NCBI RefSeq assembly: GCF_004362405.1
Contig: NZ_SNXE01000002.1
Span: 248,001-312,000, forward strand
From: Roseateles asaccharophilus
Lineage (GTDB): Bacteria; Pseudomonadota; Gammaproteobacteria; Burkholderiales; Burkholderiaceae_C
Direction of reading: 5' to 3'
Length of the DNA stretch: 64,000 nt
Below the pieces are notes generated by a model. The model saw only the letters and a list, made by a program, of their open reading frames with translations, searched no databases and had not been told where the DNA came from. Position 1 is the first letter of the stretch. Every line of letters begins with the position of its first letter. Position numbers and translations under genes: made by a program. Below are positions 1 to 64,000 of the stretch, piece after piece.

Positions 1-1
1 T

Positions 2-2107
<2,106 letters not shown>

Positions 2108-2137
2108 CCGACGTCGCGGGCGCGAGCCGACAAAAAG

Positions 2138-2162
2138 AAGAGGCCCCGCGGGGCCTCTTTGT
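2138..2162 (+). terminator. Intrinsic terminator after clpA
   Basis: A perfect 22-base palindrome (AAGAGGCCCCG/CGGGGCCTCTT, 2138-2159) is followed by TTTGTGTT. The A-run before the stem (2132-2136) supplies a U-tract on the other strand, so it can also stop mtfA transcripts arriving from the right. Confidence 0.9.
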
Positions 2163-2171
2163 GTTATTGCT

Positions 2172-2960
2172 TCAGTCCTGAGCCGGGTCCTGCCGGAAGA
2201 ACTCGGCCAGCAGCGCGTAGAGCGGGGGCTGTTCCAGGCGTAGCTCGGCCGGTGCCACGAAGAAGGCCTCCACCGCCACTGCGAAGAACTCCTCCAGGGC
2301 CTCGGCGCCGTAGGGATCGATCAGGGTGGCATAGCCCGCATCCACCTGGTCGCAGAACCAGGCCCACTCATCCTCCAGCAACGCCAGCCAGCGCTCGCGG
2401 GCGGCGAGATTGGGCAGCAGGGGCACGCCGTCGGCCGCACCATCGGCCATGTCCAGCACATGGGCGAACTCGTGGATCACCACGTTGTAGATGCTGTCCA
2501 GTCCCTGCGTGGGATCCACACCCGCCTGCATGGGGCCCCAGGCCAGCATCAGGGGACCGCCTTCCATGGCCTCACCGGCGAGCTGCTCCTCGTAGTGATG
2601 CACTACGCCATCTTCGTCCATGAACTCGCGCTGGGCCAGCACCTCGTCGGCATGCATCACGATGCCCACAAAGCCGGCGTAGGCGGCCAGGCCCAGGCGC
2701 AGTACCGGCAGGCAGGCCTGGGCGGCCACGGCCAGGGCCACCTCGTCCGTGACCTCGAAACCGCCCACGCCATGGAACTCCTTCTCGGCCAGGAAGAGCG
2801 AGCACAGGCGGCGCAGCTCGGCCAGATCGGCGGCGCTGCGCCGGGCAATGAAGGGGTAGCGGGCCAGCGTCAGCTGCCACAGCGGCTCGGGAATGGCGCG
2901 CTCGCGCAAGGCCTTGGCCTCGCGCTGGCGTTGCCAGGCTTGCAGCAGGCGGCCCAGCAT
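2172..2960 (-). CDS. mtfA: MtfA-type zinc peptidase (M90 family)
   Basis: A 262-residue protein resembling MtfA of E. coli, a cytosolic zinc aminopeptidase that binds the glucose repressor Mlc. The zinc/catalytic motif HEFAH is at residues 163-167 (H163 and H167 ligands, E164 catalytic), followed by the family-typical VLDMADGAADG. Length matches the family. Its ATG shares one base with the stop codon of lpxH (TGATG), so it is the distal gene of the lpxH unit. Whether it has an Mlc partner here is unknown, since no PTS gene is in the window. Confidence 0.92.
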   Translation of the reverse strand: MLGRLLQAWQRQREAKALRERAIPEPLWQLTLARYPFIARRSAADLAELRRLCSLFLAEKEFHGVGGFEVTDEVALAVAAQACLPVLRLGLAAYAGFVGIVMHADEVLAQREFMDEDGVVHHYEEQLAGEAMEGGPLMLAWGPMQAGVDPTQGLDSIYNVVIHEFAHVLDMADGAADGVPLLPNLAARERWLALLEDEWAWFCDQVDAGYATLIDPYGAEALEEFFAVAVEAFFVAPAELRLEQPPLYALLAEFFRQDPAQD

Positions 2961-3730
2961 CAGTCGGGCTGCCCAGCAGCGGCCAGGACCAGGCGCCTCA
3001 GGCCCTGGGCGTCCAGCCGAATCACGTCGGCGCGAGGCTGCCCATGGTCCAGCTCCCAGTCGGACAGCACCCAGCGCTGCAGCCCGTCACCGAGCTCATG
3101 CACCGCCGGCCGGTGGGTGTGGCCATGCAGCAAGACCTGGCACCGGTGGTGCTGCAGGGCATCGCGAGCGGCGTCGGGGGCCACATCGGCCCAGTCCTCT
3201 TGCGCCATCTCGCGCTGGGCGGCCTGGCTGGCGTCACGCAGGCCGCGCGCGATGGCGCGGCGCTCCGCCAGGGGCTTGGCCAGAAAGTCCTGCTGCCAGG
3301 CGGCACTGCGCACCTGGGCGCGAAAGCGCTGGTAGCCGGTGTCGGCCAGGCACAGGGCGTCGCCATGGCTGAGCAGCAGGCGGTGGCCAAAGGCTTCAAG
3401 CACGCAGGGGTCGGGCAGCAGGGTCAGGCCGGCGTCCCGCGCCATGGCGGGACCCAGCAGGAAGTCGCGGTTGCCGGCCATGAAGAACAGCGGTTTCCCG
3501 ACCGACTTCAGCAAGGTCAGGCACTCAGCCTCGAAGGCATCGAAGCGGGCATCGTCGCCGATCCAGACTTCGAAGATATCGCCCAGCAGGAAGAAGGCAT
3601 CTGCCGGGCTCTGGCGCAAGTGCTGGCGCAGCGCGTCCAGCGTCGCCGGCAGCTCCGGCGCCAGATGGAGGTCGGAGAGGAAGTCAATGGCGCGCCAGGA
3701 CGGCGGCGCCTTCAGTTCCTCAGACTTCAA
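2960..3730 (-). CDS. lpxH: UDP-2,3-diacylglucosamine diphosphatase LpxH
   Basis: The fourth step of lipid A synthesis: hydrolysis of UDP-2,3-diacylglucosamine to lipid X and UMP at the cytoplasmic face of the inner membrane. The calcineurin-like metallophosphatase motifs are all present: SDLHL (D20, H22), [36 protein letters not shown] and HGHTHRP. The 256-residue length is slightly above the usual ~240. The start overlaps the end of ppiB by 11 bases and the stop overlaps mtfA by one base, indicating translational coupling in ppiA-ppiB-lpxH-mtfA. Confidence 0.95.
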
Positions 3731-4223
3731 CCGCCTTCTCGATCACGACGTCGTCCAGCGGCACGTCGTCATGGAAGCCCTTGCGGCCGGTCTTGACCTT
3801 CTCGATCGCGTCCACCACCTCGGTGCCGGCCACGACCTTGCCGAACACGGCATAACCCCAGCCCGAGGGGCTTTCGCTCTTGAAGTTCAGGAAGCCGTTG
3901 TCCACGGTGTTGATGAAGAACTGGGCCGAGGCGGAGTGGGGCGCATTGGTGCGCGCCATGGCCAGGGTGTACTTGTCGTTCTTCAGGCCGTTGTTGGCCT
4001 CGTTCTGGATGGGGGCGTCGGTGGGCTTCTGGTTCATGCCCGCTTCGAAGCCGCCGCCCTGGACCATGAAGCCCTTGATCACGCGATGGAACACGGTGCC
4101 GTTGTAGTGGCCCTTGCGCACATAGGCGAGGAAGTTCTCCACAGTCACGGGGGCCTTCGCCGCGTCGAGTTCGACACGGATCAGGCCGTGGTTGGTATGC
4201 AGTTCAACAGTCTTGGTCGTCAT
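3720..4223 (-). CDS. ppiB: Cytoplasmic peptidyl-prolyl cis-trans isomerase (cyclophilin, PpiB)
   Basis: A 167-residue single-domain cyclophilin without a signal peptide, so cytosolic. It catalyses cis-trans isomerisation of proline peptide bonds. Core motifs include [16 protein letters not shown], the [18 protein letters not shown] stretch and GYAVFGKVV. The ATG overlaps the stop of the upstream cyclophilin by four bases (ATGA, 4220-4223). The tandem cytosolic/secreted cyclophilin pair probably arose by duplication: the two proteins align throughout. Confidence 0.95.
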
Positions 4224-4792
4224 TTCTTGGGCTCCACGATGGCCTTGTTGATGGTCACGGGTTCCAGCGGGATGTTCTGATGCATCCCGGCGTTGCCCGT
4301 GGGCTTGTTACGGATCTTGTCGACCACCTCCATGCCCTCGACCACACGGCCGAAGACGGCGTAGCCGCGGCCATCGCGCGCATTGGCGGCGTCCAGGAAG
4401 GGGTTGTCGACCACATTGATGAAGAACTGGGCGGTGGCCGAGTTGGGGTCGCCGGTGCGCGCCATGGCGATGCTGCCGCGCACATTGTTCAGGCCGTTGC
4501 CCGCCTCCAGCGGAATGGGCGCGCGGGTGGGCTTTTGCTCCATCTTGGGCGTGAAGCCGCCGCCCTGGATCATGAAGTTCTCGATCACGCGGTGGAAGAT
4601 GGTGCCGTTGTAGTGGCCGGCCTTCACGTACTTGATGAAGTTGTCCACGCTCTTGGGAGCCTTCTCGGCATCCAGCTCGATGCGGATGTCGCCCTCGCTG
4701 GTGCTGAGCTTCACGGTCTGGGCCAGGGCGGGAGCCGCGGCCAGGGACAGGACGAGGGCGAGGGCGAGACTGGTCAGGTTTCTCATGGGCAC
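4220..4792 (-). CDS. ppiA: Periplasmic peptidyl-prolyl cis-trans isomerase (cyclophilin, PpiA-like)
   Basis: A 190-residue cyclophilin with a cleavable signal peptide: a basic start (MPMR), a hydrophobic core ([16 protein letters not shown]) and an ALA-Q cleavage site near residue 24. The mature part carries the same core as its neighbour ([46 protein letters not shown]). The expected role is proline isomerisation during folding of exported proteins. First gene of ppiA-ppiB-lpxH-mtfA; the 69 bases before it (4793-4861) show no obvious promoter. Confidence 0.94.
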
Positions 4793-4861
4793 TTGAACGG
4801 ATACAGGGCGGGATGAGCGGCCAGACGGCGCCTTGGGCGCCGCTGGCTGCGGGATTGTCGC

Positions 4862-5386
4862 TCAGCGGCGTGAGTTGGGCTGGCCCCGGGCAATCAGTTC
4901 CTGGGTGCTGCGCAGCTTGAGCTGCAGCGCCGCGGTGTCACCGCTGGACTGCTTCAGGGCCAGTCCATAGGCCCGGGCCGCCAAGCGCAGCAGCACATCC
5001 CCCAGGTTTTCCTGGGCCTGGGCATGTTCCGGCTGCAGGCGCACCGCCTGCTCCAGCGCGCGCTGGGCGGCCTCGAGCTCACCCCGGGCGGCATGGATCA
5101 CCGCCAGATTGTTGAAGGGGTCAGCGAGGTCTGGGAAGTCCTGGGTCAGGCTGCGAAGGCCGGCCTCGGCGGCTTGTGTCTGTCCCAGCTCCATCTGCAT
5201 GACCGCCAAGCTGAAACGCAGGCGGGCATCGTTGAGGTTTTGGCGCAGGGCTTGTTCCAGGCGCTTAACCGCATCGCTGCGCTTGCCCTGCAACCACAGG
5301 GCTTGTGCCTGGTCCAGATCGCTGGCGCTGGCCGGGGCGGTGAGCGCGGCTGCGAGCAGCAGGGGGAGGAGTCGGGGCATTGACAT
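4862..5386 (-). CDS. Secreted tetratricopeptide-repeat protein
   Basis: A 174-residue protein with a signal peptide ([22 protein letters not shown], cleavage near residue 22) followed by TPR-like helical repeats covering about residues 24-150 ([23 protein letters not shown]..., [49 protein letters not shown]). It is probably a periplasmic scaffold; no enzymatic motif is seen. Orthologues next to cysS are common in Burkholderiales genomes as far as I recall. It is divergent from cysS across 190 bases holding a possible -10 (TATACT, 5427-5432). Function unknown. Confidence 0.8.
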
Positions 5387-5576
5387 AGGGCGGTTGGGGC
5401 GGGCGCGGTGGCGCAGGGGGAGCCGGTATACTGGCGGGCTGATTCTACGGGGCCGCAGCCCGGCCTACCTGCCTGCCCGTATCCACTGCCCGACCGGGCC
5501 CGCATGCTGTGCCCTCGGGCCCGTCTGCGGGTTCAGCCGCCTGACCCGGCGGGGCAGAAGCTGGCATCATCACCTC

Positions 5577-6959
5577 ATGTCCTCCACCCTGCGCATCTAC
5601 AACACGCTGACCCGAGCGGTCGAGCCTTTTGCCCCCATCGAGCCTGGCCATGTCCGCATGTATGTCTGCGGCATGACGATCTACGACCTGTGCCATGTGG
5701 GGCATGCGCGGATGATGATGGCCTTCGACGTGGTGCAGCGCTGGCTCAAGGCCTCGGGCTACCGCGTCACCTATGTCCGCAATATCACGGACATCGACGA
5801 CAAGATCATCAAGCGTGCCGTGGAGCGCGGTATCAGTATCCGTGAGCTCACCGACGAGATGATCGCCGCCATGCACCGCGACATCGGCGCCCTGGGCGTG
5901 GAGCGCCCCACGCACGAGCCGCGCGCCACCGAGTACGTGCCCCAGATGCTGCAGATGATCGGCACGCTGGAAGGCAAGGGCCTGGCCTACCGCGCCAGCA
6001 ATGGCGATGTGAACTACGCGGTGCGCAAGTTCCCCGGCTACGGCAAGCTCTCCGGCAAGTCGCTGGACGATCTGCGCGCCGGCGAGCGCGTGGCCGTGGA
6101 CGACGGTAAGCTCGATCCCCTGGACTTCGTGCTCTGGAAGGCAGCCAAGCCTAGCGAGCCCGAGGACGCCAAGTACGCCAGCGAATTCGGCCCCGGCCGG
6201 CCGGGCTGGCATATCGAGTGCTCGGCCATGAGTTGCGCCCTGCTGGGCGAGCGCTTCGACATCCATGGCGGCGGCATGGATCTGCAGTTCCCGCACCATG
6301 AGAACGAGATCGCGCAGAGCGAAGGCGCGCTGGGCCAGCCCTTTGTCAACTTCTGGGTGCACAACGGCTTCCTGAACGTCGACAACGAGAAGATGTCCAA
6401 GAGCCTGGGCAATTTCTTCACCATCCAGGATGTGCTGAAGAAGTTTGACGGCGAGACCCTTCGCTACTTTATGCTGCGCACGCATTACCGCAGCCCCTTC
6501 AATTTCAGCGACGCCCATCTGGAGGACGCCCGTGGCGCCCTGCGCCGTCTCTACACCGCGCTGGACGCGGTGGGCGAAGTGGAGGTGGGTGACATCGACT
6601 GGGCCCATCCCCAGGCCGCGGCATTCAAGGCCGCGATGGACGACGACTTCAATGTGCCGGCCGCTCTGGCCTCGCTCTTTGAGCTGGCCAGCGAGATCAA
6701 CCGCAGCCGCTCCCTGGTCGAGGCCCGCCTGCTCAAGAGCCTGGGCGCCTGCCTGGGTGTCCTGCAGCTGGCGCCGCGTCAGTACCTGCAGGGGGGCAGC
6801 GGGGCGGATGAGGACAGCATCCAGGTCCGTATCGAGGCGCGCGCCGCGGCCAAGGCTGCGCGCGACTTTGCCGAGGCCGACCGCATCCGCCAGGAACTGC
6901 TGGCCGAGGGCATCGTGCTGAAGGATACGGCGCAGGGCACGACCTGGGTGAAGGCCTGA
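5577..6959 (+). CDS. cysS: Cysteinyl-tRNA synthetase
   Basis: Charges tRNA-Cys in the cytosol. The ATG at 5577 gives 460 residues, the usual length, and begins [13 protein letters not shown]; upstream in-frame codons have no family similarity. Class I signatures: zinc ligand C31 in [12 protein letters not shown]-type HVGH at 40-43, the [18 protein letters not shown] zinc region, and KMSKS at 272-276. No clear Shine-Dalgarno sequence is visible before the start. The next gene begins one base after the stop. Confidence 0.97.
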
Positions 6960-6960
6960 G

Positions 6961-7611
6961 GTGGGACGCGCTGCAGCGGGGGTGACCCCGGACTACTGGG
7001 ACGAGGCTTGCCGCCATCTGGCCAAGCGCGACCGCGTCATGAAGAAGCTGATCCCCCAGTTCGGCGAGGCTCGGCTGCAGGCACGTGGCGATGCCTTCAC
7101 CACCCTGGCGCGCTCCATCGTGGGTCAGCAGATTTCGGTCAAGTCTGCCCAATCGATCTGGGCGAAGTTCGTGGCCCTGCTGCCTGGCCCGTCCACCCGG
7201 GTTCAGCCCGCGGCCCTGCTGGCCTGTGCGCCCGAGGCCTTGCGTGCCGTGGGGCTGCCGCTGCGCAAGGTGGACTACCTGCGTGACTTGGCACAGCACT
7301 TCGAAGATGGGCAGGTTCATGTGCGCCAATGGACGCAGATGGACGACGAAGCCATCATTGACGAGCTGGTTGCCATCCGCGGCATCGGTCGCTGGACGGC
7401 CGAGATGTTCCTGATCTTCCATCTGATGCGACCCAATGTGCTGCCGCTGGATGATGTGGGCCTGATCAAGGGCATCAGCGATCAGTATTTCTCCGGCGAG
7501 CCGGTTTCGCGGGCCGAGGCCCGGGAGCTGGGCGAGGCCTGGGCCCCCTATCGCTCGGTAGCCACGTGGTACATTTGGCGCAGCCTCGATCCGCTGCCCG
7601 TGGAGTATTAG
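6961..7611 (+). CDS. DNA-3-methyladenine glycosylase II family (HhH-GPD)
   Basis: A 216-residue base-excision repair glycosylase of the AlkA/HhH-GPD family, which removes alkylated purines such as 3-methyladenine. The helix-hairpin-helix is AIRGIGRWTAEM (G141-I-G143), followed by LPLDD where the second aspartate (D165) matches the catalytic position. The N-terminal AlkA domain of E. coli is absent, as in short single-domain relatives. GTG at 6961 is chosen because it follows the cysS stop by one base; an internal ATG (KRDRVMKK) would remove part of the fold. Confidence 0.9.
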   Translation: MGRAAAGVTPDYWDEACRHLAKRDRVMKKLIPQFGEARLQARGDAFTTLARSIVGQQISVKSAQSIWAKFVALLPGPSTRVQPAALLACAPEALRAVGLPLRKVDYLRDLAQHFEDGQVHVRQWTQMDDEAIIDELVAIRGIGRWTAEMFLIFHLMRPNVLPLDDVGLIKGISDQYFSGEPVSRAEARELGEAWAPYRSVATWYIWRSLDPLPVEY

Positions 7612-7621
7612 CCTATCCCTA

Positions 7622-7675
7622 CCGGCTGCGCCGGCCTCCTACAAGGGGGCGGGCTTGCAGGACCGGCGGAGCCGG
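7622..7675. repeat. Two short CCGGC-N3-GCCGG hairpins
   Basis: The 108-base gap between the glycosylase gene and accA holds two near-identical inverted repeats, CCGGC-TGC-GCCGG (7622-7634) and CCGGC-GGA-GCCGG (7663-7675), 41 bases apart. They resemble a small REP-like element or a transcription attenuator; no U-tract follows either. Confidence 0.5.
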
Positions 7676-7719
7676 ACCCCCCGGGCCCCGCGCGGTAAGA
7701 CCCTCTGTCAGGACGACTG

Positions 7720-8691
<972 letters not shown>

Positions 8692-10135
8692 CACGCCGGT
8701 GTTGCCCGACGCGTCGGCGCCTCATGCCGGCGTCTTTGCCGTCGCCTACAGCGGCGGCCGCGATTCCACCGCCCTGCTGCACCTGAGCGCACGTCAGGCC
8801 CAAGCCCTGGGCCTGCGTGTGCTGGCCCTGCATGTGCACCATGGCCTGAGCGCCAATGCCGATGCCTGGCTGGCGCATTGCGAGTCGCAGTGCCAGACCT
8901 GGGCCGCCCAGGGCCTGCCGCTGAGCTTTCATTTCCGTCGTCTTGACGGGGCGCCTGCCGCCGGCCAGAGCATCGAGGCCTGGGCCCGCGAGGGGCGCTA
9001 TCGCGCGCTGAGCGAGATGGCCGTGCAGGGCGGAGCCCTTCTGCTTCTGCTGGCCCAGCATCGCCGCGACCAGGCCGAAACCTGGCTGCTGCAGGCCCTG
9101 CGCGGCGCGGGCGCGGCGGGCCTGGCGGCCATGCCGGCCCATCAGACACGCGAGCAAGGCCTGGTCTGGGCTCGACCCTGGCTGGACCAACCGCGCGAGG
9201 CCGTCGAAGCCTATCTGGCCGAGCAGGGCCTGAGCTTCATCGACGATGACAGCAATACCGATGCGCGCTACGCTCGCAACCGCCTGCGTCTGCAGGTCTG
9301 GCCCCAGCTGAGTGCCGCGTTTCCCGGAGCCGAGGCGGCGTTGAGCCAGTCCGCCCAGTGGGCCCAGCAGGCGCTGGAACTGCAGCGCGAGCTGGCGGCG
9401 CAAGACCTGCCCCCGTTGTGCTCGGACCAGGGCCTGGATGTGGCGGTGCTGCTCGGGCTTTCACCCGCGCGAGCCAGCAATGCCCTGCGGGCCTGGTTGC
9501 AGCAGACCCTGGGTCAGGCCGCACCTGCCAGCCTGGTGCAACGCCTGCTGAGCGAGCTGCCTGGGCGTCGCGTCGGCACCTGGCCTTGCGGAGCGGGCGA
9601 GCTGCGGCTTTACCGGGGCAGGCTGAGCCTTGGGGCTGCAGCCGCGCACGATCTCCCGGCCGAGTACGGCCCGCTGGACCTCAGCCGGCCCGGCTTTCAT
9701 GCCCTACCGCAGGCTGGTGGTGGATGGTGGGTGGAACCGGCCGGGGAGGGCGGGGCCGCCTTGCCCGCCTCGCTGCTGCAGTCCGTGCATGCACGGCCGC
9801 GGCAGGGCGGCGAGCAGTTCCAGTCGCAGCCGCGCGGCCTGCCCCGCAGCCTCAAGAAATGCTTTCAGGCGGCGGCCGTGCCGGCCTGGCAGCGCGGCGG
9901 ACCGCTGCTCTTCGCGGGCGATCGCCTGCTCTGGGTGCCGGGGCTGGGGGCGGATGCGCGCGCCTGGGCCGAAGCCGGCACGCCGGGGCTGAAACTGCGC
10001 TGGCAGGCCGATTCTGTGCCCGCTCTGTAACGTCCATGTCAGTTTTGCTGCAGCGCGGCAGCTAGAATCTTGGGCTGCGAAAAGCGGCGCAAACTGCCCG
10101 ATTCCGGGCCCCGACTCCCGCGTTGAAGATTCCCC

Positions 10136-11410
10136 ATGGCCTTGATAGTTCACAAGTACGGCGGCACCTCGATGGGATCGACCGACCGTATCCGCAACGT
10201 CGCCAAGCGTGTCGCCAAATGGGCGCGTGCCGGGCATCAGATGGTGGTCGTGCCCTCGGCCATGAGCGGCGAGACCAACCGCCTGCTGGGCCTGGCCAAA
10301 GAGCTGTCGCCGGCCGGCGCGAGCACGCCCGAGCTGATGCGCGAACTCGACATGATCGCCGCCACCGGCGAGCAGGTCTCGGTGGGCCTGCTGGCCATCG
10401 CGCTGCAGGCCGAGGGTCTGGAGGCCGTCAGCTACACCGGCTGGCAGGTGCCGGTGCAGACTGACTCTTCCCACACCAAGGCCCGGATTGAAAGCATCGA
10501 CGATGCCCGCGTGCGCGCCGATCTGGCCGCCGGCAAGGTCGTCGTGATCGCCGGCTTTCAGGGTGTCGATGAGGAGCAGAACATCACCACGCTGGGCCGT
10601 GGCGGCTCCGACACCTCGGCCGTGGCCATCGCCGCGGCGATGAAGGCCGACGAGTGCCTGATCTACACCGATGTGGATGGCGTCTACACCACGGACCCGC
10701 GCATCGTGCCCGAGGCACGCCGCCTGCACACCATCAGCTTCGAAGAGATGCTGGAGATGGCCTCGCTGGGCTCCAAGATCCTGCAGATCCGCTCGGTGGA
10801 GTTCGCGGGCAAGTACCGCGTGCCACTGCGCGTGCTGTCCAGCTTCACGCCCTGGGACATCGATATCAACGAGGAAGCCAAGTCCGGCACCCTGATCAGT
10901 TTTGAAGAGGACGAAAAAATGGAACAAGCCGTCGTGTCGGGCATCGCCTTCAACCGTGACGAAGCCAAGGTGACCCTGCTGGGCGTGCCGGACAAGCCGG
11001 GCATCGCGTTCCAGATTCTGGGCCCGGTGGCCGATGCCAATATCGATGTGGACGTGATCATCCAGAACGTCTCGCAGGACGGCAAGACCGACTTCAGCTT
11101 CACCGTGCATCGCAATGACTATGCTCGCGCCATTGAGCTGCTGGAGAAGACCGTGGGCCCGGCCGTGCAGGCCGCCAAGGTGCTGGGCGACCAGCGCATC
11201 TGCAAGGTGTCCATCGTGGGCATCGGCATGCGCTCCCACGTGGGCGTGGCCTCCAAGATGTTCCGCGCGCTGAGCGAAGAGGGCATCAATATCCAGATGA
11301 TCTCCACCAGCGAGATCAAGACCTCGGTCGTGATCGACGAGAAGTACATGGAGCTGGCCGTGCGCGCCCTGCACAAGGCTTTCGATCTGGACCAGGATCA
11401 GGCCGCCTGA
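10136..11410 (+). CDS. lysC: Aspartate kinase
   Basis: Phosphorylates aspartate at the head of the lysine/threonine/methionine/diaminopimelate pathway. The 424-residue protein has the kinase domain first (KYGGTS at residues 7-12, LGRGGSDTSAVA, YTDVDGVYTTDPR) and two ACT domains from about residue 265 that bind feedback inhibitors. This is the class without a fused homoserine dehydrogenase. A possible -10 (TAGAAT, 10063-10068) lies 68 bases upstream with no convincing -35. An in-frame ATG with a strong ribosome site at the kinase/ACT boundary is listed separately. Confidence 0.97.
   Translation: MALIVHKYGGTSMGSTDRIRNVAKRVAKWARAGHQMVVVPSAMSGETNRLLGLAKELSPAGASTPELMRELDMIAATGEQVSVGLLAIALQAEGLEAVSYTGWQVPVQTDSSHTKARIESIDDARVRADLAAGKVVVIAGFQGVDEEQNITTLGRGGSDTSAVAIAAAMKADECLIYTDVDGVYTTDPRIVPEARRLHTISFEEMLEMASLGSKILQIRSVEFAGKYRVPLRVLSSFTPWDIDINEEAKSGTLISFEEDEKMEQAVVSGIAFNRDEAKVTLLGVPDKPGIAFQILGPVADANIDVDVIIQNVSQDGKTDFSFTVHRNDYARAIELLEKTVGPAVQAAKVLGDQRICKVSIVGIGMRSHVGVASKMFRALSEEGINIQMISTSEIKTSVVIDEKYMELAVRALHKAFDLDQDQAA
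10919..11410 (+). CDS. lysC: Probable internal start: ACT-only beta subunit of aspartate kinase
   Basis: Met262 of LysC (ATG 10919) is preceded by GAAGAGGA (10904-10911) with a 7-base spacer, one of the best Shine-Dalgarno matches in this part of the window. It falls at the junction of the kinase and ACT domains and would yield a 163-residue protein with both ACT domains. Several alpha2-beta2 aspartokinases (Bacillus, Corynebacterium) make their beta subunit in just this way. Its use here is inferred from position and sequence only. Confidence 0.5.
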   Translation: MEQAVVSGIAFNRDEAKVTLLGVPDKPGIAFQILGPVADANIDVDVIIQNVSQDGKTDFSFTVHRNDYARAIELLEKTVGPAVQAAKVLGDQRICKVSIVGIGMRSHVGVASKMFRALSEEGINIQMISTSEIKTSVVIDEKYMELAVRALHKAFDLDQDQAA

Positions 11411-11426
11411 AAAAACTCAGCGAATT

Positions 11427-11458
11427 TTGCTTGGGGCCTCAAAATCTTGATATAGAAT
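11427..11458 (+). promoter_or_regulatory. Candidate promoter for tRNA-Ser
   Basis: TTGCTT (11427-11432) or TTGGGG (11431-11436) could be the -35, with TATAGAAT (11451-11458) supplying the -10. The -10 ends 13 bases before the mature tRNA. The region is AT-rich relative to its surroundings. Confidence 0.45.
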
Positions 11459-11471
11459 GCGAGGCTCTGCT

Positions 11472-11564
11472 GGAGACGTGACCGAGTGGCCGAAGGTGCT
11501 CCCCTGCTAAGGGAGTATGTGGGCAAAACCTGCATCGAGGGTTCGAATCCCTCCGTCTCCGCCA
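11472..11564 (+). tRNA. tRNA-Ser (anticodon GCU)
   Basis: A 93-base class II tRNA. The acceptor stem GGAGACG pairs with CGTCTCC (11554-11560), and GCCA (11561-11564) gives an encoded CCA end. The anticodon stem CTCCC/GGGAG (11499-11503, 11511-11515) encloses loop CTGCTAA with anticodon GCT at 11506-11508. A long variable arm and GGTTCGAATCC T-loop are present. It reads AGC/AGU codons. Confidence 0.97.
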
Positions 11565-11576
11565 GCAAAACATGAG

Positions 11577-11609
11577 AACGCCGCGCAATGAAAATTGCGC
11601 GGCGTTTTT
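11577..11609 (+). terminator. Bidirectional terminator between tRNA-Ser and the mocR-like gene
   Basis: A 13-bp perfect stem (AACGCCGCGCAAT/ATTGCGCGGCGTT) with a GAAA tetraloop, followed by TTTTT. It begins 13 bases after the tRNA CCA and its T-run reaches the stop codon of the convergent gene. Confidence 0.9.
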
Positions 11610-13111
11610 CATTTACGGGCCTGCGGGGCTGGCCTGCGATTCCAGACGCCTGCCAGAGTGGCTACGGCTGTCTCGATGGCGCTCGGCGTCACCGCCGCGA
11701 AGCCCAGCAAGAGGCCCGATCGTGAGCAGGCCCCCGGCACCTGGCCGACCTGACGCAGTCGACCCACTTCGATGCCGGCGGCTTCGGCTCGCTGGGCCAG
11801 GTCTTGCTCGTGGGCTGGCTCTTCAAGGGGCAGCAGGGCGTGCAGACCGGCCTGGGGCGTGCTCAGGGCCAGTTCTCCCGCGCTGCCGAAATGCCGCTGC
11901 CAGGCCTGCAGCAGGGCCTCGCGGCGCTGGGCCGCGGCGCGCCGCACCCGGCGCACATGGCGCAGGAACTCACCCTGCTCGATGAAGTCGGCCAGCACCG
12001 CCTGGTCTGCCACCGAGGCATGCCGGTCCAGGGCCCAGCGCAGGCGCGCAAAGGCCTGGGCCAGGGCCGGCGGCAGCACCAGATAGCCCAGGCGCAGACC
12101 CGGGAAGAGCAGCTTGGAGAAGGTTCCGGCGTAGAGCGTGCGGCCCTCGGTGTCCAGCGCCGCCAGCGGGGCCAGGGGCACGCCGCTGTAGCGGTACTCG
12201 CCGTCGTAGTCGTCCTCCAGCAGCCAGGCCTGCTGGCGCCGCGCCCAGGCCAGCAGCTCCAGGCGGCGGCGGGCCTCCATCACCGCCCCGGTGGGGAACT
12301 GGTGCGAGGGCGTGAGGTGCAGCAGGCGGCAGGGCCCCAGGGCCTCCAGCGCCGCCACCTGCAGGCCCTGCTCATCCACCGGCACGCGCAGCACCGGCGT
12401 GCCCGCCAGGGCCAGGGCTGCGGCGGCGGCGCGATAGCCGGGCATCTCCATGGCTGCACGCTCGCCCGGCCCCAGCAGGGCCAGGGCGCTCATGGCAATC
12501 GCCTGCTGCGAGCCGCTGGTCACCACCACCTGTTCGGCCATGCAGGGCAGGCCGCGCGCGTGGCGCAGATAAGCGGCAATGGCCTCGCGCAGACGTGGCA
12601 GGCCAGCGGCATCGCTATAGCCCAGGGGCTGCTGGCGGGACCGGCGCCAGAAGCGCGCCTGCAGTCGCGCCCAGACCGCGTGCGGGAACACGTCCAGGGC
12701 CGGCACGCCGTGGCGGAAGGCGCGTGGCGGGCCTGGCAGCACCCGGGCCGGCCTGAAGTCCTGGTCCAGGCGCTGCCACAGCGGCGAGGCGGGCAGGGCG
12801 CATGTGTCAGCGGGGCCTATGCGTGAGGGGGCTGCACTCGGGCTCGGGGGCAGCGGCGCCACATAGCTGCCGTCGCCCACCCGGGCCTGCAGAAATCCCT
12901 CGGCCAGCAGCTGCTCATAGGCGCGCAGCACCGTGTTGCGCGAGACGCCCAGCTGCCGCGCCAGCTCGCGCGTGGTGGGCAGTCTCAGGGCCGCCGGCAA
13001 CTCGCCGGCCAGGATGCGGGCCTTGAGCTGGGCGTGGATCTGCACGGCCAGACCGGGGCCTTCGGCCTGCAGTCGCATGCCGGTCGGATCCAGCGCGAGC
13101 ATGGGTTCCAT
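11609..13111 (-). CDS. MocR/PdxR-family regulator (GntR HTH fused to aminotransferase domain)
   Basis: A 500-residue transcription factor with an N-terminal winged helix (about residues 20-90; LPTTRELARQLGVSRNTVLRAYEQLLAEGFL) fused to a fold type I aminotransferase-like domain (about 130-490). The latter carries the PLP-binding lysine region TFSKLLFPGLRLGYLVLP and EDDYDGEYRYSG. Such proteins usually sense PLP or a PLP adduct rather than act as enzymes. It is divergent from a PaiB-like gene over 103 bases, so that pair is the likely target. An inverted repeat overlaps its start codon, suggesting autoregulation. Confidence 0.9.
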   Translation of the reverse strand: MEPMLALDPTGMRLQAEGPGLAVQIHAQLKARILAGELPAALRLPTTRELARQLGVSRNTVLRAYEQLLAEGFLQARVGDGSYVAPLPPSPSAAPSRIGPADTCALPASPLWQRLDQDFRPARVLPGPPRAFRHGVPALDVFPHAVWARLQARFWRRSRQQPLGYSDAAGLPRLREAIAAYLRHARGLPCMAEQVVVTSGSQQAIAMSALALLGPGERAAMEMPGYRAAAAALALAGTPVLRVPVDEQGLQVAALEALGPCRLLHLTPSHQFPTGAVMEARRRLELLAWARRQQAWLLEDDYDGEYRYSGVPLAPLAALDTEGRTLYAGTFSKLLFPGLRLGYLVLPPALAQAFARLRWALDRHASVADQAVLADFIEQGEFLRHVRRVRRAAAQRREALLQAWQRHFGSAGELALSTPQAGLHALLPLEEPAHEQDLAQRAEAAGIEVGRLRQVGQVPGACSRSGLLLGFAAVTPSAIETAVATLAGVWNRRPAPQARK

Positions 13112-13145
13112 GGAATTGGCTCTCTAAAGATTTCCAGAATTGGAA
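13106..13145. promoter_or_regulatory. Candidate MocR operator: two TTCCA/TGGAA inverted repeats
   Basis: TTCCATGGAA (13106-13115) is a perfect palindrome that includes the mocR start codon. TTCCA-GAAT-TGGAA (13132-13145) is a second copy with a 4-base spacer. AATTGG also recurs directly at 13114 and 13138. Both repeats sit in the mocR/paiB divergent promoter region. Confidence 0.45.
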
Positions 13146-13214
13146 CTTTCATCGTACCAAGTACAGCCCTAGAGTTCGAAGCGAACACCACAGCCGAGGA
13201 CAGCTGCCGTCATC

Positions 13215-13829
13215 ATGTACCTGCCGAATCACTTCAAGCTCGAGGATCTGGCCCACGCGCGCCGCCTGATCGAAGAGCAGCCCCTGGGCCTGCTGCTGGG
13301 CCGCGACCCGCAGGGCGCCAGCTTCGCCAGCCATCTGCCCCTGTGCTGGGGCGACGAGGGCGAGCACTGGTGGCTGGACGGCCATCTGGCGCGGGCCAAT
13401 CCGCAGTCGGCCTGGCTGGCCGATCAGCCCGAGCAGCTGCTGGTCTTCAGCGGCCCCGATGCCTATGTCTCGCCGCGCCACTACGAGCATGAGCGCAATG
13501 TGCCCACCTGGAACTACCTGGCCCTGCACCTGCGCGTGCGCGCCGAGCTGATCGACGAGCCCGCGGCCAAGGATGCGCTTCTCAAGCGTCTGATCGCCCG
13601 CCACGAGCCGGGCTATGCCGCGCAGTGGCGAGGTCTGCCCGAGGACTTTCAGCACAAGCTGCTGGCGGCCATCGTGGGCCTGCGCCTGCATGTGCTGGGC
13701 TGGGAATTCAAGGCCAAGCTCAGCCAGAACCGCAGCGCGCCGGAACGCCAGCGCCTGCGCGAGCAGTTGGAGGCCGGCACGCCGCGCGAACGCGATCTGG
13801 CGGGCTGGATGCGGAACCTGGGGCTGTGA
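13215..13829 (+). CDS. PaiB-family FMN-binding protein
   Basis: A 204-residue protein of the PaiB/FMN-binding split-barrel family, starting MYLPNHFKLEDLAHARRLI, with LPLCWGDEGEHWWLDGHLARANP and the conserved FSGPDAYVSPRHYE and VPTWNY segments. In Bacillus PaiB is described as a regulator linked to the PaiA acetyltransferase; the biochemical role is unclear. A GNAT acetyltransferase gene starts three bases after its stop, recreating a paiB-paiA-like pair. Transcription is divergent from the MocR-like regulator. Confidence 0.88.
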   Translation: MYLPNHFKLEDLAHARRLIEEQPLGLLLGRDPQGASFASHLPLCWGDEGEHWWLDGHLARANPQSAWLADQPEQLLVFSGPDAYVSPRHYEHERNVPTWNYLALHLRVRAELIDEPAAKDALLKRLIARHEPGYAAQWRGLPEDFQHKLLAAIVGLRLHVLGWEFKAKLSQNRSAPERQRLREQLEAGTPRERDLAGWMRNLGL

Positions 13830-13831
13830 AC

Positions 13832-14281
13832 ATGAAATCGACGAACCCCATCCTGATCCGTCCCCTGCAGCCCGAGGACCGTGCGGCCTGGGAGCGCTTG
13901 GCGCGTGGCTACAAGGCCTTTTACCGCACCGAGCATGAGCCGCAGGTCTATGAGGCCAGCTGGCAGCGTCTGCTGGCGGGCCAGGAGGTGACAGGTCTTG
14001 CCGCCTGCCTGGAGGGCGAGGTGCTGGGCATCGCCCACTACCTCTTCCACACCAGCATCTGGACCGGCGAGGCCTGCTATCTGCAGGATCTCTTCGTGGA
14101 CGAGGCCCAGCGCGGCCGCGGCCTGGCGCGCGCTCTGATCCAGGCGGTGGCCCTGGCCGCCCGTGAGCGCGGCTGCTCGCGCTACTACTGGACCACCCAT
14201 GTGGAAAACCAGCGCGCCCGGGCCCTCTACGACCAGGTGGCCGAGCACCGCGGCATGATCCGCTACGACCTGAGCCTCTAG
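13832..14281 (+). CDS. GNAT-family N-acetyltransferase
   Basis: A 149-residue acetyltransferase with a complete GNAT fold: beta-strand start ILIRPLQPEDRAAWERLARGY, LQDLFVDEAQRGRGLARALI containing the acetyl-CoA loop R-G-R-G-L-A, and the C-terminal YWTTHVENQRARALYDQVAEHRG. The substrate is unknown; the PaiB neighbour suggests a small amine or polyamine, by analogy with PaiA. ATG 13832 is chosen because it follows the paiB stop and fits family length. Confidence 0.88.
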   Translation: MKSTNPILIRPLQPEDRAAWERLARGYKAFYRTEHEPQVYEASWQRLLAGQEVTGLAACLEGEVLGIAHYLFHTSIWTGEACYLQDLFVDEAQRGRGLARALIQAVALAARERGCSRYYWTTHVENQRARALYDQVAEHRGMIRYDLSL

Positions 14282-14301
14282 CGCGGGAGGGGCCGGATGT
14301 G

Positions 14302-14327
14302 AAAAAGCCCGCCGAGTTGGCGGGCTT
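14302..14327 (-). terminator. Terminator of the ETF-QO gene
   Basis: AAGCCCGCC-GAGTT-GGCGGGCTT (14305-14327) is preceded on the + strand by AAAAA (14302-14306), which is the U-tract when read leftward from the ETF-QO stop at 14351. The + strand lacks a T-run. Confidence 0.85.
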
Positions 14328-14350
14328 GCAGCGGGGAAGGGCGGGCTGGA

Positions 14351-16036
14351 TTACATGCCGGCGTAGTTGGGACCACCGCCGCCCTCGGGCGTGACCCAGA
14401 CGATGTTCTGCGTCGGGTCCTTGATGTCGCAGGTCTTGCAGTGCACGCAGTTCTGGGCATTGATCTGCAGGCGGTCGCTGCCATCGTCGTTCTTGACGAA
14501 CTCATACACGCCGGCCGGACAATAGCGGCCCTCGGGGCCGGCAAAGCGCGCCAGATTGGTGGCCACGGGCACGCTGGCGTTCTTCAGCGTCAGATGGGCC
14601 GGCTGGTTTTCCTCGTGGTTGGTGTTGGAGATGAACACCGAGGAAAGGCGGTCGAAGGTCAGCTTGCCATCGGGCTTGGGATAGTCGATGGGCTGGCACT
14701 CGGCGGCCGGCTTGAGGCAGACATGGTCCGGGTGCGTGGCGTGCAGGGTCCAGGGCGGGCTTTGCACGCCCAGCTTGGGCAGCAGCCATTGCTCGATGCC
14801 CGTCATCAGCTGGCCCACCAGCTTGCCCTTCTTGAACCAGAGCTTGAAGTTGCGGGTCTGCTGCAGCTCTTCGTTCAGCCAGCTGGCTTCAAAGGCGGCC
14901 GGGTAGGCGGCCAGCTCGTCCTGGGCACGGCCTTCGACCAGGGCCGGCACGATGGCTTCGGCGCAGAGCATGCCGCTCTTGATGGCGGCATGGCTGCCCT
15001 TGATGCGCGCAGCGTTCAGGTAGCCGGCATCGCAGCCGATCAGCGCACCGCCCGGGAACACCGTCTTGGGCAGGGCCTGGGGCGTGCCGTTGTTGATGGC
15101 GCGCGCACCGTAGCCGATGCGCTTGCCGCCTTCGATATGGGCGCGGATGGACGGATGCGTCTTCCAGCGCTGCATTTCCTCGAAGGGGCTCATATAGGGG
15201 TTCTGGTAGTCCAGACCGATCACAAAGCCCAGCGTGACCTTGTTGCCCTCCAAGTGGTAGAGGAAGCCGCCGCCGAAGGTGTCGTCCGTCATGGGCCAGC
15301 CGGCGGTGTGCACCACCAGGCCGGGCTTGGCCTTCTCGGCCGGGATCTCCCACAGTTCCTTGATGCCGATGGCATAGCTCTGCGGGTCCTTGCCGGCGCT
15401 CAGGTTGTACTTGGCGATCAGCTGCTTGCCCAGATGGCCGCGCGCGCCCTCGGCGAACACGGTGTATTTGCCCAGCAGCTCCATGCCCAGCTGGAAGCCC
15501 TCGTGCGGCTGGCCGTCCTTGCCTATGCCCATATTGCCCGTGGCCACGCCCTTGACGCGGCCCTCTTCGTCATAGAGCACCTCGGCCGCGGCAAAGCCCG
15601 GGAAGATTTCCACGCCCAGGTTCTCGGCCTGCTGGGCCAGCCACTTCACCACATTGGACAGCGAGATGACGTAGCAGCCCTCGTTGTGCAGATTGCGCGG
15701 CACCAGGGCGTCCGGGGTGCGGGTGGCGCCGGTCTCGGAGAGAAAGAGGATGTCGTCGCCGGTGACGGCCTGGTGCAGGGGCGCGCCCAGCTCCTTCCAG
15801 TTGGGGAAGAGCTCGCTCAGGGCGCGCGGGTCCATCACCGCGCCGGAGAGGATGTGGGCGCCGGGCTCGGAGCCCTTTTCCAGCACCACCACCGAGATCT
15901 CCTGGCCCTTCTCGGCGGCCAGCTGCTTGATGCGGATGGCGGTGGCCAGGCCGGCGGGACCGCCGCCCACGACCACCACGTCGTATTCCATGCTTTCGCG
16001 CGGGCCGTACTGGGCCACCAGGTCTTCGGAGCTCAT
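14351..16036 (-). CDS. Electron transfer flavoprotein-ubiquinone oxidoreductase (ETF-QO)
   Basis: A 561-residue inner-membrane-associated flavoprotein that passes electrons from reduced ETF, fed by acyl-CoA and other dehydrogenases, to ubiquinone. The FAD-binding GGGPAGLATAIRIKQ lies near residue 25. The C-terminus has the 4Fe-4S ligands in CVHCKTCDIKDPTQNIVW, preceded by RFAGPEGRYCPAGVYEF. Length and domain order match mitochondrial and bacterial ETF-QO. etfAB is not in the window. It is divergent from an SDR gene. Confidence 0.96.
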   Translation of the reverse strand: MSSEDLVAQYGPRESMEYDVVVVGGGPAGLATAIRIKQLAAEKGQEISVVVLEKGSEPGAHILSGAVMDPRALSELFPNWKELGAPLHQAVTGDDILFLSETGATRTPDALVPRNLHNEGCYVISLSNVVKWLAQQAENLGVEIFPGFAAAEVLYDEEGRVKGVATGNMGIGKDGQPHEGFQLGMELLGKYTVFAEGARGHLGKQLIAKYNLSAGKDPQSYAIGIKELWEIPAEKAKPGLVVHTAGWPMTDDTFGGGFLYHLEGNKVTLGFVIGLDYQNPYMSPFEEMQRWKTHPSIRAHIEGGKRIGYGARAINNGTPQALPKTVFPGGALIGCDAGYLNAARIKGSHAAIKSGMLCAEAIVPALVEGRAQDELAAYPAAFEASWLNEELQQTRNFKLWFKKGKLVGQLMTGIEQWLLPKLGVQSPPWTLHATHPDHVCLKPAAECQPIDYPKPDGKLTFDRLSSVFISNTNHEENQPAHLTLKNASVPVATNLARFAGPEGRYCPAGVYEFVKNDDGSDRLQINAQNCVHCKTCDIKDPTQNIVWVTPEGGGGPNYAGM

Positions 16037-16120
16037 GTGTTTCCTTGTGTCTCAACGATTGTGTGGGCGCCCAGCTGGGCCGCGATTTGGCGCCGCATTC
16101 TACCGATGCGTGCAGAAAAA

Positions 16121-16140
16121 TAGCACGATCGTTCGATTTT
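16121..16140. promoter_or_regulatory. Candidate operator in the ETF-QO/SDR divergent region
   Basis: ACGATCGT (16125-16132) is an 8-base palindrome within TAGCACGATCGTTCGATTTT, in the otherwise featureless 225-base gap 16037-16261. The half-site resembles TetR-type operators that control fatty-acid oxidation genes in betaproteobacteria, by my recollection; the assignment is tentative. Confidence 0.3.
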
Positions 16141-16261
16141 GATTTGGGTGCTGGCCTCTAGCGGGGAAGGCGGGGCTTGGCCGAGCCGACCCAGCGAAGC
16201 GCCGTGGTGGCCCATGCTATCGTTTCCGTCCAGCAGTCTGAGTGATGGAAAGAGACAGATC

Positions 16262-17044
16262 ATGAGCTATAGCATCGACCTCTCGGGCCGCGTGGCCCTG
16301 GTGACCGGAGCTTCCAGCGGACTGGGTGCGCAGTTCGCGCGCACCCTGGCCCAGGCCGGCGCTTGTGTGGTGCTGGCGGGTCGCCGCACTGAACGGCTCA
16401 AGACCCTGCGCGCCGAGATCGAGGCCCAGGGGGGCGACGCCCATGTGGTGCATCTGGACGTCACCGATCTGGACAGCATCAAGTCCGCCGTCGCTCATGC
16501 CGAGACCGAGGTCGGCACCCTGGACATCCTGATCAACAACTCCGGCGTCAGCACCACGCAGAAGCTCACCGAGGTCAGCGGCGATGACTACGACTTCGTG
16601 ATGGACACCAATGTGCGTGGCGCCTTCTTTGTCGCGCAGGAGGTGGGCAAGCGCATGCTGGCGCGCGCGCGCGGTGCGGCGCCGGGCACCTTCATCGGCG
16701 GGCGCATCGTCAACATTGCCTCGATGGCCGGCCTGCGTGTGCTCAGCCAGATCGGGGTCTACTCGATGAGCAAGGCCGCGGTGATCCACATGACCCGCGC
16801 GATGGCGCTGGAATGGGGCAAATACGGCATCAACGTCAACGCCATTTGCCCCGGCTATATCGACACCGAGATCAACCACCATCACTGGAGCACCGAAGGT
16901 GGCAAGAAGCTGGTCGAGCTGCTGCCGCGCAAGCGTGTCGGTCATCCGCGCGACCTGGACACCGCCTTGCTGATGCTCTGTGCCAATGAAAGCCACTTCA
17001 TCAACGGTGCGGTGATCCAGGCCGACGACGGCTTCGGAGTCTGA
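16262..17044 (+). CDS. Short-chain dehydrogenase/reductase (SDR)
   Basis: A 260-residue classical SDR. The nucleotide-binding motif TGASSGLG is at 15-22, NNSG at 92-95 and the catalytic Y167-x3-K171 (YSMSK), with PGYIDTEIN after it. The FabG-like sequence suggests a 3-oxoacyl or 3-hydroxyacyl-CoA reductase, and the ETF-QO and thioesterase neighbours make an acyl-CoA role plausible, but the substrate cannot be read from sequence. ATG 16262 follows an AAAGAGACAG purine-rich stretch. The stop is five bases from yceH. Confidence 0.9.
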   Translation: MSYSIDLSGRVALVTGASSGLGAQFARTLAQAGACVVLAGRRTERLKTLRAEIEAQGGDAHVVHLDVTDLDSIKSAVAHAETEVGTLDILINNSGVSTTQKLTEVSGDDYDFVMDTNVRGAFFVAQEVGKRMLARARGAAPGTFIGGRIVNIASMAGLRVLSQIGVYSMSKAAVIHMTRAMALEWGKYGINVNAICPGYIDTEINHHHWSTEGGKKLVELLPRKRVGHPRDLDTALLMLCANESHFINGAVIQADDGFGV

Positions 17045-17049
17045 GCACC

Positions 17050-17697
17050 ATGTCGCTTCGTGTATTGACGGCGCTGGAAGCGCGCGTGCTGGCCGTGCTG
17101 GTCGAGAAGCAGTTCACCGTGCCCGACAGCTACCCGCTCTCGGTCAACGCCCTGACCCTGGGCTGCAACCAGAAGACCGCGCGCGATCCGGTGATGAATG
17201 CCAGTGAGAGCAAGGTGCTGCGCGCGCTGGACGAGTTGCGCGGCATGAGCCTGGTGAACCGCGTCAGCGGCAGCCGGGTGGACCGCTATGAGCACAACTT
17301 CCGCCGCGGCATCAATGTGCCGGGGCAGGCCGAGGCCCTGCTGGCCACCCTGATGCTGCGCGGCCCGCAGACGGCGGCCGAGCTGCGCGCCAACAGCGAA
17401 CGCCTGCACCGCTTTGCCGACATTTCCTCGGTCGAGGCCTTTCTGACCGAGCTGGCCGAGCGCGAGCCGCCCCTGGCCCTGAAGCTGGCCCGTGCGCCCG
17501 GTGCGCGCGAGAGCCGTTGGGCGCATCTGTTGTGTGGCGAGCCGGCCGAGGGGCTGTCGGCCGCAGCGGCGGGCGAAGCACCCGCGCGCGACGATGAGAT
17601 CCTGCAGCTGCGCGCCGAGCAGGCCCGGCTGGCGGCCGAGCTGGAAACGGTCAAGGCGCAGCTGGCGCAGATCCGCAGCGAGCTGGGGCTGGCATGA
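17050..17697 (+). CDS. YceH family protein (DUF480)
   Basis: A 215-residue homologue of E. coli YceH, a conserved protein with two winged-helix domains (about residues 5-90 and 95-165) whose function is not established. Signatures include EARVLAVLVEKQFTVPDSYPLSVNAL and CNQKTARDPVM. A C-terminal predicted coiled coil (EILQLRAEQARLAAELETVKAQLAQIR) follows. The stop overlaps the next start by four bases. Confidence 0.9.
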   Translation: MSLRVLTALEARVLAVLVEKQFTVPDSYPLSVNALTLGCNQKTARDPVMNASESKVLRALDELRGMSLVNRVSGSRVDRYEHNFRRGINVPGQAEALLATLMLRGPQTAAELRANSERLHRFADISSVEAFLTELAEREPPLALKLARAPGARESRWAHLLCGEPAEGLSAAAAGEAPARDDEILQLRAEQARLAAELETVKAQLAQIRSELGLA

Positions 17698-18116
17698 GGA
17701 TAGAGATTCCTGCGGACAAGAAGCTGGTCCACGAGACCCTCATCCCGATCCGCTGGGGCGATATGGACGCGATGGGCCATGTCAACAACACGGTCTACTT
17801 CCGCTACATGGAGATCGCGCGCGTGGACTGGCTGGACAGCCTCAAGGCGGCGCCCAACCCCCAGGGGGAGGGCCCGGTGATCGTCAACGCCTTCTGCAAT
17901 TTCTACAAGCAGCTTGAGTACCCCGGCGAGGTGCTGACCCGCCACTACGTCTCCAATGCGGGCCGCAGCAGCTTCGACACCTGGATCACCATGGCCCGCG
18001 CCGATGATCCGCAGACCCTCTACGCCGCGGGGGGCGCCACCACGGTGTGGATGGACTTCCCGTCCCAGCGCTCAGCGCCCCTGCCGGACTGGCTGCGCCG
18101 CATCGTGGAGGGCTGA
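17694..18116 (+). CDS. Acyl-CoA thioesterase, 4HBT family
   Basis: A 140-residue hotdog-fold thioesterase. RWGDMDAMGHVNNTVYFRYMEIAR is the 4-hydroxybenzoyl-CoA thioesterase signature, with the aspartate of GDMDAMGH at the catalytic position. It is expected to hydrolyse small acyl- or aroyl-CoA esters in the cytosol. The ATGA overlap (17694-17697) couples it to yceH, and the unit closes at the terminator at 18158. Confidence 0.9.
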   Translation: MRIEIPADKKLVHETLIPIRWGDMDAMGHVNNTVYFRYMEIARVDWLDSLKAAPNPQGEGPVIVNAFCNFYKQLEYPGEVLTRHYVSNAGRSSFDTWITMARADDPQTLYAAGGATTVWMDFPSQRSAPLPDWLRRIVEG

Positions 18117-18157
18117 ACGCGGTCGGTGCCCCGCGACGACCGCCCGTGAAAACGAGA

Positions 18158-18183
18158 AAGGCCGGGCCCAGAGGCCCGGCCTT
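18158..18183. terminator. Bidirectional terminator between the thioesterase and TonB receptor genes
   Basis: An 11-bp perfect stem AAGGCCGGGCC/GGCCCGGCCTT with a CAGA loop, flanked by GAAAACGAGAA on the left and TTGCCTT on the right. It serves two convergent genes. Confidence 0.8.
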
Positions 18184-18200
18184 GCCTTCAGGCGCCGCGC

Positions 18201-20984
18201 TTAGCGGAACGAGTAGCTGATGCTGGCGTAGAAGGTACGGCCACGCGGGTCGGTGTAGGTGGGGTCGTAGGTGGCCAGGAAGTACTGGTCCTGGTTGGAG
18301 AACGGCGGCTGGGTATCCAGCAGGTTCTGGATGCCCACGCGCACGCGCATGGACTTGTCCACCTTCCACGAGCCGCTCAAGTCAAACAGCGAGTAGGCCT
18401 TGACGGTGCGGGGCTCGGCCTGCTTGTTCGTCACCGGGTTGAAGATGGTGCTCTGGTCAGCGTAGCTGGAGTAGAAGGTGTTGCCCAGCGTCAGACCGAA
18501 GGGGCCCATATCCCAGTCGATGCTGGCGCGATGACGCCAGCGCTGGATGACCTGGTCATTCAGGAAGCGACCGACATTGCTGACGAAGGGCTCACCCGCA
18601 CCGAACTGACGCTTGTACTCCAGCACATAGGTGCCGCTGAGATTCAGGCCGAAGCGTCCAAACTCCGTGCTGTCACTACGCCAGTTGGCTTCCAGGTCCA
18701 GACCCGAGGTCTTGAGCTCGCCTTGGTTCTCCTTGCGCAGGTCGATGTTGGTGATGACCTCGCCAAACTCGTCACGCGTCACCAGCTTGCCGTACTTGGC
18801 CTGGTTGTTGATGATGGTCTGGATGCCGATATCGCTGATCACATCGGTCTTGCGGATGTTCCAGTAGTCGATGCTGAATGTGGTCGACCTGGTGGGCTCG
18901 AACACGATGCCGAAGGAGGCCTGCTTGGAACGCTCCGGCTTCAGGTTCGGGTTGCTGTAGCGAGTCACGGGCGGCTGGCCCGAGCAGTCCGCCGGCGACA
19001 GGCCGGCCTTCACGCAGACCGGATCGGTCGGCGAGGCCGAGGCGGAACCGTAGCTGATCGGACGGTACAGCTCGCTGATGGTCGGGGCGCGGAAGCCCGT
19101 ACCGGCGGAGCCGCGCAGCATCACTTGCTTGCTGGGCTGGTAACGCACGCCCAGCTTGGGATTGGTCGTGCTGCCCACACCGCCGTAGTCGTCGTAGCGC
19201 AGCGCGACCTGGACTTCCAGCTCCTTGGTGAACGGTGCATTCAGTTCGCCGTAGACGCTGCCGATCTTGCGGCTGTTGCTGGTGGCCACCACACGGTCGC
19301 GCACGGGGTCACCGCCAAAATTGCCGGTGGCGTCGCCCGAGGTGCCGCGGTCGCCAGCGATCAGATTGCTGTTCAGCAGCGCCGAGGGCGTGAAGGAGGT
19401 CTCTTCCTGACGCAGCTCCGCGCCGACGGCCACGCCCAGCGCGCCGCCCGCCAGTTCGGTCAGCGTGCTGCTGGCCTTGAAGTCCACCGTGGTCGTGATG
19501 CCCTTGGCCTTGCGGGCGTCGTCACGGACGCGGATGCTGTCCCAGAGCGCCTTGCCAGCGGCCGGCGAGGCACCGAAGGGATTGATCGAGCCGTTCATGA
19601 CGCCTGCGACCATCTTGTCGAACAGGAAGTAGCCATCAACGTAGGCGTCGTTGGTCTTGTTCACGGCACGATTCAGCGCCGTTGTGTAATCCCAGTCGCC
19701 CAGCACACCGCTGACGCCCACGACGACGCGCTCTGCGTCGCTGGTGACCGTGTTGCTGCGATTGCCGGCCTCATCGGCGCGCAGGCGCAGGGTCATGAGC
19801 TGGGTATCGGGCAGCGGCAGCTTGTTGCTCAGATAGCCGTTGATGACCTTGACCGGCACATCCAGCAACTGCACCGGCACCGGGCTGTTGATGTATTTGG
19901 TGGTGGCGCGGGACTTGAGCAGCTCGGCGAACAGCTCGGTGTCGGCATTGAGCTTGAGGACCCCGCGGCTCAGTAAGGACAGCTTCTCGCTCTCGGGATA
20001 GATCTCGGTGTCCTGCAGATAGTCGAAGCTGCAGGCCTGGCTCAGGTTCAGCGGCGCGAACACGGTGCCGGGCGGGTTGCAGGCGGGCACGGCGGGATTG
20101 AAGGTGCGCTCCGTCACATCCTGGCCGTTGACCTTGTAGCCGGCGGCCTTCAGGGCGGCCAACTGGGCGCGGCGCGAGCTGCTGCTGCCCTGCAGCCGGA
20201 TATTGGCCGGGAAGGTGCGCGAGGACAGGTACAGGGGCAGGTTGTCGGCCAGCGGACGCTGCTTGATGAAGTCACGCTCCTGCGAATTCAGCGCACCGAG
20301 CTTCTGAACATCGAGCACGCCGAACAGATTGAAGCCGTCATCACGCACATTGCCGACGCCGCCTCCCACCGAGGCGGTGGTCTTCTCGGCGCCGCCCTCT
20401 TGGGTGCGTGCAGCGTAGACATTGATGTCCGCACCGCGATAGTCCTTGCGTGTGATGAAGTTGATCACGCCGCCGATGGCGTCGGTGCCATAGATGGCGG
20501 AGGCGCCGTCCTTGAGGATTTCGACGCGCTCGATCGCACCCGCGGGGATGTTGTTCAGGTCCACGCCGGAGCTGTCGCCGGGCGAGGCGAAGTTGGCCAT
20601 GCGGCGGCCGTTCAGCAGGATCAGGGTCGAGGAGACACCGATGCCGCGCAGGTTGGCGCCGTTGAAGCCACGCTGACCGCCCTGGTTGTCGGTGATGCTG
20701 GCGCCATCGGTCAGACCGGCCGTGTTGCCGCTGATGTTCTTCAGCAGCTCGGCCGCCGTGGTGACACCGGACTTGGCAATCTCTTCGCGCTTGAGCGTCT
20801 GTACCGGCAGGGCGGTCTCGCCCTCCAAGCGCTTGATGCTGGAGCCGGTCACCTCAATGCGTTCCAGCTTGTTGTCCTGCGCCAGCGCGGCGCCGCCCGC
20901 GAGCAGTGCGGCGGCCTGGGCCAGGGCTTGCAGTTTCAGGAACCGGGCGGGCGAGGCGCGGCGCGGCATGCGGGGCAGTGACAT
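18201..20984 (-). CDS. TonB-dependent outer-membrane receptor, linked to the cyanophycin locus
   Basis: A 927-residue receptor with a signal peptide (LQALAQAAALLAGGAALAQ; cleavage near residue 36), a TonB-box-like IEVTGSSIKR, a plug domain (about 50-170; LLNGRRMA, VEILKDGASAIYGTDAIGGVINF) and a 22-strand barrel ending in ...YASISYSFR. There is no N-terminal signalling extension. ATG 20984 is chosen because the signal peptide follows it; the frame stays open upstream without signal. It is divergent from the cyanophycinase operon and shares its palindrome-bearing control region, so it probably imports cyanophycin fragments or dipeptides. That substrate is inferred from context; the family as a whole carries siderophores, vitamins, peptides and glycans. 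Confidence 0.92.
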   Translation of the reverse strand: MSLPRMPRRASPARFLKLQALAQAAALLAGGAALAQDNKLERIEVTGSSIKRLEGETALPVQTLKREEIAKSGVTTAAELLKNISGNTAGLTDGASITDNQGGQRGFNGANLRGIGVSSTLILLNGRRMANFASPGDSSGVDLNNIPAGAIERVEILKDGASAIYGTDAIGGVINFITRKDYRGADINVYAARTQEGGAEKTTASVGGGVGNVRDDGFNLFGVLDVQKLGALNSQERDFIKQRPLADNLPLYLSSRTFPANIRLQGSSSSRRAQLAALKAAGYKVNGQDVTERTFNPAVPACNPPGTVFAPLNLSQACSFDYLQDTEIYPESEKLSLLSRGVLKLNADTELFAELLKSRATTKYINSPVPVQLLDVPVKVINGYLSNKLPLPDTQLMTLRLRADEAGNRSNTVTSDAERVVVGVSGVLGDWDYTTALNRAVNKTNDAYVDGYFLFDKMVAGVMNGSINPFGASPAAGKALWDSIRVRDDARKAKGITTTVDFKASSTLTELAGGALGVAVGAELRQEETSFTPSALLNSNLIAGDRGTSGDATGNFGGDPVRDRVVATSNSRKIGSVYGELNAPFTKELEVQVALRYDDYGGVGSTTNPKLGVRYQPSKQVMLRGSAGTGFRAPTISELYRPISYGSASASPTDPVCVKAGLSPADCSGQPPVTRYSNPNLKPERSKQASFGIVFEPTRSTTFSIDYWNIRKTDVISDIGIQTIINNQAKYGKLVTRDEFGEVITNIDLRKENQGELKTSGLDLEANWRSDSTEFGRFGLNLSGTYVLEYKRQFGAGEPFVSNVGRFLNDQVIQRWRHRASIDWDMGPFGLTLGNTFYSSYADQSTIFNPVTNKQAEPRTVKAYSLFDLSGSWKVDKSMRVRVGIQNLLDTQPPFSNQDQYFLATYDPTYTDPRGRTFYASISYSFR

Positions 20985-21133
20985 GGTGAGTGGGCCTTGT
21001 TGACGGGGTTGCGGATGCGGCTGTGCAGCGGGGCTCTGCGTCAGGGCAGGGCGGGTAGGGGCTGGCGACAGGCCTGGCACGCACTCTAGAAAGCGGGCGG
21101 GCTCGGCCGTGAGGGGGTTTTGGCGGGGCGGTC

Positions 21134-21204
21134 GCTTTGGCGCAAGTGCGGGTCGCTTGCATGCAAGCCTTGTGACGGTCGCGCTTCGGGGCTTGCATGC
21201 AAGC
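21134..21204. promoter_or_regulatory. Operator array between the TonB receptor and cyanophycinase genes
   Basis: The 330-base divergent gap (20985-21314) contains two identical 14-base palindromes GCTTGCATGCAAGC at 21155-21168 and 21191-21204 (centres 36 bases apart). A degenerate copy, GCTTTGGCGCAAGT, lies at 21134-21147, its centre 21 bases (two helical turns) before the first. They are likely binding sites for the regulator of both transcription units. No other gene or convincing promoter was found in this gap. Confidence 0.65.
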
Positions 21205-21314
21205 GACATGCATTTGCCGGCATTGCGCGCTGCGGCACACTCCGGGGCCAAACCCGCTGGTGGGTAGGCAGGGGCGTCGGCAAGATCGCGCCACTTTTCA
21301 ACCCGCCTGATCCC

Positions 21315-22559
21315 ATGCCTGCCCTCGCACGACTCCGATTTGTTGCCGCTTGCGCCGCCTTGCTGGCCGGTGCTGCCGGCGCCCAGACCGCCATTCCCAT
21401 CGGCGGCGCCCTCAAGTACGACAACCATGCGGTGTGGAAGCGCATCGTCGACGAGGCCGGCGGTCCCGGTGCCCGATTCGTGGTGTTCAGCACCGCCGCC
21501 GCCAATCCCGAGCGCAGCGCGCGCCAGATCGTGGAGGCGCTCAATCGCCAGGGCGCACAGGCGCAGTGGGTGCCCGTGGCGCCGCGTTTGAAAGACCGCG
21601 ATCTGAAGACCGAGCTGGAGAACCCCGCCAATCTGGAGCTGGTGCGCCATGCCCGCGGCGTCTATTTCTCCGGCGGCGCCCAGGAGCTGATCGTGGACAC
21701 CTTGCAGCCCGCTGGCCAGCCCACGGCGCTGTTGCAGGCGATCTGGGAGGTCTATCGCGGCGGCGGCGTGGTGGCCGGCAGCAGCGCCGGCGCCGCCATC
21801 ATGAGCACCGTGATGTTCCGGGACGCCCAGGACACCCTGCGCGTGCTCAAGGGCCAGCTGCGCGAGGGCCGGGAGATCGACCGCGGCCTGGGCTTTGTGG
21901 GGCCCGAGCTTTTCATCGACCAGCACTTTCTCAAGCGTGGCCGCTTTGGTCGCATGCTGCCCCTGATGCAGGCCAAGGGCTACCGCCTGGGCCTGGGCGT
22001 GGACGAGGACAGCGCCGCCATCATCAAGAACGGTCAGATTGAGGTGATTGGCGCCAAGGGTGCCTTGCTGGTGGATCTGTCCCAGGCCCGTCACGAGCCG
22101 CAGCTCGGCGCCTTCAATGTGCGCGGAGCCCAGCTGAGCTATCTGGACCGCGGCGATCGCCATGATCTGAAGACCGGCGTGACCACCCCCTCGCCGCAGA
22201 AGGCCGCCGACCTGGCCATCGATCCCAAGGCCCCGAACTTCAAACCCTACTTCAAGAGCGTGCCCTTCTATGCGGACATGCTGGGCGACACCACGGTGGT
22301 GAACGCCATGGGCACCCTGCTGGACAGCCCGGCCGGCGAGACCCTGGGTCTGGCCTTCGCCGGCACCCCGGCGGCCGATGACAGTCAGCCGGACCTGGGC
22401 TTCGAGTTCCGGCTCTACAAGACGCCCGCCACGCGTGGCTGGTTCACCGGCGCTTTCGGGGGCGAGGACTACACCGTGGTCCGCATGGGCCTGGACGTGA
22501 TGCCGGTCCAGATACAGCGTCCCCTCTACCGTCTGATGCCTGTTCAGACCTCGCGCTGA
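21315..22559 (+). CDS. cphE: Secreted cyanophycinase (CphE type, peptidase family S51)
   Basis: A 414-residue cyanophycinase with a signal peptide (residues 1-23, AGA-Q cleavage), so it acts in the periplasm or outside the cell. S51 enzymes are serine exopeptidases that release beta-Asp-Arg dipeptides from cyanophycin. The nucleophile elbow is AGSSAGA with the catalytic Ser at 157; GGGVVAGSSAG, FSGGAQ and FIDQHFLKRGRFGRM match the family. The ~120 extra C-terminal residues are typical of extracellular CphE rather than the shorter intracellular CphB. No cyanophycin synthetase (cphA) is in the window, supporting scavenging. First gene of a run of six in one direction. Confidence 0.9.
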   Translation: MPALARLRFVAACAALLAGAAGAQTAIPIGGALKYDNHAVWKRIVDEAGGPGARFVVFSTAAANPERSARQIVEALNRQGAQAQWVPVAPRLKDRDLKTELENPANLELVRHARGVYFSGGAQELIVDTLQPAGQPTALLQAIWEVYRGGGVVAGSSAGAAIMSTVMFRDAQDTLRVLKGQLREGREIDRGLGFVGPELFIDQHFLKRGRFGRMLPLMQAKGYRLGLGVDEDSAAIIKNGQIEVIGAKGALLVDLSQARHEPQLGAFNVRGAQLSYLDRGDRHDLKTGVTTPSPQKAADLAIDPKAPNFKPYFKSVPFYADMLGDTTVVNAMGTLLDSPAGETLGLAFAGTPAADDSQPDLGFEFRLYKTPATRGWFTGAFGGEDYTVVRMGLDVMPVQIQRPLYRLMPVQTSR

Positions 22560-22568
22560 AAGCCCCCC

Positions 22569-23690
22569 ATGAGAAGCGAGATTCACGCGCTGCCGGCGGC
22601 GAGCGCCGGCACGACACGCCTGTTGCGCAGCCTGCATTTCGGCACGGGCCAGAGCGGGCGCAAGGCCTATATCCATGCGGCCCTGCACGCCGACGAGGTG
22701 CCGGCCATGCTGGTGGCCCAGCATTTGCGTCAGCGCCTGCTGGCGCTGGAGGCCCAGGGCTTGATCACGGGCGAGGTCGTGCTCCTGCCCCTGGCCAATC
22801 CCGTGGGCCTGTCCCAGGATCTGCAAGGGGCGCATTTCGGCCGCTTCGATGCGGCCACGGGCCTGAACTTCAACCGCGCCTATCGCCACCTGACCCAGGC
22901 CCTGATTCCCCGCCTGGAGCCGCTGCTGGGCCAGGACGGCGAGATCAACAAGCAGCTGGTGCGTCGCGAGGCCCTGGCCTTGCTCGCGGATTGGCAGCCC
23001 CAGACCGAGACCGAGGCGCTCAAGCAGCTGCTGCAGCGTCTGGCCATGGACGCCGATGTGGTGCTGGACCTGCACTGCGATCACCAGGCGGTGATGCATC
23101 TCTATGCCGGCACGCCGCTGGAGGCCCCGGCGCGTGAGCTGGGCGCCTTGCTGGGGGCTCAGGCCCTGCTGCTGGCCCGGGCTTCGGGCGACGACCCCTT
23201 TGACGAGACCATCTCTCGCATCTGGTGGGAGCTGGCCGAGCATTTCGCGGGCCGCTTCCCCATTCCCCAGGCCTGCTTTGCCGCCACGGTGGAGCTGCGT
23301 GGCGAGACCGAGACCGACCACGGCCTGGCGGCCGGTGATGCGCTGGCCTTGCTGGCCTTTTTGCAGCGCCAGGGCCTGATCGAAGGTCCGCCCCTGCTGC
23401 CCCTGCCCGCCGAGCGCTGCGAGCCCACGCCGCTGGAGGGGGTGGAGCCGCTGACGGCCCCGCATGCCGGTCTGCTGGTCTTTGCCAAGGCACCGGGCGA
23501 CTGGGTCGAGGCCGGAGATCTGGTGGCCGAGCTCATCGATCCGCTCAATGACACCGTCACCCCCTTGCGCGCCAGCGTCTCAGGTCGGCTGTTCGCCCGC
23601 GTCTCGCGACGCTGGGCCGGGCGTGGCATGCGCGTGGCCAAGGTGGCCGGCGCCCAGGCCTATCGCAGCGGCAAGCTGCTCTCCATGTGA
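22569..23690 (+). CDS. cphZ: M14/aspartoacylase-family hydrolase, probable beta-Asp-Arg dipeptidase (CphZ/AotO type)
   Basis: A 373-residue zinc hydrolase of the succinylglutamate desuccinylase/aspartoacylase group. The likely zinc ligands are H40 and E43 (HADE) and H169 (DLHCDH), with E242 (TVELRGE) at the catalytic glutamate position. There is no signal peptide, so it is cytosolic. Generic annotation would be succinylglutamate desuccinylase, but AotO of the Pseudomonas aeruginosa aot operon, of the same family, is known as a cyanophycin dipeptide hydrolase (CphZ). The position here between cyanophycinase and an ArgR-type regulator matches that function: splitting beta-Asp-Arg to Asp and Arg. 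Function is inferred from family and context. Confidence 0.8.
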   Translation: MRSEIHALPAASAGTTRLLRSLHFGTGQSGRKAYIHAALHADEVPAMLVAQHLRQRLLALEAQGLITGEVVLLPLANPVGLSQDLQGAHFGRFDAATGLNFNRAYRHLTQALIPRLEPLLGQDGEINKQLVRREALALLADWQPQTETEALKQLLQRLAMDADVVLDLHCDHQAVMHLYAGTPLEAPARELGALLGAQALLLARASGDDPFDETISRIWWELAEHFAGRFPIPQACFAATVELRGETETDHGLAAGDALALLAFLQRQGLIEGPPLLPLPAERCEPTPLEGVEPLTAPHAGLLVFAKAPGDWVEAGDLVAELIDPLNDTVTPLRASVSGRLFARVSRRWAGRGMRVAKVAGAQAYRSGKLLSM

Positions 23691-23700
23691 GATCCTTTCG

Positions 23701-25089
23701 ATGAAACTGCGTCTACCCAATACCTTCGTCCTGCTCTTCGCCCTGCTGGCCGTGATCGCCCTGGCCACCTGGGTGGTGCCCGGCGGCCAGTACGACACCC
23801 TCATGCTCAATGGCAAGAAGGTGGTCAACCCCGACTCCTTCCGCTGGGTGGAGAGCCGCCCCCAGGGCCTGGTGGCCCTGATGATGTCGCCCATCAAGGG
23901 CTTTGTGGAGGCGGGGCTCATCATCGGCTTCGTGCTCATCGTGGGTGGCACCTTTGCCGTGCTGCAGCAGAGCGAGGCCATCGATGCGCTGATCAAGTCG
24001 GTGGCGCGCGCCCACAGCCGCTCGGCCTTTGTGCGCGTGGCCCTGATTCCCATCTTCGTCACGCTCTTCTCCATTGGCGGCGCCACCTTCGGCATGGCCG
24101 AGGAGGCCATTCCCTTCGTGCTGATCTTCATTCCCCTGGCCCTGGCCCTGCGCTATGACAGCGTGGTGGGCGCGGCCATCCCCTTCGTGGGCTCGCAGAT
24201 CGGCTTTGCCACCGCCTTCCTCAATCCCTTCAATGTGGGCGTGGCCCAAGGCATCGCGCAGGTGCCCATGTTCTCGGGCCTGGGCTATCGTTTTCTGTGC
24301 TGGGCGGTGTTCACGACCCTGACCATCGCCTTTCTGATGTGGTACGCCGCCCGCATCAAGCGCGACCCGCGCCTGAGCCCGACCTTCGAGCTCGACGAGG
24401 AGAAGCGCCGCAATCTGGACTTGGCCGCCTTTGAGCAGTTCAGCGGCATGACCCGCACCCACAAGGCGGTGCTGGCCCTGTTCGTGGGCACCCTGGGCGC
24501 CATGATCGTGGGCGTGGTGAAGTTCGGCTGGTACATCGAGGAGATTGCCGCGCTCTTCCTGTCCATGGCCATCCTGGTGGGCGTGGTGGCGCGGCTCGGC
24601 CAGGAGCGCTGGGTGGCCGCCTTTGTGGGCGGCGCCAAGGACCTGGTGGGCACGGCCCTGGTGATTGCCCTGGCCAAGGCCACCGTGATCCTGATGCGCG
24701 ATGGCCACATCATCGACACCCTGCTGCATGCTCTGGTGCCCTATGTGGAGTCCGCCAGCCCGGTGTTCGCCGCGCAGAAGATGTTCGTCATCCAGTCGGT
24801 GATCAACTTCTTCATCCACAGCGGCACCGGTCAGGCCGCGCTGACCATGCCCATCATGGCGCCCTTGGCCGATCTGGTGGGTGTCACGCGCCAGACCGCC
24901 ATCCTGGCCTTCCAGTTCGGCGAGCTGAGCACGCCCATCATCCCCACCTCGGGCATCACCGTGGGCGTGCTGGCCCTGGCCGGCATTCCCTTCGGCCGCT
25001 GGGTGCGCTGGATGCTGCCGCTGCAGGTGGTGTATTTCCTCGTGGCCCTGGCCCTGCTCGTGCCGCCCGCGCTCACGCAGTGGCAGTAA
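23701..25089 (+). CDS. YfcC-family transporter, candidate importer of beta-Asp-Arg or arginine
   Basis: A 462-residue polytopic inner-membrane protein of the YfcC/DcuC-like family, with about 11-12 hydrophobic segments. It begins MKLRLPNTFVLLFALLAVIALATWVVPGGQY, and contains the family motif FGMAEEAIPFVLIFIPLALALRYD and two re-entrant-like segments (AFLNPFNVGVAQG, INFFIHSGTGQAALTMPIMAPLADL). The YfcC substrate is not firmly known; basic amino acids and dicarboxylates have been proposed. It lies ten bases after cphZ and nine before the regulator. In Pseudomonas the equivalent job is done by the aot ABC transporter, so this may be an alternative dipeptide importer. Confidence 0.85.
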   Translation: MKLRLPNTFVLLFALLAVIALATWVVPGGQYDTLMLNGKKVVNPDSFRWVESRPQGLVALMMSPIKGFVEAGLIIGFVLIVGGTFAVLQQSEAIDALIKSVARAHSRSAFVRVALIPIFVTLFSIGGATFGMAEEAIPFVLIFIPLALALRYDSVVGAAIPFVGSQIGFATAFLNPFNVGVAQGIAQVPMFSGLGYRFLCWAVFTTLTIAFLMWYAARIKRDPRLSPTFELDEEKRRNLDLAAFEQFSGMTRTHKAVLALFVGTLGAMIVGVVKFGWYIEEIAALFLSMAILVGVVARLGQERWVAAFVGGAKDLVGTALVIALAKATVILMRDGHIIDTLLHALVPYVESASPVFAAQKMFVIQSVINFFIHSGTGQAALTMPIMAPLADLVGVTRQTAILAFQFGELSTPIIPTSGITVGVLALAGIPFGRWVRWMLPLQVVYFLVALALLVPPALTQWQ

Positions 25090-25098
25090 AGTGCTCGC

Positions 25099-26094
25099 GT
25101 GAACCCCGCCGCCCCGCTGCCTACCCGTCGCTGCGCGCTGCTCTTGCTGCCCGGCGGCACGGCGCTGGCCGCGGCGGGCCTGCTCGAAGCGCTGGGGCGG
25201 CTCAATGAGCTGCAGGACGAGGTTCGCTACGAGCCCGTCTGTCTGAGCCTGGGGGAGGGCGCCGGTGCCCTGCGCAGCCGCCCGATGCGCTCGGAGGAGC
25301 GCGACTGGTTTGCCTTCTTCGTGATCGGCGGCGACGACAGCCTCGCCGCCTCGCCCGGCCTGCAGCTGCTGCTGCGCGACCTGGTCGCCGCCGGCGTGGC
25401 GCACCTGGGGGCCGTGGGCAGTGGCAGCCTCTGCCTGGCCCGGGCCGGCCTGCCGGCGGGGCGCCGCATGACGGCCGACTGGTCCCTGATCGATGCGCTG
25501 CGCAGCGACCATCCCGAGGTGGTCTGGTGCAACCAGGTCTGGGAGATGGACCTGGCCCGCGCGCCCGCCCTGCTGAGCTGTGCCGGCGGCGCCTCCAGCC
25601 TGGACCTGGCCTGCGCCTGGGCGGCCAGTCTTCATGGCGAGCGTGCGGGTCAGCAGCTGGCCGTGCTGCTCGGGCTGGAGCAGGTGCGCGGCCGCGAGGT
25701 GCGGCCCCGGGTGCCGGAGCAGGGCGGGCGCACCAGCGCCAAGCTGGCCGAGGCCTTGGCCCTGATGGAAGCCAATCTGGCCGAGCCCCTGCCCACCGAG
25801 GAGGTGGCGCGCCTGGTGGGCGTGTCGCGCCGCCAGCTGGAGCGCTTGTTCAAGCAGCACCTGGATTCTCTGCCTTCGCGTCACTATCTGGAGCTGCGGC
25901 TGCAGCGGGCGCGCCGCCTGCTGCAGCACAGCGGGCAATCCATACTCCAGATCGGTCTGTCCTGCGGCTTCTCCTCGGGGCCGCATTTTTCCAATGCCTA
26001 CAAGGCCGCCTTTGGCCGTACCCCGCGGGAGGAGCGCAGCGCCGGCGCGCGCGCCGCCCTGCCGTGGCGCGCCAGCGGAGAATCCAGCGCATGA
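25099..26094 (+). CDS. argR: ArgR-type AraC-family transcriptional regulator
   Basis: A 331-residue GlxA-like regulator with an N-terminal DJ-1/PfpI-type domain (about 10-190) and a C-terminal AraC double helix-turn-helix (about 215-325): EEVARLVGVSRRQLERLFKQHL and SILQIGLSCGFSSGPHFSNAYKAAFG. The C-terminus closely resembles Pseudomonas ArgR, the arginine-responsive activator of aot, aru and ast genes (unrelated to E. coli ArgR). The N-domain has no obvious catalytic cysteine, fitting a ligand sensor. A GTG start at 25099 is used; the stop overlaps aruF by four bases. It probably controls this locus through the 21134-21204 sites. Confidence 0.85.
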   Translation: MNPAAPLPTRRCALLLLPGGTALAAAGLLEALGRLNELQDEVRYEPVCLSLGEGAGALRSRPMRSEERDWFAFFVIGGDDSLAASPGLQLLLRDLVAAGVAHLGAVGSGSLCLARAGLPAGRRMTADWSLIDALRSDHPEVVWCNQVWEMDLARAPALLSCAGGASSLDLACAWAASLHGERAGQQLAVLLGLEQVRGREVRPRVPEQGGRTSAKLAEALALMEANLAEPLPTEEVARLVGVSRRQLERLFKQHLDSLPSRHYLELRLQRARRLLQHSGQSILQIGLSCGFSSGPHFSNAYKAAFGRTPREERSAGARAALPWRASGESSA

Positions 26095-27140
26095 GCCCTG
26101 CCCACGACCTGCTGCTGCGCCCGGTGGCGCCCGAGGATCTGCCCGCCCTGGAGCGCATCGCCGCGGCCACGGCCGATGGCATCAGCTCCCTGCCCGAGGA
26201 CCGCGAGCGCCTGCGCGAGCGCATCGAGCGTTCCTGCCAGGCCTTTGCCAGCGAGGACGCGGCCAGCGGCGAGGAGACCTATCTCTTCGTGCTGGAGGAG
26301 CGTGGCCGGGTGATAGGCAGCAGCGGCATCGCCGCCAGCGCCGGCTTTCACGATCGCTTCTACAGCTACCGCAATGAGTTCGTGGTCCATGCCTCGGCGG
26401 CCCTGGGGGTGAGCCAGCGTCTGCACACCCTGCATCTGTGCCACGACCTCACCGGTGTGACCCTGCTCACCAGCTTCTATATCGAGCCCGCCTACGAGGC
26501 CGGTCTGGCGCCGCAGCTGCTCTCGCGCGCGCGCCTGCTCTTCATCGCCCTCTTTGCCGAACGCTTCAACAGCCGCATTGCGGCCGAGCACCCGGGCCTG
26601 GTGGATGCGCAAGGCCACAGCCCCTTCTGGGATGCGGTGGGGCGGCGTTTTTTCAATATGGACTATGCCCAGGCCGAGAAGGTGGTGGGCGGGCGCAGCA
26701 AGGCCTTCATCGCCGATCTGATGCCGCATTCCCCGGTCTATGTGCCCCTGCTGCCCGAGGCGGCGCAGTTCGCCATCGGCCAGCTCCACCCCGTGGGCGA
26801 GCTGCCCTTCGGCATCCTGCAGGACGAGGGCTTTGATGCCGACACCTATATCGACATCTTCGACGGCGGCCCCACGGTGGAAGGGCGCTTGGAGCTGCTG
26901 CGCAGCGTGCGTCAGGCGCGACGCCTTGCCTTGCGGCCGGGCGCGCTGGGCCTGGGCCAAGAGCATTGGCATCTGGTCTGTACCGAGCGGCGCCGTGACT
27001 TCCGCGCCAGCCTGGCCCGGCTGCCGGCCGGCGTCCAGGAGCTCTCGCCCGAGCACCGGGTCTTCGAGCGCCTGGGCCCGCCGCCCGGCGCGAGCGTGAT
27101 GGTCTCGCCGCTGGATGCGGTTCAGGAGGAGCTGCGATGA
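26091..27140 (+). CDS. aruF: Arginine N-succinyltransferase (AstA/AruF)
   Basis: First enzyme of the arginine succinyltransferase (AST) pathway, transferring succinyl from succinyl-CoA to the arginine alpha-amino group. The 349-residue protein carries the family landmarks LLRPVAPEDLPALERIA, FYSYRNEFVVHAS, TLHLCHDLTGVTLLTSFYIEP, GHSPFWDAVGRRFFNMDY and a C-terminal FDGGPTVE. It overlaps the regulator by four bases and the next gene by four bases. In pseudomonads the enzyme is a heteromer of AruF and AruG. The remaining AST enzymes are not in the window. Confidence 0.93.
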   Translation: MSPAHDLLLRPVAPEDLPALERIAAATADGISSLPEDRERLRERIERSCQAFASEDAASGEETYLFVLEERGRVIGSSGIAASAGFHDRFYSYRNEFVVHASAALGVSQRLHTLHLCHDLTGVTLLTSFYIEPAYEAGLAPQLLSRARLLFIALFAERFNSRIAAEHPGLVDAQGHSPFWDAVGRRFFNMDYAQAEKVVGGRSKAFIADLMPHSPVYVPLLPEAAQFAIGQLHPVGELPFGILQDEGFDADTYIDIFDGGPTVEGRLELLRSVRQARRLALRPGALGLGQEHWHLVCTERRRDFRASLARLPAGVQELSPEHRVFERLGPPPGASVMVSPLDAVQEELR

Positions 27141-27883
27141 GCGACGTCCGGTACTCGCTGCGCGCCTGGACCTCGGCGGACGAGGCCGTGTGCGCCCAAT
27201 GGCGCAACCAGGCCGGTCAGCCTCCCGCGGCGCCCGCGCCCGAAGAGCAGGCCCTGGTGCTGTGCGATGCCGACGGTCGCCCCCAGGCCTGCGCCCGGCT
27301 GCGCCCACACCTGGGCCTGGACATCCCCCGCTACAGCTTCCACATCGGGCGGGCGGTGCATGCGGCGGCCGAGCTGGGCCTCTACCACTGTCAGGACACG
27401 CTCTTGCTGGGCAATGACCACACGGGGGAGGCCGAGCTGGTGGACCTGGCTTGTGCGCCCGACTGCCCGCAGCCCCAGCAGGCCTTGAGCGCCTTGCTGG
27501 AGGCCCTGCTCAAGCCCTGGCTGGCCGACCCCGCCAACCGCGGGCGTCAGCTGGTGGTGGAGCTGGCCGGCTGGCGGCGGGCCGATGGCCGCTCGCCCTT
27601 CTGGGACGGGCTGGGACGCCTTTTCTACCCCGCAGACCCGACCCCGCAGCGCGCGCGCTGGGGCGAGGCCTGGCCCGCGCATCTTGCCGCCCTGATGCCG
27701 CGTCAGACCCTGTATCTCTCCTTTCTGGCCGAACCGGCGCGACAGGCCCTGGGCCGCGCGCACGAGGGCGCCGCTCCGGCCCTGCAAGCCCTGGCGACCC
27801 AGGGCTTTGCCTACAGCCGTCATGTGCGCATCGATGACGGCGGCCCCATCTGGGTCTTGCAGGCCAGCACGCGGCTGGGCTGA
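27137..27883 (+). CDS. aruG: Diverged second arginine succinyltransferase subunit (AruG-like)
   Basis: A 248-residue protein that aligns with the C-terminal two thirds of its neighbour: GRSPFWDGLGRLFYPAD against GHSPFWDAVGRRFFNMDY, LMPRQTLYLSFLAEPARQALGRAH against LMPHSPVYVPLLPEAAQFAIGQLH, and IDDGGPIW against FDGGPTVE. It is about 100 residues shorter and more diverged than typical AruG, with a reduced N-terminal acyltransferase region. It overlaps aruF by ATGA. The simplest reading is a regulatory or structural partner of AruF. A weak CCCGC-TTG-GCGGG hairpin (27887-27899) follows the stop. Confidence 0.75.
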   Translation: MSDVRYSLRAWTSADEAVCAQWRNQAGQPPAAPAPEEQALVLCDADGRPQACARLRPHLGLDIPRYSFHIGRAVHAAAELGLYHCQDTLLLGNDHTGEAELVDLACAPDCPQPQQALSALLEALLKPWLADPANRGRQLVVELAGWRRADGRSPFWDGLGRLFYPADPTPQRARWGEAWPAHLAALMPRQTLYLSFLAEPARQALGRAHEGAAPALQALATQGFAYSRHVRIDDGGPIWVLQASTRLG

Positions 27884-27902
27884 ATCCCCGCTTGGCGGGT
27901 GG

Positions 27903-27944
27903 TCAACACTTCACAAGAAAACAATTTATAATTTCATAAATTGT
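27903..27944 (+). promoter_or_regulatory. Promoter with ArsR-type operator over the -10
   Basis: TATAAT (27927-27932) is a perfect -10; TCAACA (27903-27908) is a possible -35 with an 18-base spacer. The -10 is inside a perfect inverted repeat ACAATTTAT-AATTTC-ATAAATTGT (27921-27944). A repressor bound there would block RNA polymerase. This AT-rich block stands out against the GC-rich surroundings. Confidence 0.75.
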
Positions 27945-27996
27945 TGTACCCGAGGCGAGCTTGAGCTTTGGCCGCGGGATGTTCGTGAGGTGTGAT

Positions 27997-28320
27997 GTGA
28001 GTTCTGCCCTGGCGCTGGATGTCGAGCGGCTGCGTGAGGCGGCCGCGCAGGCCGTGTCCGCGCTCAAGTTGCTGGCCAACGAGGACCGCTTGTTGCTGCT
28101 GTGCCAGCTCTCGCAGGGTGAGGCCTGCGTGTCCGATCTGGAAGGCCGCCTGGGCATACGTCAGCCCACGCTCTCGCAGCAGCTGGGCGTGCTGCGCAAC
28201 GAGGGCGTGGTCGAGACCCGGCGCGAGGGCAAGAACATCTACTACCGCGTGGCCAGCCCCGAGCTGCTGCAGCTGCTGGCCACGCTTTACCGGCTCTACT
28301 GTCCGCAAGGAGATGACTGA
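27997..28320 (+). CDS. ArsR-family repressor (BigR/SqrR-like context)
   Basis: A 107-residue winged-helix repressor: [63 protein letters not shown]. Cysteines occur in [14 protein letters not shown] and RLYCPQ. Two of them could form a redox or persulfide sensor as in BigR/SqrR, consistent with the sulfur-transport genes after it. GTG 27997 is chosen for its Shine-Dalgarno GAGG (27987-27990); ATG 27979 would add six residues. It is the first gene of arsR-pmpA-pmpB and likely represses its own promoter. Confidence 0.85.
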
Positions 28321-28321
28321 G

Positions 28322-28750
28322 ATGAATATTGCCTGGTCTGCCTTTACCCCCTGGTCGGCCCTGGCCGGCGGCGCGCTGATCGGCCTGGCCGCTGCGCTCT
28401 TCGTGCTGCTCAATGGCCGCATCGCCGGCATCAGCGGCATCCTGGGCGGCCTGCTGCGCCCGGTGCGCGGCGATCTGGCCTGGCGCATTGCCTTTCTGGC
28501 CGGCCTGATCGGCGCGCCCCTGGTCTACGGCCTGTTCGCCCCCTTGCCGCAGCCCCAGATCGAGGCCGATACCGGCCTGCTGATTGCCGCGGGCCTGATC
28601 GTGGGCCTGGGCACGCGCTATGGCGCGGGCTGCACCAGCGGCCACGGGGTCTGCGGCCTCTCGCGCCTCTCGCCGCGCTCCCTGGTGGCCACGCTGGCCT
28701 TCATGGCGGCGGGCTTTGTCACCGTCTACCTGTTGCGTCACGTCTTCTGA
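28322..28750 (+). CDS. YeeE/YedE-family half-transporter (PmpA-like)
   Basis: A 142-residue membrane protein with about four helices and the conserved [21 protein letters not shown] motif of YeeE/YedE sulfur-compound channels. In full-length YeeE (thiosulfate uptake in E. coli) cysteines in such motifs relay the substrate; here the protein is split into two small genes. It starts two bases after arsR and is followed by the second half. The likely role is uptake or efflux of a reduced sulfur species under control of the ArsR protein. Confidence 0.85.
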
Positions 28751-28765
28751 AGCGGAGGGCCCATC

Positions 28766-29194
28766 ATGTCTGTGAAGAATCTTCTGGCCGCCCTGCTGGC
28801 GGGTCTGGTGTTTGGTCTGGGCCTGCTGGTCTCGGGCATGGCCGATCCGGCCAAGGTGCTGGGTTTTCTGGATCTGGCCGGGGCCTGGGACCCCTCCCTG
28901 GCCCTGGTGATGGCGGGCGCCATCGGCGTGGGCCTGCTGGCCTTCCGCGCGGCCGGTGGACGTGCGCGCTCCCTGCTGGACGAGGAGATGCGCCTGCCCA
29001 CCGCGCGCCAGATCGATCGCCGCCTGGTGCTGGGCAGCGTGGCTTTTGGCGTGGGCTGGGGCCTGGCGGGCTTTTGTCCCGGACCTGGCCTGGTGGCCCT
29101 GGGCCTGGGGCAGGGCAAGGCCCTGATCTTTGTGCTGGCCATGGTGGCCGGCATGCTGGTCTTCGAGTTGCTGGAGCGCGGCCGCCGGGCCTGA
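28766..29194 (+). CDS. YeeE/YedE-family half-transporter (PmpB-like)
   Basis: A 142-residue membrane protein with about four helices, the second half of the split YeeE/YedE pair. It has LVSGMADPAKVLGFLDLAGAWDPSLALVM and a cysteine motif GLAGFCPGPGLVALG, complementary to the motif of the preceding gene. The two probably associate into one pore. The stop codon lies in a hairpin shared with the convergent gene. Confidence 0.85.
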   Translation: MSVKNLLAALLAGLVFGLGLLVSGMADPAKVLGFLDLAGAWDPSLALVMAGAIGVGLLAFRAAGGRARSLLDEEMRLPTARQIDRRLVLGSVAFGVGWGLAGFCPGPGLVALGLGQGKALIFVLAMVAGMLVFELLERGRRA

Positions 29195-29210
29195 TGACGG
29201 ATCTCAGGCC
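29188..29210. terminator. Hairpin containing both convergent stop codons
   Basis: GGCCTGA (29188-29194) and TCAGGCC (29204-29210) form a perfect 7-bp stem with a 9-base loop. The left arm ends with the TGA of the pmpB-like gene; the right arm starts with the complement of the LuxR-type gene's TGA. No U-tract follows. Confidence 0.4.
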
Positions 29211-29746
29211 AGCAGCTTGTTGATCAGCTCGGGCGTGCTCGCGGCCTCGTACTTCTTCATCAGCCGGGCACGGTAGACGTCCACCGTGCGCGGGCTGATG
29301 TTGAGCCGCCGCCCGATCAGCTTGCTGGTCAGACCCTCGATCAGCAGGGCGGCGATCTCGCGTTCGCGGGCGGTCAGCTCGGCCGTCAGGCGCCGGCGCT
29401 GCGACAGGTCTTCAAAGCTCCAGATGCCCTCGGCATGGGGATCCAGCGGGTCCAGGGCGCGTCCGGTGACATGGCACCAGAACAGCTCCTGGCTGCCCAC
29501 TCTGCGCATCACGCGGTCATCGGCGTAATAGCCCTGGGCATCCAGCATGGCCACGATGCGCTGACCCGTGTGCTCGAACTCGGCCGGGCTGGGGTAGAGC
29601 ATGGCAAAGCTCTGGCCGATGAGCTGCTCGCGCTGGGCGCCGAACATCTTCAGCAGCTGCTCGTTGCAGTCCACGATCAGGCGCTGGCGCGAGAGCACCA
29701 GGCCGATGGGCGCACGCTCGAAGGCGGTGCGGTAATCCAGCCCCAT
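29204..29746 (-). CDS. PAS-LuxR transcriptional regulator
   Basis: A 180-residue regulator with an N-terminal PAS domain (about 5-115; APIGLVLSRQRLIVDCNEQLLKMFG, GQSFAMLYPSPAEFE, GSQELFWCHVTGRALDP) and a C-terminal LuxR/FixJ HTH (about 120-180; LTAREREIAALLIEGLTSKLIGRRLNISPRTVDVYRARLMKKY). There is no receiver domain, so the PAS domain is the likely sensor. ATG 29746 lies two bases after the stop of the thioesterase gene, forming a two-gene unit. The ligand is unknown. Confidence 0.87.
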   Translation of the reverse strand: MGLDYRTAFERAPIGLVLSRQRLIVDCNEQLLKMFGAQREQLIGQSFAMLYPSPAEFEHTGQRIVAMLDAQGYYADDRVMRRVGSQELFWCHVTGRALDPLDPHAEGIWSFEDLSQRRRLTAELTAREREIAALLIEGLTSKLIGRRLNISPRTVDVYRARLMKKYEAASTPELINKLLA

Positions 29747-29748
29747 GC

Positions 29749-30159
29749 TCAGAGCAGGGCGTAGGTGGTGCTGGCCTGCACGGCCAGCCGCCCGTCGGGG
29801 TTGAGCAGATCGATGCTGCCGAAGGCCAGGCTCTTGCCGCTGCGCAGCACCCGGGCTTGCACGATGCAATGATCGGCGGACACTGGGCGCAGAAAGCTGG
29901 TGTTGAGCTGCACCGTGGTCATGGGCCGGAACTCACCCAGCTCGGCCATCATGGCCAGCACCATGGCCGTGTCGGCGGCGGCCATGGCGGCCTGGCCGCA
30001 CATCACGCCGCCCACATGGACGTACTCGGGCTTGACCGGCAGGCGCAGCCGCACCTGCCCGCCGGGACCGCAGTCCAGCACTTCGAAACCCATGGCCGTG
30101 ATCCAGGGCGCGAAGATGCGCGGGATGGCGGCTTGTAGATCGGTGGCACTGAGAGGCAT
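29749..30159 (-). CDS. PaaI-family acyl-CoA thioesterase
   Basis: A 136-residue hotdog-fold protein with the PaaI signature region VHVGGVMCGQAAMAAADTAMVLAMM, and QLNTSFLRPVSADHCIVQARVLRSGKSLAFGSIDLLNPDGRLAVQASTTYALL. Members hydrolyse aryl- or acyl-CoA thioesters. It lies directly upstream of the PAS-LuxR regulator and divergent from the TonB-like gene across 245 bases. Substrate unknown. Confidence 0.85.
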   Translation of the reverse strand: MPLSATDLQAAIPRIFAPWITAMGFEVLDCGPGGQVRLRLPVKPEYVHVGGVMCGQAAMAAADTAMVLAMMAELGEFRPMTTVQLNTSFLRPVSADHCIVQARVLRSGKSLAFGSIDLLNPDGRLAVQASTTYALL

Positions 30160-30305
30160 GGCTGGGGGCTCTGGGGCTGTGCGGGGTGGCGCAATGGTAG
30201 CGGCAGGCGGGCGCTCCCCGGCTCGTGGGGGTGAACCCGGGCGGCGGCGGCTTCGGCTCGAAGGACAATGCCGGCCATGGAGTGGAGGCCGTGTCGGGCG
30301 CCTAG

Positions 30306-30332
30306 GCGTTCTGTGAAGCGTTCTGAGAAGCG
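30306..30332. repeat. Tandem GCGTTCTGNGAA repeat upstream of the TonB-like gene
   Basis: GCGTTCTGTGAA-GCGTTCTGAGAA-GCG: two 12-base units in direct tandem, each containing TTC-N3-GAA. They lie about 75 bases before the TonB-like start in the 245-base divergent gap (30160-30404). Possible regulator binding sites; otherwise nothing clear was seen in that gap. Confidence 0.4.
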
Positions 30333-30404
30333 TACTTTTCCCCGCTGCGTCGCAGCCGGGGCGCGCGCTGCTGCCTGGTCTAGGTCGGGCGCCAGGCTTG
30401 AGGC

Positions 30405-32174
<1,770 letters not shown>

Positions 32175-32186
32175 GCCGGTCCCGCT

Positions 32187-33347
32187 TCAGGGCATGTAGA
32201 CCACGCGCAGGCTGGCGTCCACCAGGCTCAGGGGCAGATAGCCGATGGCATTGGCATTGCGCTGCAGATGGCTCTTGGTCGATTCGGCGTCGCGCAGTTC
32301 CAGCGGTGGGCTGCGGCGCCCGCCAAACTGCTGGGCGGCCCAGCTGCTGCGGTATTGACCGGCGCTGAGCTGCAGCACGCCCTGCAGGAATTGCAGGCGT
32401 TCCGGGCCGGCACTCATGAGCGGGGCGGTCACCGTACTGGCCTCCAGCTGCTGGCGCTGGCCGGTATAGAGCTCGCTGAGCTGCTGGCGGTTGATGCGTC
32501 GCACACTGCTCTGTGTGGACACGACCACGGCCAGGGCCGGCTTGGTGTGCCTGGTCAGCAGCTGCTCGATGCGACCACGCTGCTGCAACTGCTCCAGGGC
32601 CTCCAGCACCAGACGGGGCTCGATGCGCGAGCGCGGGGACACGGCACAGCGATAGGCCTGGCTGCCCACCGGCAGGCGCCACTGGTCCAGGCTGCTCATG
32701 GATTCGCTGCCCGCATGCCAGCTCAGGACCTGGCGGCTCAGCAGACCGTAGGGGTGGCGGTTGAGCGCCAGCTTGCGCAGCAGTCGGTCCTCGCTGAGGG
32801 CATCGTCGCGCTTCAGACGCCCGTCGCCGAACAGGGCTTCCAGCGGGGGATAGGGGTGGCCCTGCAAGGTGCCCAGCACCGTGCCGCTGGCCAGCTGGCC
32901 CAGAGCGTCCACCGGTGCGGCGCTGACATGGCCGACCAGCATCAGGTTCAGATCGAACAGCGGTGCACTCCAGCGCAGGCTGGTTTCATAGCGAGGGCTG
33001 GGCACGATATTGCAGGCCAGATCGGCCTCGCCCTGTTCCAGCGCGCTTTCCACGCGCGCGCGCGGCATGGGCTGCAGCTCAGCGCGGCTGTGCAAATGTT
33101 CGGCCACGGCCCGCACCAGATCCAGATCCAGCCCCTCCGCCGGGGTGTTGTCGCGCCAAAGGATGAAGGGCGCCGAAAGGGACTGTGGCAGCAGCACCCG
33201 CAGCGGCGGTGGCGTCTGCGCCAGCACCGGGGGCGATGTCTGGAGAGCAGCGCTCATGCAGACCATGGAAACCAAGCGCCAGCGGGGCAGACCCCAGCGC
33301 CGACCCAGTTTGTGGCGGGCGTGGTCGGGGTGGTGCAACGCAGTCAT
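32187..33347 (-). CDS. Periplasmic protein with two substrate-binding-type domains
   Basis: A 386-residue exported protein. A signal peptide ends near residue 44 (MVCMSAALQTSPPVLAQ). A type 2 solute-binding domain resembling amino-acid binding proteins (about 49-270; LRVLLPQSLSAPFILWRDNTPAEGLDLDLVRAVAEHL) is followed by a short PstS-like domain (about 275-386; LAVVVSTQSSVRRINRQQLSELYTGQR, AIGYLPLSLVDASLRVVYMP). ATG 33347 is five bases after the porin-like gene's stop. No permease or ATPase gene is near, so it may be a sensor or porin partner rather than an ABC component. Function not assigned. Confidence 0.75.
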   Translation of the reverse strand: MTALHHPDHARHKLGRRWGLPRWRLVSMVCMSAALQTSPPVLAQTPPPLRVLLPQSLSAPFILWRDNTPAEGLDLDLVRAVAEHLHSRAELQPMPRARVESALEQGEADLACNIVPSPRYETSLRWSAPLFDLNLMLVGHVSAAPVDALGQLASGTVLGTLQGHPYPPLEALFGDGRLKRDDALSEDRLLRKLALNRHPYGLLSRQVLSWHAGSESMSSLDQWRLPVGSQAYRCAVSPRSRIEPRLVLEALEQLQQRGRIEQLLTRHTKPALAVVVSTQSSVRRINRQQLSELYTGQRQQLEASTVTAPLMSAGPERLQFLQGVLQLSAGQYRSSWAAQQFGGRRSPPLELRDAESTKSHLQRNANAIGYLPLSLVDASLRVVYMP

Positions 33348-33352
33348 GGCCT

Positions 33353-34663
33353 TCAGAACACGAAGTCCAGGCTGGCGCTGAGCAGCTGCACACGCCCGTC
33401 CCAGTTCTGGCCGGGCGCTAGGCTGATGTCGCCGCCGCGGGGCGTGCTGCGGTCCCTCAGCGCGGACCAGCGCTCGGCCTGCAGCTTGAGGGCCATGCCC
33501 TCGGCAAAGTCCCAACGCAGCCCGGCCAGCAGGATGCGCCTGTCGAAAGGGGATTGAAGACTGCGATCGAGCAGGTCCAGGCTGTTCTGTACCGCCGGCG
33601 GTGTGCCGGGGCGGGCCTGCAGACCCAGGGCTCGCTCATGGAAGCGGGTCTCGCCCACGGCGCCATAGGGCGTCCAGTCGCCCTGTCGCCGTGCCAGCTG
33701 CACATACCAGCCGCTGGCTTCCGGCGAGAACACCGAGTTGCCGCCACGCCGCGTGAACTCGCCTGTGAACTCGTAAGGCCCCGGCGTCCAGACCAGGGCC
33801 AGGGTCAGCAGTGCTCCCTGGATGTCGCGGGCGGGCGCCCGATCACTCAGCTTAGCGGCACAGTTGCCGCAAACGCTGCCGGGTTGCGACAGCGCGTCCA
33901 GCTCACGAGCCAGCCCCGAGTCCTCGATGTTGAAGCGGAAATCCGCCACACCGAGGCGCAGGGCCAGGTGTTCGCGCTGCCAGCGCAGCGCGGCCATGTG
34001 GGAGGACTTCACGTCGATGCGGCCACGTGTGAGCGTGAGGGTGTTGCGCCCGGTTGCGAGGTCCAGCAGCAGATTCCCGCCCCAGGCCGGCGCCGTCCAG
34101 CTCAGGGTCAGCGCATCGGTGGGGTAGGCACCATTGAGGCTGTACACCGTGGGCATGGGTCGTACCGCCGTATGGGCATAGCCCACCTTGGCGTTCTCGG
34201 ATGCCAACAGCAAGGGCAGGGGCTGGCGACCCAGCCGCAGGCGCCAGCTGGGGCTGAATTGCCAACCCAGGTAGAGCCATTGGGTGCTGGGCCGGAAGTT
34301 TCTGACCAGCTCGTCGCTGGCTTGCAGCTGCCAGACGGCTTCCAGGGTATCGCTGGCGGGCCAGCGCAGTTGCAGCCCCAGCACGGAGTCTCCGTCGGCG
34401 CGCCATTCGCCGTTCAGGGAGTGGCGCGGATTGCGTGTGCCCGGAGCGACGCCGACTACGGCGTCATCACCCCGATAGACGGCGACGCTGCCATAACCCG
34501 CCAGCTGCAAAGGGGGCAGGTCTTGCGCATGCACCGCGGCGCCAGCGCCGCATAGCATGGCCAGTGCCAGACCTAGTCGCGATCTGCTGCTCAAGCCCGT
34601 CCCCCGGTTTGCTCTGTTTGCCCCACCGCCAAGCGGCTTCGGCCTGCTTTCCATTCTAGGCAC
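33353..34663 (-). CDS. Outer-membrane porin-like beta-barrel protein
   Basis: A 436-residue (or shorter) exported protein with a signal peptide around residues 25-47 (SRLGLALAMLCGAGAAVHAQ) and alternating beta-strand sequence throughout (QLAGYGSVAVYRGDD, WLYLGWQFSPSWRLRLGRQPLP). A C-terminal phenylalanine (LSASLDFVF) is typical of barrel proteins. Two cysteines (VCGNC) may form a loop disulfide. The N-terminus is unusually long before the signal; ATG 34654 or a TTG after GGGGGACGGGC could be the true start. It sits between fliB and the dual binding protein with 5-6 base gaps. No specific family recognised. Confidence 0.65.
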   Translation of the reverse strand: MPRMESRPKPLGGGANRANRGTGLSSRSRLGLALAMLCGAGAAVHAQDLPPLQLAGYGSVAVYRGDDAVVGVAPGTRNPRHSLNGEWRADGDSVLGLQLRWPASDTLEAVWQLQASDELVRNFRPSTQWLYLGWQFSPSWRLRLGRQPLPLLLASENAKVGYAHTAVRPMPTVYSLNGAYPTDALTLSWTAPAWGGNLLLDLATGRNTLTLTRGRIDVKSSHMAALRWQREHLALRLGVADFRFNIEDSGLARELDALSQPGSVCGNCAAKLSDRAPARDIQGALLTLALVWTPGPYEFTGEFTRRGGNSVFSPEASGWYVQLARRQGDWTPYGAVGETRFHERALGLQARPGTPPAVQNSLDLLDRSLQSPFDRRILLAGLRWDFAEGMALKLQAERWSALRDRSTPRGGDISLAPGQNWDGRVQLLSASLDFVF

Positions 34664-34669
34664 GCTCCC

Positions 34670-35914
34670 TCAGAGCACCAGGGTGGCCAGCACCTCCAGG
34701 CGCAGCATATTGCTGGCCTGCAATTTGTCCATCACGGCCTTCATGAAGGTGGTGTTGTGCTCGATATTGCGTACGGTCACATAGACCACGCGCACGACGT
34801 CATCGATGCCGAACTCATCGCCGCGCTGTGCTGCCAGTCCGAGTACCAGGAACTTGATCAGGGCAAAGCGCACGGCCAGGTCCATGAACTCGCGTTCCAT
34901 CTCGGCCATGCCCCGGCGTGGGAACAGGGTCTTGTGGATGTCGTTGAGCAGATAGTTCTTCAGCATCATGGGGTGGGCCGCTTCCAGCGGTGCCCAGCGC
35001 TCGCGCAGGGCGGCCTCCAGGCGGGCCACGGCCACGTCGGCGCCCCGGTCCAGCTGCAGGCCTTGCTGCACCTCCTGGATCAGGGCGCGGAAGGAGGGGC
35101 GGCCCCGGTTGCTGCTGAGGTACTGCTGCATGGTCTCGAAGAGCAGGGCCAGCTGGGCCTCGCGCGGCACCTGCAGCTCCGCCAGCAGGCTGGGCAACTC
35201 GGCCAGATTCTGCGGGTTCAGATAGTGCTCCATGGCCTGGGCCAGTTCCAGATCGCCGGCAGGCCCCTGGGTCTGTATGCTGGCCATGCGGCGCAACATC
35301 AGTCCGGCCTGTACCAGGGACTGCGCCGCGTTGAGCAGGGGCAGCCGCACCAGGGCCTGGACCGCCTCCGAGATCAGCCGCGCATGGCGCCGTACCGGGT
35401 CGGCCTCGGTGGGCTCGGCAGCGTCGCGCCGGTAGGCCAGGGGCACCAGCTGGGCATTGGCGAAGGGCAGCTGCAGGCTCACCGGCTCCAGCGCGTCCTC
35501 AGCCCCCAGCGCCAGGCGAGCCGCCTCGGGGCAGCTCAGGCTGGCGTACATCAGATGATCCTGCCCATCCAGGCCGTAGGAGCGCGGGTACTGGGCGCAG
35601 GTGTCCGACAGGGCCTGCTCGCCCAGCTCCCCATGGATGCGGCACAGGCGGCTCTCGTCCAGAAAGGGGCAGCTGGCGTCGGGACGCAGCCGGATGCGGG
35701 CAAAAGCGGCATGGCTGCCCTTGTCCAGGCGCTCCAGGCTCTCGCGCATCAGGCCGGCCAGCGGTTCCTGGCGGACCTCGCGATACTTCTGGTAGCTGGC
35801 CTTGTCGATGGCCACGGTCCAGCCCGTGCAGCAGTTCTCGGGGCAACTGCCTCCGGCACAGCGAAACTGCTCCATATAGCGCGGGACGGTGGCGACGGGG
35901 CTGTGCTTTCCCAT
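34670..35914 (-). CDS. fliB: Flagellin lysine-N-methylase FliB
   Basis: A 414-residue member of the FliB family, which methylates lysines on flagellin. The cysteine cluster is intact: CAGGSCPENCCTGW near the N-terminus, then CPFLDESRLCRIHGELGEQALSDTCAQYPR and SCPEAARLAL, consistent with a metal or Fe-S site. No flagellin or flagellar gene is present in the window. It is the first gene of a run with the porin-like and dual-binding-domain genes, six bases apart. Identification of the family is good; the substrate in this organism is not shown. Confidence 0.88.
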   Translation of the reverse strand: MGKHSPVATVPRYMEQFRCAGGSCPENCCTGWTVAIDKASYQKYREVRQEPLAGLMRESLERLDKGSHAAFARIRLRPDASCPFLDESRLCRIHGELGEQALSDTCAQYPRSYGLDGQDHLMYASLSCPEAARLALGAEDALEPVSLQLPFANAQLVPLAYRRDAAEPTEADPVRRHARLISEAVQALVRLPLLNAAQSLVQAGLMLRRMASIQTQGPAGDLELAQAMEHYLNPQNLAELPSLLAELQVPREAQLALLFETMQQYLSSNRGRPSFRALIQEVQQGLQLDRGADVAVARLEAALRERWAPLEAAHPMMLKNYLLNDIHKTLFPRRGMAEMEREFMDLAVRFALIKFLVLGLAAQRGDEFGIDDVVRVVYVTVRNIEHNTTFMKAVMDKLQASNMLRLEVLATLVL

Positions 35915-36011
35915 GGGCTTCCTTGCTCAGTGCTGGCTGCACGATACCCCAGGGCTGAGTCACAGCGATATCCGTGTTGCCCCCGCGTGCATGCCATGGC
36001 GGCATCGCTGG

Positions 36012-36028
36012 CTAGGGGCGGCCCCTAG
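36012..36028. promoter_or_regulatory. Palindrome CTAGGGGC-G-GCCCCTAG upstream of scoA
   Basis: A 17-base perfect inverted repeat in the 194-base fliB/scoA divergent gap, about 80 bases before the scoA start. Possible operator for scoAB or fliB; no clear -35/-10 pair was seen. Confidence 0.35.
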
Positions 36029-36108
36029 TCAATACTACGTAAGCGCTTGGAGCCGGCTTCGGTAGTACGCTGTGGCCCGTCCGATTCGAACCAGACGGAG
36101 ACCTTTGC

Positions 36109-36813
36109 ATGAACAAGATCTACCCCAGCGCCGCCGAGGCGCTCAAGGGCGTGGTGGCCGATGGCCAGTTGCTGGCCGTGGGCGGCTTCGGCCTGTGCGG
36201 CATTCCCGAAGCCCTGATTGCCGCGCTGCGCGACAGCGGGGTCAAGAACCTGACCGTGATCTCCAACAACGCCGGCGTGGACGGCTTCGGCCTGGGCCAG
36301 CTGCTGGAGACCCGTCAGATCAAGAAGATGATCTCCAGCTATGTGGGCGAGAACAAGGAGTTCGAGCGCCAGTACCTGGCGGGCGAGCTGGAGCTGGAGT
36401 TTACGCCCCAGGGCACGCTTGCCGAGAAGCTGCGTGCCGGCGGCGCGGGCATCCCGGCCTTCTTCACCAAGACCGGCGTGGGCACCATCGTGGCCGAGGG
36501 CAAGGAGCTGCGCGAGTTCGACGGCGAGACCTATGTGATGGAGCGCGCCCTGGTGCCCGAGGTGGCTCTGATCAAGGCCGATATCGCGGACCGCTCCGGC
36601 AATCTGCGCTTCAACCTCACGGCGCGCAACTTCAACCCCGCGGCCGCCATGGCCGGCAAGATCTGCATCGTGGAGGTCGAGCGCATCGTGGCCACCGGCG
36701 AGATCGCGCCGGACGATGTGCATCTGCCCGGCATCTATGTGCACCGCATCGTGCACAACCCCACGCCCGAGAAGCGCATCGAGAAGCGCACCACCCGCGA
36801 TCGCAAAGTCTGA
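36109..36813 (+). CDS. scoA: 3-oxoacid CoA-transferase, subunit A
   Basis: A 234-residue alpha subunit of a succinyl-CoA:3-ketoacid CoA-transferase, which activates acetoacetate with succinyl-CoA for ketone-body or PHB-derived acetoacetate use. Family motifs: [13 protein letters not shown] near the N-terminus, [13 protein letters not shown] and [18 protein letters not shown]. The beta subunit starts 11 bases downstream, behind an AGGAG ribosome site. Confidence 0.95.
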
Positions 36814-36824
36814 GGAGAAGCAAT

Positions 36825-37463
36825 ATGGCCTGGACCCAAGACCAGATGGCCGCCCGTGCGGCCCAGGAGCTGCAGGACGGCTTCTACGTGAACCTCGGCA
36901 TCGGCATCCCGACGCTGGTGGCCAACCATGTGCCCGACCATATCGAGGTCTGGCTGCAGAGCGAGAACGGCATGCTGGGCATCGGCCCTTTCCCCTATGA
37001 GGACGAGGTGGATGCCGACCTGATCAATGCCGGCAAGCAGACCGTCACCACCATCAAGGGCTCGTCCATCTTCGGCAGCCATGACAGCTTTGCCATGATC
37101 CGGGGCGGCAAGATCAATCTGTCCATCCTGGGCGCCATGCAGGTCACGGCCAAGGGTGATCTGGCCAACTGGATGATTCCCGGCAAGATGGTCAAGGGCA
37201 TGGGCGGCGCCATGGACCTGGTGGCCGGCGTCAAGCGCGTGATCGTGCTGATGGAACACGTGGCCAAGAAGAAGGACGGCAGCGAAGACCTGAAGATCCT
37301 GCCCGAGTGCACCCTGCCGCTGACCGGCAAGGGCGTGGTGGACCGCATCATCACCGATCTGGGCGTGATGGACGTGACTCCCGAAGGGCTTAAGCTTGTG
37401 GAGCTGGCCGAAGGCGTGACGCGCGAGCACATCCAGAGTAAGACCGGCGTGCCCTTGATCTGA
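36825..37463 (+). CDS. scoB: 3-oxoacid CoA-transferase, subunit B
   Basis: A 212-residue beta subunit with [15 protein letters not shown] and the catalytic glutamate in [14 protein letters not shown], which forms the glutamyl-CoA intermediate. [19 protein letters not shown] is also family-typical. ATG 36825 is preceded by TGAGGAGAAG. Together with ScoA it forms the active complex. The operon closes with a strong terminator. Confidence 0.95.
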
Positions 37464-37488
37464 GCACCCGGCAAGCTCGCCCTGCCCG

Positions 37489-37517
37489 AAGGGCCCGTGG
37501 CAACACGGGCCCTTTTC
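37489..37517 (+). terminator. Terminator after scoAB
   Basis: An 11-bp stem AAGGGCCCGTG/CACGGGCCCTT with a GCAA loop (37489-37514), followed by TTCTC. Confidence 0.88.
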
Positions 37518-37564
37518 TCATGGCGTCTCGCTCATGCGCCCTCGCCCCCGGCACTGCCGACCTG

Positions 37565-38584
37565 CTAAAGCCCGCAGCTCACGCCGCCTGTGCCACGCAG
37601 CCGCAGCCGCAGGCTGGAACCCGTCGCCAGCGCGGCCCATTCGGGCTGGGGCAGCTCGCAGCGCCACGCCTGTCCGTCCGGACCCTGCAGCTGCAGTTCA
37701 TAGCGTTCCCGGCCCGTAGTCAGGCGCTGCTGGCCCAGCTGGGCTACGCTGCCGGGCTCCCAGCGCTGGCTCAGGCTGGGAGCGGGCCATTGCGGCTCTT
37801 GCTGGGGCAGCGTGCCACGCCATGTTTCGCTGCGAAGCGGCTGCCAGCGCTTGATGCGGTAGTCGCAGCGCGCTGCATAGACAGGCTCGCTGCGCCAGCG
37901 GGTCTGGCATTCCTCACGCTTGACGAAGCTGCCGTCCCCGCGGTCCTCGCGCACGGTGTGGCAGCTCTGCCCGTCCTCCACCTCGCGGCTGCCACGCTGG
38001 GCCTGGTAGCGCGAGACATGGTAGGCGTCGGCGGGCAGATCCTCGCACCAGTCGCTGGCCGATTGAGCCTGGTACTGCTCCACCACGACGCTGCGGCTCC
38101 AGCTCTGGCCCACCACCGTGGCCGAGACCTCGCGCTCGAACAGATAGAGCGCCAGCCAGCCCAGAAGCAGGGCCGCCATGCCCGCGAGCAGCCAGCGCCC
38201 CCAGGTGCGTCGTGTCGGGGGCGGGCTGGGCGCGGCCTGCGCCGTCGCCGCCGCCGCAGGCTGCTTGGCTTCGGGGGCGGGCGGGGGCGATGCGGTATCC
38301 GACACCCGCCTGACCTCGCCATGACCTTCACGCGGGGCGCCGCAGTGCGTGCAGAAGCTTGCGGCCGCGGAATTCGCCGCCTCGCAGTAGCCACAGGGCC
38401 AATCGGCGCCCACATAGCGGTGGCCTTGCACTTCCACCTCCTGGCCTTCGGGCGGGAAGTAGCGCTGCTCGGGGTCCTGGGCCGCACCGCAGTGGGGGCA
38501 AAAGCGCTGCGTGAGGGCCCGCAGGTCCCGGGTCTGGCACTTGGAACAGCGCCAGAGCATCTGGTAGGCGATGGGCTCGGACAT
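37565..38584 (-). CDS. Membrane protein with two N-terminal zinc ribbons
   Basis: A 339-residue protein. Two CxxC...CxxC zinc-ribbon pairs come first (residues about 12-35: CSKCQTRD...FCPHCGAAQD; about 62-85: CGYCEAANSAAASFCTHCGAP). A Pro/Ala linker and one transmembrane helix follow (about 130-150; WLLAGMAALLLGWLALYLF). A 190-residue extracytoplasmic domain has several cysteines (DWCEDLP, QSCHTV, EECQTRW, ARCDYR), probably disulfide-bonded. The ribbons would face the cytosol. ATG 38584 is chosen because the first ribbon follows at once. No known function. Confidence 0.75.
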   Translation of the reverse strand: MSEPIAYQMLWRCSKCQTRDLRALTQRFCPHCGAAQDPEQRYFPPEGQEVEVQGHRYVGADWPCGYCEAANSAAASFCTHCGAPREGHGEVRRVSDTASPPPAPEAKQPAAAATAQAAPSPPPTRRTWGRWLLAGMAALLLGWLALYLFEREVSATVVGQSWSRSVVVEQYQAQSASDWCEDLPADAYHVSRYQAQRGSREVEDGQSCHTVREDRGDGSFVKREECQTRWRSEPVYAARCDYRIKRWQPLRSETWRGTLPQQEPQWPAPSLSQRWEPGSVAQLGQQRLTTGRERYELQLQGPDGQAWRCELPQPEWAALATGSSLRLRLRGTGGVSCGL

Positions 38585-38768
38585 GGGGCGTGATTGTGGC
38601 GCCCGCACATCCCACGCCCTGGCCCCCTTGCGGGGGAGGCATGGCTTCGGCCCCGCTGTGTCGGCATGCATCGGACGTAAGAGTCTGTCAGCTCGCGGGT
38701 TCAAGCCCGGTGAACTTGCCTACAGTCCAGGGCGCAATCTCAGCCGGCTAGCCAGGAGCCCTCACACC

Positions 38769-40529
38769 ATGATCGAAGAAGCAGAGACCTTGCTTGTCCG
38801 TGCGGGCGATGCAGCACAAGATGAATCCACGCCCGGGGCGCTCCCGCGTGCCGGCCTGAGTGGCAGTCTGGGTAGTAGCCTGAGTACCAGCCTGGGTGCG
38901 GGCCTGCTCCTCAGCGCTTGTGGTGGTGGTGGCGGCGGTGACGAGACGACGCCCACGACCGCACCGTCTGCGCCGCCCAGCCCCAGTTCGCCCGCGCCGG
39001 CGCCACTGCCCGCTCCCAGCGATGCCCAGGCCGCCCGCTTTCTCGCCATGGCCGGCTTTGCGGCCAGCGCGAGCGAGGTGGCAAACGTCAAGGCCCAGGG
39101 TTATGCCGCCTGGCTGGAGGCTCAGTTCGCCCTGCCGCGCAGCCAGTCCCATTACGACTGGATGGTGGCCAGGGGCTATGCGGTGGACGCCAATCGCGAC
39201 AGCTTCAATGGCACCGACAACAGCCTGTGGCGCAAGCTGATCGGCTCGCCGGACCAGCTGCGTCAGCGCGTTGCGCTGGCCTTGTCCGAGATCTTTGTGG
39301 TCTCCATGGCAGGCCTGCCCGTGATGTGGCGGGGCTTTGTGGCCGCGGCCTATATGGACTGGCTGGAAGAACATGCCTTTGGCAACTACCGCCAGCTCAT
39401 CGAGGCGGTGAGCCTGTCGCCGGCCATGGGCGTCTACCTGAATATGCGCGGCAACCGCAGGGAGGACACGAGCACCGGCCGGGTCCCCGACGAGAACTAC
39501 GCCCGGGAGCTGATGCAGCTCTTCACCATCGGACTGGTGCAGCTCAATCCCGATGGCAGCCCCAAGCTGGGTGCCGATGGCAAGCCGCTGGAAACCTATA
39601 CCCAGGCCCAGATCAGCGAGCTGGCGCGCGTGCTGACGGGCTGGGAGTTTGACAACGCCCTGCGCGACGACCCCGGCTATGCCCGTCGCCCCATGATCCA
39701 TGTGGCCAGCCGCTTCTCCGTCGGGGCCAAGAAGGTGCTGGATGTGGATATTCCCGCCAGCGCCGATGGACCCACCGCCCTGCGCACCGTGCTGGACACC
39801 CTGGCCAGCCATCCCAATGTCGGCCCCTTCATCGGGCGACAGCTAATCCAGCGCCTGGTCTGCTCCAACCCCAGTCCCGCCTATGTGCAGCGGGTCAGCG
39901 CCGCCTTCAACGACAATGGCAGCGGTCAGCGCGGCGATATGAAGGCGGTGCTGCGCGCCGTTCTGCTGGACCCGGAGGCGCTGAGCCCGGCCAGCAGCAA
40001 TGCCGGCGGCAAGCTGCGCGAGCCGGTGCAGCGCTTTGTGCAATGGGCGCGCAGCGTGGGCCTGAGCTCGCCCACCGAGCTGTGGAATGTGGGCAATCTC
40101 TCCGACCCCGCCACACGCCTGGGGCAGAGCCCTCTGAGGGCGCCCTCGGTCTTCAACTTCTTCAGACCCGGCTATGTGCCGCCCAACTCGGCCCTGGGCG
40201 AGGCCGGCATCACCGCGCCGGAGTTCCAGCTCTGCAACGAGAGCACGGTGGCGGGCTACCTCAACTTCATGCAGACCGTGATCGTGAACGGTGTGGGCGA
40301 GCTCAAGCCCAGCTATGCCAGCGAGCTGAGCCTGGCCAACGACGTGCCTGCCCTGGTCGCCAAATGGGCGGAGCTGCTGGCCGGCGAGGGCCTGGGCGCC
40401 AGCACCCGGGCCGCCATTGCCAGCGCCGTGGGCAGCATCTCGGCCAGCACGGACAGCGGGCGGCTCAACCGGGTGCACGCCACCCTGCTGCTCATTCTGG
40501 CCAGCCCCGAGTACCAGATCCAGAAGTGA
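38769..40529 (+). CDS. DUF1800 domain protein, probable lipoprotein
   Basis: A 586-residue protein of the DUF1800 family, which is always exported and usually encoded beside a DUF1501 protein, as here. The N-terminus is odd: about 45 residues, acidic at first (MIEEAETLLVRAGDAAQDES) then Ser/Gly/Leu-rich, precede a lipobox-like LLSAC (C51), followed by GGGGGGDETTPTTAPSAPP. Core motifs include ARFLAMAGFAASASEV, QRVALALSEIFVVS, ENYARELMQLFTIGLVQLNPDG and VGPFIGRQLIQRLV. The biochemical role of the family is not established. It lies 13 bases before the DUF1501 gene. Confidence 0.85.
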   Translation: MIEEAETLLVRAGDAAQDESTPGALPRAGLSGSLGSSLSTSLGAGLLLSACGGGGGGDETTPTTAPSAPPSPSSPAPAPLPAPSDAQAARFLAMAGFAASASEVANVKAQGYAAWLEAQFALPRSQSHYDWMVARGYAVDANRDSFNGTDNSLWRKLIGSPDQLRQRVALALSEIFVVSMAGLPVMWRGFVAAAYMDWLEEHAFGNYRQLIEAVSLSPAMGVYLNMRGNRREDTSTGRVPDENYARELMQLFTIGLVQLNPDGSPKLGADGKPLETYTQAQISELARVLTGWEFDNALRDDPGYARRPMIHVASRFSVGAKKVLDVDIPASADGPTALRTVLDTLASHPNVGPFIGRQLIQRLVCSNPSPAYVQRVSAAFNDNGSGQRGDMKAVLRAVLLDPEALSPASSNAGGKLREPVQRFVQWARSVGLSSPTELWNVGNLSDPATRLGQSPLRAPSVFNFFRPGYVPPNSALGEAGITAPEFQLCNESTVAGYLNFMQTVIVNGVGELKPSYASELSLANDVPALVAKWAELLAGEGLGASTRAAIASAVGSISASTDSGRLNRVHATLLLILASPEYQIQK

Positions 40530-40542
40530 GGCCCAGACCATC

Positions 40543-41952
40543 ATGAACAGCCTGAACAACAAGCGCATCGGGGTGGCGGCTCATGAGCGCCGCGAGTTTC
40601 TGCGGCGGGCCTCGGCCCTGGGCCTAGCCGGCGCGGCCGCGCCCTGGGCGCTGAATCTAGCCGCCCTGGGTGAGGCGGCGGCGCAGAGCGCGCCCCAGGA
40701 CTACAAGGCCCTGGTCTGCGTCTTTCTGTATGGGGGGAATGACCATGGCAATACCCTGGTGCCCTATGACGCCGCCAGCCACGCGGCCTATGCCCAGATC
40801 CGCCAGACCCTGGCCACGCCGCGGGATGCGCTGACCGCCACTCTGCTCAATCCGGCCGCGCCCCTGCCCGACGGCCGCCAGATGGCGCTGGCCCCCCAGA
40901 TGGGTCGGCTGCGTGCGGTCTTTGACGCCGGGCGGCTGGGCGTGCTGCTGAACGTGGGCACCCTGATCCAGCCCACCAGCCTGGCCCAGTACAAGGCGCA
41001 GAGCGTGCCACTGCCGCCCAAGCTCTTCTCCCACAATGACCAGCAAAGCGTCTGGCAGTCGGCCCGGCCTGAAGGTGCCACCAGCGGCTGGGGCGGGCGC
41101 ATGGGCGACCTTTTTCTCAACAGCAACGCCACCAGCACCTTCACCTGCATCAATGCCTCGGGCAATGCGGTCTTCATGGCCGGTCAGCAGGCGGTGCAGT
41201 ACCAGATCTCCAGCAGCGGTGCGGTGGCCATCAATGGCGTGACCAAGCCCTTGTTCGGCTCCCAGGCCTGTGCCGATGCGCTGCGCAGCCTGATCACGGC
41301 CCCGCGCACACACTGGATGGAGCAGGAGCTCAACCGTGTCACCAGCCGCTCGGTCACGGCCCAGGCCACGGTCAGTGCCGCCCTGGCCAGCCTGCCGGCC
41401 CTGCAGACCAGCTTCCCGACCGGCAACAGCCTGGCCGCCCAGCTGCAAATGGTGGCGCGCTTGATCGGCTCCCGCAGCACCCTGGGTGCGCGCCGCCAGG
41501 TCTTCTTCGTCTCCCTGGGGGGCTTCGATCTGCATGATTTCCTGGCCGACCAGCATCCTGGCCTGCTCAGCAATGTCAGCGAGGCGCTCGGCGCCTTCCA
41601 TGACGCGCTGCTGGAACTCGGCGTGATCAACCAGGTCACCACCTTCACCGCCTCGGACTTCGGCCGCACCCTCAGCAGCAACGGCGACGGGTCCGACCAT
41701 GGCTGGGGCAGCCACCATCTGCTGATGGGCGGCGCGCTCAAGCCCCGCAGCTTCTTTGGCCAGCTGCCCTCGGTGAGCGTGAACGGCCCCGATGATGTGG
41801 GGCAGGGGCGGCTCCTGCCCACCACCTCGGTGGATCAGCTGGGCGCCACATTGGCGAGCTGGATGGGGGTGGGCGACAGCGCACTTGCCAGCGTGCTGCC
41901 CAATATCGGCAATTACAGCCAGCGCAGCCTGCCCATCTTCGCCACGGCTTGA
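40543..41952 (+). CDS. DUF1501 domain protein with Tat signal
   Basis: A 469-residue protein of the DUF1501 family (sulfatase/alkaline-phosphatase-like fold). The N-terminus has a twin-arginine signal (RREFLRRASALGLAGAAAPWAL; cleavage near AAAQS), implying export in folded form, possibly with a metal. Core motifs are LVCVFLYGGNDHGNTLVPYD, SHNDQQSVWQ, FFVSLGGFDLHDF and TFTASDFGRTLSSNGDGSDHGWGSHHL, the last two rich in metal-ligand-type His/Asp. It is translated right after DUF1800; the pair probably works together at the cell envelope. Confidence 0.88.
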   Translation: MNSLNNKRIGVAAHERREFLRRASALGLAGAAAPWALNLAALGEAAAQSAPQDYKALVCVFLYGGNDHGNTLVPYDAASHAAYAQIRQTLATPRDALTATLLNPAAPLPDGRQMALAPQMGRLRAVFDAGRLGVLLNVGTLIQPTSLAQYKAQSVPLPPKLFSHNDQQSVWQSARPEGATSGWGGRMGDLFLNSNATSTFTCINASGNAVFMAGQQAVQYQISSSGAVAINGVTKPLFGSQACADALRSLITAPRTHWMEQELNRVTSRSVTAQATVSAALASLPALQTSFPTGNSLAAQLQMVARLIGSRSTLGARRQVFFVSLGGFDLHDFLADQHPGLLSNVSEALGAFHDALLELGVINQVTTFTASDFGRTLSSNGDGSDHGWGSHHLLMGGALKPRSFFGQLPSVSVNGPDDVGQGRLLPTTSVDQLGATLASWMGVGDSALASVLPNIGNYSQRSLPIFATA

Positions 41953-41965
41953 GGCGTTTTTCCGC

Positions 41966-43069
41966 TCAGGGCAGCGTGCGAAGGCCCACCCAGCTGGAGC
42001 CCTCATGCTGGCCGGCCCGCAGCCTGAGCTTGAAGCCGCCCAGATCGAGATCGCCGATCGCGTCCAGGCCGGCCACGAGGCTGTCGCGACTCAGGGGCGG
42101 CTTGGCGCGGCGCAGGCCCTCGACCAGCACCCGGGCCGCCATGTAGCCCTCCAGGCTGATGGAGTCAAACTGCCGATCGCCCGCCTCGCTCATGGCCTGC
42201 TGGTAGTCGGCGACCAGGGGCAGGCTGCGATCCAGGGCATTGGGAACGACCTGGGCAATAGTCAGTCGGCCACGGGGCAGCTTGGCGAGAGCCTTTTGCA
42301 AATGCTCCAAGCCGGCGAAGGACAGCGCATAGAAACGGCCTTCAAAGCCCGCGTCACGCGCGCTCTGCACGAAGGCGATCGTGCTCGCGTAGCTGCTGAC
42401 GACGAAGATGGCATCGGCGGGCTGCTGCCGGACCAGGGTCTGGGTGGCTTGGGCCACTTCGGCGCTATTGCGTCGTATCGTGTCGCTGGCCAGCACCTGA
42501 ATGCCCTGGGCCTGGGCGGCTTGGCGTATGGCCTCCAGGCCGGCACGTCCGAAAAGGTCGGCCTGATACACCACATTCAGGCTGCGCACGCCCTCGAGCT
42601 TCATGGCGGTGGCGAGCTGGCGAGCCTCCTCCACATAGCTGGCGCGGACATTGAAGACCAGGGGGTTGTGGGGCTCGCGCAGCACGCTCGCGCCTGTATA
42701 GGCCGCCACCAAGGGAATGCCATGGCGGCGCACATAGGGCAGGGCCATGCGGCTGGTGGGCGTGCCCACATAGCCGAACAGGGCCAGCACCGTGGGGTCT
42801 TCCGCCAGCTTGCGGGTATTGGCCTCGGCACGGTCCGCCTCGTAGGCATCGTCCAGCAGTTGCAACCGCAGCGGCCGACCAGCCAGGCCGCCCTGCGCAT
42901 TGAACTGACGGAAATAGGCCTTGGCGCCGGCATGAAAGCGCTGGCCCAGCCCGGCCGCCGGGCCGCTGAGCGCGGCCGATGCGCCGATACGGATCTCGTC
43001 CAGGGCCAGCCCCAGCTGGGGGGCCAGCCCCAGCAGCAGGCAGGCTATCCATCGGGCGAGTGCAGTCAT
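41966..43069 (-). CDS. Type 1 periplasmic substrate-binding protein
   Basis: A 367-residue exported protein (signal peptide to about residue 23, LGLAPQLGLA) of the branched-chain amino acid/LivJ-type family: EIRIGASAALSGPAAGLGQRFHAGAKAYFRQFNAQGGLAGRPLRLQLLDDAYEADRAEANTRKL. No livHMGF permease or ATPase genes are adjacent. Orphan proteins like this are common in Burkholderiales, sometimes feeding a signalling protein. Ligand unknown. Confidence 0.85.
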   Translation of the reverse strand: MTALARWIACLLLGLAPQLGLALDEIRIGASAALSGPAAGLGQRFHAGAKAYFRQFNAQGGLAGRPLRLQLLDDAYEADRAEANTRKLAEDPTVLALFGYVGTPTSRMALPYVRRHGIPLVAAYTGASVLREPHNPLVFNVRASYVEEARQLATAMKLEGVRSLNVVYQADLFGRAGLEAIRQAAQAQGIQVLASDTIRRNSAEVAQATQTLVRQQPADAIFVVSSYASTIAFVQSARDAGFEGRFYALSFAGLEHLQKALAKLPRGRLTIAQVVPNALDRSLPLVADYQQAMSEAGDRQFDSISLEGYMAARVLVEGLRRAKPPLSRDSLVAGLDAIGDLDLGGFKLRLRAGQHEGSSWVGLRTLP

Positions 43070-43131
43070 GAATCCGCTCAGGCGACCCCAGGGGCCGAGA
43101 TATCCAGTCTAAGCCCTGGCGCTGTGCATGA

Positions 43132-44325
43132 TCAGCGCATATTGCCGCTCCGGGACGTCAGCTGGGTGGCGATGGCCGCCTTCAGCGGCGGCAGGGCCTG
43201 GGCCAGTCGCAGCACGCCGTGGCGCAGCAGGCGGGCCGGCGCGCGCTCGTCGGTAAAGAGCTTCACCACCGCGTTGGTGCCCTGATAGAGGTGCCAGGTG
43301 TCGCGTCGATGGCCGGCGCCGTAGCGCAAGAGGGGCGCGGGCGCGCCGAGCGCTTCGCGCGAGGCCGCCAGCTCCCGTGCCAGGCGCTGCACGCCATAGA
43401 GACCGAAGTTGTAGCCATGCGCGGTGACCGGGTGCATGCCCACGGCGGCATCCCCGATCAGGGCCAGGCGCTGCGCGGCGAAGCGGTGGGCATAGGTGGC
43501 GACCAGCGGGTAGTGGTGGCGTGGCCCGGCCAGACGCAGCTGACCCAGCCGGCCCTGGCTGTGCCGCTGCACCCACGCCAGCCAGCGGGAATCGTCCCAG
43601 CCGCGCTGGAGCTCGGCCTGGTCGGTGGGCAGGGTCAGCACCAGGGAGCTCAGCCGGGGCGACAGGCCGCCCAGGGGCAGCCAGGCCATGGTGTGGCCGT
43701 GGTGGAAGCACTCCAGCGCCTGATCCCGGTGGGGCAGCTCATGCTCGATGCGGGCCAGCAGCACCGAGCGGCCGAAGTCCCGCATTTCCGCGCCTATGCC
43801 TGCCTGCCGGCGCAGGCTGGAAAAGCGGCTGTCGGCGGCAATGATCAGCGGGGCGTGCAGCGTCTCCCCGCTCTCCAGGCTGACGCGGGCTTGCGCGCCG
43901 TCCAGATGCAGGGCCTTGACCCGCACCCCGGCGCGCAACTGCGCCGGCGGCCGGCGCTGCAGACCCTGCCAGGCAATGCGGCGCAGCCAGTGATTGGGCA
44001 CCAGGACCCCCAGGGGGCTGCGCGCATCGGCAAAGTGCAGGGACTGGTCGGCCCGACCATTGAAGACCCTGGCCTCGCGCAAGGGGGAGATGGCCTCGGG
44101 TGGCAGGTCTTGCCAGGCGCCAAGCTGCTGCAGGATTCCCATGCCGCGGTGGGTCAGTGCGATCTCGCGGCCATCCTCGGGGGGCTCGGACAGCTGGTCC
44201 ACGGGCGCGGCCTCCAGCACGGTGCTGGCGATGCCTGCATCGGCCAGGGCACAGGCCATGGACAGGCCGGCGGGGCCACCGCCGACGATGATCACGCTGG
44301 AGCAGGAACTGGCAGATGAGGACAT
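43132..44325 (-). CDS. UbiH-family FAD-dependent monooxygenase (UbiM-like)
   Basis: A 397-residue flavoprotein hydroxylase. The FAD Rossmann motif VIIVGGGPAGLSMACALADAG starts near residue 12. DGREIALTHRGMGILQQLGAW is typical of ubiquinone hydroxylases, and GDAAVGMHPVTAHGYNFGLYG is the second FAD motif. The HPVTAHG variant, in place of the usual HPxAGQG, recalls UbiM, which hydroxylates the ubiquinone ring at one or more positions. It could alternatively act on another aromatic. ATG 44325 lies just before the Rossmann motif. The three-residue spacing and motifs are intact. Confidence 0.8.
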   Translation of the reverse strand: MSSSASSCSSVIIVGGGPAGLSMACALADAGIASTVLEAAPVDQLSEPPEDGREIALTHRGMGILQQLGAWQDLPPEAISPLREARVFNGRADQSLHFADARSPLGVLVPNHWLRRIAWQGLQRRPPAQLRAGVRVKALHLDGAQARVSLESGETLHAPLIIAADSRFSSLRRQAGIGAEMRDFGRSVLLARIEHELPHRDQALECFHHGHTMAWLPLGGLSPRLSSLVLTLPTDQAELQRGWDDSRWLAWVQRHSQGRLGQLRLAGPRHHYPLVATYAHRFAAQRLALIGDAAVGMHPVTAHGYNFGLYGVQRLARELAASREALGAPAPLLRYGAGHRRDTWHLYQGTNAVVKLFTDERAPARLLRHGVLRLAQALPPLKAAIATQLTSRSGNMR

Positions 44326-44448
44326 GAAACGGACGCGCCGCCCCGGGGGCGGCGCGGCAGGGCACACAGGGCTGCCCAGGCTAAGGGCAAAGCGTTGGGG
44401 CCGCCTTGACCCAGCGCAGAGCCCAGGCGCGTCGAGCGCCTCAGCGCC

Positions 44449-44952
44449 TCAGCGCCGCCGATCGCGGCTCAGCAGGCCCCAGAGGCTGGCCAGGCCCAGC
44501 AGCAGGAACAGGGCGGCGCTCCAGAGCTCGTAGGGCAGACCCAGCAGGCGGTAGGCGGCGGCCTCGGCGCAGTTGGCCGTGATCATGAAGACCGGGGGCC
44601 AGAGCTCCTCCAGATTGAGCCAGGTCACCATGCGGTCGGCCAGGGTCATGGCGCAGGAGGCCATCTTGGAGGCCACATCATGCTGGTAGTAGGCGGCAGC
44701 CAAGCCGGCGCCGGCCAGGGCGATGATGAGCACAAAGCTCAGCAGGCGCGCCGGGCGCCAGCGCTGGAGCAGCCAGCCCAGGGCGGCCACGGCGCCGATC
44801 AGCAGGAAGATGCCGCGCTGCATCACGCACCAGGCGCAGGGATTGACCTGGAACTGGTGCTGGGCGACCAGGGCAATGCCCACACCGCCGAAGGCGGCCA
44901 GGGCGATGCCCGCCAGCAGCCGGGCCGGCAGCTTGGAGGGACGGGCGTACAT
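44449..44952 (-). CDS. dsbB: Disulfide bond formation protein DsbB
   Basis: A 167-residue inner-membrane protein with four helices that reoxidises DsbA and passes electrons to ubiquinone. The first redox pair is CAWC (NPCAWCVMQRG, about residues 39-42); the second is the pair in MASCAMTLADR and ITANCAEAAAY. Length and topology match the family. Its ATG shares one base with the RidA gene's stop. Confidence 0.94.
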   Translation of the reverse strand: MYARPSKLPARLLAGIALAAFGGVGIALVAQHQFQVNPCAWCVMQRGIFLLIGAVAALGWLLQRWRPARLLSFVLIIALAGAGLAAAYYQHDVASKMASCAMTLADRMVTWLNLEELWPPVFMITANCAEAAAYRLLGLPYELWSAALFLLLGLASLWGLLSRDRRR

Positions 44953-45431
44953 CAGGCCTCCGGCTGGACCTCGACCACCAGGTCGATCTCCACGCAGGCG
45001 CCCATGGGGATCTGGGCCACACCAAAGGCGCTGCGCGCATGGGCGCCCACCTCGGGGCCGAAGACCTCGGCCAAGAGCTCGGAGGCGCCATTGGTCACCA
45101 GATGCTGTTCGGTGAAGTCGGGCGTGCTGTTGACCAGGCTCATCAGCTTGACGATGCGCTTGATCTTGCCCAGATCGCCCACGGCGGCGTGCAGGGTGCC
45201 CATCAGATCGATGGCGATGGCGCGGGCCGCGGCCTTGCCCGTGGCCGTGTCCACATCACGACCCAGCTGGCCCACCCAGGGCTTGCCGTCCTTCTTGGCG
45301 ATATGGCCGGAGATGAAGAGCAGATTGCCGCTGCGCACAAAGGGCACATAGGCGGCCACCGGCACGGCCAGCGGGGGCAGGGTGATGCCCAGCTGCTGCA
45401 GGCTTTCGTAGATGGGGGAGGTCTGGCTCAT
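44952..45431 (-). CDS. RidA/YjgF-family protein
   Basis: A 159-residue YjgF/YER057c/UK114-family protein (LFISGHIAKKDGKPWVGQLGRDVDTATGKAAARAIAIDLMGTLHAAVGDLGKIKRIVKLMSLVNS). RidA deaminates reactive enamine/imine intermediates. This longer subfamily lacks the canonical C-terminal arginine-containing motif of archetypal RidA in the form I would expect, so the deaminase activity is uncertain. ATG 45431 fits the subfamily's length. Paired with dsbB and divergent from comEC. Confidence 0.85.
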   Translation of the reverse strand: MSQTSPIYESLQQLGITLPPLAVPVAAYVPFVRSGNLLFISGHIAKKDGKPWVGQLGRDVDTATGKAAARAIAIDLMGTLHAAVGDLGKIKRIVKLMSLVNSTPDFTEQHLVTNGASELLAEVFGPEVGAHARSAFGVAQIPMGACVEIDLVVEVQPEA

Positions 45432-45607
45432 GATGCGTTGGTTGGGGGCGGGGCCCCGGGCTGACAGTGCTGGCGCGCATCCTACACCGCCCTCCCGCTC
45501 GGAACGAACCACTGGCATGGCCATGCCATTCGTGGGGCAGGGCTGGTTCCGGCGCGCATCTGGCGCTAGAAATGTGACTGCAGCAGGCTTGCAGGGGAGG
45601 GCCGCAG

Positions 45608-48055
45608 ATGGCGGGCAGCACAAGGCCATGGCAGCTGGGCGCGGTCGCCTTGTGCGCGCTGGCCGGCATGGGCGGCGTGCACCTGCTGGCGCGGCTGCCG
45701 CAGCCCGCGCACTGGAGCGGCCTGGCCCTGCTCGGTGTGCTGCTCCTGGTCATGGGGCTGGCGCGCCGGGGCTCGCCGGGCGTGCGCTGGCTGCTGCTGT
45801 GCCTGGCGGCGGCGGCATTGGCGGCCAGCTGGGCCGGCCTGAGGGCACAAGCGCGCTGGGCGCAGCAGCTGCCTCCGGCCTGGGAGGGGCGCGATCTCTG
45901 GGTCACGGGCCGCATCGACAGCCTGCCCCAGAGCCAGCTGGGCCAGGGCGGTGCTGCGGGCTGGCGCTTTGTCCTGGCCGTCGAGGCGATCGCAGACCCC
46001 GAGGGCGCCGTCCTGCCCGCCGGGCTGCCGCAGCGCCTCATGCTCTCCGTCTATGCCCAGCCCGGGCAGCAGGCCCTGCCCACCTGGCGCCCGGGCGAGC
46101 GCTGGCGCCTGCTGCTGCGCCTGCGCCAGGTGCATGGCAGCATGAATCCGGCCGGTTTCGACTACGAACTCTGGCTCTTCGAGCAGGGCATACGCGCCAC
46201 GGGACTGCTGCGGCGCTGGCAGCTGCTGGCCGAAGCCCAGGGGCCGGACGGCGCCCTGGATCGCTGGCGTCTGGGCCTGCGCGAGCGGCTGCAGACGCAG
46301 CTGGGTCCGCAGCCCGCCACCGGCGTGCTCATTGCCCTGAGCCTGGGCGAGCAGGCCGCCATCTCGCGCAGTGACTGGGCCCTGTTCCGCGACACCGGCA
46401 CCAGCCATCTCATGGCCATCAGCGGCCTGCATGTGACCATGTTTGCCTGGGGGGCGGGTCTGCTGGCCGGCTGGGCCTGGCGCCGCAGCGGCCGGCTTTG
46501 CCTGGCCGTGCCGGCGCCGGTGCTGGCGCGCTGGGCCGGGGTGCTGGCGGCCTTGGCCTATGCCCTGTTCTCGGGCTGGGGCGTGCCGGCCCAGCGCACG
46601 GTCTGGATGCTGTTCGTGCTGGCCTTGCTGCGCCAGAGCGGGCTGGCCTGGCCCTGGCCCCTGTGCCTGCTGCTCAGTGCCCTGTGGGTGGCCTTGATCG
46701 ATCCCTGGGCCCTGTGCCAGGCCGGCTTCTGGCTCTCGTTTGCGGCCGTGGGCCTGCTGATGGCGGGCGGTGTGGCCGAGCCCGGCTGGCGTGGATTGCT
46801 GCGCGGCGCCTGGCGCAATCAGTGCATCGCCACCCTGGGTCTGGCACCCCTGACCCTGCTGTTCTTCCAGCAGCTCTCCCTGGTGGGCTTGCTGGCTAAT
46901 CTGCTGGCCATTCCCTGGATCAGCCTGCTGGTCACGCCCCTGGCCCTGGTGGGCGCCCTGATGCCCCCGCTATGGTCTCTGGCCGCCTGGCTGCTGCAGG
47001 GCCTGATGCTCTGGCTGGAGCTGCTGGCCCGGCTGCCCGGCGCGGTGTGGAGCGTGCCGGTGGCGCCGTTGTGGGCCCAGCTCAGCGGGCTGCTGGGCGC
47101 GGCCCTGCTGGTGCTGCCCCTGCCCTGGCGCTTGCGCCCGGCCGGCCTGGCCCTGATGCTGCCCCTGCTGTGGCCCGCCCTGCCGCGGCCGGCGCCGGGG
47201 CAGTTCGAGCTGCTGGCCGCCGATGTGGGGCAGGGCACGGCCGTGCTGCTGCGCACCCGCCACCATGCCCTGCTGTACGACACCGGGCCTCAGTACCACC
47301 CCCAGGCCGATGCCGGTCAGCGGGTGCTGCTGCCCCTGCTGCGGGCCCTGGGGCAGCGCGAGCTGGATCTGCTGCTGCTCAGCCACCGTGACCAGGACCA
47401 TGTCGGGGGCGCCGCCAGCCTGATGGCCGGCTTGCCGGTGCGCGGCCTGCTGAGCTCGCTGGAGCCGACTCACCCCCTGCTGCAGGCCCCAGGCGCGCCC
47501 CGGGATGGCCAGCAGCGTTGTGAGCGCGGTCAGCGCTGGCGCTGGGACGGCGTGGACTTCGAGCTCTTGCATCCCAGCCCGGCCGACTATGAACACCCCG
47601 GACTCAAGCCGAATGCCCTGTCCTGCGTGCTCCTGGTCAGCGCGGCGGATGGGCGCCGAGCCCTGCTGACCGGCGATGTGGAGGCGGCCCAGGAGGGCGG
47701 CTTGCAGCCGCCCGGCGGCATTGACCTGCTGATGCTGCCGCATCACGGCAGCCAGACCTCGTCCAGCCCGGCGCTGCTGGCCGCGGCCCGTCCGCGCCTG
47801 GCCTTTGTGCAGGCGGGGTATCGCAACCGTTTCGGCCATCCCGCGCCCGCGGTGCTGGCGCGCTACCAGGCCGCCGGCGTGCCGGTGATCCAGAGTGCCG
47901 ACTGCGGGGCGCTGTACTGGTCCAGCGCGGCGCCGGCCCAGGCGCATTGCGAGCGCGAGCTGCGCCGTCGCTACTGGCACCGGAGCGCGCCGGTGCATGC
48001 GGCGGCGGAGCTCGGTCCCCTGCCTCAGGGGGCGGAGGAGCCGGCCTTGCGGTAG
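45608..48055 (+). CDS. comEC: ComEC/Rec2-family DNA internalisation protein
   Basis: An 815-residue inner-membrane channel that moves single-stranded DNA into the cytoplasm during natural transformation. Order: N-terminal helices and OB-like DUF4131 domain (about 20-200); competence domain with many helices (about 215-510; GTSHLMAISGLHVTMFAWG); and a C-terminal metallo-beta-lactamase domain (about 535-790) with SHRDQDHVGGAAS and MLPHHGSQTSSSPALL. All parts are intact. Its last 31 bases overlap the convergent mltB gene. No other competence gene is nearby. Confidence 0.95.
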   Translation: MAGSTRPWQLGAVALCALAGMGGVHLLARLPQPAHWSGLALLGVLLLVMGLARRGSPGVRWLLLCLAAAALAASWAGLRAQARWAQQLPPAWEGRDLWVTGRIDSLPQSQLGQGGAAGWRFVLAVEAIADPEGAVLPAGLPQRLMLSVYAQPGQQALPTWRPGERWRLLLRLRQVHGSMNPAGFDYELWLFEQGIRATGLLRRWQLLAEAQGPDGALDRWRLGLRERLQTQLGPQPATGVLIALSLGEQAAISRSDWALFRDTGTSHLMAISGLHVTMFAWGAGLLAGWAWRRSGRLCLAVPAPVLARWAGVLAALAYALFSGWGVPAQRTVWMLFVLALLRQSGLAWPWPLCLLLSALWVALIDPWALCQAGFWLSFAAVGLLMAGGVAEPGWRGLLRGAWRNQCIATLGLAPLTLLFFQQLSLVGLLANLLAIPWISLLVTPLALVGALMPPLWSLAAWLLQGLMLWLELLARLPGAVWSVPVAPLWAQLSGLLGAALLVLPLPWRLRPAGLALMLPLLWPALPRPAPGQFELLAADVGQGTAVLLRTRHHALLYDTGPQYHPQADAGQRVLLPLLRALGQRELDLLLLSHRDQDHVGGAASLMAGLPVRGLLSSLEPTHPLLQAPGAPRDGQQRCERGQRWRWDGVDFELLHPSPADYEHPGLKPNALSCVLLVSAADGRRALLTGDVEAAQEGGLQPPGGIDLLMLPHHGSQTSSSPALLAAARPRLAFVQAGYRNRFGHPAPAVLARYQAAGVPVIQSADCGALYWSSAAPAQAHCERELRRRYWHRSAPVHAAAELGPLPQGAEEPALR

Positions 48056-49161
48056 CTTCGCAGGGTCTGGCCCATCTCGATCACGGCCATGGCGTAGTAG
48101 CTGGACCAGTTGTAGCGCGTGATGGCGTAGAAGTTGCTCGTGCCCGCCACATAGACCGGGGCCGCCTCGCCCATCTGCAGCTCCACCAGGGCCAGGGGGC
48201 CGGGGTGTTCGCGCGCGCCTTCGCTCAGGCGCGCGCCGGCTTCCTCGAACTGCGCCGCCGTGAAGCTGGGCAGGATGTCCGGTGCCAGCAGGCGGGCACG
48301 GTCGGCCGTCTCCACCGGCGCGGCCACCGTGTAATGCGTGGGCAGGCCCGGCTGCCAGCCGTGCTGGGCCAGGTAATGCGCCACCGAGCCAATGGCATCC
48401 ACCGGGCTGCGTATCAGGTCCACCCGCCCGTCACCATCGAAATCGATGGCAAACCGGTTCCAGCTGCCCGGCATGAACTGCGGCCAGCCCATGGCGCCGG
48501 CGTAGGAACCCTTGAGCGCCAGCGGGTCCAGCCCCTCGCGACGGCACAGGCGCAGATACTCCACCAGCTGTTCGCGGAAGAAGGCGCTGCGGTCGCGTCG
48601 ACCCGGCGGAAAGTCGAAGGCCAGGGTGCTGAGTGCGTCCAGCACCGAGAAGCCGCCGGTGATCTGGCCATAGAAGGTTTCCACCCCGATCAGCCCGGCA
48701 ATCAGCTCGGCCGGCACGCCATAGCGCGACTCGGCCCGGGCCAGGGCCTCTTCATGCTCGGACCAGAAGGCCAGGCCGGCCTGGATGCGACGCGGCTCCA
48801 CGAAGCGGGCGCGGTAGGCCCCCCAGTCCTTGGCCGTGCCCGCGGGCGGCGGCATGATCAGGCGCTGCACCGTGGGGTTGCGCCGTGCCTGGGCCAGCAG
48901 GGCGCGCAGCGGGGCCTCCTCCCAGCCCTCCTGGACGGCCAGCTCGCGGGCGAACTGCATCAGGTCCTCGCGCTCGCCATAGGGCTGGGCTGGCGCGGGC
49001 TTGGCCAGCTTGGCCGGCGGCTTCTTGCGGGGCTGCTTCTGGGTCTGGCTTGGCTTCTTGGGGGGCTCGGCCTGGGCCGTCGTGGTGCTCAGAAGGCCCA
49101 GGCTCAAGAGCAGCAGGGCGATGGGGCGTAGAGGGAGGGACGGCAAAGACGGCAAAGACAT
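48025..49161 (-). CDS. mltB: Membrane-bound or periplasmic lytic murein transglycosylase B
   Basis: A 378-residue peptidoglycan-cleaving transglycosylase (SLT family 3). Signal peptide to about residue 31 (LRPIALLLLSLGLLSTTTAQA), then a Lys/Pro-rich linker. The catalytic glutamate is in AGLIGVETFYGQITGGF; GSYAGAMGWPQFMPGSWNRFAIDFDGDGRVDL is the EF-hand-like family signature. No lipobox cysteine is seen, so it may be soluble. The 3' end overlaps comEC on the other strand by 31 bases; it is the last gene of moxR-DUF58-transglutaminase-mltB. Confidence 0.93.
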   Translation of the reverse strand: MSLPSLPSLPLRPIALLLLSLGLLSTTTAQAEPPKKPSQTQKQPRKKPPAKLAKPAPAQPYGEREDLMQFARELAVQEGWEEAPLRALLAQARRNPTVQRLIMPPPAGTAKDWGAYRARFVEPRRIQAGLAFWSEHEEALARAESRYGVPAELIAGLIGVETFYGQITGGFSVLDALSTLAFDFPPGRRDRSAFFREQLVEYLRLCRREGLDPLALKGSYAGAMGWPQFMPGSWNRFAIDFDGDGRVDLIRSPVDAIGSVAHYLAQHGWQPGLPTHYTVAAPVETADRARLLAPDILPSFTAAQFEEAGARLSEGAREHPGPLALVELQMGEAAPVYVAGTSNFYAITRYNWSSYYAMAVIEMGQTLRSYRKAGSSAP

Positions 49162-49175
49162 GGCGACGCGGCGCG

Positions 49176-51290
49176 TTACGGTGAGCTCGGGGTGCGCAGC
49201 ATACGGCCTGCCGCGCGGAAGGCGCGCAAGCGACGCCGCCTCGCGGCCCAGCCCAGATCCGGCGCGGAGGCCGCTGGGGCATAGCGCGCGCGCTCCAGCT
49301 CCAGCAGCAACTGTTCCAGCGGCGCGGCCCGGGCGCCATGGCGCTGGCGCAGCAGCTCGGCCCACAGGCGCGGCCCCTGGTGAGCCTGGGCGGGCACATC
49401 CAGGCGGCGCAGCTCGCGCAGCAGGGCCGCGCGCAGCTGGCTCCAGCCGTCGTGGGCACGTGCCTGCCAGGCCACCCAGAGGGCGCCGGCCGCGGCGATC
49501 AGGCCGAGCAAGCCGGCCGCCAGCTGGCCCAGGGCGCTCCAGTCGGGGCTGCTCCAGCCCAGGCTCTTGAGCAGATCGAACTGATCCTGGCGCGAGTAGT
49601 TGAGCACGTACTGCTGCCAGCGGTTGTTCAGGGCCTCCCAGCCCGAGCGCAGGCCTTGCAGGCCGCGCCACAGGGCCGGGCTCAGGGCGTTGACGGTGCC
49701 CGCCAGGGCGCCGGGCGGGGCTTGCAGGGCCAGGCCGGCCAGCACGCGCTCGGGCGCCACGGCGGCCGTGGGGTCCACGCGCTGCCAGCCGCGCTCGGGC
49801 AGCCAGACCTCGGCCCATGCATGGGCCTGGGCGTTGCGCACCACCAGATAGCCGTCCTGCAGCTCGCGGTCGGCGCCCTGGAAGCCGGTGACGACCCGGG
49901 CCGGCAGGCCCAAGGCGCGCATCACCACCACAAAGGCGCCGGCAAAGTGCTCGCAAAAGCCCAGCCGCCGGTCCAGCCAGAACTCGTCCACCAGATGCGG
50001 GCTGTTATCGCCATAGCGCCCCGGGGTCAGGGTGTAGATGAACTCGGCCTCGCGCAGATGCTGCAGCACCGCGGCCACGGCGGCGGGGCCGTACTCGGCC
50101 GGGCTCAGGTCTTGCAGGCGCTCGCGGCGCAGATCCGCCGCCCAGCCCAGGGTGCGCGGGTTGAGCCCGGGCGGCAGCTCCTGATAGGCCAAGAGGCTGG
50201 CGCTCATGCGGCGCGGGCCGCTGCTGTAGTCCAGGTGGGCCTGGGCCTGCAGGCGCAGCCGCTCCGTGATGGGCCGGGGCGACAGCCACTGCAGCTCGCT
50301 GCCGCGCCACAGGCTCAAGCCCTGGGCCTCCAGCCGGGTGCCGGGGGCTTCGGGGCCGGATTCCAGCAGGGGCAGCACCGACAGGCGCAGCGGCTCCAGC
50401 GTGATCTCGTAGCGCAGGGCCGGGCCGCGCACCTCGGGCGCGCTTCCGCCGAGCATGGCGGCTTGCGGGCCTTGGCCGGGCAGGGCGCGCCAGCTGCGGC
50501 CGTCAAAGCGGCTGAGCACCGGGCCGCGGAAGTACAGCTTCTCGGGGGGCGGGGGTGGCCCCTCGAAGCGCAGGCGCATGGCGATGCTCTCGTCGTTGGC
50601 GATCTCGCTCATGGCGCCGAACTGCATTTCGTTGGACAGGCCGGTCTTGCCCACGGCGTCGCTGGGCACGCCCCACAGCGGCGCGATGCGGGGAAAGAGC
50701 ATAAAGAGCAGCACCATCACCGGCAGGCCCAGGGCGGTGGTGCGCGCCGCCTGGGCGGCGGCCAGGCGCAGGCTGGGCTGGCCTACGGGCATCTGGGCCA
50801 GCACCAGGGCGCTCATCAGGGCCCAGACGCACAGCAGGGTCCACAGGCCGGTGAGCAGGGACTGGGAATAGAGAAACTGCGTGAGTACCAGGAAGAAGCC
50901 CAGGAAGAAGACCACGAAGGCGTCGCGCCGGGCGCGCAGCTCCAGGGTCTTCATGGCCATGAGCATGAGCAGCATGGTGATGCCGGGCTCGCGGCCCAGC
51001 AGGGTGCGGTGGGTGAGCAGGGTCAGGCCCGCGGTGAGCGCAATCAGCAGCAGCAGGGCCCAGCGCCCGGGCAGGGGCCGGCCCTGCCAGGCCAGCAGGC
51101 CGCGCCAGAGCAGCATCAGACCCGTCATCAGGCCGCACCACAGGGGCACATGGTCCAGATGCGGCAGCGCCGTGGCGGCAATGGTGGCCAGCAGAAAGAA
51201 GGTGTCGCGGGTGTCCCGCGGCAGATGGCTCAGGCGCTCGCGCCAGCCCATGCCGCTGCCTGCGACGCTCCGGGGGCTGATTGGGCTCAT
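49176..51290 (-). CDS. Membrane-anchored transglutaminase-like protein (DUF3488/TgpA type)
   Basis: A 704-residue protein with about six N-terminal helices (DUF3488, about 25-190), a periplasmic transglutaminase-like domain and a C-terminal helix (about 585-605; LAAGLLGLIAAAGALWVAW) plus cytosolic DUF4129-like tail. The catalytic triad is visible: Cys in LGFCEHFAGAFVVVMRALGLPAR, His in AQAHAWAEVWLP, Asp in RVDPTAAV. It resembles TgpA of Pseudomonas aeruginosa. Its start overlaps the DUF58 gene by four bases. The likely role is processing of envelope proteins, with the MoxR/DUF58 pair as chaperones. Confidence 0.92.
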   Translation of the reverse strand: MSPISPRSVAGSGMGWRERLSHLPRDTRDTFFLLATIAATALPHLDHVPLWCGLMTGLMLLWRGLLAWQGRPLPGRWALLLLIALTAGLTLLTHRTLLGREPGITMLLMLMAMKTLELRARRDAFVVFFLGFFLVLTQFLYSQSLLTGLWTLLCVWALMSALVLAQMPVGQPSLRLAAAQAARTTALGLPVMVLLFMLFPRIAPLWGVPSDAVGKTGLSNEMQFGAMSEIANDESIAMRLRFEGPPPPPEKLYFRGPVLSRFDGRSWRALPGQGPQAAMLGGSAPEVRGPALRYEITLEPLRLSVLPLLESGPEAPGTRLEAQGLSLWRGSELQWLSPRPITERLRLQAQAHLDYSSGPRRMSASLLAYQELPPGLNPRTLGWAADLRRERLQDLSPAEYGPAAVAAVLQHLREAEFIYTLTPGRYGDNSPHLVDEFWLDRRLGFCEHFAGAFVVVMRALGLPARVVTGFQGADRELQDGYLVVRNAQAHAWAEVWLPERGWQRVDPTAAVAPERVLAGLALQAPPGALAGTVNALSPALWRGLQGLRSGWEALNNRWQQYVLNYSRQDQFDLLKSLGWSSPDWSALGQLAAGLLGLIAAAGALWVAWQARAHDGWSQLRAALLRELRRLDVPAQAHQGPRLWAELLRQRHGARAAPLEQLLLELERARYAPAASAPDLGWAARRRRLRAFRAAGRMLRTPSSP

Positions 51291-52267
51291 GGCTGTACCC
51301 CGCCCGGGGCGGCGGCCAGCATCTGCAGGGCGGCCTGCAGATGGGCCGGCCCCAGATCGGGCTCCAGGGTCTGGCTCTCGTCCAGGGCCAGACTCAGGCC
51401 CCAGGGCTCGCCACGCTGCTCGGCCTCCAGGGCCCAGGCCGTCAGGCGCGAGAGCCGGGCCTCCCAGTCCTGGAGCCCGGCGGTATCGGCCAGGCGCAGC
51501 CAGCGTCGCCGGCTGGCCGGGGCCAGGCTGTCGCGCACCAGCAGCTGCTCGCCCCCCTGCTGGGCGGCCTTCTTCCAGAGCACCTGCTTGGGCGAGTCGC
51601 CATGCTGATAGGGGCGCACGCTCTCGAAGTCGTCGCCCCGGCGCTGCAGGCCGGCGCTGGCGCTGCCGTCGCCGCTGCTGGCCGCGTGGGCCGGCAGTGG
51701 CGGGGCACCTTCCTCGGGGCGGGGGTAGATCCAGACCCGGGCCGCCGGCCGCCACACACTCCAGGCGCCGAACAGGCCCAGGGGAAAGCGCGTGGCGATG
51801 CGCAGCATGGGCAGGCTCATCAGCCCGCGCCGCTCCGCCGGACAAGCCAGGCTGAGCTGGGCGTGCCCACCGGCCGGCACATCCACCCAGGCCGGCTCAC
51901 CCGCGGTCCCGACGCGCAGTCCGATGCCATAGCGCGCGCGGCCGCTGTTGTGCAGGCGCAGCTCCAGCTGCAGGTCCTGGCCGGCATGCACGCTGGCGGG
52001 CGGCTTGAGGTCCAGGCTCAGACCGCGCAGATTGCCGTGGGTGGCATGCATGGAGGCAAAGCCCGCCCCCGCCAGCAAAAAGGTCAGGGCATAGCCCAGG
52101 CTGAGCTGGTCATTGATGGAGGCCAGCAGCAGCACCAGCAGGGTGGCGCAGAAGAACAGGCCCGGGCGGCTGGGCAGGATGTAGATATTGCGCTGCACCA
52201 GCCGGTGGGTGTCGCTGGCCGGATGCCGGGCCTGCCACCAGGCCTGCCAGCGTTGACGCAGCTTCAT
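51287..52267 (-). CDS. DUF58 domain protein
   Basis: A 326-residue protein with two N-terminal helices (LPSRPGLFFCATLLVLLLASINDQLSLGYALTFLLAGAGFASMH) and a C-terminal DUF58 region (YPRPEEGAPPLPA..., GDDFESVRPYQHGDSPKQVLWKKAAQQ). DUF58 proteins are partners of MoxR ATPases and have a partial von Willebrand A-like fold. ATG 52267 follows the moxR stop by two bases. The stop overlaps the transglutaminase gene by four bases. Molecular role inferred from the operon. Confidence 0.9.
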   Translation of the reverse strand: MKLRQRWQAWWQARHPASDTHRLVQRNIYILPSRPGLFFCATLLVLLLASINDQLSLGYALTFLLAGAGFASMHATHGNLRGLSLDLKPPASVHAGQDLQLELRLHNSGRARYGIGLRVGTAGEPAWVDVPAGGHAQLSLACPAERRGLMSLPMLRIATRFPLGLFGAWSVWRPAARVWIYPRPEEGAPPLPAHAASSGDGSASAGLQRRGDDFESVRPYQHGDSPKQVLWKKAAQQGGEQLLVRDSLAPASRRRWLRLADTAGLQDWEARLSRLTAWALEAEQRGEPWGLSLALDESQTLEPDLGPAHLQAALQMLAAAPGGVQP

Positions 52268-52269
52268 GC

Positions 52270-53232
<963 letters not shown>

Positions 53233-53270
53233 AACTCAAAACAAGGGACGACGAGTCTTTCACCAGCGCG

Positions 53271-54206
53271 ATGTCTACTGCCTTCATCAGCCATGCCGAC
53301 TGCCGGCGCCATGAGATGGGTGCGGGTCACCCCGAATGTCCTCAGCGCCTGGATGCGATCGAGGACTGGCTGATCGGCACGGGGCTGGATGTGGCGCTGC
53401 AGCGCTTCGATGCCAGCAACGCCAGCCCGCAGGCGCTTGAGCGTGCGCACAGCAGCGCCTATATCGCCCATATCCGCGATCTGCTCGAGGGCCTGGCGGC
53501 CAGCGGCGAGACCCGGGCCATCGACCCCGACACCATCGCCAATCCCTACACTTGGTCGGCCGCGCTCAAGGCCGCCGGTGCCGCGGTACAGGCCACCGAC
53601 CTGGTGCTGGATGGCCAGGTGGAGAACGCCTTCTGCGCGGTGCGTCCGCCCGGCCATCACGCCACGCGCGACCAGGCCATGGGCTTTTGCTTCTTCAACA
53701 ATGTGGCGGTAGCGGCGCGCCATGCCCTGGACGACCGCGGGCTCAAGCGCGTGGCGGTGGTGGACTTCGATGTGCACCACGGCAATGGCACCGAGGACAT
53801 CCTGGCCGGCGACGACAGGGTGCTGATGGTCAGCATCTTCCAGCACCCGCTCTATCCCTTCAGCGGCGCCGTGCCCAAGGGCGAGAACATGGTCAACGTG
53901 CCGGTGCCGCCCTACACCAAGGGCGGTGAGGTGCGCGAGCTGATCGAGGCCATGTGGATGCCGGCCCTGGAGCGTTTCAGGCCCGAGATGATCTTCATCT
54001 CGGCCGGCTTCGACGCCCACCGCGAGGACGATCTGGGCCAGCTGGGCCTGACCGAGGCTGACTACGAGTGGATCACCCTGCGCCTGCAGGATGTGGCCCG
54101 GCGCCACGCCAAGGGGCGCATCGTGTCCTGCCTGGAGGGCGGCTACCACCTGGACGCCCTGGCGCGCAGCGTGGGCGCGCATCTGCGGGTGCTGGCGGGC
54201 GTCTGA
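53271..54206 (+). CDS. Histone deacetylase-family protein (class II-like)
   Basis: A 311-residue zinc deacetylase of the HDAC/acetylpolyamine amidohydrolase superfamily. Catalytic signatures are intact: RPPGHHATRDQAMGFCFFNN (tandem His), VDFDVHHGNGTEDI (Asp/His zinc ligands), SAGFDAHREDDLGQLGLTEADY (zinc-binding Asp) and CLEGGYHLDALARS. The substrate in bacteria is not established; acetyl-lysine, acetylpolyamines or short acyl amides are possible. The stop codon lies in a small hairpin with that of the convergent protease gene. Confidence 0.92.
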   Translation: MSTAFISHADCRRHEMGAGHPECPQRLDAIEDWLIGTGLDVALQRFDASNASPQALERAHSSAYIAHIRDLLEGLAASGETRAIDPDTIANPYTWSAALKAAGAAVQATDLVLDGQVENAFCAVRPPGHHATRDQAMGFCFFNNVAVAARHALDDRGLKRVAVVDFDVHHGNGTEDILAGDDRVLMVSIFQHPLYPFSGAVPKGENMVNVPVPPYTKGGEVRELIEAMWMPALERFRPEMIFISAGFDAHREDDLGQLGLTEADYEWITLRLQDVARRHAKGRIVSCLEGGYHLDALARSVGAHLRVLAGV

Positions 54207-54216
54207 GCCGCCTCAG
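54203..54216. terminator. Small hairpin with both convergent stop codons
   Basis: CTGAG-CCGC-CTCAG (54203-54216): the left arm contains the deacetylase TGA, the right arm the complement of the protease TGA (54213-54215). A 5-bp stem without a U-tract, so weak at best. Confidence 0.3.
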
Positions 54217-55052
54217 GGCTTGCCGCCCTTGTCCTCGACGCTGGCCTTGTTCATGAGGGCGCGCACATGCCGCACCGGCATGGCGTAGCTGATGCCCGTG
54301 GGTGAGCTGAGGGCCGATTCCCGCGTGTTCTTGATCAGGGCCATGCTCAGCACGCCCACGACCTCGCCGCTGGCGATGTCCAGCACCGGGCCGCCGCTAT
54401 TGCCCGGGTAGCTGATGATGTCCAGTTGCAGCACCTCGAAGGCCCCTTGGCGCAGCTGGGCCACATTGCGTGCATTGAGCGTCTGGGCATTGAGCGAGGG
54501 CAGGCTGATGGCCGTATGGGCCGCCACCACGCCCCGGTGCGTGACATGGGAGTAGCCCAGCAGCCCCCCGATGGGGAAGCCGATCAGGGCGATATCGCTA
54601 CCCTCGGGCGGCGAGGCATCGCTGGCCAGACGCAGGGCCGGCGCGGGCGGGCCGTCAAAGCGCAGCAGGGCCACATCATGGGCCGGGTCATTCACCAGCA
54701 CCGTGGCCATGCGCGGTGTCCATTGCCGATCGCTGCCCCAGACCTGCACGGCCAGGCGGCGCTCCTGGGTCTCCACCATCTGCAAGGGCGGCAGCACATG
54801 GGCGCCGGTGACGGCCAGATTGCCATCGCCCACGACAAAGCCGGTGCCTCGGAAGCCGAAACGGGGGCTGTCGAGGGCGCCAAACGTGCCCACCAGCAGC
54901 ACCGAGGGCTTGGCCCGCGCGACCAGGCTGGGCAGGTCCTGGGCCAGCAGGGCGGCAGGGGCCAGCAGGCACAGGGCCAGGGCTTGCCGCAAGAGCGTGC
55001 GCCGACCCAGGCGGGCGCTGGGGAGCGGGGTGGGGGGCAGGGGCTTTTGCAT
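54213..55052 (-). CDS. Secreted trypsin-like serine protease
   Basis: A 279-residue exported protease of the S1/DegP-like family with no PDZ domain. The N-terminus is Tat-like (GRRTLLRQALALCLLAPAALLAQ). Catalytic residues: His in LAVTGAHVLPPL, Asp in NDPAHDVALLRF, Ser in ISYPGNSGGPVLDIASGEVVGV. A single catalytic domain and lack of PDZ distinguish it from DegP. Substrate unknown; likely periplasmic. Confidence 0.87.
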   Translation of the reverse strand: MQKPLPPTPLPSARLGRRTLLRQALALCLLAPAALLAQDLPSLVARAKPSVLLVGTFGALDSPRFGFRGTGFVVGDGNLAVTGAHVLPPLQMVETQERRLAVQVWGSDRQWTPRMATVLVNDPAHDVALLRFDGPPAPALRLASDASPPEGSDIALIGFPIGGLLGYSHVTHRGVVAAHTAISLPSLNAQTLNARNVAQLRQGAFEVLQLDIISYPGNSGGPVLDIASGEVVGVLSMALIKNTRESALSSPTGISYAMPVRHVRALMNKASVEDKGGKP

Positions 55053-55141
55053 GATGGGCGGACGATAGCAAAGCCCGACCCTTCGCGCAGCCGGGCTCGT
55101 CTGTCAAACGCCGGCCGTCGGGCAGCGGCGACAATGCGGGC

Positions 55142-56416
55142 ATGAATCAGCCCGTGATGACAATCAATGAATTGCTGGCCCTGGGCCGCAACTTTTTCAA
55201 GCCGGCCGTCCTGACCGAGCTGGGTCTGCTTGTGGCCTGTCTGGGCCTGGCCTGGTTGCTGGTGCGCCTGATCCAGCCCCGCCTGGCCTCGCAGCAGCTC
55301 AAGCACTCGGTGCTCTTTGGTCACCATGTGGTGGACGGCGCCCTGTTCCCCGGACTGGCCCTGCTGCTGGCGCTGGGCGCCAAGCGCCTGCTGCCCTGGC
55401 TGGAGCTCTCACCCGCGCTGTTCAAGCTGGCCCTGCCGGTGCTGATGTCCCTGCTGGTCATCCGCCTGACGGCCCGCGTGCTGCGTGCCGCGCTGCCCGA
55501 GGCCAACTGGGTCAAGGTGGTGGAGCGCAGCGTGTCCTGGATGGCCTGGGGGGCGTCCGTGCTCTGGATCACCGGCCTGCTGCCCGAGATCCTGGACGAG
55601 ATGGAAAGCATTCGCTGGAAGATCGGCGCCAGCCAAGTGTCCCTGCGGGCCCTGCTGGAAGGCGGGCTGACGGCGGTGCTGGTGATGATGCTGGCCTTGT
55701 GGCTCTCGGCCGTGATTGAGGCGCGCCTGCTGCGCGATGTGACCAGCGATCTCTCGCTGCGCAAGATCGGGGTGAACATCACGCGGGCCCTGCTGCTGTT
55801 CGCAGGCCTGCTGTTTGCCCTCTCGGCCGCGGGCATCGATCTGACCGCGCTGAGCGTGCTGGGCGGCGGCCTGGGCGTGGGCATCGGTCTGGGCATGCAG
55901 AAGCTGGCGGCCAACTACGTGTCGGGCTTCGTGATCCTGGCCGAGCGCTCCCTGCGCATCGGCGATATGGTGCGCGTGGACAACTTCGAGGGCCGCATCA
56001 GCGATATCAAGACGCGCTACACCGTCATCCGCGCCCTGGGCGGGCGTGAGGCCGTGGTGCCCAACGAGACCCTGATCACCACCCGGGTGGAGAACCTCTC
56101 GCTGACCGACCCGCGCGTGCTGCTCAGCACCGTGGTGCAGGTGGCCTATGGCAGCGATGTGGAAAGCCTGATGCCGCTGATGGTGGAGCGTGTGCTGCAG
56201 GTGCCGCGGGTGCTGGCCGATCCGGCACCTTCGGTGCAGCTGAGCAATTTCGCCGCCGATGGCCTGGAGCTGACGGTGCTGTTCTGGATTGCCGATCCCG
56301 AGAACGGTCAGGGCGGCCCGCGCTCGGATGTGAATCTGGCTCTGCTGCGCCTGCTGAACGAGCGTGGCGTCGAGATTCCCTTCCCGCAGCGGGTGGTGCG
56401 CAGCGTGCAAGGCTGA
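55142..56416 (+). CDS. MscS-family mechanosensitive ion channel
   Basis: A 424-residue channel. About five N-terminal hydrophobic segments (30-200) precede the pore-lining helix and MscS beta domain: ALSVLGGGLGVGIGLGMQKLAANYVSGFVILAERSLRIGDMVRVDNFEGRISDIKTRYTVIRALGGREAVVPNETLI. The Gly/Ala-rich TM3 pattern is intact. It opens on membrane tension in hypoosmotic shock. The larger N-terminal membrane part places it with the YnaI/KefA-like mid-size members. The stop lies in a hairpin shared with the convergent c-di-GMP gene. Confidence 0.93.
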   Translation: MNQPVMTINELLALGRNFFKPAVLTELGLLVACLGLAWLLVRLIQPRLASQQLKHSVLFGHHVVDGALFPGLALLLALGAKRLLPWLELSPALFKLALPVLMSLLVIRLTARVLRAALPEANWVKVVERSVSWMAWGASVLWITGLLPEILDEMESIRWKIGASQVSLRALLEGGLTAVLVMMLALWLSAVIEARLLRDVTSDLSLRKIGVNITRALLLFAGLLFALSAAGIDLTALSVLGGGLGVGIGLGMQKLAANYVSGFVILAERSLRIGDMVRVDNFEGRISDIKTRYTVIRALGGREAVVPNETLITTRVENLSLTDPRVLLSTVVQVAYGSDVESLMPLMVERVLQVPRVLADPAPSVQLSNFAADGLELTVLFWIADPENGQGGPRSDVNLALLRLLNERGVEIPFPQRVVRSVQG

Positions 56417-56430
56417 GCCCCGCGGCTCAG
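56413..56430. terminator. Hairpin containing both convergent stop codons
   Basis: CTGAGCC-CCGC-GGCTCAG (56413-56430): a perfect 7-bp stem with a 4-base loop. TGA of the channel gene (56414-56416) is in the left arm and the complement of the c-di-GMP gene's TGA (56427-56429) in the right arm. No U-tract. Confidence 0.4.
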
Positions 56431-59400
56431 TGCAGGCGGCGGTATTCCGGCTCGATGCGGCGCAGCGACGGCCACAGCGGCATCTCGTTGTAGGGCATGG
56501 GGTGGGCAAAGAGATAGCCCTGCATCAGGTGGCAGCCCATCTCGCGCAGCAACTGGACTTGGGACTCTGTCTCCACCCCTTCGGCCACACATTCCAGGCC
56601 CAGGCTGGCGGCCATGGCGATGATGGCCCGGACCAGGGCGCGGTCTCCCGCGTTTCTGTCCAGGTCCTGGACAAAGGAGCGGTCGATCTTCACCGCATCG
56701 ACCGGGAAGTGCTTGAGGTGGCTGAGGCTGGAGTAGCCGGTGCCAAAGTCGTCCACCGCCAAGCGTACCCCCAGGCTCTTGAGTTGCAGCAGTGCACGCC
56801 TTGATTCCTCGGGGCTGCCCATCAGGGCGGACTCGGTGATCTCCAGCTCCAGCCGTGGCGGGGGCAAGCCGGTTTCGCGCAGCAGGCGCTGAACGTCTTC
56901 GGGAAAGCGGGCGTCGACCAACTGCTGCGGCGACACATTGATGGCCAGGCGCAGCTCCGATTCCAGCAGATCGCGGCGCTCGGACAGCAGCCGGGCTACC
57001 AGCTGCAACACATGCCGGCCCAGACTCAGCATCAGGCCGCTCTCCTCCGCCACGGGAATGAACTCGGCCGGTCCGATCTCGGGGCCGCTCGCCGGTGCCC
57101 AGCGCAGCAAGGCCTCTGCAGCGACATGGCGACCGCCTTCGATGTCCACCTGGGCCTGCAGCATCAGGTACAGACGCTCGCCCTCCATGTCCTGCCGCAG
57201 CAGCTGGGCCATCTGCAGGCGTTGCACCGCCGTGGCAGCCATGGCCGGGTCGTAGAGGCAGTAGCGGTTGCGGCCCAGCTGCTTGGCGCGGTAGAGCGCC
57301 ATATCGGCGTGCTTCATCAACTCCTCGGCGCTCTGCCCATCGTCGGGATAAAGGGCCAGGCCCATGCTGAGGCTTGCCGTGACCTGGCGTGCGCCAAGGG
57401 CGATCGGCTCGGCCACCTGACGCAGCAGCTTCTCGGCCACCCGCGCCGCATGTTCGGGCCCCTGGACTTCGCTGAGCAGGAGCACGAATTCGTCACCACC
57501 CAGGCGGCACACCGTATCGGTGCTGCGCAGCTCGCCGGAGAGGCGCTGCGCCACAAGCTGCAGCAGCTGATCGCCCATGGCATGGCCCAGGGTGTCGTTG
57601 ATCAGCTTGAAGTGATCCAGGTCCACGAAGCCGATGGCAAAGCCCTGACCCTTGCGTGCCGCACTGGAGCAGGCCTGCTCGATACGATCCATCAGCAGCA
57701 CCCGGTTGGGCAGGCCCGTGAGGGCATCATGGTGGGCCATGTGGTTGAGGCGCCGCGCATCTTCACGTGCGCGGCTCACATCCTGGAACACCATCACGAC
57801 CCCGCGCAAATGGCCCGTGGCGTCGTGGATGGGCGAGGCGCTGCCGGTCATGGCATAGCTGTGACCATCGCGGGCCTGCAGCACGCAGTCCGGCGGCAAG
57901 GTTTCCATCCGCCCGGTGGCCAGGCAACTGCCCACGGGGTCCAGCGCCCTGGTTTTGTCGTGGGCGGCACGCAGGTTCAGCACCTCGGTCACCGCGTGCC
58001 CGGCCGCGGCGTTCATGTCCCAGCCGCTGAGTCGGGATGCACTGCGGTTGATGAAGATGATCCGCCCTTGCTCGTCGGTGCTGAGTACGCCGTCGGCAAT
58101 CGAGGTCAGGGTGATCTGCAGCAACTGCCGTTCCTCGTCCAGTCGCTTGAGCAGGGCCTGCTCCTCGGTCACATCGCGCAATGAGGCCATGCTGCACAAG
58201 CCCTGCTCGCGCCCGGCATCTTCTTCCCAGACCATGGACAGGCGAACCCGCCGTAGCTTGCCATCGGCACGGCGTGCCAGCATGGGCAGATCTTCGACCG
58301 GCTCGCCCGCGGTAAGCACGGGCAGCAGTTCGGGCGAGGCCAGCCCCTGCGGGTCCAGGCTGATGAAGTCGGAGATCTTACGGCCCAGCACCTCGGACTC
58401 GCGATAGCCGAAGTGCTGCAGCCAGGCGCTGCTGACGCTGAGCAGGCGGCCCTCGACATCGGTGGAGTGCAGCAGGGTGGGGGCCCGGGTGTAGAGGCTG
58501 CGGTAGCGCGCCTCACGGCGCGCCAGCTGCTCCGCATTGCGCCGGCGGCTCTGTTCCAGGGCAGCCCCCAGCAGCAGCGGGCTTAGCACGGCCAGCAGCA
58601 AGGGCAGCAGGTGCAGGGCGTCGGCGCCTGGGCCGGTCTGGGGCGGCAGCACCATGAGGCCGCGCGAGATCAGCCCGAAGCAGGCGGCCACCGTGATGGG
58701 CGCGGCCAAGCTGGCCGAGGCAAAGCCCCCGCAGTAGGCGGCCAGCATGCCGATGGCCGCCACATAGACGTAGGGATAGGGCAGGCTGCTGAAGGCCAGC
58801 AGGGTGACGCCGGCCACCAGCAGGGCCAGGGGTAGCTGCAGCGTTTGCAGACAGGCCTGCAGCGCCTGACGCGGCCCCAGTGCCAGCGCCAGGACACCCA
58901 GCGGGAACACGCAGACCCAGCCCAGTGCGGAGCCCAGCCACCAGGTGGTGAAAATGCCGAGCAAGTCGCCTGCCGGAGCGAGCATGAAGAGCGTGATACT
59001 GCCGGCCAGGGCCCCGAGGCCCGCGGCCAGTGCCGGGCCTAACAGCAGGGCCTGGAGCAGGGCATTGGGCTCGTGGATGACGCTGCGCACATTGCCGTGA
59101 CGCCGCAGCAGCCAGGCGCCCATCCAGGCCTCCAGCACATTGCCCGGCACGAAGGCGAGCGCCATGGTAGCGGTGCCACCGGTCAGCATATTGGCGCCCA
59201 GCACCGCCAGGCCATGCGCGACCAGGAGTGTCGGCCAGTGGCGCGGCGTGTAGGCCAGCATGGCGCAGACGATGAGGGTGTTGCTGAGCCACAGCGGGGC
59301 GATGCTGCCGGGCTGACGCATGAGCATGATGCAGCCCAGCGCCGCCAGCAGGCTCAGCAGACCCCAGAGCAGCAGGGACCAGAGGGCTGGCCGGCCCGGG

Positions 59401-59441
59401 GGTGTGGCGGCTGGCTGCTCGGGCATGAGGCGGGCGATCAT
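56427..59441 (-). CDS. MASE1-PAS-PAS-GGDEF-EAL c-di-GMP turnover protein
   Basis: A 1004-residue inner-membrane signalling protein. A MASE1-like sensor with about eight helices (15-300) comes first, then two PAS domains (about 315-430 and 435-560; SVSSAWLQHFGYRESEVLGRKI, ADGVLSTDEQGRIIFINRSASRLSGW). A GGDEF domain with intact CRLGGDEFVLLLSE (about 575-735) and an EAL domain with AAEALLRW, NVSPQQL and AVDDFGTGYSSLSHLKHFPVDAVKID (about 745-990) follow. Both catalytic motifs look complete, so it may make or degrade c-di-GMP. Its ATG overlaps the stop of the membrane-anchored binding protein by four bases, suggesting a ligand-to-c-di-GMP pathway. Confidence 0.93.
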   Translation of the reverse strand: MIARLMPEQPAATPPGRPALWSLLLWGLLSLLAALGCIMLMRQPGSIAPLWLSNTLIVCAMLAYTPRHWPTLLVAHGLAVLGANMLTGGTATMALAFVPGNVLEAWMGAWLLRRHGNVRSVIHEPNALLQALLLGPALAAGLGALAGSITLFMLAPAGDLLGIFTTWWLGSALGWVCVFPLGVLALALGPRQALQACLQTLQLPLALLVAGVTLLAFSSLPYPYVYVAAIGMLAAYCGGFASASLAAPITVAACFGLISRGLMVLPPQTGPGADALHLLPLLLAVLSPLLLGAALEQSRRRNAEQLARREARYRSLYTRAPTLLHSTDVEGRLLSVSSAWLQHFGYRESEVLGRKISDFISLDPQGLASPELLPVLTAGEPVEDLPMLARRADGKLRRVRLSMVWEEDAGREQGLCSMASLRDVTEEQALLKRLDEERQLLQITLTSIADGVLSTDEQGRIIFINRSASRLSGWDMNAAAGHAVTEVLNLRAAHDKTRALDPVGSCLATGRMETLPPDCVLQARDGHSYAMTGSASPIHDATGHLRGVVMVFQDVSRAREDARRLNHMAHHDALTGLPNRVLLMDRIEQACSSAARKGQGFAIGFVDLDHFKLINDTLGHAMGDQLLQLVAQRLSGELRSTDTVCRLGGDEFVLLLSEVQGPEHAARVAEKLLRQVAEPIALGARQVTASLSMGLALYPDDGQSAEELMKHADMALYRAKQLGRNRYCLYDPAMAATAVQRLQMAQLLRQDMEGERLYLMLQAQVDIEGGRHVAAEALLRWAPASGPEIGPAEFIPVAEESGLMLSLGRHVLQLVARLLSERRDLLESELRLAINVSPQQLVDARFPEDVQRLLRETGLPPPRLELEITESALMGSPEESRRALLQLKSLGVRLAVDDFGTGYSSLSHLKHFPVDAVKIDRSFVQDLDRNAGDRALVRAIIAMAASLGLECVAEGVETESQVQLLREMGCHLMQGYLFAHPMPYNEMPLWPSLRRIEPEYRRLH

Positions 59442-60295
59442 GAGCCGGCCTTGCGTGCGCGGTGGCGCATCACGAAGAACAGACTGAGCAGGCCCGCGGC
59501 GATGCTGAGGCTGGCGATCAGGCGCAGATCGGCCTGGCGCGGGTCTTGGTAGGCGAAACGTCCTTCGGGTACCCAGCGCTGGGTGATCTGGCGACGCGTG
59601 GGCTGCGGCAGCTCACGCAGGGCTTTGCGCAGCAGCTCTCCGATGTCGGGCCGCCCTATGGGGTAGGCAAAGCTGAGGGAGTACTCGAAGCCGATGTGCT
59701 GGTGCACCTCGAAGCGCAGCATTGACGCATCGCGCTGGTTCAGAAAGTGCAAGGAGGCCAGGTCGGCCACGACGGCCTCCACCTCGCCGCGCAGCATGGC
59801 CTGCAGCGCCAGGCGGTCGTCATCAAAGCTTACCCAGCGCACACCGGGATAGCGCTCACGCACAAAGCCTTCCACCGCATAGCCGCGCCCGACGCCCACG
59901 GCATGCCCGTTCAGGGCGGCCAGCTCGCTCTGGCTGGCCTTGCCCGGCGGCAGGGCCAGCACGGCCGGCACGCTGACATAGGGTTCGGTGAAGGCGAGAA
60001 AGCGGCTGCGCTCTGCGGTGGGGCGCAGGGAGGAGATGAGGTCCACCTCGCCGCGCTGGGTGGCGCTCAGGATTTCATGCAGGCTGCGCGGGGGCAGGGT
60101 GCGGACCTGAAAGCCGCCCAGGGGCGCCAGGGCCTGGAGCAGCTCGACCGACAGGCCGCCAACCTGGCCCTGGGCATCGGCGTAAACGAAGGGACCGTAG
60201 TCGGCCTCGGGGGCGAAGCGCAGCTCCACGCCCCAGGTCAGTGCCGGCCAGGCCAGCAGCCATAGCAAGGAGCAGGAATGCGCAGCCTTTGTCAT
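59438..60295 (-). CDS. Membrane-anchored type 2 binding protein coupled to the c-di-GMP gene
   Basis: A 285-residue exported protein. Signal peptide to about residue 22; a type 2 solute-binding domain (about 25-245; LRFAPEADYGPFVYADAQGQVGGLSVELLQAL, LISSLRPTAERSRFLAFTEPYVSVPAVLALP); then a C-terminal transmembrane helix (about 256-276; LRLIASLSIAAGLLSLFFVMRHRARK). The layout resembles a BvgS-type sensor module cut off just after its membrane helix. No ABC permease is adjacent. The four-base overlap with the GGDEF/EAL gene suggests the two act together. Ligand unknown. Confidence 0.85.
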   Translation of the reverse strand: MTKAAHSCSLLWLLAWPALTWGVELRFAPEADYGPFVYADAQGQVGGLSVELLQALAPLGGFQVRTLPPRSLHEILSATQRGEVDLISSLRPTAERSRFLAFTEPYVSVPAVLALPPGKASQSELAALNGHAVGVGRGYAVEGFVRERYPGVRWVSFDDDRLALQAMLRGEVEAVVADLASLHFLNQRDASMLRFEVHQHIGFEYSLSFAYPIGRPDIGELLRKALRELPQPTRRQITQRWVPEGRFAYQDPRQADLRLIASLSIAAGLLSLFFVMRHRARKAGS

Positions 60296-60388
60296 GGACC
60301 CTCCCCAGGGCAGCTACTACCGCCTTGCCAGGCTTGTGCAGCCAAGCAAGGGTAAGGCGCCGCGCCCAGGGGGTCAATGCGGGGCTTT

Positions 60389-60412
60389 GGGCCTCCCCCA
60401 TTGGGGTGGCCC
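60389..60412. terminator. Hairpin downstream of fumarase
   Basis: GGGCC-T-CCCC(C)-ATT-GGGG-T-GGCCC (60389-60412), in the 131-base gap 60296-60426. GTTTT follows on the + strand, but fumarase reads leftward, where AAAG follows. It may mark a factor-dependent end. Nothing else was seen in this gap. Confidence 0.3.
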
Positions 60413-60426
60413 GTTTTGGCACAGGA

Positions 60427-61971
60427 TCAGGCCACGGACACGGGGATCTTGCCGATCTTGCCCTGCCCGATCTTGTCGGCCCACTCGGCCGGACCGGTGA
60501 TGTGGGCGCTGGTGCCGCCGGCGTCCACGGCCACGGTCACAGGCATGTCCACCACATCGAATTCGTAGATGGCTTCCATGCCCAGGTCCTCGAAGCCCAC
60601 GACCTTGGCGGCCTTGATGGCCTTGGACACCAGATAGGCCGAGCCGCCCACGGCCATCAGATAGGCCGACTTGTGCTTCTTGATGGCCTCGATCGCGACC
60701 GGGCCGCGCTCGGCCTTGCCGATCATGGCGATCAGGCCGGTCTGGGCCAGCATCATCTCGGTGAACTTGTCCATGCGGGTCGCGGTCGTCGGGCCTGCGG
60801 GGCCGACCACCTCGTCGCGCACTGGGTCGACCGGGCCCACGTAGTAGATGACGCGGTTGGTGAAGTCCACCGGCAGCTGCTGCCCTGAAGCCAGCATGTC
60901 CTGGATGCGCTTGTGGGCGGCATCGCGGCCGGTCAGCATCTTGCCGTTGAGCAGAAGGGTCTGGCCCGGCTTCCAGCTGGCCACTTCCTCGGGCGTGAGC
61001 GCGTTCAGGTCCACGCGCTTGCTCTTGTTGTAGTCAGGGGCCCAGTGCACATCGGGCCACAGGTCCAGGCTGGGGGCTTCCAAATAGGAGGGGCCCGAGC
61101 CGTCCAGCACGAAGTGGGCGTGGCGGGTGGCCGCGCAGTTGGGGATCATCGCGATGGGCTTGCTGGCCGCATGCGTGGGATAGGTCTTGATCTTGACGTC
61201 CAGCACCGTGGTCAGGCCGCCCAGGCCCTGCGCGCCTATGCCCAGGGCATTGACCTTCTCGTAGAGCTCGATGCGCAGCTCTTCCAGCTTGTTGCTGGGG
61301 CCGCGCTCCAGCAGCTCGTACATATCGATGTCGTCCATCAGGGCTTCCTTGGCCAGCAAGGCAGCCTTCTCGGCCGTGCCGCCAACGCCAATGCCCAGCA
61401 TGCCCGGCGGGCACCAGCCCGCGCCCATGGTGGGCACGGTCTTGAGCACCCAGTCGACGATGTTGTCGCTGGGGTTGAGCATATAGACCTTGCTCTTGTT
61501 CTCGGAGCCGCCGCCCTTGGCCGCGACGATCACGTCCACGGTATTGCCGGGCACGACTTCCATGAAGATCACCGCGGGCGTGTTGTCCTTGGTGTTCTTG
61601 CGCTCGAAGATGGGGTCGGCCAGCACCGAGGCGCGCAGCTTGTTGTCCGGGTGGTTGTAGGCGCGGCGCACGCCTTCGTTGACCGCATCCTGGATGGAGC
61701 CGGGGAAGTCCGCCCAGCGCACGTCCATGCCGATCTTCAGGAAGACGTTGACGATGCCGGTGTCCTGGCAGATGGGGCGGCGGCCTTCGGCGCACATGCG
61801 CGAGTTGGTCAGGATCTGGGCGATCGCATCCTTGGCCGCCGGGCTCTGCTCACGCTCGTAGGCGCGGGCCAGATGCTGGATGTAGTCGGCCGGGTGGTAG
61901 TAGCTGATGTACTGCAGGGCGGCAGCCACGCTTTCGACGAGGTCGCCGTACTTGATCGTGGTGGTGTTCAT
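60427..61971 (-). CDS. fumA: Class I (iron-sulfur) fumarate hydratase
   Basis: Interconverts fumarate and malate in the TCA cycle with an oxygen-labile 4Fe-4S cluster. The 514-residue protein fuses the two fumarase I regions (alpha about 10-290, beta about 320-505) in one chain, as in E. coli FumA/B. Cluster-ligand-type cysteines are in RRPICQDTGIVN, MGAGWCPPGMLGIG and IPNCAATRHAHF. GPVDPVRDEVVGPAGPTTATRMD and KAERGPVAIEAIKKHKSAYLMAVGGSAYLVSKAI are in the beta part. Monocistronic by spacing. Confidence 0.95.
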   Translation of the reverse strand: MNTTTIKYGDLVESVAAALQYISYYHPADYIQHLARAYEREQSPAAKDAIAQILTNSRMCAEGRRPICQDTGIVNVFLKIGMDVRWADFPGSIQDAVNEGVRRAYNHPDNKLRASVLADPIFERKNTKDNTPAVIFMEVVPGNTVDVIVAAKGGGSENKSKVYMLNPSDNIVDWVLKTVPTMGAGWCPPGMLGIGVGGTAEKAALLAKEALMDDIDMYELLERGPSNKLEELRIELYEKVNALGIGAQGLGGLTTVLDVKIKTYPTHAASKPIAMIPNCAATRHAHFVLDGSGPSYLEAPSLDLWPDVHWAPDYNKSKRVDLNALTPEEVASWKPGQTLLLNGKMLTGRDAAHKRIQDMLASGQQLPVDFTNRVIYYVGPVDPVRDEVVGPAGPTTATRMDKFTEMMLAQTGLIAMIGKAERGPVAIEAIKKHKSAYLMAVGGSAYLVSKAIKAAKVVGFEDLGMEAIYEFDVVDMPVTVAVDAGGTSAHITGPAEWADKIGQGKIGKIPVSVA

Positions 61972-62032
61972 GAGGCTGAACCTAGGGGGAGTTGGATGAA
62001 GCTGCCCGCAGTTTATCGGAGCCGTCTGGCGC

Positions 62033-62683
62033 CTAGCTTGCAGCGCCGGCGCGCCGCAGCTCGGACTCCAGCCAGGGCAGCAGCTGATCCAGCCCCTGGC
62101 TCAGCGCCCGGGACAGGGCCTGGGCCGCACCGGCGGCGTCGGCACTGGTCGCTGCAGCCTGCAGGGAGAGGCGCAGCTGGGCCTGGCGCTGACGCTGGCG
62201 GCGGTCCAGCAGCTCGGCACGCAAGTTCAGCCGGCCCAGACCGGGCGGACTGGCGAAATCGTGATGCACATCTTCCAGGCTCAGGCTGAGCAGCCAGTCG
62301 GCTTGCAGGGGCTCGCCCAGCCGGCCCAGTGCGGCGGCCAGCCCCCTGGCCTCCAGCCGCCGGGTGAGCAGGCTTGCCACCATGCGCGAGGGCCGCTCCA
62401 GCCATTGCGACTGTTGATAGAAGGCAAACTGCTGCGGCGCCCGCGCATAGGCCATGGTGTGACTGTCGGCCAGTGCATCACCCGGCAGCACCTGGATCAG
62501 CAGGGCATTCACCAGCGGCTTGGGCAAGGCTTGGGGCGGTGGACCCACATCATGCAGGCGGTGGTGCACTTGCAGGCCGCTGCTGTGGCCCACGGACACG
62601 CAGCCTGACAGGCTGAGCCACAGGCCGCTCGCGCCCAGCAGGGCCAGACCGCGCCGGCGGTCGAGGTCGATCAGGACGTTCAT
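62033..62683 (-). CDS. ABC-type transport auxiliary lipoprotein (PqiC/LptE-like, Mla/Pqi system)
   Basis: A 216-residue lipoprotein with lipobox LSGC (C28) after a short hydrophobic stretch (GLALLGASGLWLSLSGC). The body matches the ABC-type transport auxiliary component family (DUF330-like): LPKPLVNALLIQVLPGDALADSHTMAYARAPQQFAFYQQSQWLERPSRMVASLLTRRLEA. PqiC-like proteins work with MCE proteins in lipid traffic between inner and outer membranes. The start overlaps the MCE gene's end by four bases. Confidence 0.88.
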   Translation of the reverse strand: MNVLIDLDRRRGLALLGASGLWLSLSGCVSVGHSSGLQVHHRLHDVGPPPQALPKPLVNALLIQVLPGDALADSHTMAYARAPQQFAFYQQSQWLERPSRMVASLLTRRLEARGLAAALGRLGEPLQADWLLSLSLEDVHHDFASPPGLGRLNLRAELLDRRQRQRQAQLRLSLQAAATSADAAGAAQALSRALSQGLDQLLPWLESELRRAGAAS

Positions 62684-63648
62684 GGTTGTTTCTCCCCGGG
62701 GCCCAGCTGCTGCTTGCCGGCCCCCAGCAGCGCGGCCTGCGGGTCACTCAGACGGTCGAAAACGCGGGTCGCCCCGTCGATGGCGACGCGCAGCTCGGTG
62801 ACCGCGACGCTGAGCTGGTCATCCACATTCGCGGCCGTGGTCTCCAGGCGCTGGGCGGCGCGACCGCCTTTGACCTGCAGCGTCGTCATGGTCTGGCTGG
62901 CCTGCTGCAGCGCCAGCCTGGCCTCTGCGGCCAGGGCCGCGGTTTCCGCCAGGGTGGCGTCCAGCTGGCGCCCCGTGCTTTCCGCGACACCGGCCATGCG
63001 CTCCCCGGACGTGCCGATCTGGGTGGCCGCTGTGCCCATCTGCTCAAGGGTCCGGTCCAGCAGGCCCAGGCGAGCATTCAGACCGCGGGCCAGATCGCGC
63101 AGCGCGGTGACGGTGTTCATGACCTCGTCCCGGTTGCCGCTGGACAGCAGCTGGTTCAGCTGGGTGAGGGTGGTGGCGGCCATGTCGCCGACCTTGTGGA
63201 CGCGCCCGGCAATCTCGTCCATGCCCGAGCGGCCTTCCTTGATCACCGGATAGCGCTCGCCCTCGGCCACGGCCACCAGGGGCTCTCCCGGCGGCTCGGG
63301 CGTCACCAGGGCGATGGCGGCGATGCCGGTGACGAAGTTGCGGCTCACCATGGCCACCGTGTTGCTGCGCACGGGCGTGCGCTTGTCCACGCGGATCTCC
63401 ACGCGGACGCGGTTGAACTTGTCTGCGGCCAGCGCATAGTCCTGGACGCGGCCCACCTTGATGCCGCGCAGGCTGACATCGGCACCGACCTGGAGCCCGT
63501 CCAGGGCCTGCTGCTCAAAGTGGATGGTGTAGCGGCGAAAGTCGCTCTCGCTGCCCACATTCGCCAGCCACAGCACCGCGGCGACCAGTGCTGCCAGCAG
63601 GCCCAGCACGGCCAGCCCCACCTTGGTGTAGCGTGCTTCAGCTTCCAT
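62680..63648 (-). CDS. MlaD-family MCE lipid-binding protein
   Basis: A 322-residue membrane-anchored protein. One N-terminal helix (about 11-30; VGLAVLGLLAALVAAVLWLAN) precedes an MCE domain (about 38-120; TIHFEQQALDGLQVGADVSLRGIKVGRVQDYAL, VSRNFVTGIAAIALVTP). A long helical region (about 150-310) that may form a needle or coiled coil follows. MCE proteins form hexameric rings that shuttle phospholipids across the periplasm. It overlaps the ATPase gene by 11 bases. Longer than E. coli MlaD, and nearer to the substrate-binding subunit of YrbE/Ttg2-type importers. Confidence 0.9.
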   Translation of the reverse strand: MEAEARYTKVGLAVLGLLAALVAAVLWLANVGSESDFRRYTIHFEQQALDGLQVGADVSLRGIKVGRVQDYALAADKFNRVRVEIRVDKRTPVRSNTVAMVSRNFVTGIAAIALVTPEPPGEPLVAVAEGERYPVIKEGRSGMDEIAGRVHKVGDMAATTLTQLNQLLSSGNRDEVMNTVTALRDLARGLNARLGLLDRTLEQMGTAATQIGTSGERMAGVAESTGRQLDATLAETAALAAEARLALQQASQTMTTLQVKGGRAAQRLETTAANVDDQLSVAVTELRVAIDGATRVFDRLSDPQAALLGAGKQQLGPGEKQP

Positions 63649-64000
63649 AAGAGGGCTCTCCCTTGGTCTGGGCGGCGGGCGGCGTGCGCCCCAAAAAATA
63701 CTGGCTGAGCCACGGGTCCTGAGAACGCATCAAGTCCTGCACCCGCCCATCGGCCAGCACACGGCCCTCGGCCAGGGCAATCACGCGGTCGGTGGCGCCG
63801 ATCAGGGTGTCCAGATCGTGAGTGACGAGGAAGACCGTGAGGCCCAGATCATCCACCAGGCTGCGCACCAGTCGGTCAAAGCCTCGCGCGGTGATGGGAT
63901 CCAGCCCCGAGGTCGGCTCGTCCATGAAAAGCAGTTCCGGCTCCAGGGCGATGGCGCGGGCGATGGCCGCACGCTTGCGCATGCCGCCCGAGAGTTCGCT
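63638..64000 (-). CDS. Mla/Ttg2-type ABC transporter ATP-binding protein (5' end missing)
   Basis: The C-terminal 120 residues of an ABC ATPase; the frame stays open through base 64000. It begins at the signature SELSGGMRKRAAIARAIALEPELLFMDEPTSGLDP and continues with the H-loop FLVTHDLDTL. It would energise the MCE system encoded downstream. The start and probably the permease gene lie beyond the right end. Confidence 0.93.
   Translation of the reverse strand, partial: SELSGGMRKRAAIARAIALEPELLFMDEPTSGLDPITARGFDRLVRSLVDDLGLTVFLVTHDLDTLIGATDRVIALAEGRVLADGRVQDLMRSQDPWLSQYFLGRTPPAAQTKGEPSYGS

Follow-up and report, generated by a model that had tools for sequence, protein, structure and literature searches.

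Seven adjacent genes of Roseateles asaccharophilus probably form a single arginine-responsive unit for the use of cyanophycin from outside the cytoplasm, a reading to which we give a probability of about 0.7. Cyanophycin is an arginine-rich nitrogen store made in the cytoplasm. The genes lie in the window, the whole 64,000-nt stretch of DNA analyzed here (GCF_004362405.1, contig NZ_SNXE01000002.1, positions 248,001 to 312,000, forward strand). Our reading draws on gene order, spacing, protein families, kept presumed catalytic residues, compartments predicted from sequence, a conserved neighborhood, and predicted ArgR boxes; the last four lines of evidence support the proposal in the initial annotation of one cyanophycin-use unit under one switch. 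If true, it would account for a way in which members of the Burkholderiales in the Roseateles group could draw nitrogen from cyanophycin lying outside the cytoplasm, and a single arginine switch would govern an outer-membrane importer, an exported cyanophycinase, and CphZ. It would also make YfcC a likely importer of beta-Asp-Arg or arginine and reveal an arginine succinyltransferase that persists in the absence of its known pathway.

Gene layout and protein families

The gene for an extracellular-type cyanophycinase, cphE (21315 to 22559, plus strand; 414 amino acids), is divergent from that for a TonB-dependent outer-membrane transporter (TBDT; 18201 to 20984, minus strand; 927 amino acids). 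Downstream on the plus strand follow cphZ (22569 to 23690), for a predicted CphZ/AotO-type beta-Asp-Arg dipeptide hydrolase; yfcC (23701 to 25089), for an inner-membrane permease of the DcuC/YfcC family; a GTG-initiated argR-like gene (25099 to 26094), for an AraC-type regulator of the ArgR/GbdR kind; aruF (26091 to 27140), for an arginine/ornithine succinyltransferase alpha-like subunit; and aruG (27137 to 27883), for a shortened and divergent AstA-family subunit. From cphE to the argR-like gene the spacings are 9, 10, and 9 bases, followed by two 4-base overlaps. On recheck, the previously described order, coordinates, and spacing range of 4-base overlaps to 10-base gaps all held. Pfam, NCBIfam, and PDB homology searches matched all seven proteins to the families first named for them, with reservations, the short AruG among them.

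CphE matches PDB entries 7uqv (E 1e-21) and 3en0 (E 2e-12) and scores 31.3 bits against Pfam S51 (cut-off 23.9); its 126.0 bits against TIGR02069 are just under the cut-off of 126.6, which counts against a cyanophycin unit. A PHROGs search with CphE returned nothing. Alignment with the two structures shows that CphE keeps a DQHF...R.R stretch and the Ser, His, and Glu residues that we take to form the active site, with S157, H204, and E231 invariant across three genomes of the genus (the window's own, G000, and two others, G001 and G002). CphZ passes the PF24827 cut-off and matches PDB entries 8ein (E 3e-74) and 8eip (E 2e-73), the next entry reaching only 7e-22. Both entries are deposited as succinylglutamate desuccinylase; we take them to be CphZ structures, and the Glu of CphZ at the position where 8eip has Ala is presumably catalytic. 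Judged by eye, CphE has an N-terminal leader sequence, and none was seen in CphZ. We predict that CphE is an exported cyanophycinase and CphZ a dipeptide hydrolase without a leader.

In the TBDT, two Pfam domains score above cut-off, Plug at 84 bits and the beta-barrel at 165 bits. Compared with its counterpart in G002 it is 48% identical, versus 81 to 97% for the flanking proteins. This difference and a substrate assigned by guilt by association count against the cyanophycin reading. YfcC scores 333 bits against PF03606, above cut-off, and 361 bits against NF008611, under the cut-off of 500. The regulator carries an AraC helix-turn-helix (HTH_18, 80 bits) above the Pfam cut-off and a DJ-1/PfpI domain under it. 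Its top NCBIfam model is GbdR, at 183 bits versus a cut-off of 480, another point against our reading.

Predicted ArgR boxes and conserved neighborhood

A passage of PMC10963909 gives the ArgR box consensus as TGTCGCN6GNAA, in tandem with a 5-bp gap, and describes boxes that respond to arginine in Pseudomonas. The gap between the TBDT gene and cphE holds three predicted boxes. Boxes 1 (21130 to 21145) and 2 (21151 to 21166), both GGTCGC-N6-GCAA on the plus strand, stand in tandem at the published 5-bp gap; these two of the three have G in the first position and otherwise fit the consensus. Box 3 (21193 to 21208, minus strand) is inverted, faces the TBDT gene, and is a full match. No sigma-70 match turned up close to the boxes in a promoter scan.

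The boxes go with the regulator in relatives. Of 28 regions from loci with the regulator, 27 contain boxes, 76 sites in all versus 0.66 expected (first-order Markov samples, 50 per region), although these sites are not independent events because the box-bearing loci are related to each other; the tandem pair and the inverted box each occur in 24 of the 28. Loci without the regulator hold 10 sites in 7 of 52 regions. L049 and L098 are too short for the box count, and L062, counted as box-less, does have a tandem pair, placed upstream of the second of its cphE genes. In the 80 surveyed loci, the window, and L015, all 21-base tandem pairs sit upstream of a cphE. The predicted boxes support the view that the TBDT and cphE arms share one ArgR-type switch.

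The palindrome GCTTGCATGCAAGC, whose 12-base core is found twice in the genome, was considered as the operator of some other palindrome binder and dropped; in G002 the palindrome is degenerate and the boxes are kept, so we count it within ArgR boxes 2 and 3. One more exact GTCGCTTNNNNGCAA site, the fourth, lies in the window's genome (C4:22804) between asd- and fimV-like genes named by eye and looks like chance.

We compared 80 named cphE loci, the best 80 of 167 relatives, so that all counts lean toward close relatives; presence was scored by tblastn score limits, since ORF calls picked wrong-strand frames in places, and loci broken by contig ends include L026, L043, L049, L052, L062, and L098. 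A TBDT match is present in 62 of the 80 loci, cphZ in 33 (none seen in 47), and the regulator, aruF, and aruG together in 25. The exact order of the window recurs in 15, and in G002 as well, showing conservation beyond chance. Of the 33 cphZ loci, 22 have YfcC and the other 11 an Aot-type ABC transporter, the two never being seen together; because YfcC occupies the place of that transporter in sister loci, it is a likely importer of beta-Asp-Arg or arginine. One relative has the single run TBDT-cphE-aotJQM-cphZ-aotP-argR-astC-aruF-aruG-astD-astB, and AotJ, AotQ, AotM, and AotP are also found in sister loci L031, L033, L092, L096, and L099. Three observations count against a unit: G001 has cphE alone at the corresponding site; L055 has cphE, the regulator, and AruFG, with neither cphZ nor a transporter seen; and cphZ was missed in those 47 of the 80 loci. 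Further enzymes in L093, L059, and L063 (one class V aminotransferase and two TGL-type proteins) have no clear link to the locus.

AruF, AruG and the source of the polymer

AruF scores 360 bits against PF04958, 366 against TIGR03243 (above cut-off), and 381 against TIGR03245 (under 458.8), and matches PDB 1yle at E 1e-92. AruG, at 248 amino acids, scores 119 bits over PF04958 model positions 53 to 260 of 337 and matches 1yle at E 2e-18; AruF alone passes the TIGR03243 cut-off. The two are the only AstA-family matches in the genome. In G004, G006, and G014, the AstA match crosses one TGA in AruG; frames there run 238 to 253 amino acids from the match start, and we therefore take the TGA as the gene end.

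The suggestion that arginine enters the succinyltransferase (AST) pathway was not borne out by the genome, and AruG is short and divergent. AstB had no match in the genome at E 0.001 in a search that found the E. coli and Caulobacter controls, and it was not found in 21 of 23 searched genomes with AruFG in the locus (the search took in G000 to G002, five further genomes, and those of 21 AruFG loci, all of the 25 except L032, L034, L037, and L057). AstD had no match in the window's genome at a strict E 1e-150; its step could still fall to a general aldehyde dehydrogenase. AstD, AstE, and arginase were searched in 18 genomes; none passed the AstE cut-off of 305.65, the window's genome giving only partial 20-bit matches, in a search that is weak in that G023, which has astB and astD, also gave no match. 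By eye, no AST-like neighbors were seen around the two weak AstE-like matches, where ORF calls are imperfect. With none of AstB, AstD, and AstE found, the cell probably does not run the canonical AST route. An arginase above its model cut-off is encoded outside the locus, and in L028 (Roseateles violae) arginase lies 33 bases past aruG; arginase may supply ornithine in place of the AST route. Tentatively, AruF and the shortened AruG could be a dedicated acyltransferase of cyanophycin use, in which arginase cuts arginine and AruF/AruG add a succinyl group to ornithine (or arginine), an AstB-free route not yet described. It is unlikely that the two are now idle leftovers of a lost AST pathway, as the missing AstB and the short AruG with its long tree branches might suggest: both genes are kept in the 25 loci, AruF is 57 to 91% identical to relatives, the cph-locus AruF fall together in the tree (25 rows, 100/99), and Niveibacterium has a separate AST pair.

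The initial annotation had argued for feeding on external polymer from the absence of a cyanophycin synthetase. That absence is true of the window only; a tandem CphA pair is encoded elsewhere in the genome, at C5 (TIGR02068, 964 bits with a cut-off of 850, and a 693-bit partner). Foreign polymer cannot be argued from a lack of cphA, and external feeding stays plausible through the CphE leader and the TBDT. With its own CphA pair encoded, CphE could serve own or kin polymer, and CphA is above cut-off in 25 of the 28 genomes searched. We nevertheless think it rather improbable that the unit recycles own or kin-released cyanophycin, with CphE at work in the periplasm or on sister cells that have lysed: CphE has a leader, whereas the polymer is made in the cytoplasm; a TBDT serves import; the locus occurs in G007, G021, and G022 with no CphA match at E 1e-120; and the window's genome yielded no second S51 peptidase able to act as a cytoplasmic cyanophycinase. 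A storage role would resemble that of Janthinobacterium, whose CphA pair and cyanophycinase are read as serving storage and use in a section of PMC5690324. General arginine/ornithine or peptide uptake, with cyanophycin one of several substrates of the exported S51 peptidase, is very unlikely: ArgR boxes, arginine-responsive in Pseudomonas, and a TBDT and YfcC of putative specificity would suit it, but CphE and CphZ co-occur in 33 of 80 loci and CphZ is far nearer 8ein/8eip than other AstE-like entries.

Proposed route and relation to known systems

In the arginine-responsive unit that we favor, CphE would encounter cyanophycin or short pieces of it in the periplasm or outside the cell, and the TBDT would bring soluble pieces or dipeptides across the outer membrane. 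YfcC would take the part played in sister loci by the Aot-type ABC transporter and import beta-Asp-Arg (or arginine), and CphZ would split the dipeptide. The regulator would sense arginine and switch on both divergent arms via the boxes, and AruF/AruG would then acylate arginine or ornithine.

In Pseudomonas, aotJQMOP-argR adjoins aruCFGDBE, and a 2023 PNAS paper reportedly equates AotO with CphZ and ties it to the aot operon. The locus shares with this arrangement CphZ/AotO, an ArgR-type AraC regulator, ArgR boxes, and AruF/AruG in like order. It differs in the added divergent TBDT gene and cphE, in YfcC replacing the ABC transporter, in a genome in which AstB, AstD, and AstE were not found, and in its shortened AruG.

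The cyanophycin utilization locus of Ben Hania et al., as cited in a passage of PMC10206079, likewise brings together a cyanophycinase, an isoaspartyl dipeptidase, and a transporter; in contrast, the dipeptidase here is CphZ-like rather than IadA/IaaA, a TBDT, an ArgR-type regulator, and AruFG are added, and the genome has cphA. PMC10206079 also names the extracellular cyanophycinase CphE of Pseudomonas anguilliseptica BI, a type that ours shares by prediction. In Citromicrobium sp. JLT1363, a TBDT lies near a cyanophycinase and cyanophycin is predicted as its substrate; CphZ, the regulator, the permease, and AruFG are not named in that portion of PMC3400609. The combination had been put forward as undescribed; TBDTs near cyanophycinases and cyanophycin utilization loci are already described (PMC3400609; cited in PMC10206079), and what stands is a variant combination with a swapped transporter. 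With one relative carrying everything from the TBDT gene to astB in a single run, the locus reads as the Pseudomonas aot-argR-aru arrangement varied: joined to an exported cyanophycinase, given another transporter, and left with AruF and AruG minus their pathway.

Gene content and protein identities

Gene calls place the TonB-dependent transporter (TBDT) gene at 18201-20984 on the minus strand, divergent from a plus-strand run of cphE, cphZ, yfcC, an AraC-type regulator gene (argR), aruF, and aruG. Gaps along this run are 9, 10, and 9 bases, followed by two 4-base overlaps, in agreement with the gene set and spacing of the initial annotation. Pfam and NCBIfam searches back each protein name, with several scores under the curated cut-offs. 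CphE scores 126.0 against TIGR02069 (cut-off, 126.6), YfcC falls below its NCBIfam equivalog cut-off, and the closest named NCBIfam model for the regulator is GbdR, with a score far below cut-off. AruF lies above the cut-off of the NCBIfam AOST subfamily model and below that of the alpha-subunit equivalog, and AruG covers just positions 53 to 260 of the 337-position AstA model in a profile search.

CphE has a hydrophobic N-terminal leader, as judged by eye, and can be aligned with the solved cyanophycinases 7uqv and 3en0 across the active-site motifs. Ser157, His204, and Glu231, which we take to be the catalytic residues, are invariant across three genomes of the genus. CphZ, whose family (CphZ/AotO) is reportedly the subject of an earlier published study, has no NCBIfam match at an E value of 0.001. 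The closest solved structures to CphZ are 8ein (E value, 3e-74) and 8eip (2e-73), deposited under the name succinylglutamate desuccinylase and presumably CphZ structures; the next entry is distant (7e-22). CphZ has Glu at a position where 8eip has Ala. No leader was seen in CphZ by eye, suggesting that the dipeptide would cross the inner membrane before being split. Elsewhere in the window, the protein encoded at 30405-32174 has a long Ala/Gln/Arg-rich low-complexity stretch and, by eye, a TonB-C-like end; it could be a TonB-like energiser.

Conservation of cphE loci and transporter exchange

A scan of named genomes yielded 167 CphE relatives, and the best 80 were kept as loci, labelled mostly Roseateles, Paucibacter, Pelomonas, Mitsuaria, and kin. 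Among these best 80 of 167, several of which end at contig ends, there is a TBDT match in 62 (not adjacent in L082), cphZ in 33, the regulator in 26, and aruF together with aruG in 25. Conservation of the neighbourhood, on which the proposed pathway depended, is borne out for part of the set: the window's exact gene order recurs in 15 of the 80, 5 of these with an extra TBDT-cphE pair upstream and 2 with an arginase gene downstream. The same-genus genome G002 contains the entire locus. Another, G001, has the window's flanking genes and cphE alone of the locus, with no AstA-family match in a genome search. In a FastTree phylogeny its CphE falls into a group (support, 0.95) whose nine remaining members likewise come from cphE-only loci, so this copy may belong to another lineage rather than being a remnant.

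A second locus type, in which a TBDT accompanies two cphE copies and neither cphZ nor the regulator is present, accounts for 14 of the best 80 of 167 loci (L050, L065, L068, L069, L072, L075-L079, L081-L083, and L086), which mostly share flanking genes with the window. In many genomes, ETFQO, SDR, DUF480, and thioesterase genes (14351-18116 in the window; also L016, L065, and others) border differently composed cphE loci, an arrangement that would fit a single chromosomal site occupied by alternative sets of cyanophycin genes. L097 and L100 (cphE at 10001) encode CphE relatives 46 to 48% identical on MAG contigs labelled cyanobacteria, with no TBDT or cphZ match within the fetched stretch. In the Janthinobacterium loci L101-L105, yfcC-cphZ is opposite in strand to TBDT-cphE, and no regulator or AruFG match lies nearby.

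Among the 33 cphZ loci (from the best 80 of 167), YfcC is found in 22 and Aot-type ABC genes in 11, with no locus containing both; one of the 33, L026, stops just past cphZ. The ABC-bearing order is cphE-aotJ-aotQ-aotM-cphZ-aotP-argR-aruF-aruG, presumably the Pseudomonas aot order preceded by cphE. The run in L099/L144 extends to astC ahead of aruF, a full-length aruG, astD, and astB. ABC genes scanned from L096, L042, L027, and L144 gave HisQ/HisM/HisP-type and lysine/arginine/ornithine binding-protein models as best matches, at scores mostly below curated cut-offs. This exchange of transporters points to YfcC as the likely carrier of beta-Asp-Arg or arginine.

Predicted ArgR boxes upstream of cphE

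According to PMC10963909, the ArgR box reads TGTCGCN6GNAA and occurs as tandem copies separated by 5 bp, the spacing varying in P. putida. Two predicted boxes lie in tandem upstream of cphE at 21130-21145 and 21151-21166, 5 bp apart and each with G replacing the first T; a third, inverted box at 21193-21208 matches TGTCGCN6GNAA in full. These are the only three GTCGCN6GNAA matches in the 64-kb window. The stricter form GTCGCTTNNNNGCAA occurs four times in the window's own genome (G000), three of them at the locus, and three times in G002, two at the locus; G001 has a single copy, away from the locus.

Boxes were counted in 80 regions upstream of cphE, from 78 of the 80 loci plus the window and L015. 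Regulator-bearing loci contain 76 boxes, in 27 of 28 regions (0.66 expected), and regulator-less loci contain 10, in 7 of 52 (1.08 expected); these sites are not independent because the loci have common ancestry. The 21-base tandem pair is present in 24 of the 28 regulator-bearing regions, as is the inverted box; L096 lacks boxes altogether and L099 has a single one. Among the box-positive regions counted as regulator-less, L026 has all three boxes and its sequence ends before any regulator could be seen, L093 has the tandem pair and AotJQM with no regulator seen, and the other five have one site each. No boxes were found upstream of cphE in L059, L063, and L101-L105, which have cphZ and a transporter without a regulator. 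Across the best 80 of 167 loci there are 133 box sites over 1.56 Mb. The window, L015, and 25 members of the set of 80 contain tandem pairs spaced by 21 bases, every one upstream of a cphE.

Arginine entry, cyanophycin synthesis, and known systems

The initial annotation had arginine entering the arginine succinyltransferase (AST) pathway, which was not found: a genome search gave no AstB match in G000, and its two AstA-family matches are the aruF and aruG of this locus. AstB was not found in 21 of the 23 searched genomes whose cphE locus has AruFG (exceptions, G010 and G023); both Janthinobacterium genomes among the 6 others were positive, for 4 of 29 overall. AstD was matched in 3 of 18 genomes at a strict limit (E value, 1e-150). 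AstE gave no match above cut-off in 18 genomes, a weak test since even G023, with astB and astD, was without an AstE match; matches below cut-off (259 and 282 bits) appeared in G010 and G024 only. Arginase-family matches are present in 16 of 18 genomes, including G000 (286 bits; arginase cut-off, 227.6), where the gene is sited outside the locus. In Roseateles violae (L028), aruG is followed 33 bases later by an arginase gene; in L037, the contig ends on the start of such a gene, about 1.9 kb downstream of aruG. With the named pathway not found, arginase is the best-supported candidate for arginine entry.

In a 62-row tree of AruF and AruG, with a midpoint root only, a branch with 100/99 support separates a group of 25 cph-locus AruF rows from AST-operon AruF. 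L099 and the L031/L033 pair fall just outside this group with weaker support, and the Niveibacterium cph-locus AruF lies within it, away from its own AST pair. The AruG part is unsure, given a program warning of long branches meeting and unlike letter make-up, mainly in AruG rows. We infer that cph-locus AruFG is a lineage split from AST that has either been retained for a new or more restricted function or is slowly decaying.

The claim that cyanophycin synthetase is absent fails at the genome level. G000 encodes one (TIGR02068, 964 bits; cut-off, 850) with a 693-bit tandem partner, and its best PDB matches are solved cyanophycin synthetases; absence of cphA thus cannot be used here as an argument for scavenging. 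CphA matches exceed the cut-off in 25 of 28 genomes searched, with none at an E value of 1e-120 in G007, G021, and G022, which are possibly incomplete. Judged by sequence, the leader-bearing cyanophycinase, TBDT, permease, cytoplasmic dipeptidase, and arginine-type switch would form a coherent unit for using cyanophycin, whether foreign or from kin.

A cyanophycinase in Roseateles had no literature match, and no description of the whole gene combination was met in the cyanophycin, CphZ, TonB, and aot-ArgR literature, most of it surveyed superficially. To that extent the combination still appears undescribed, as first proposed, but several of its elements are known. PMC2536512 and PMC7564069 suggest secreted or extracellular cyanophycin use in Pseudoalteromonas tunicata and in Thalassotalea, respectively, and PMC5690324 suggests cyanophycin storage in Janthinobacterium svalbardensis. 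PMC10206079 cites both the CphZ family and loci for cyanophycin utilization, and a TBDT close to a cyanophycinase has already been reported in Citromicrobium (PMC3400609).
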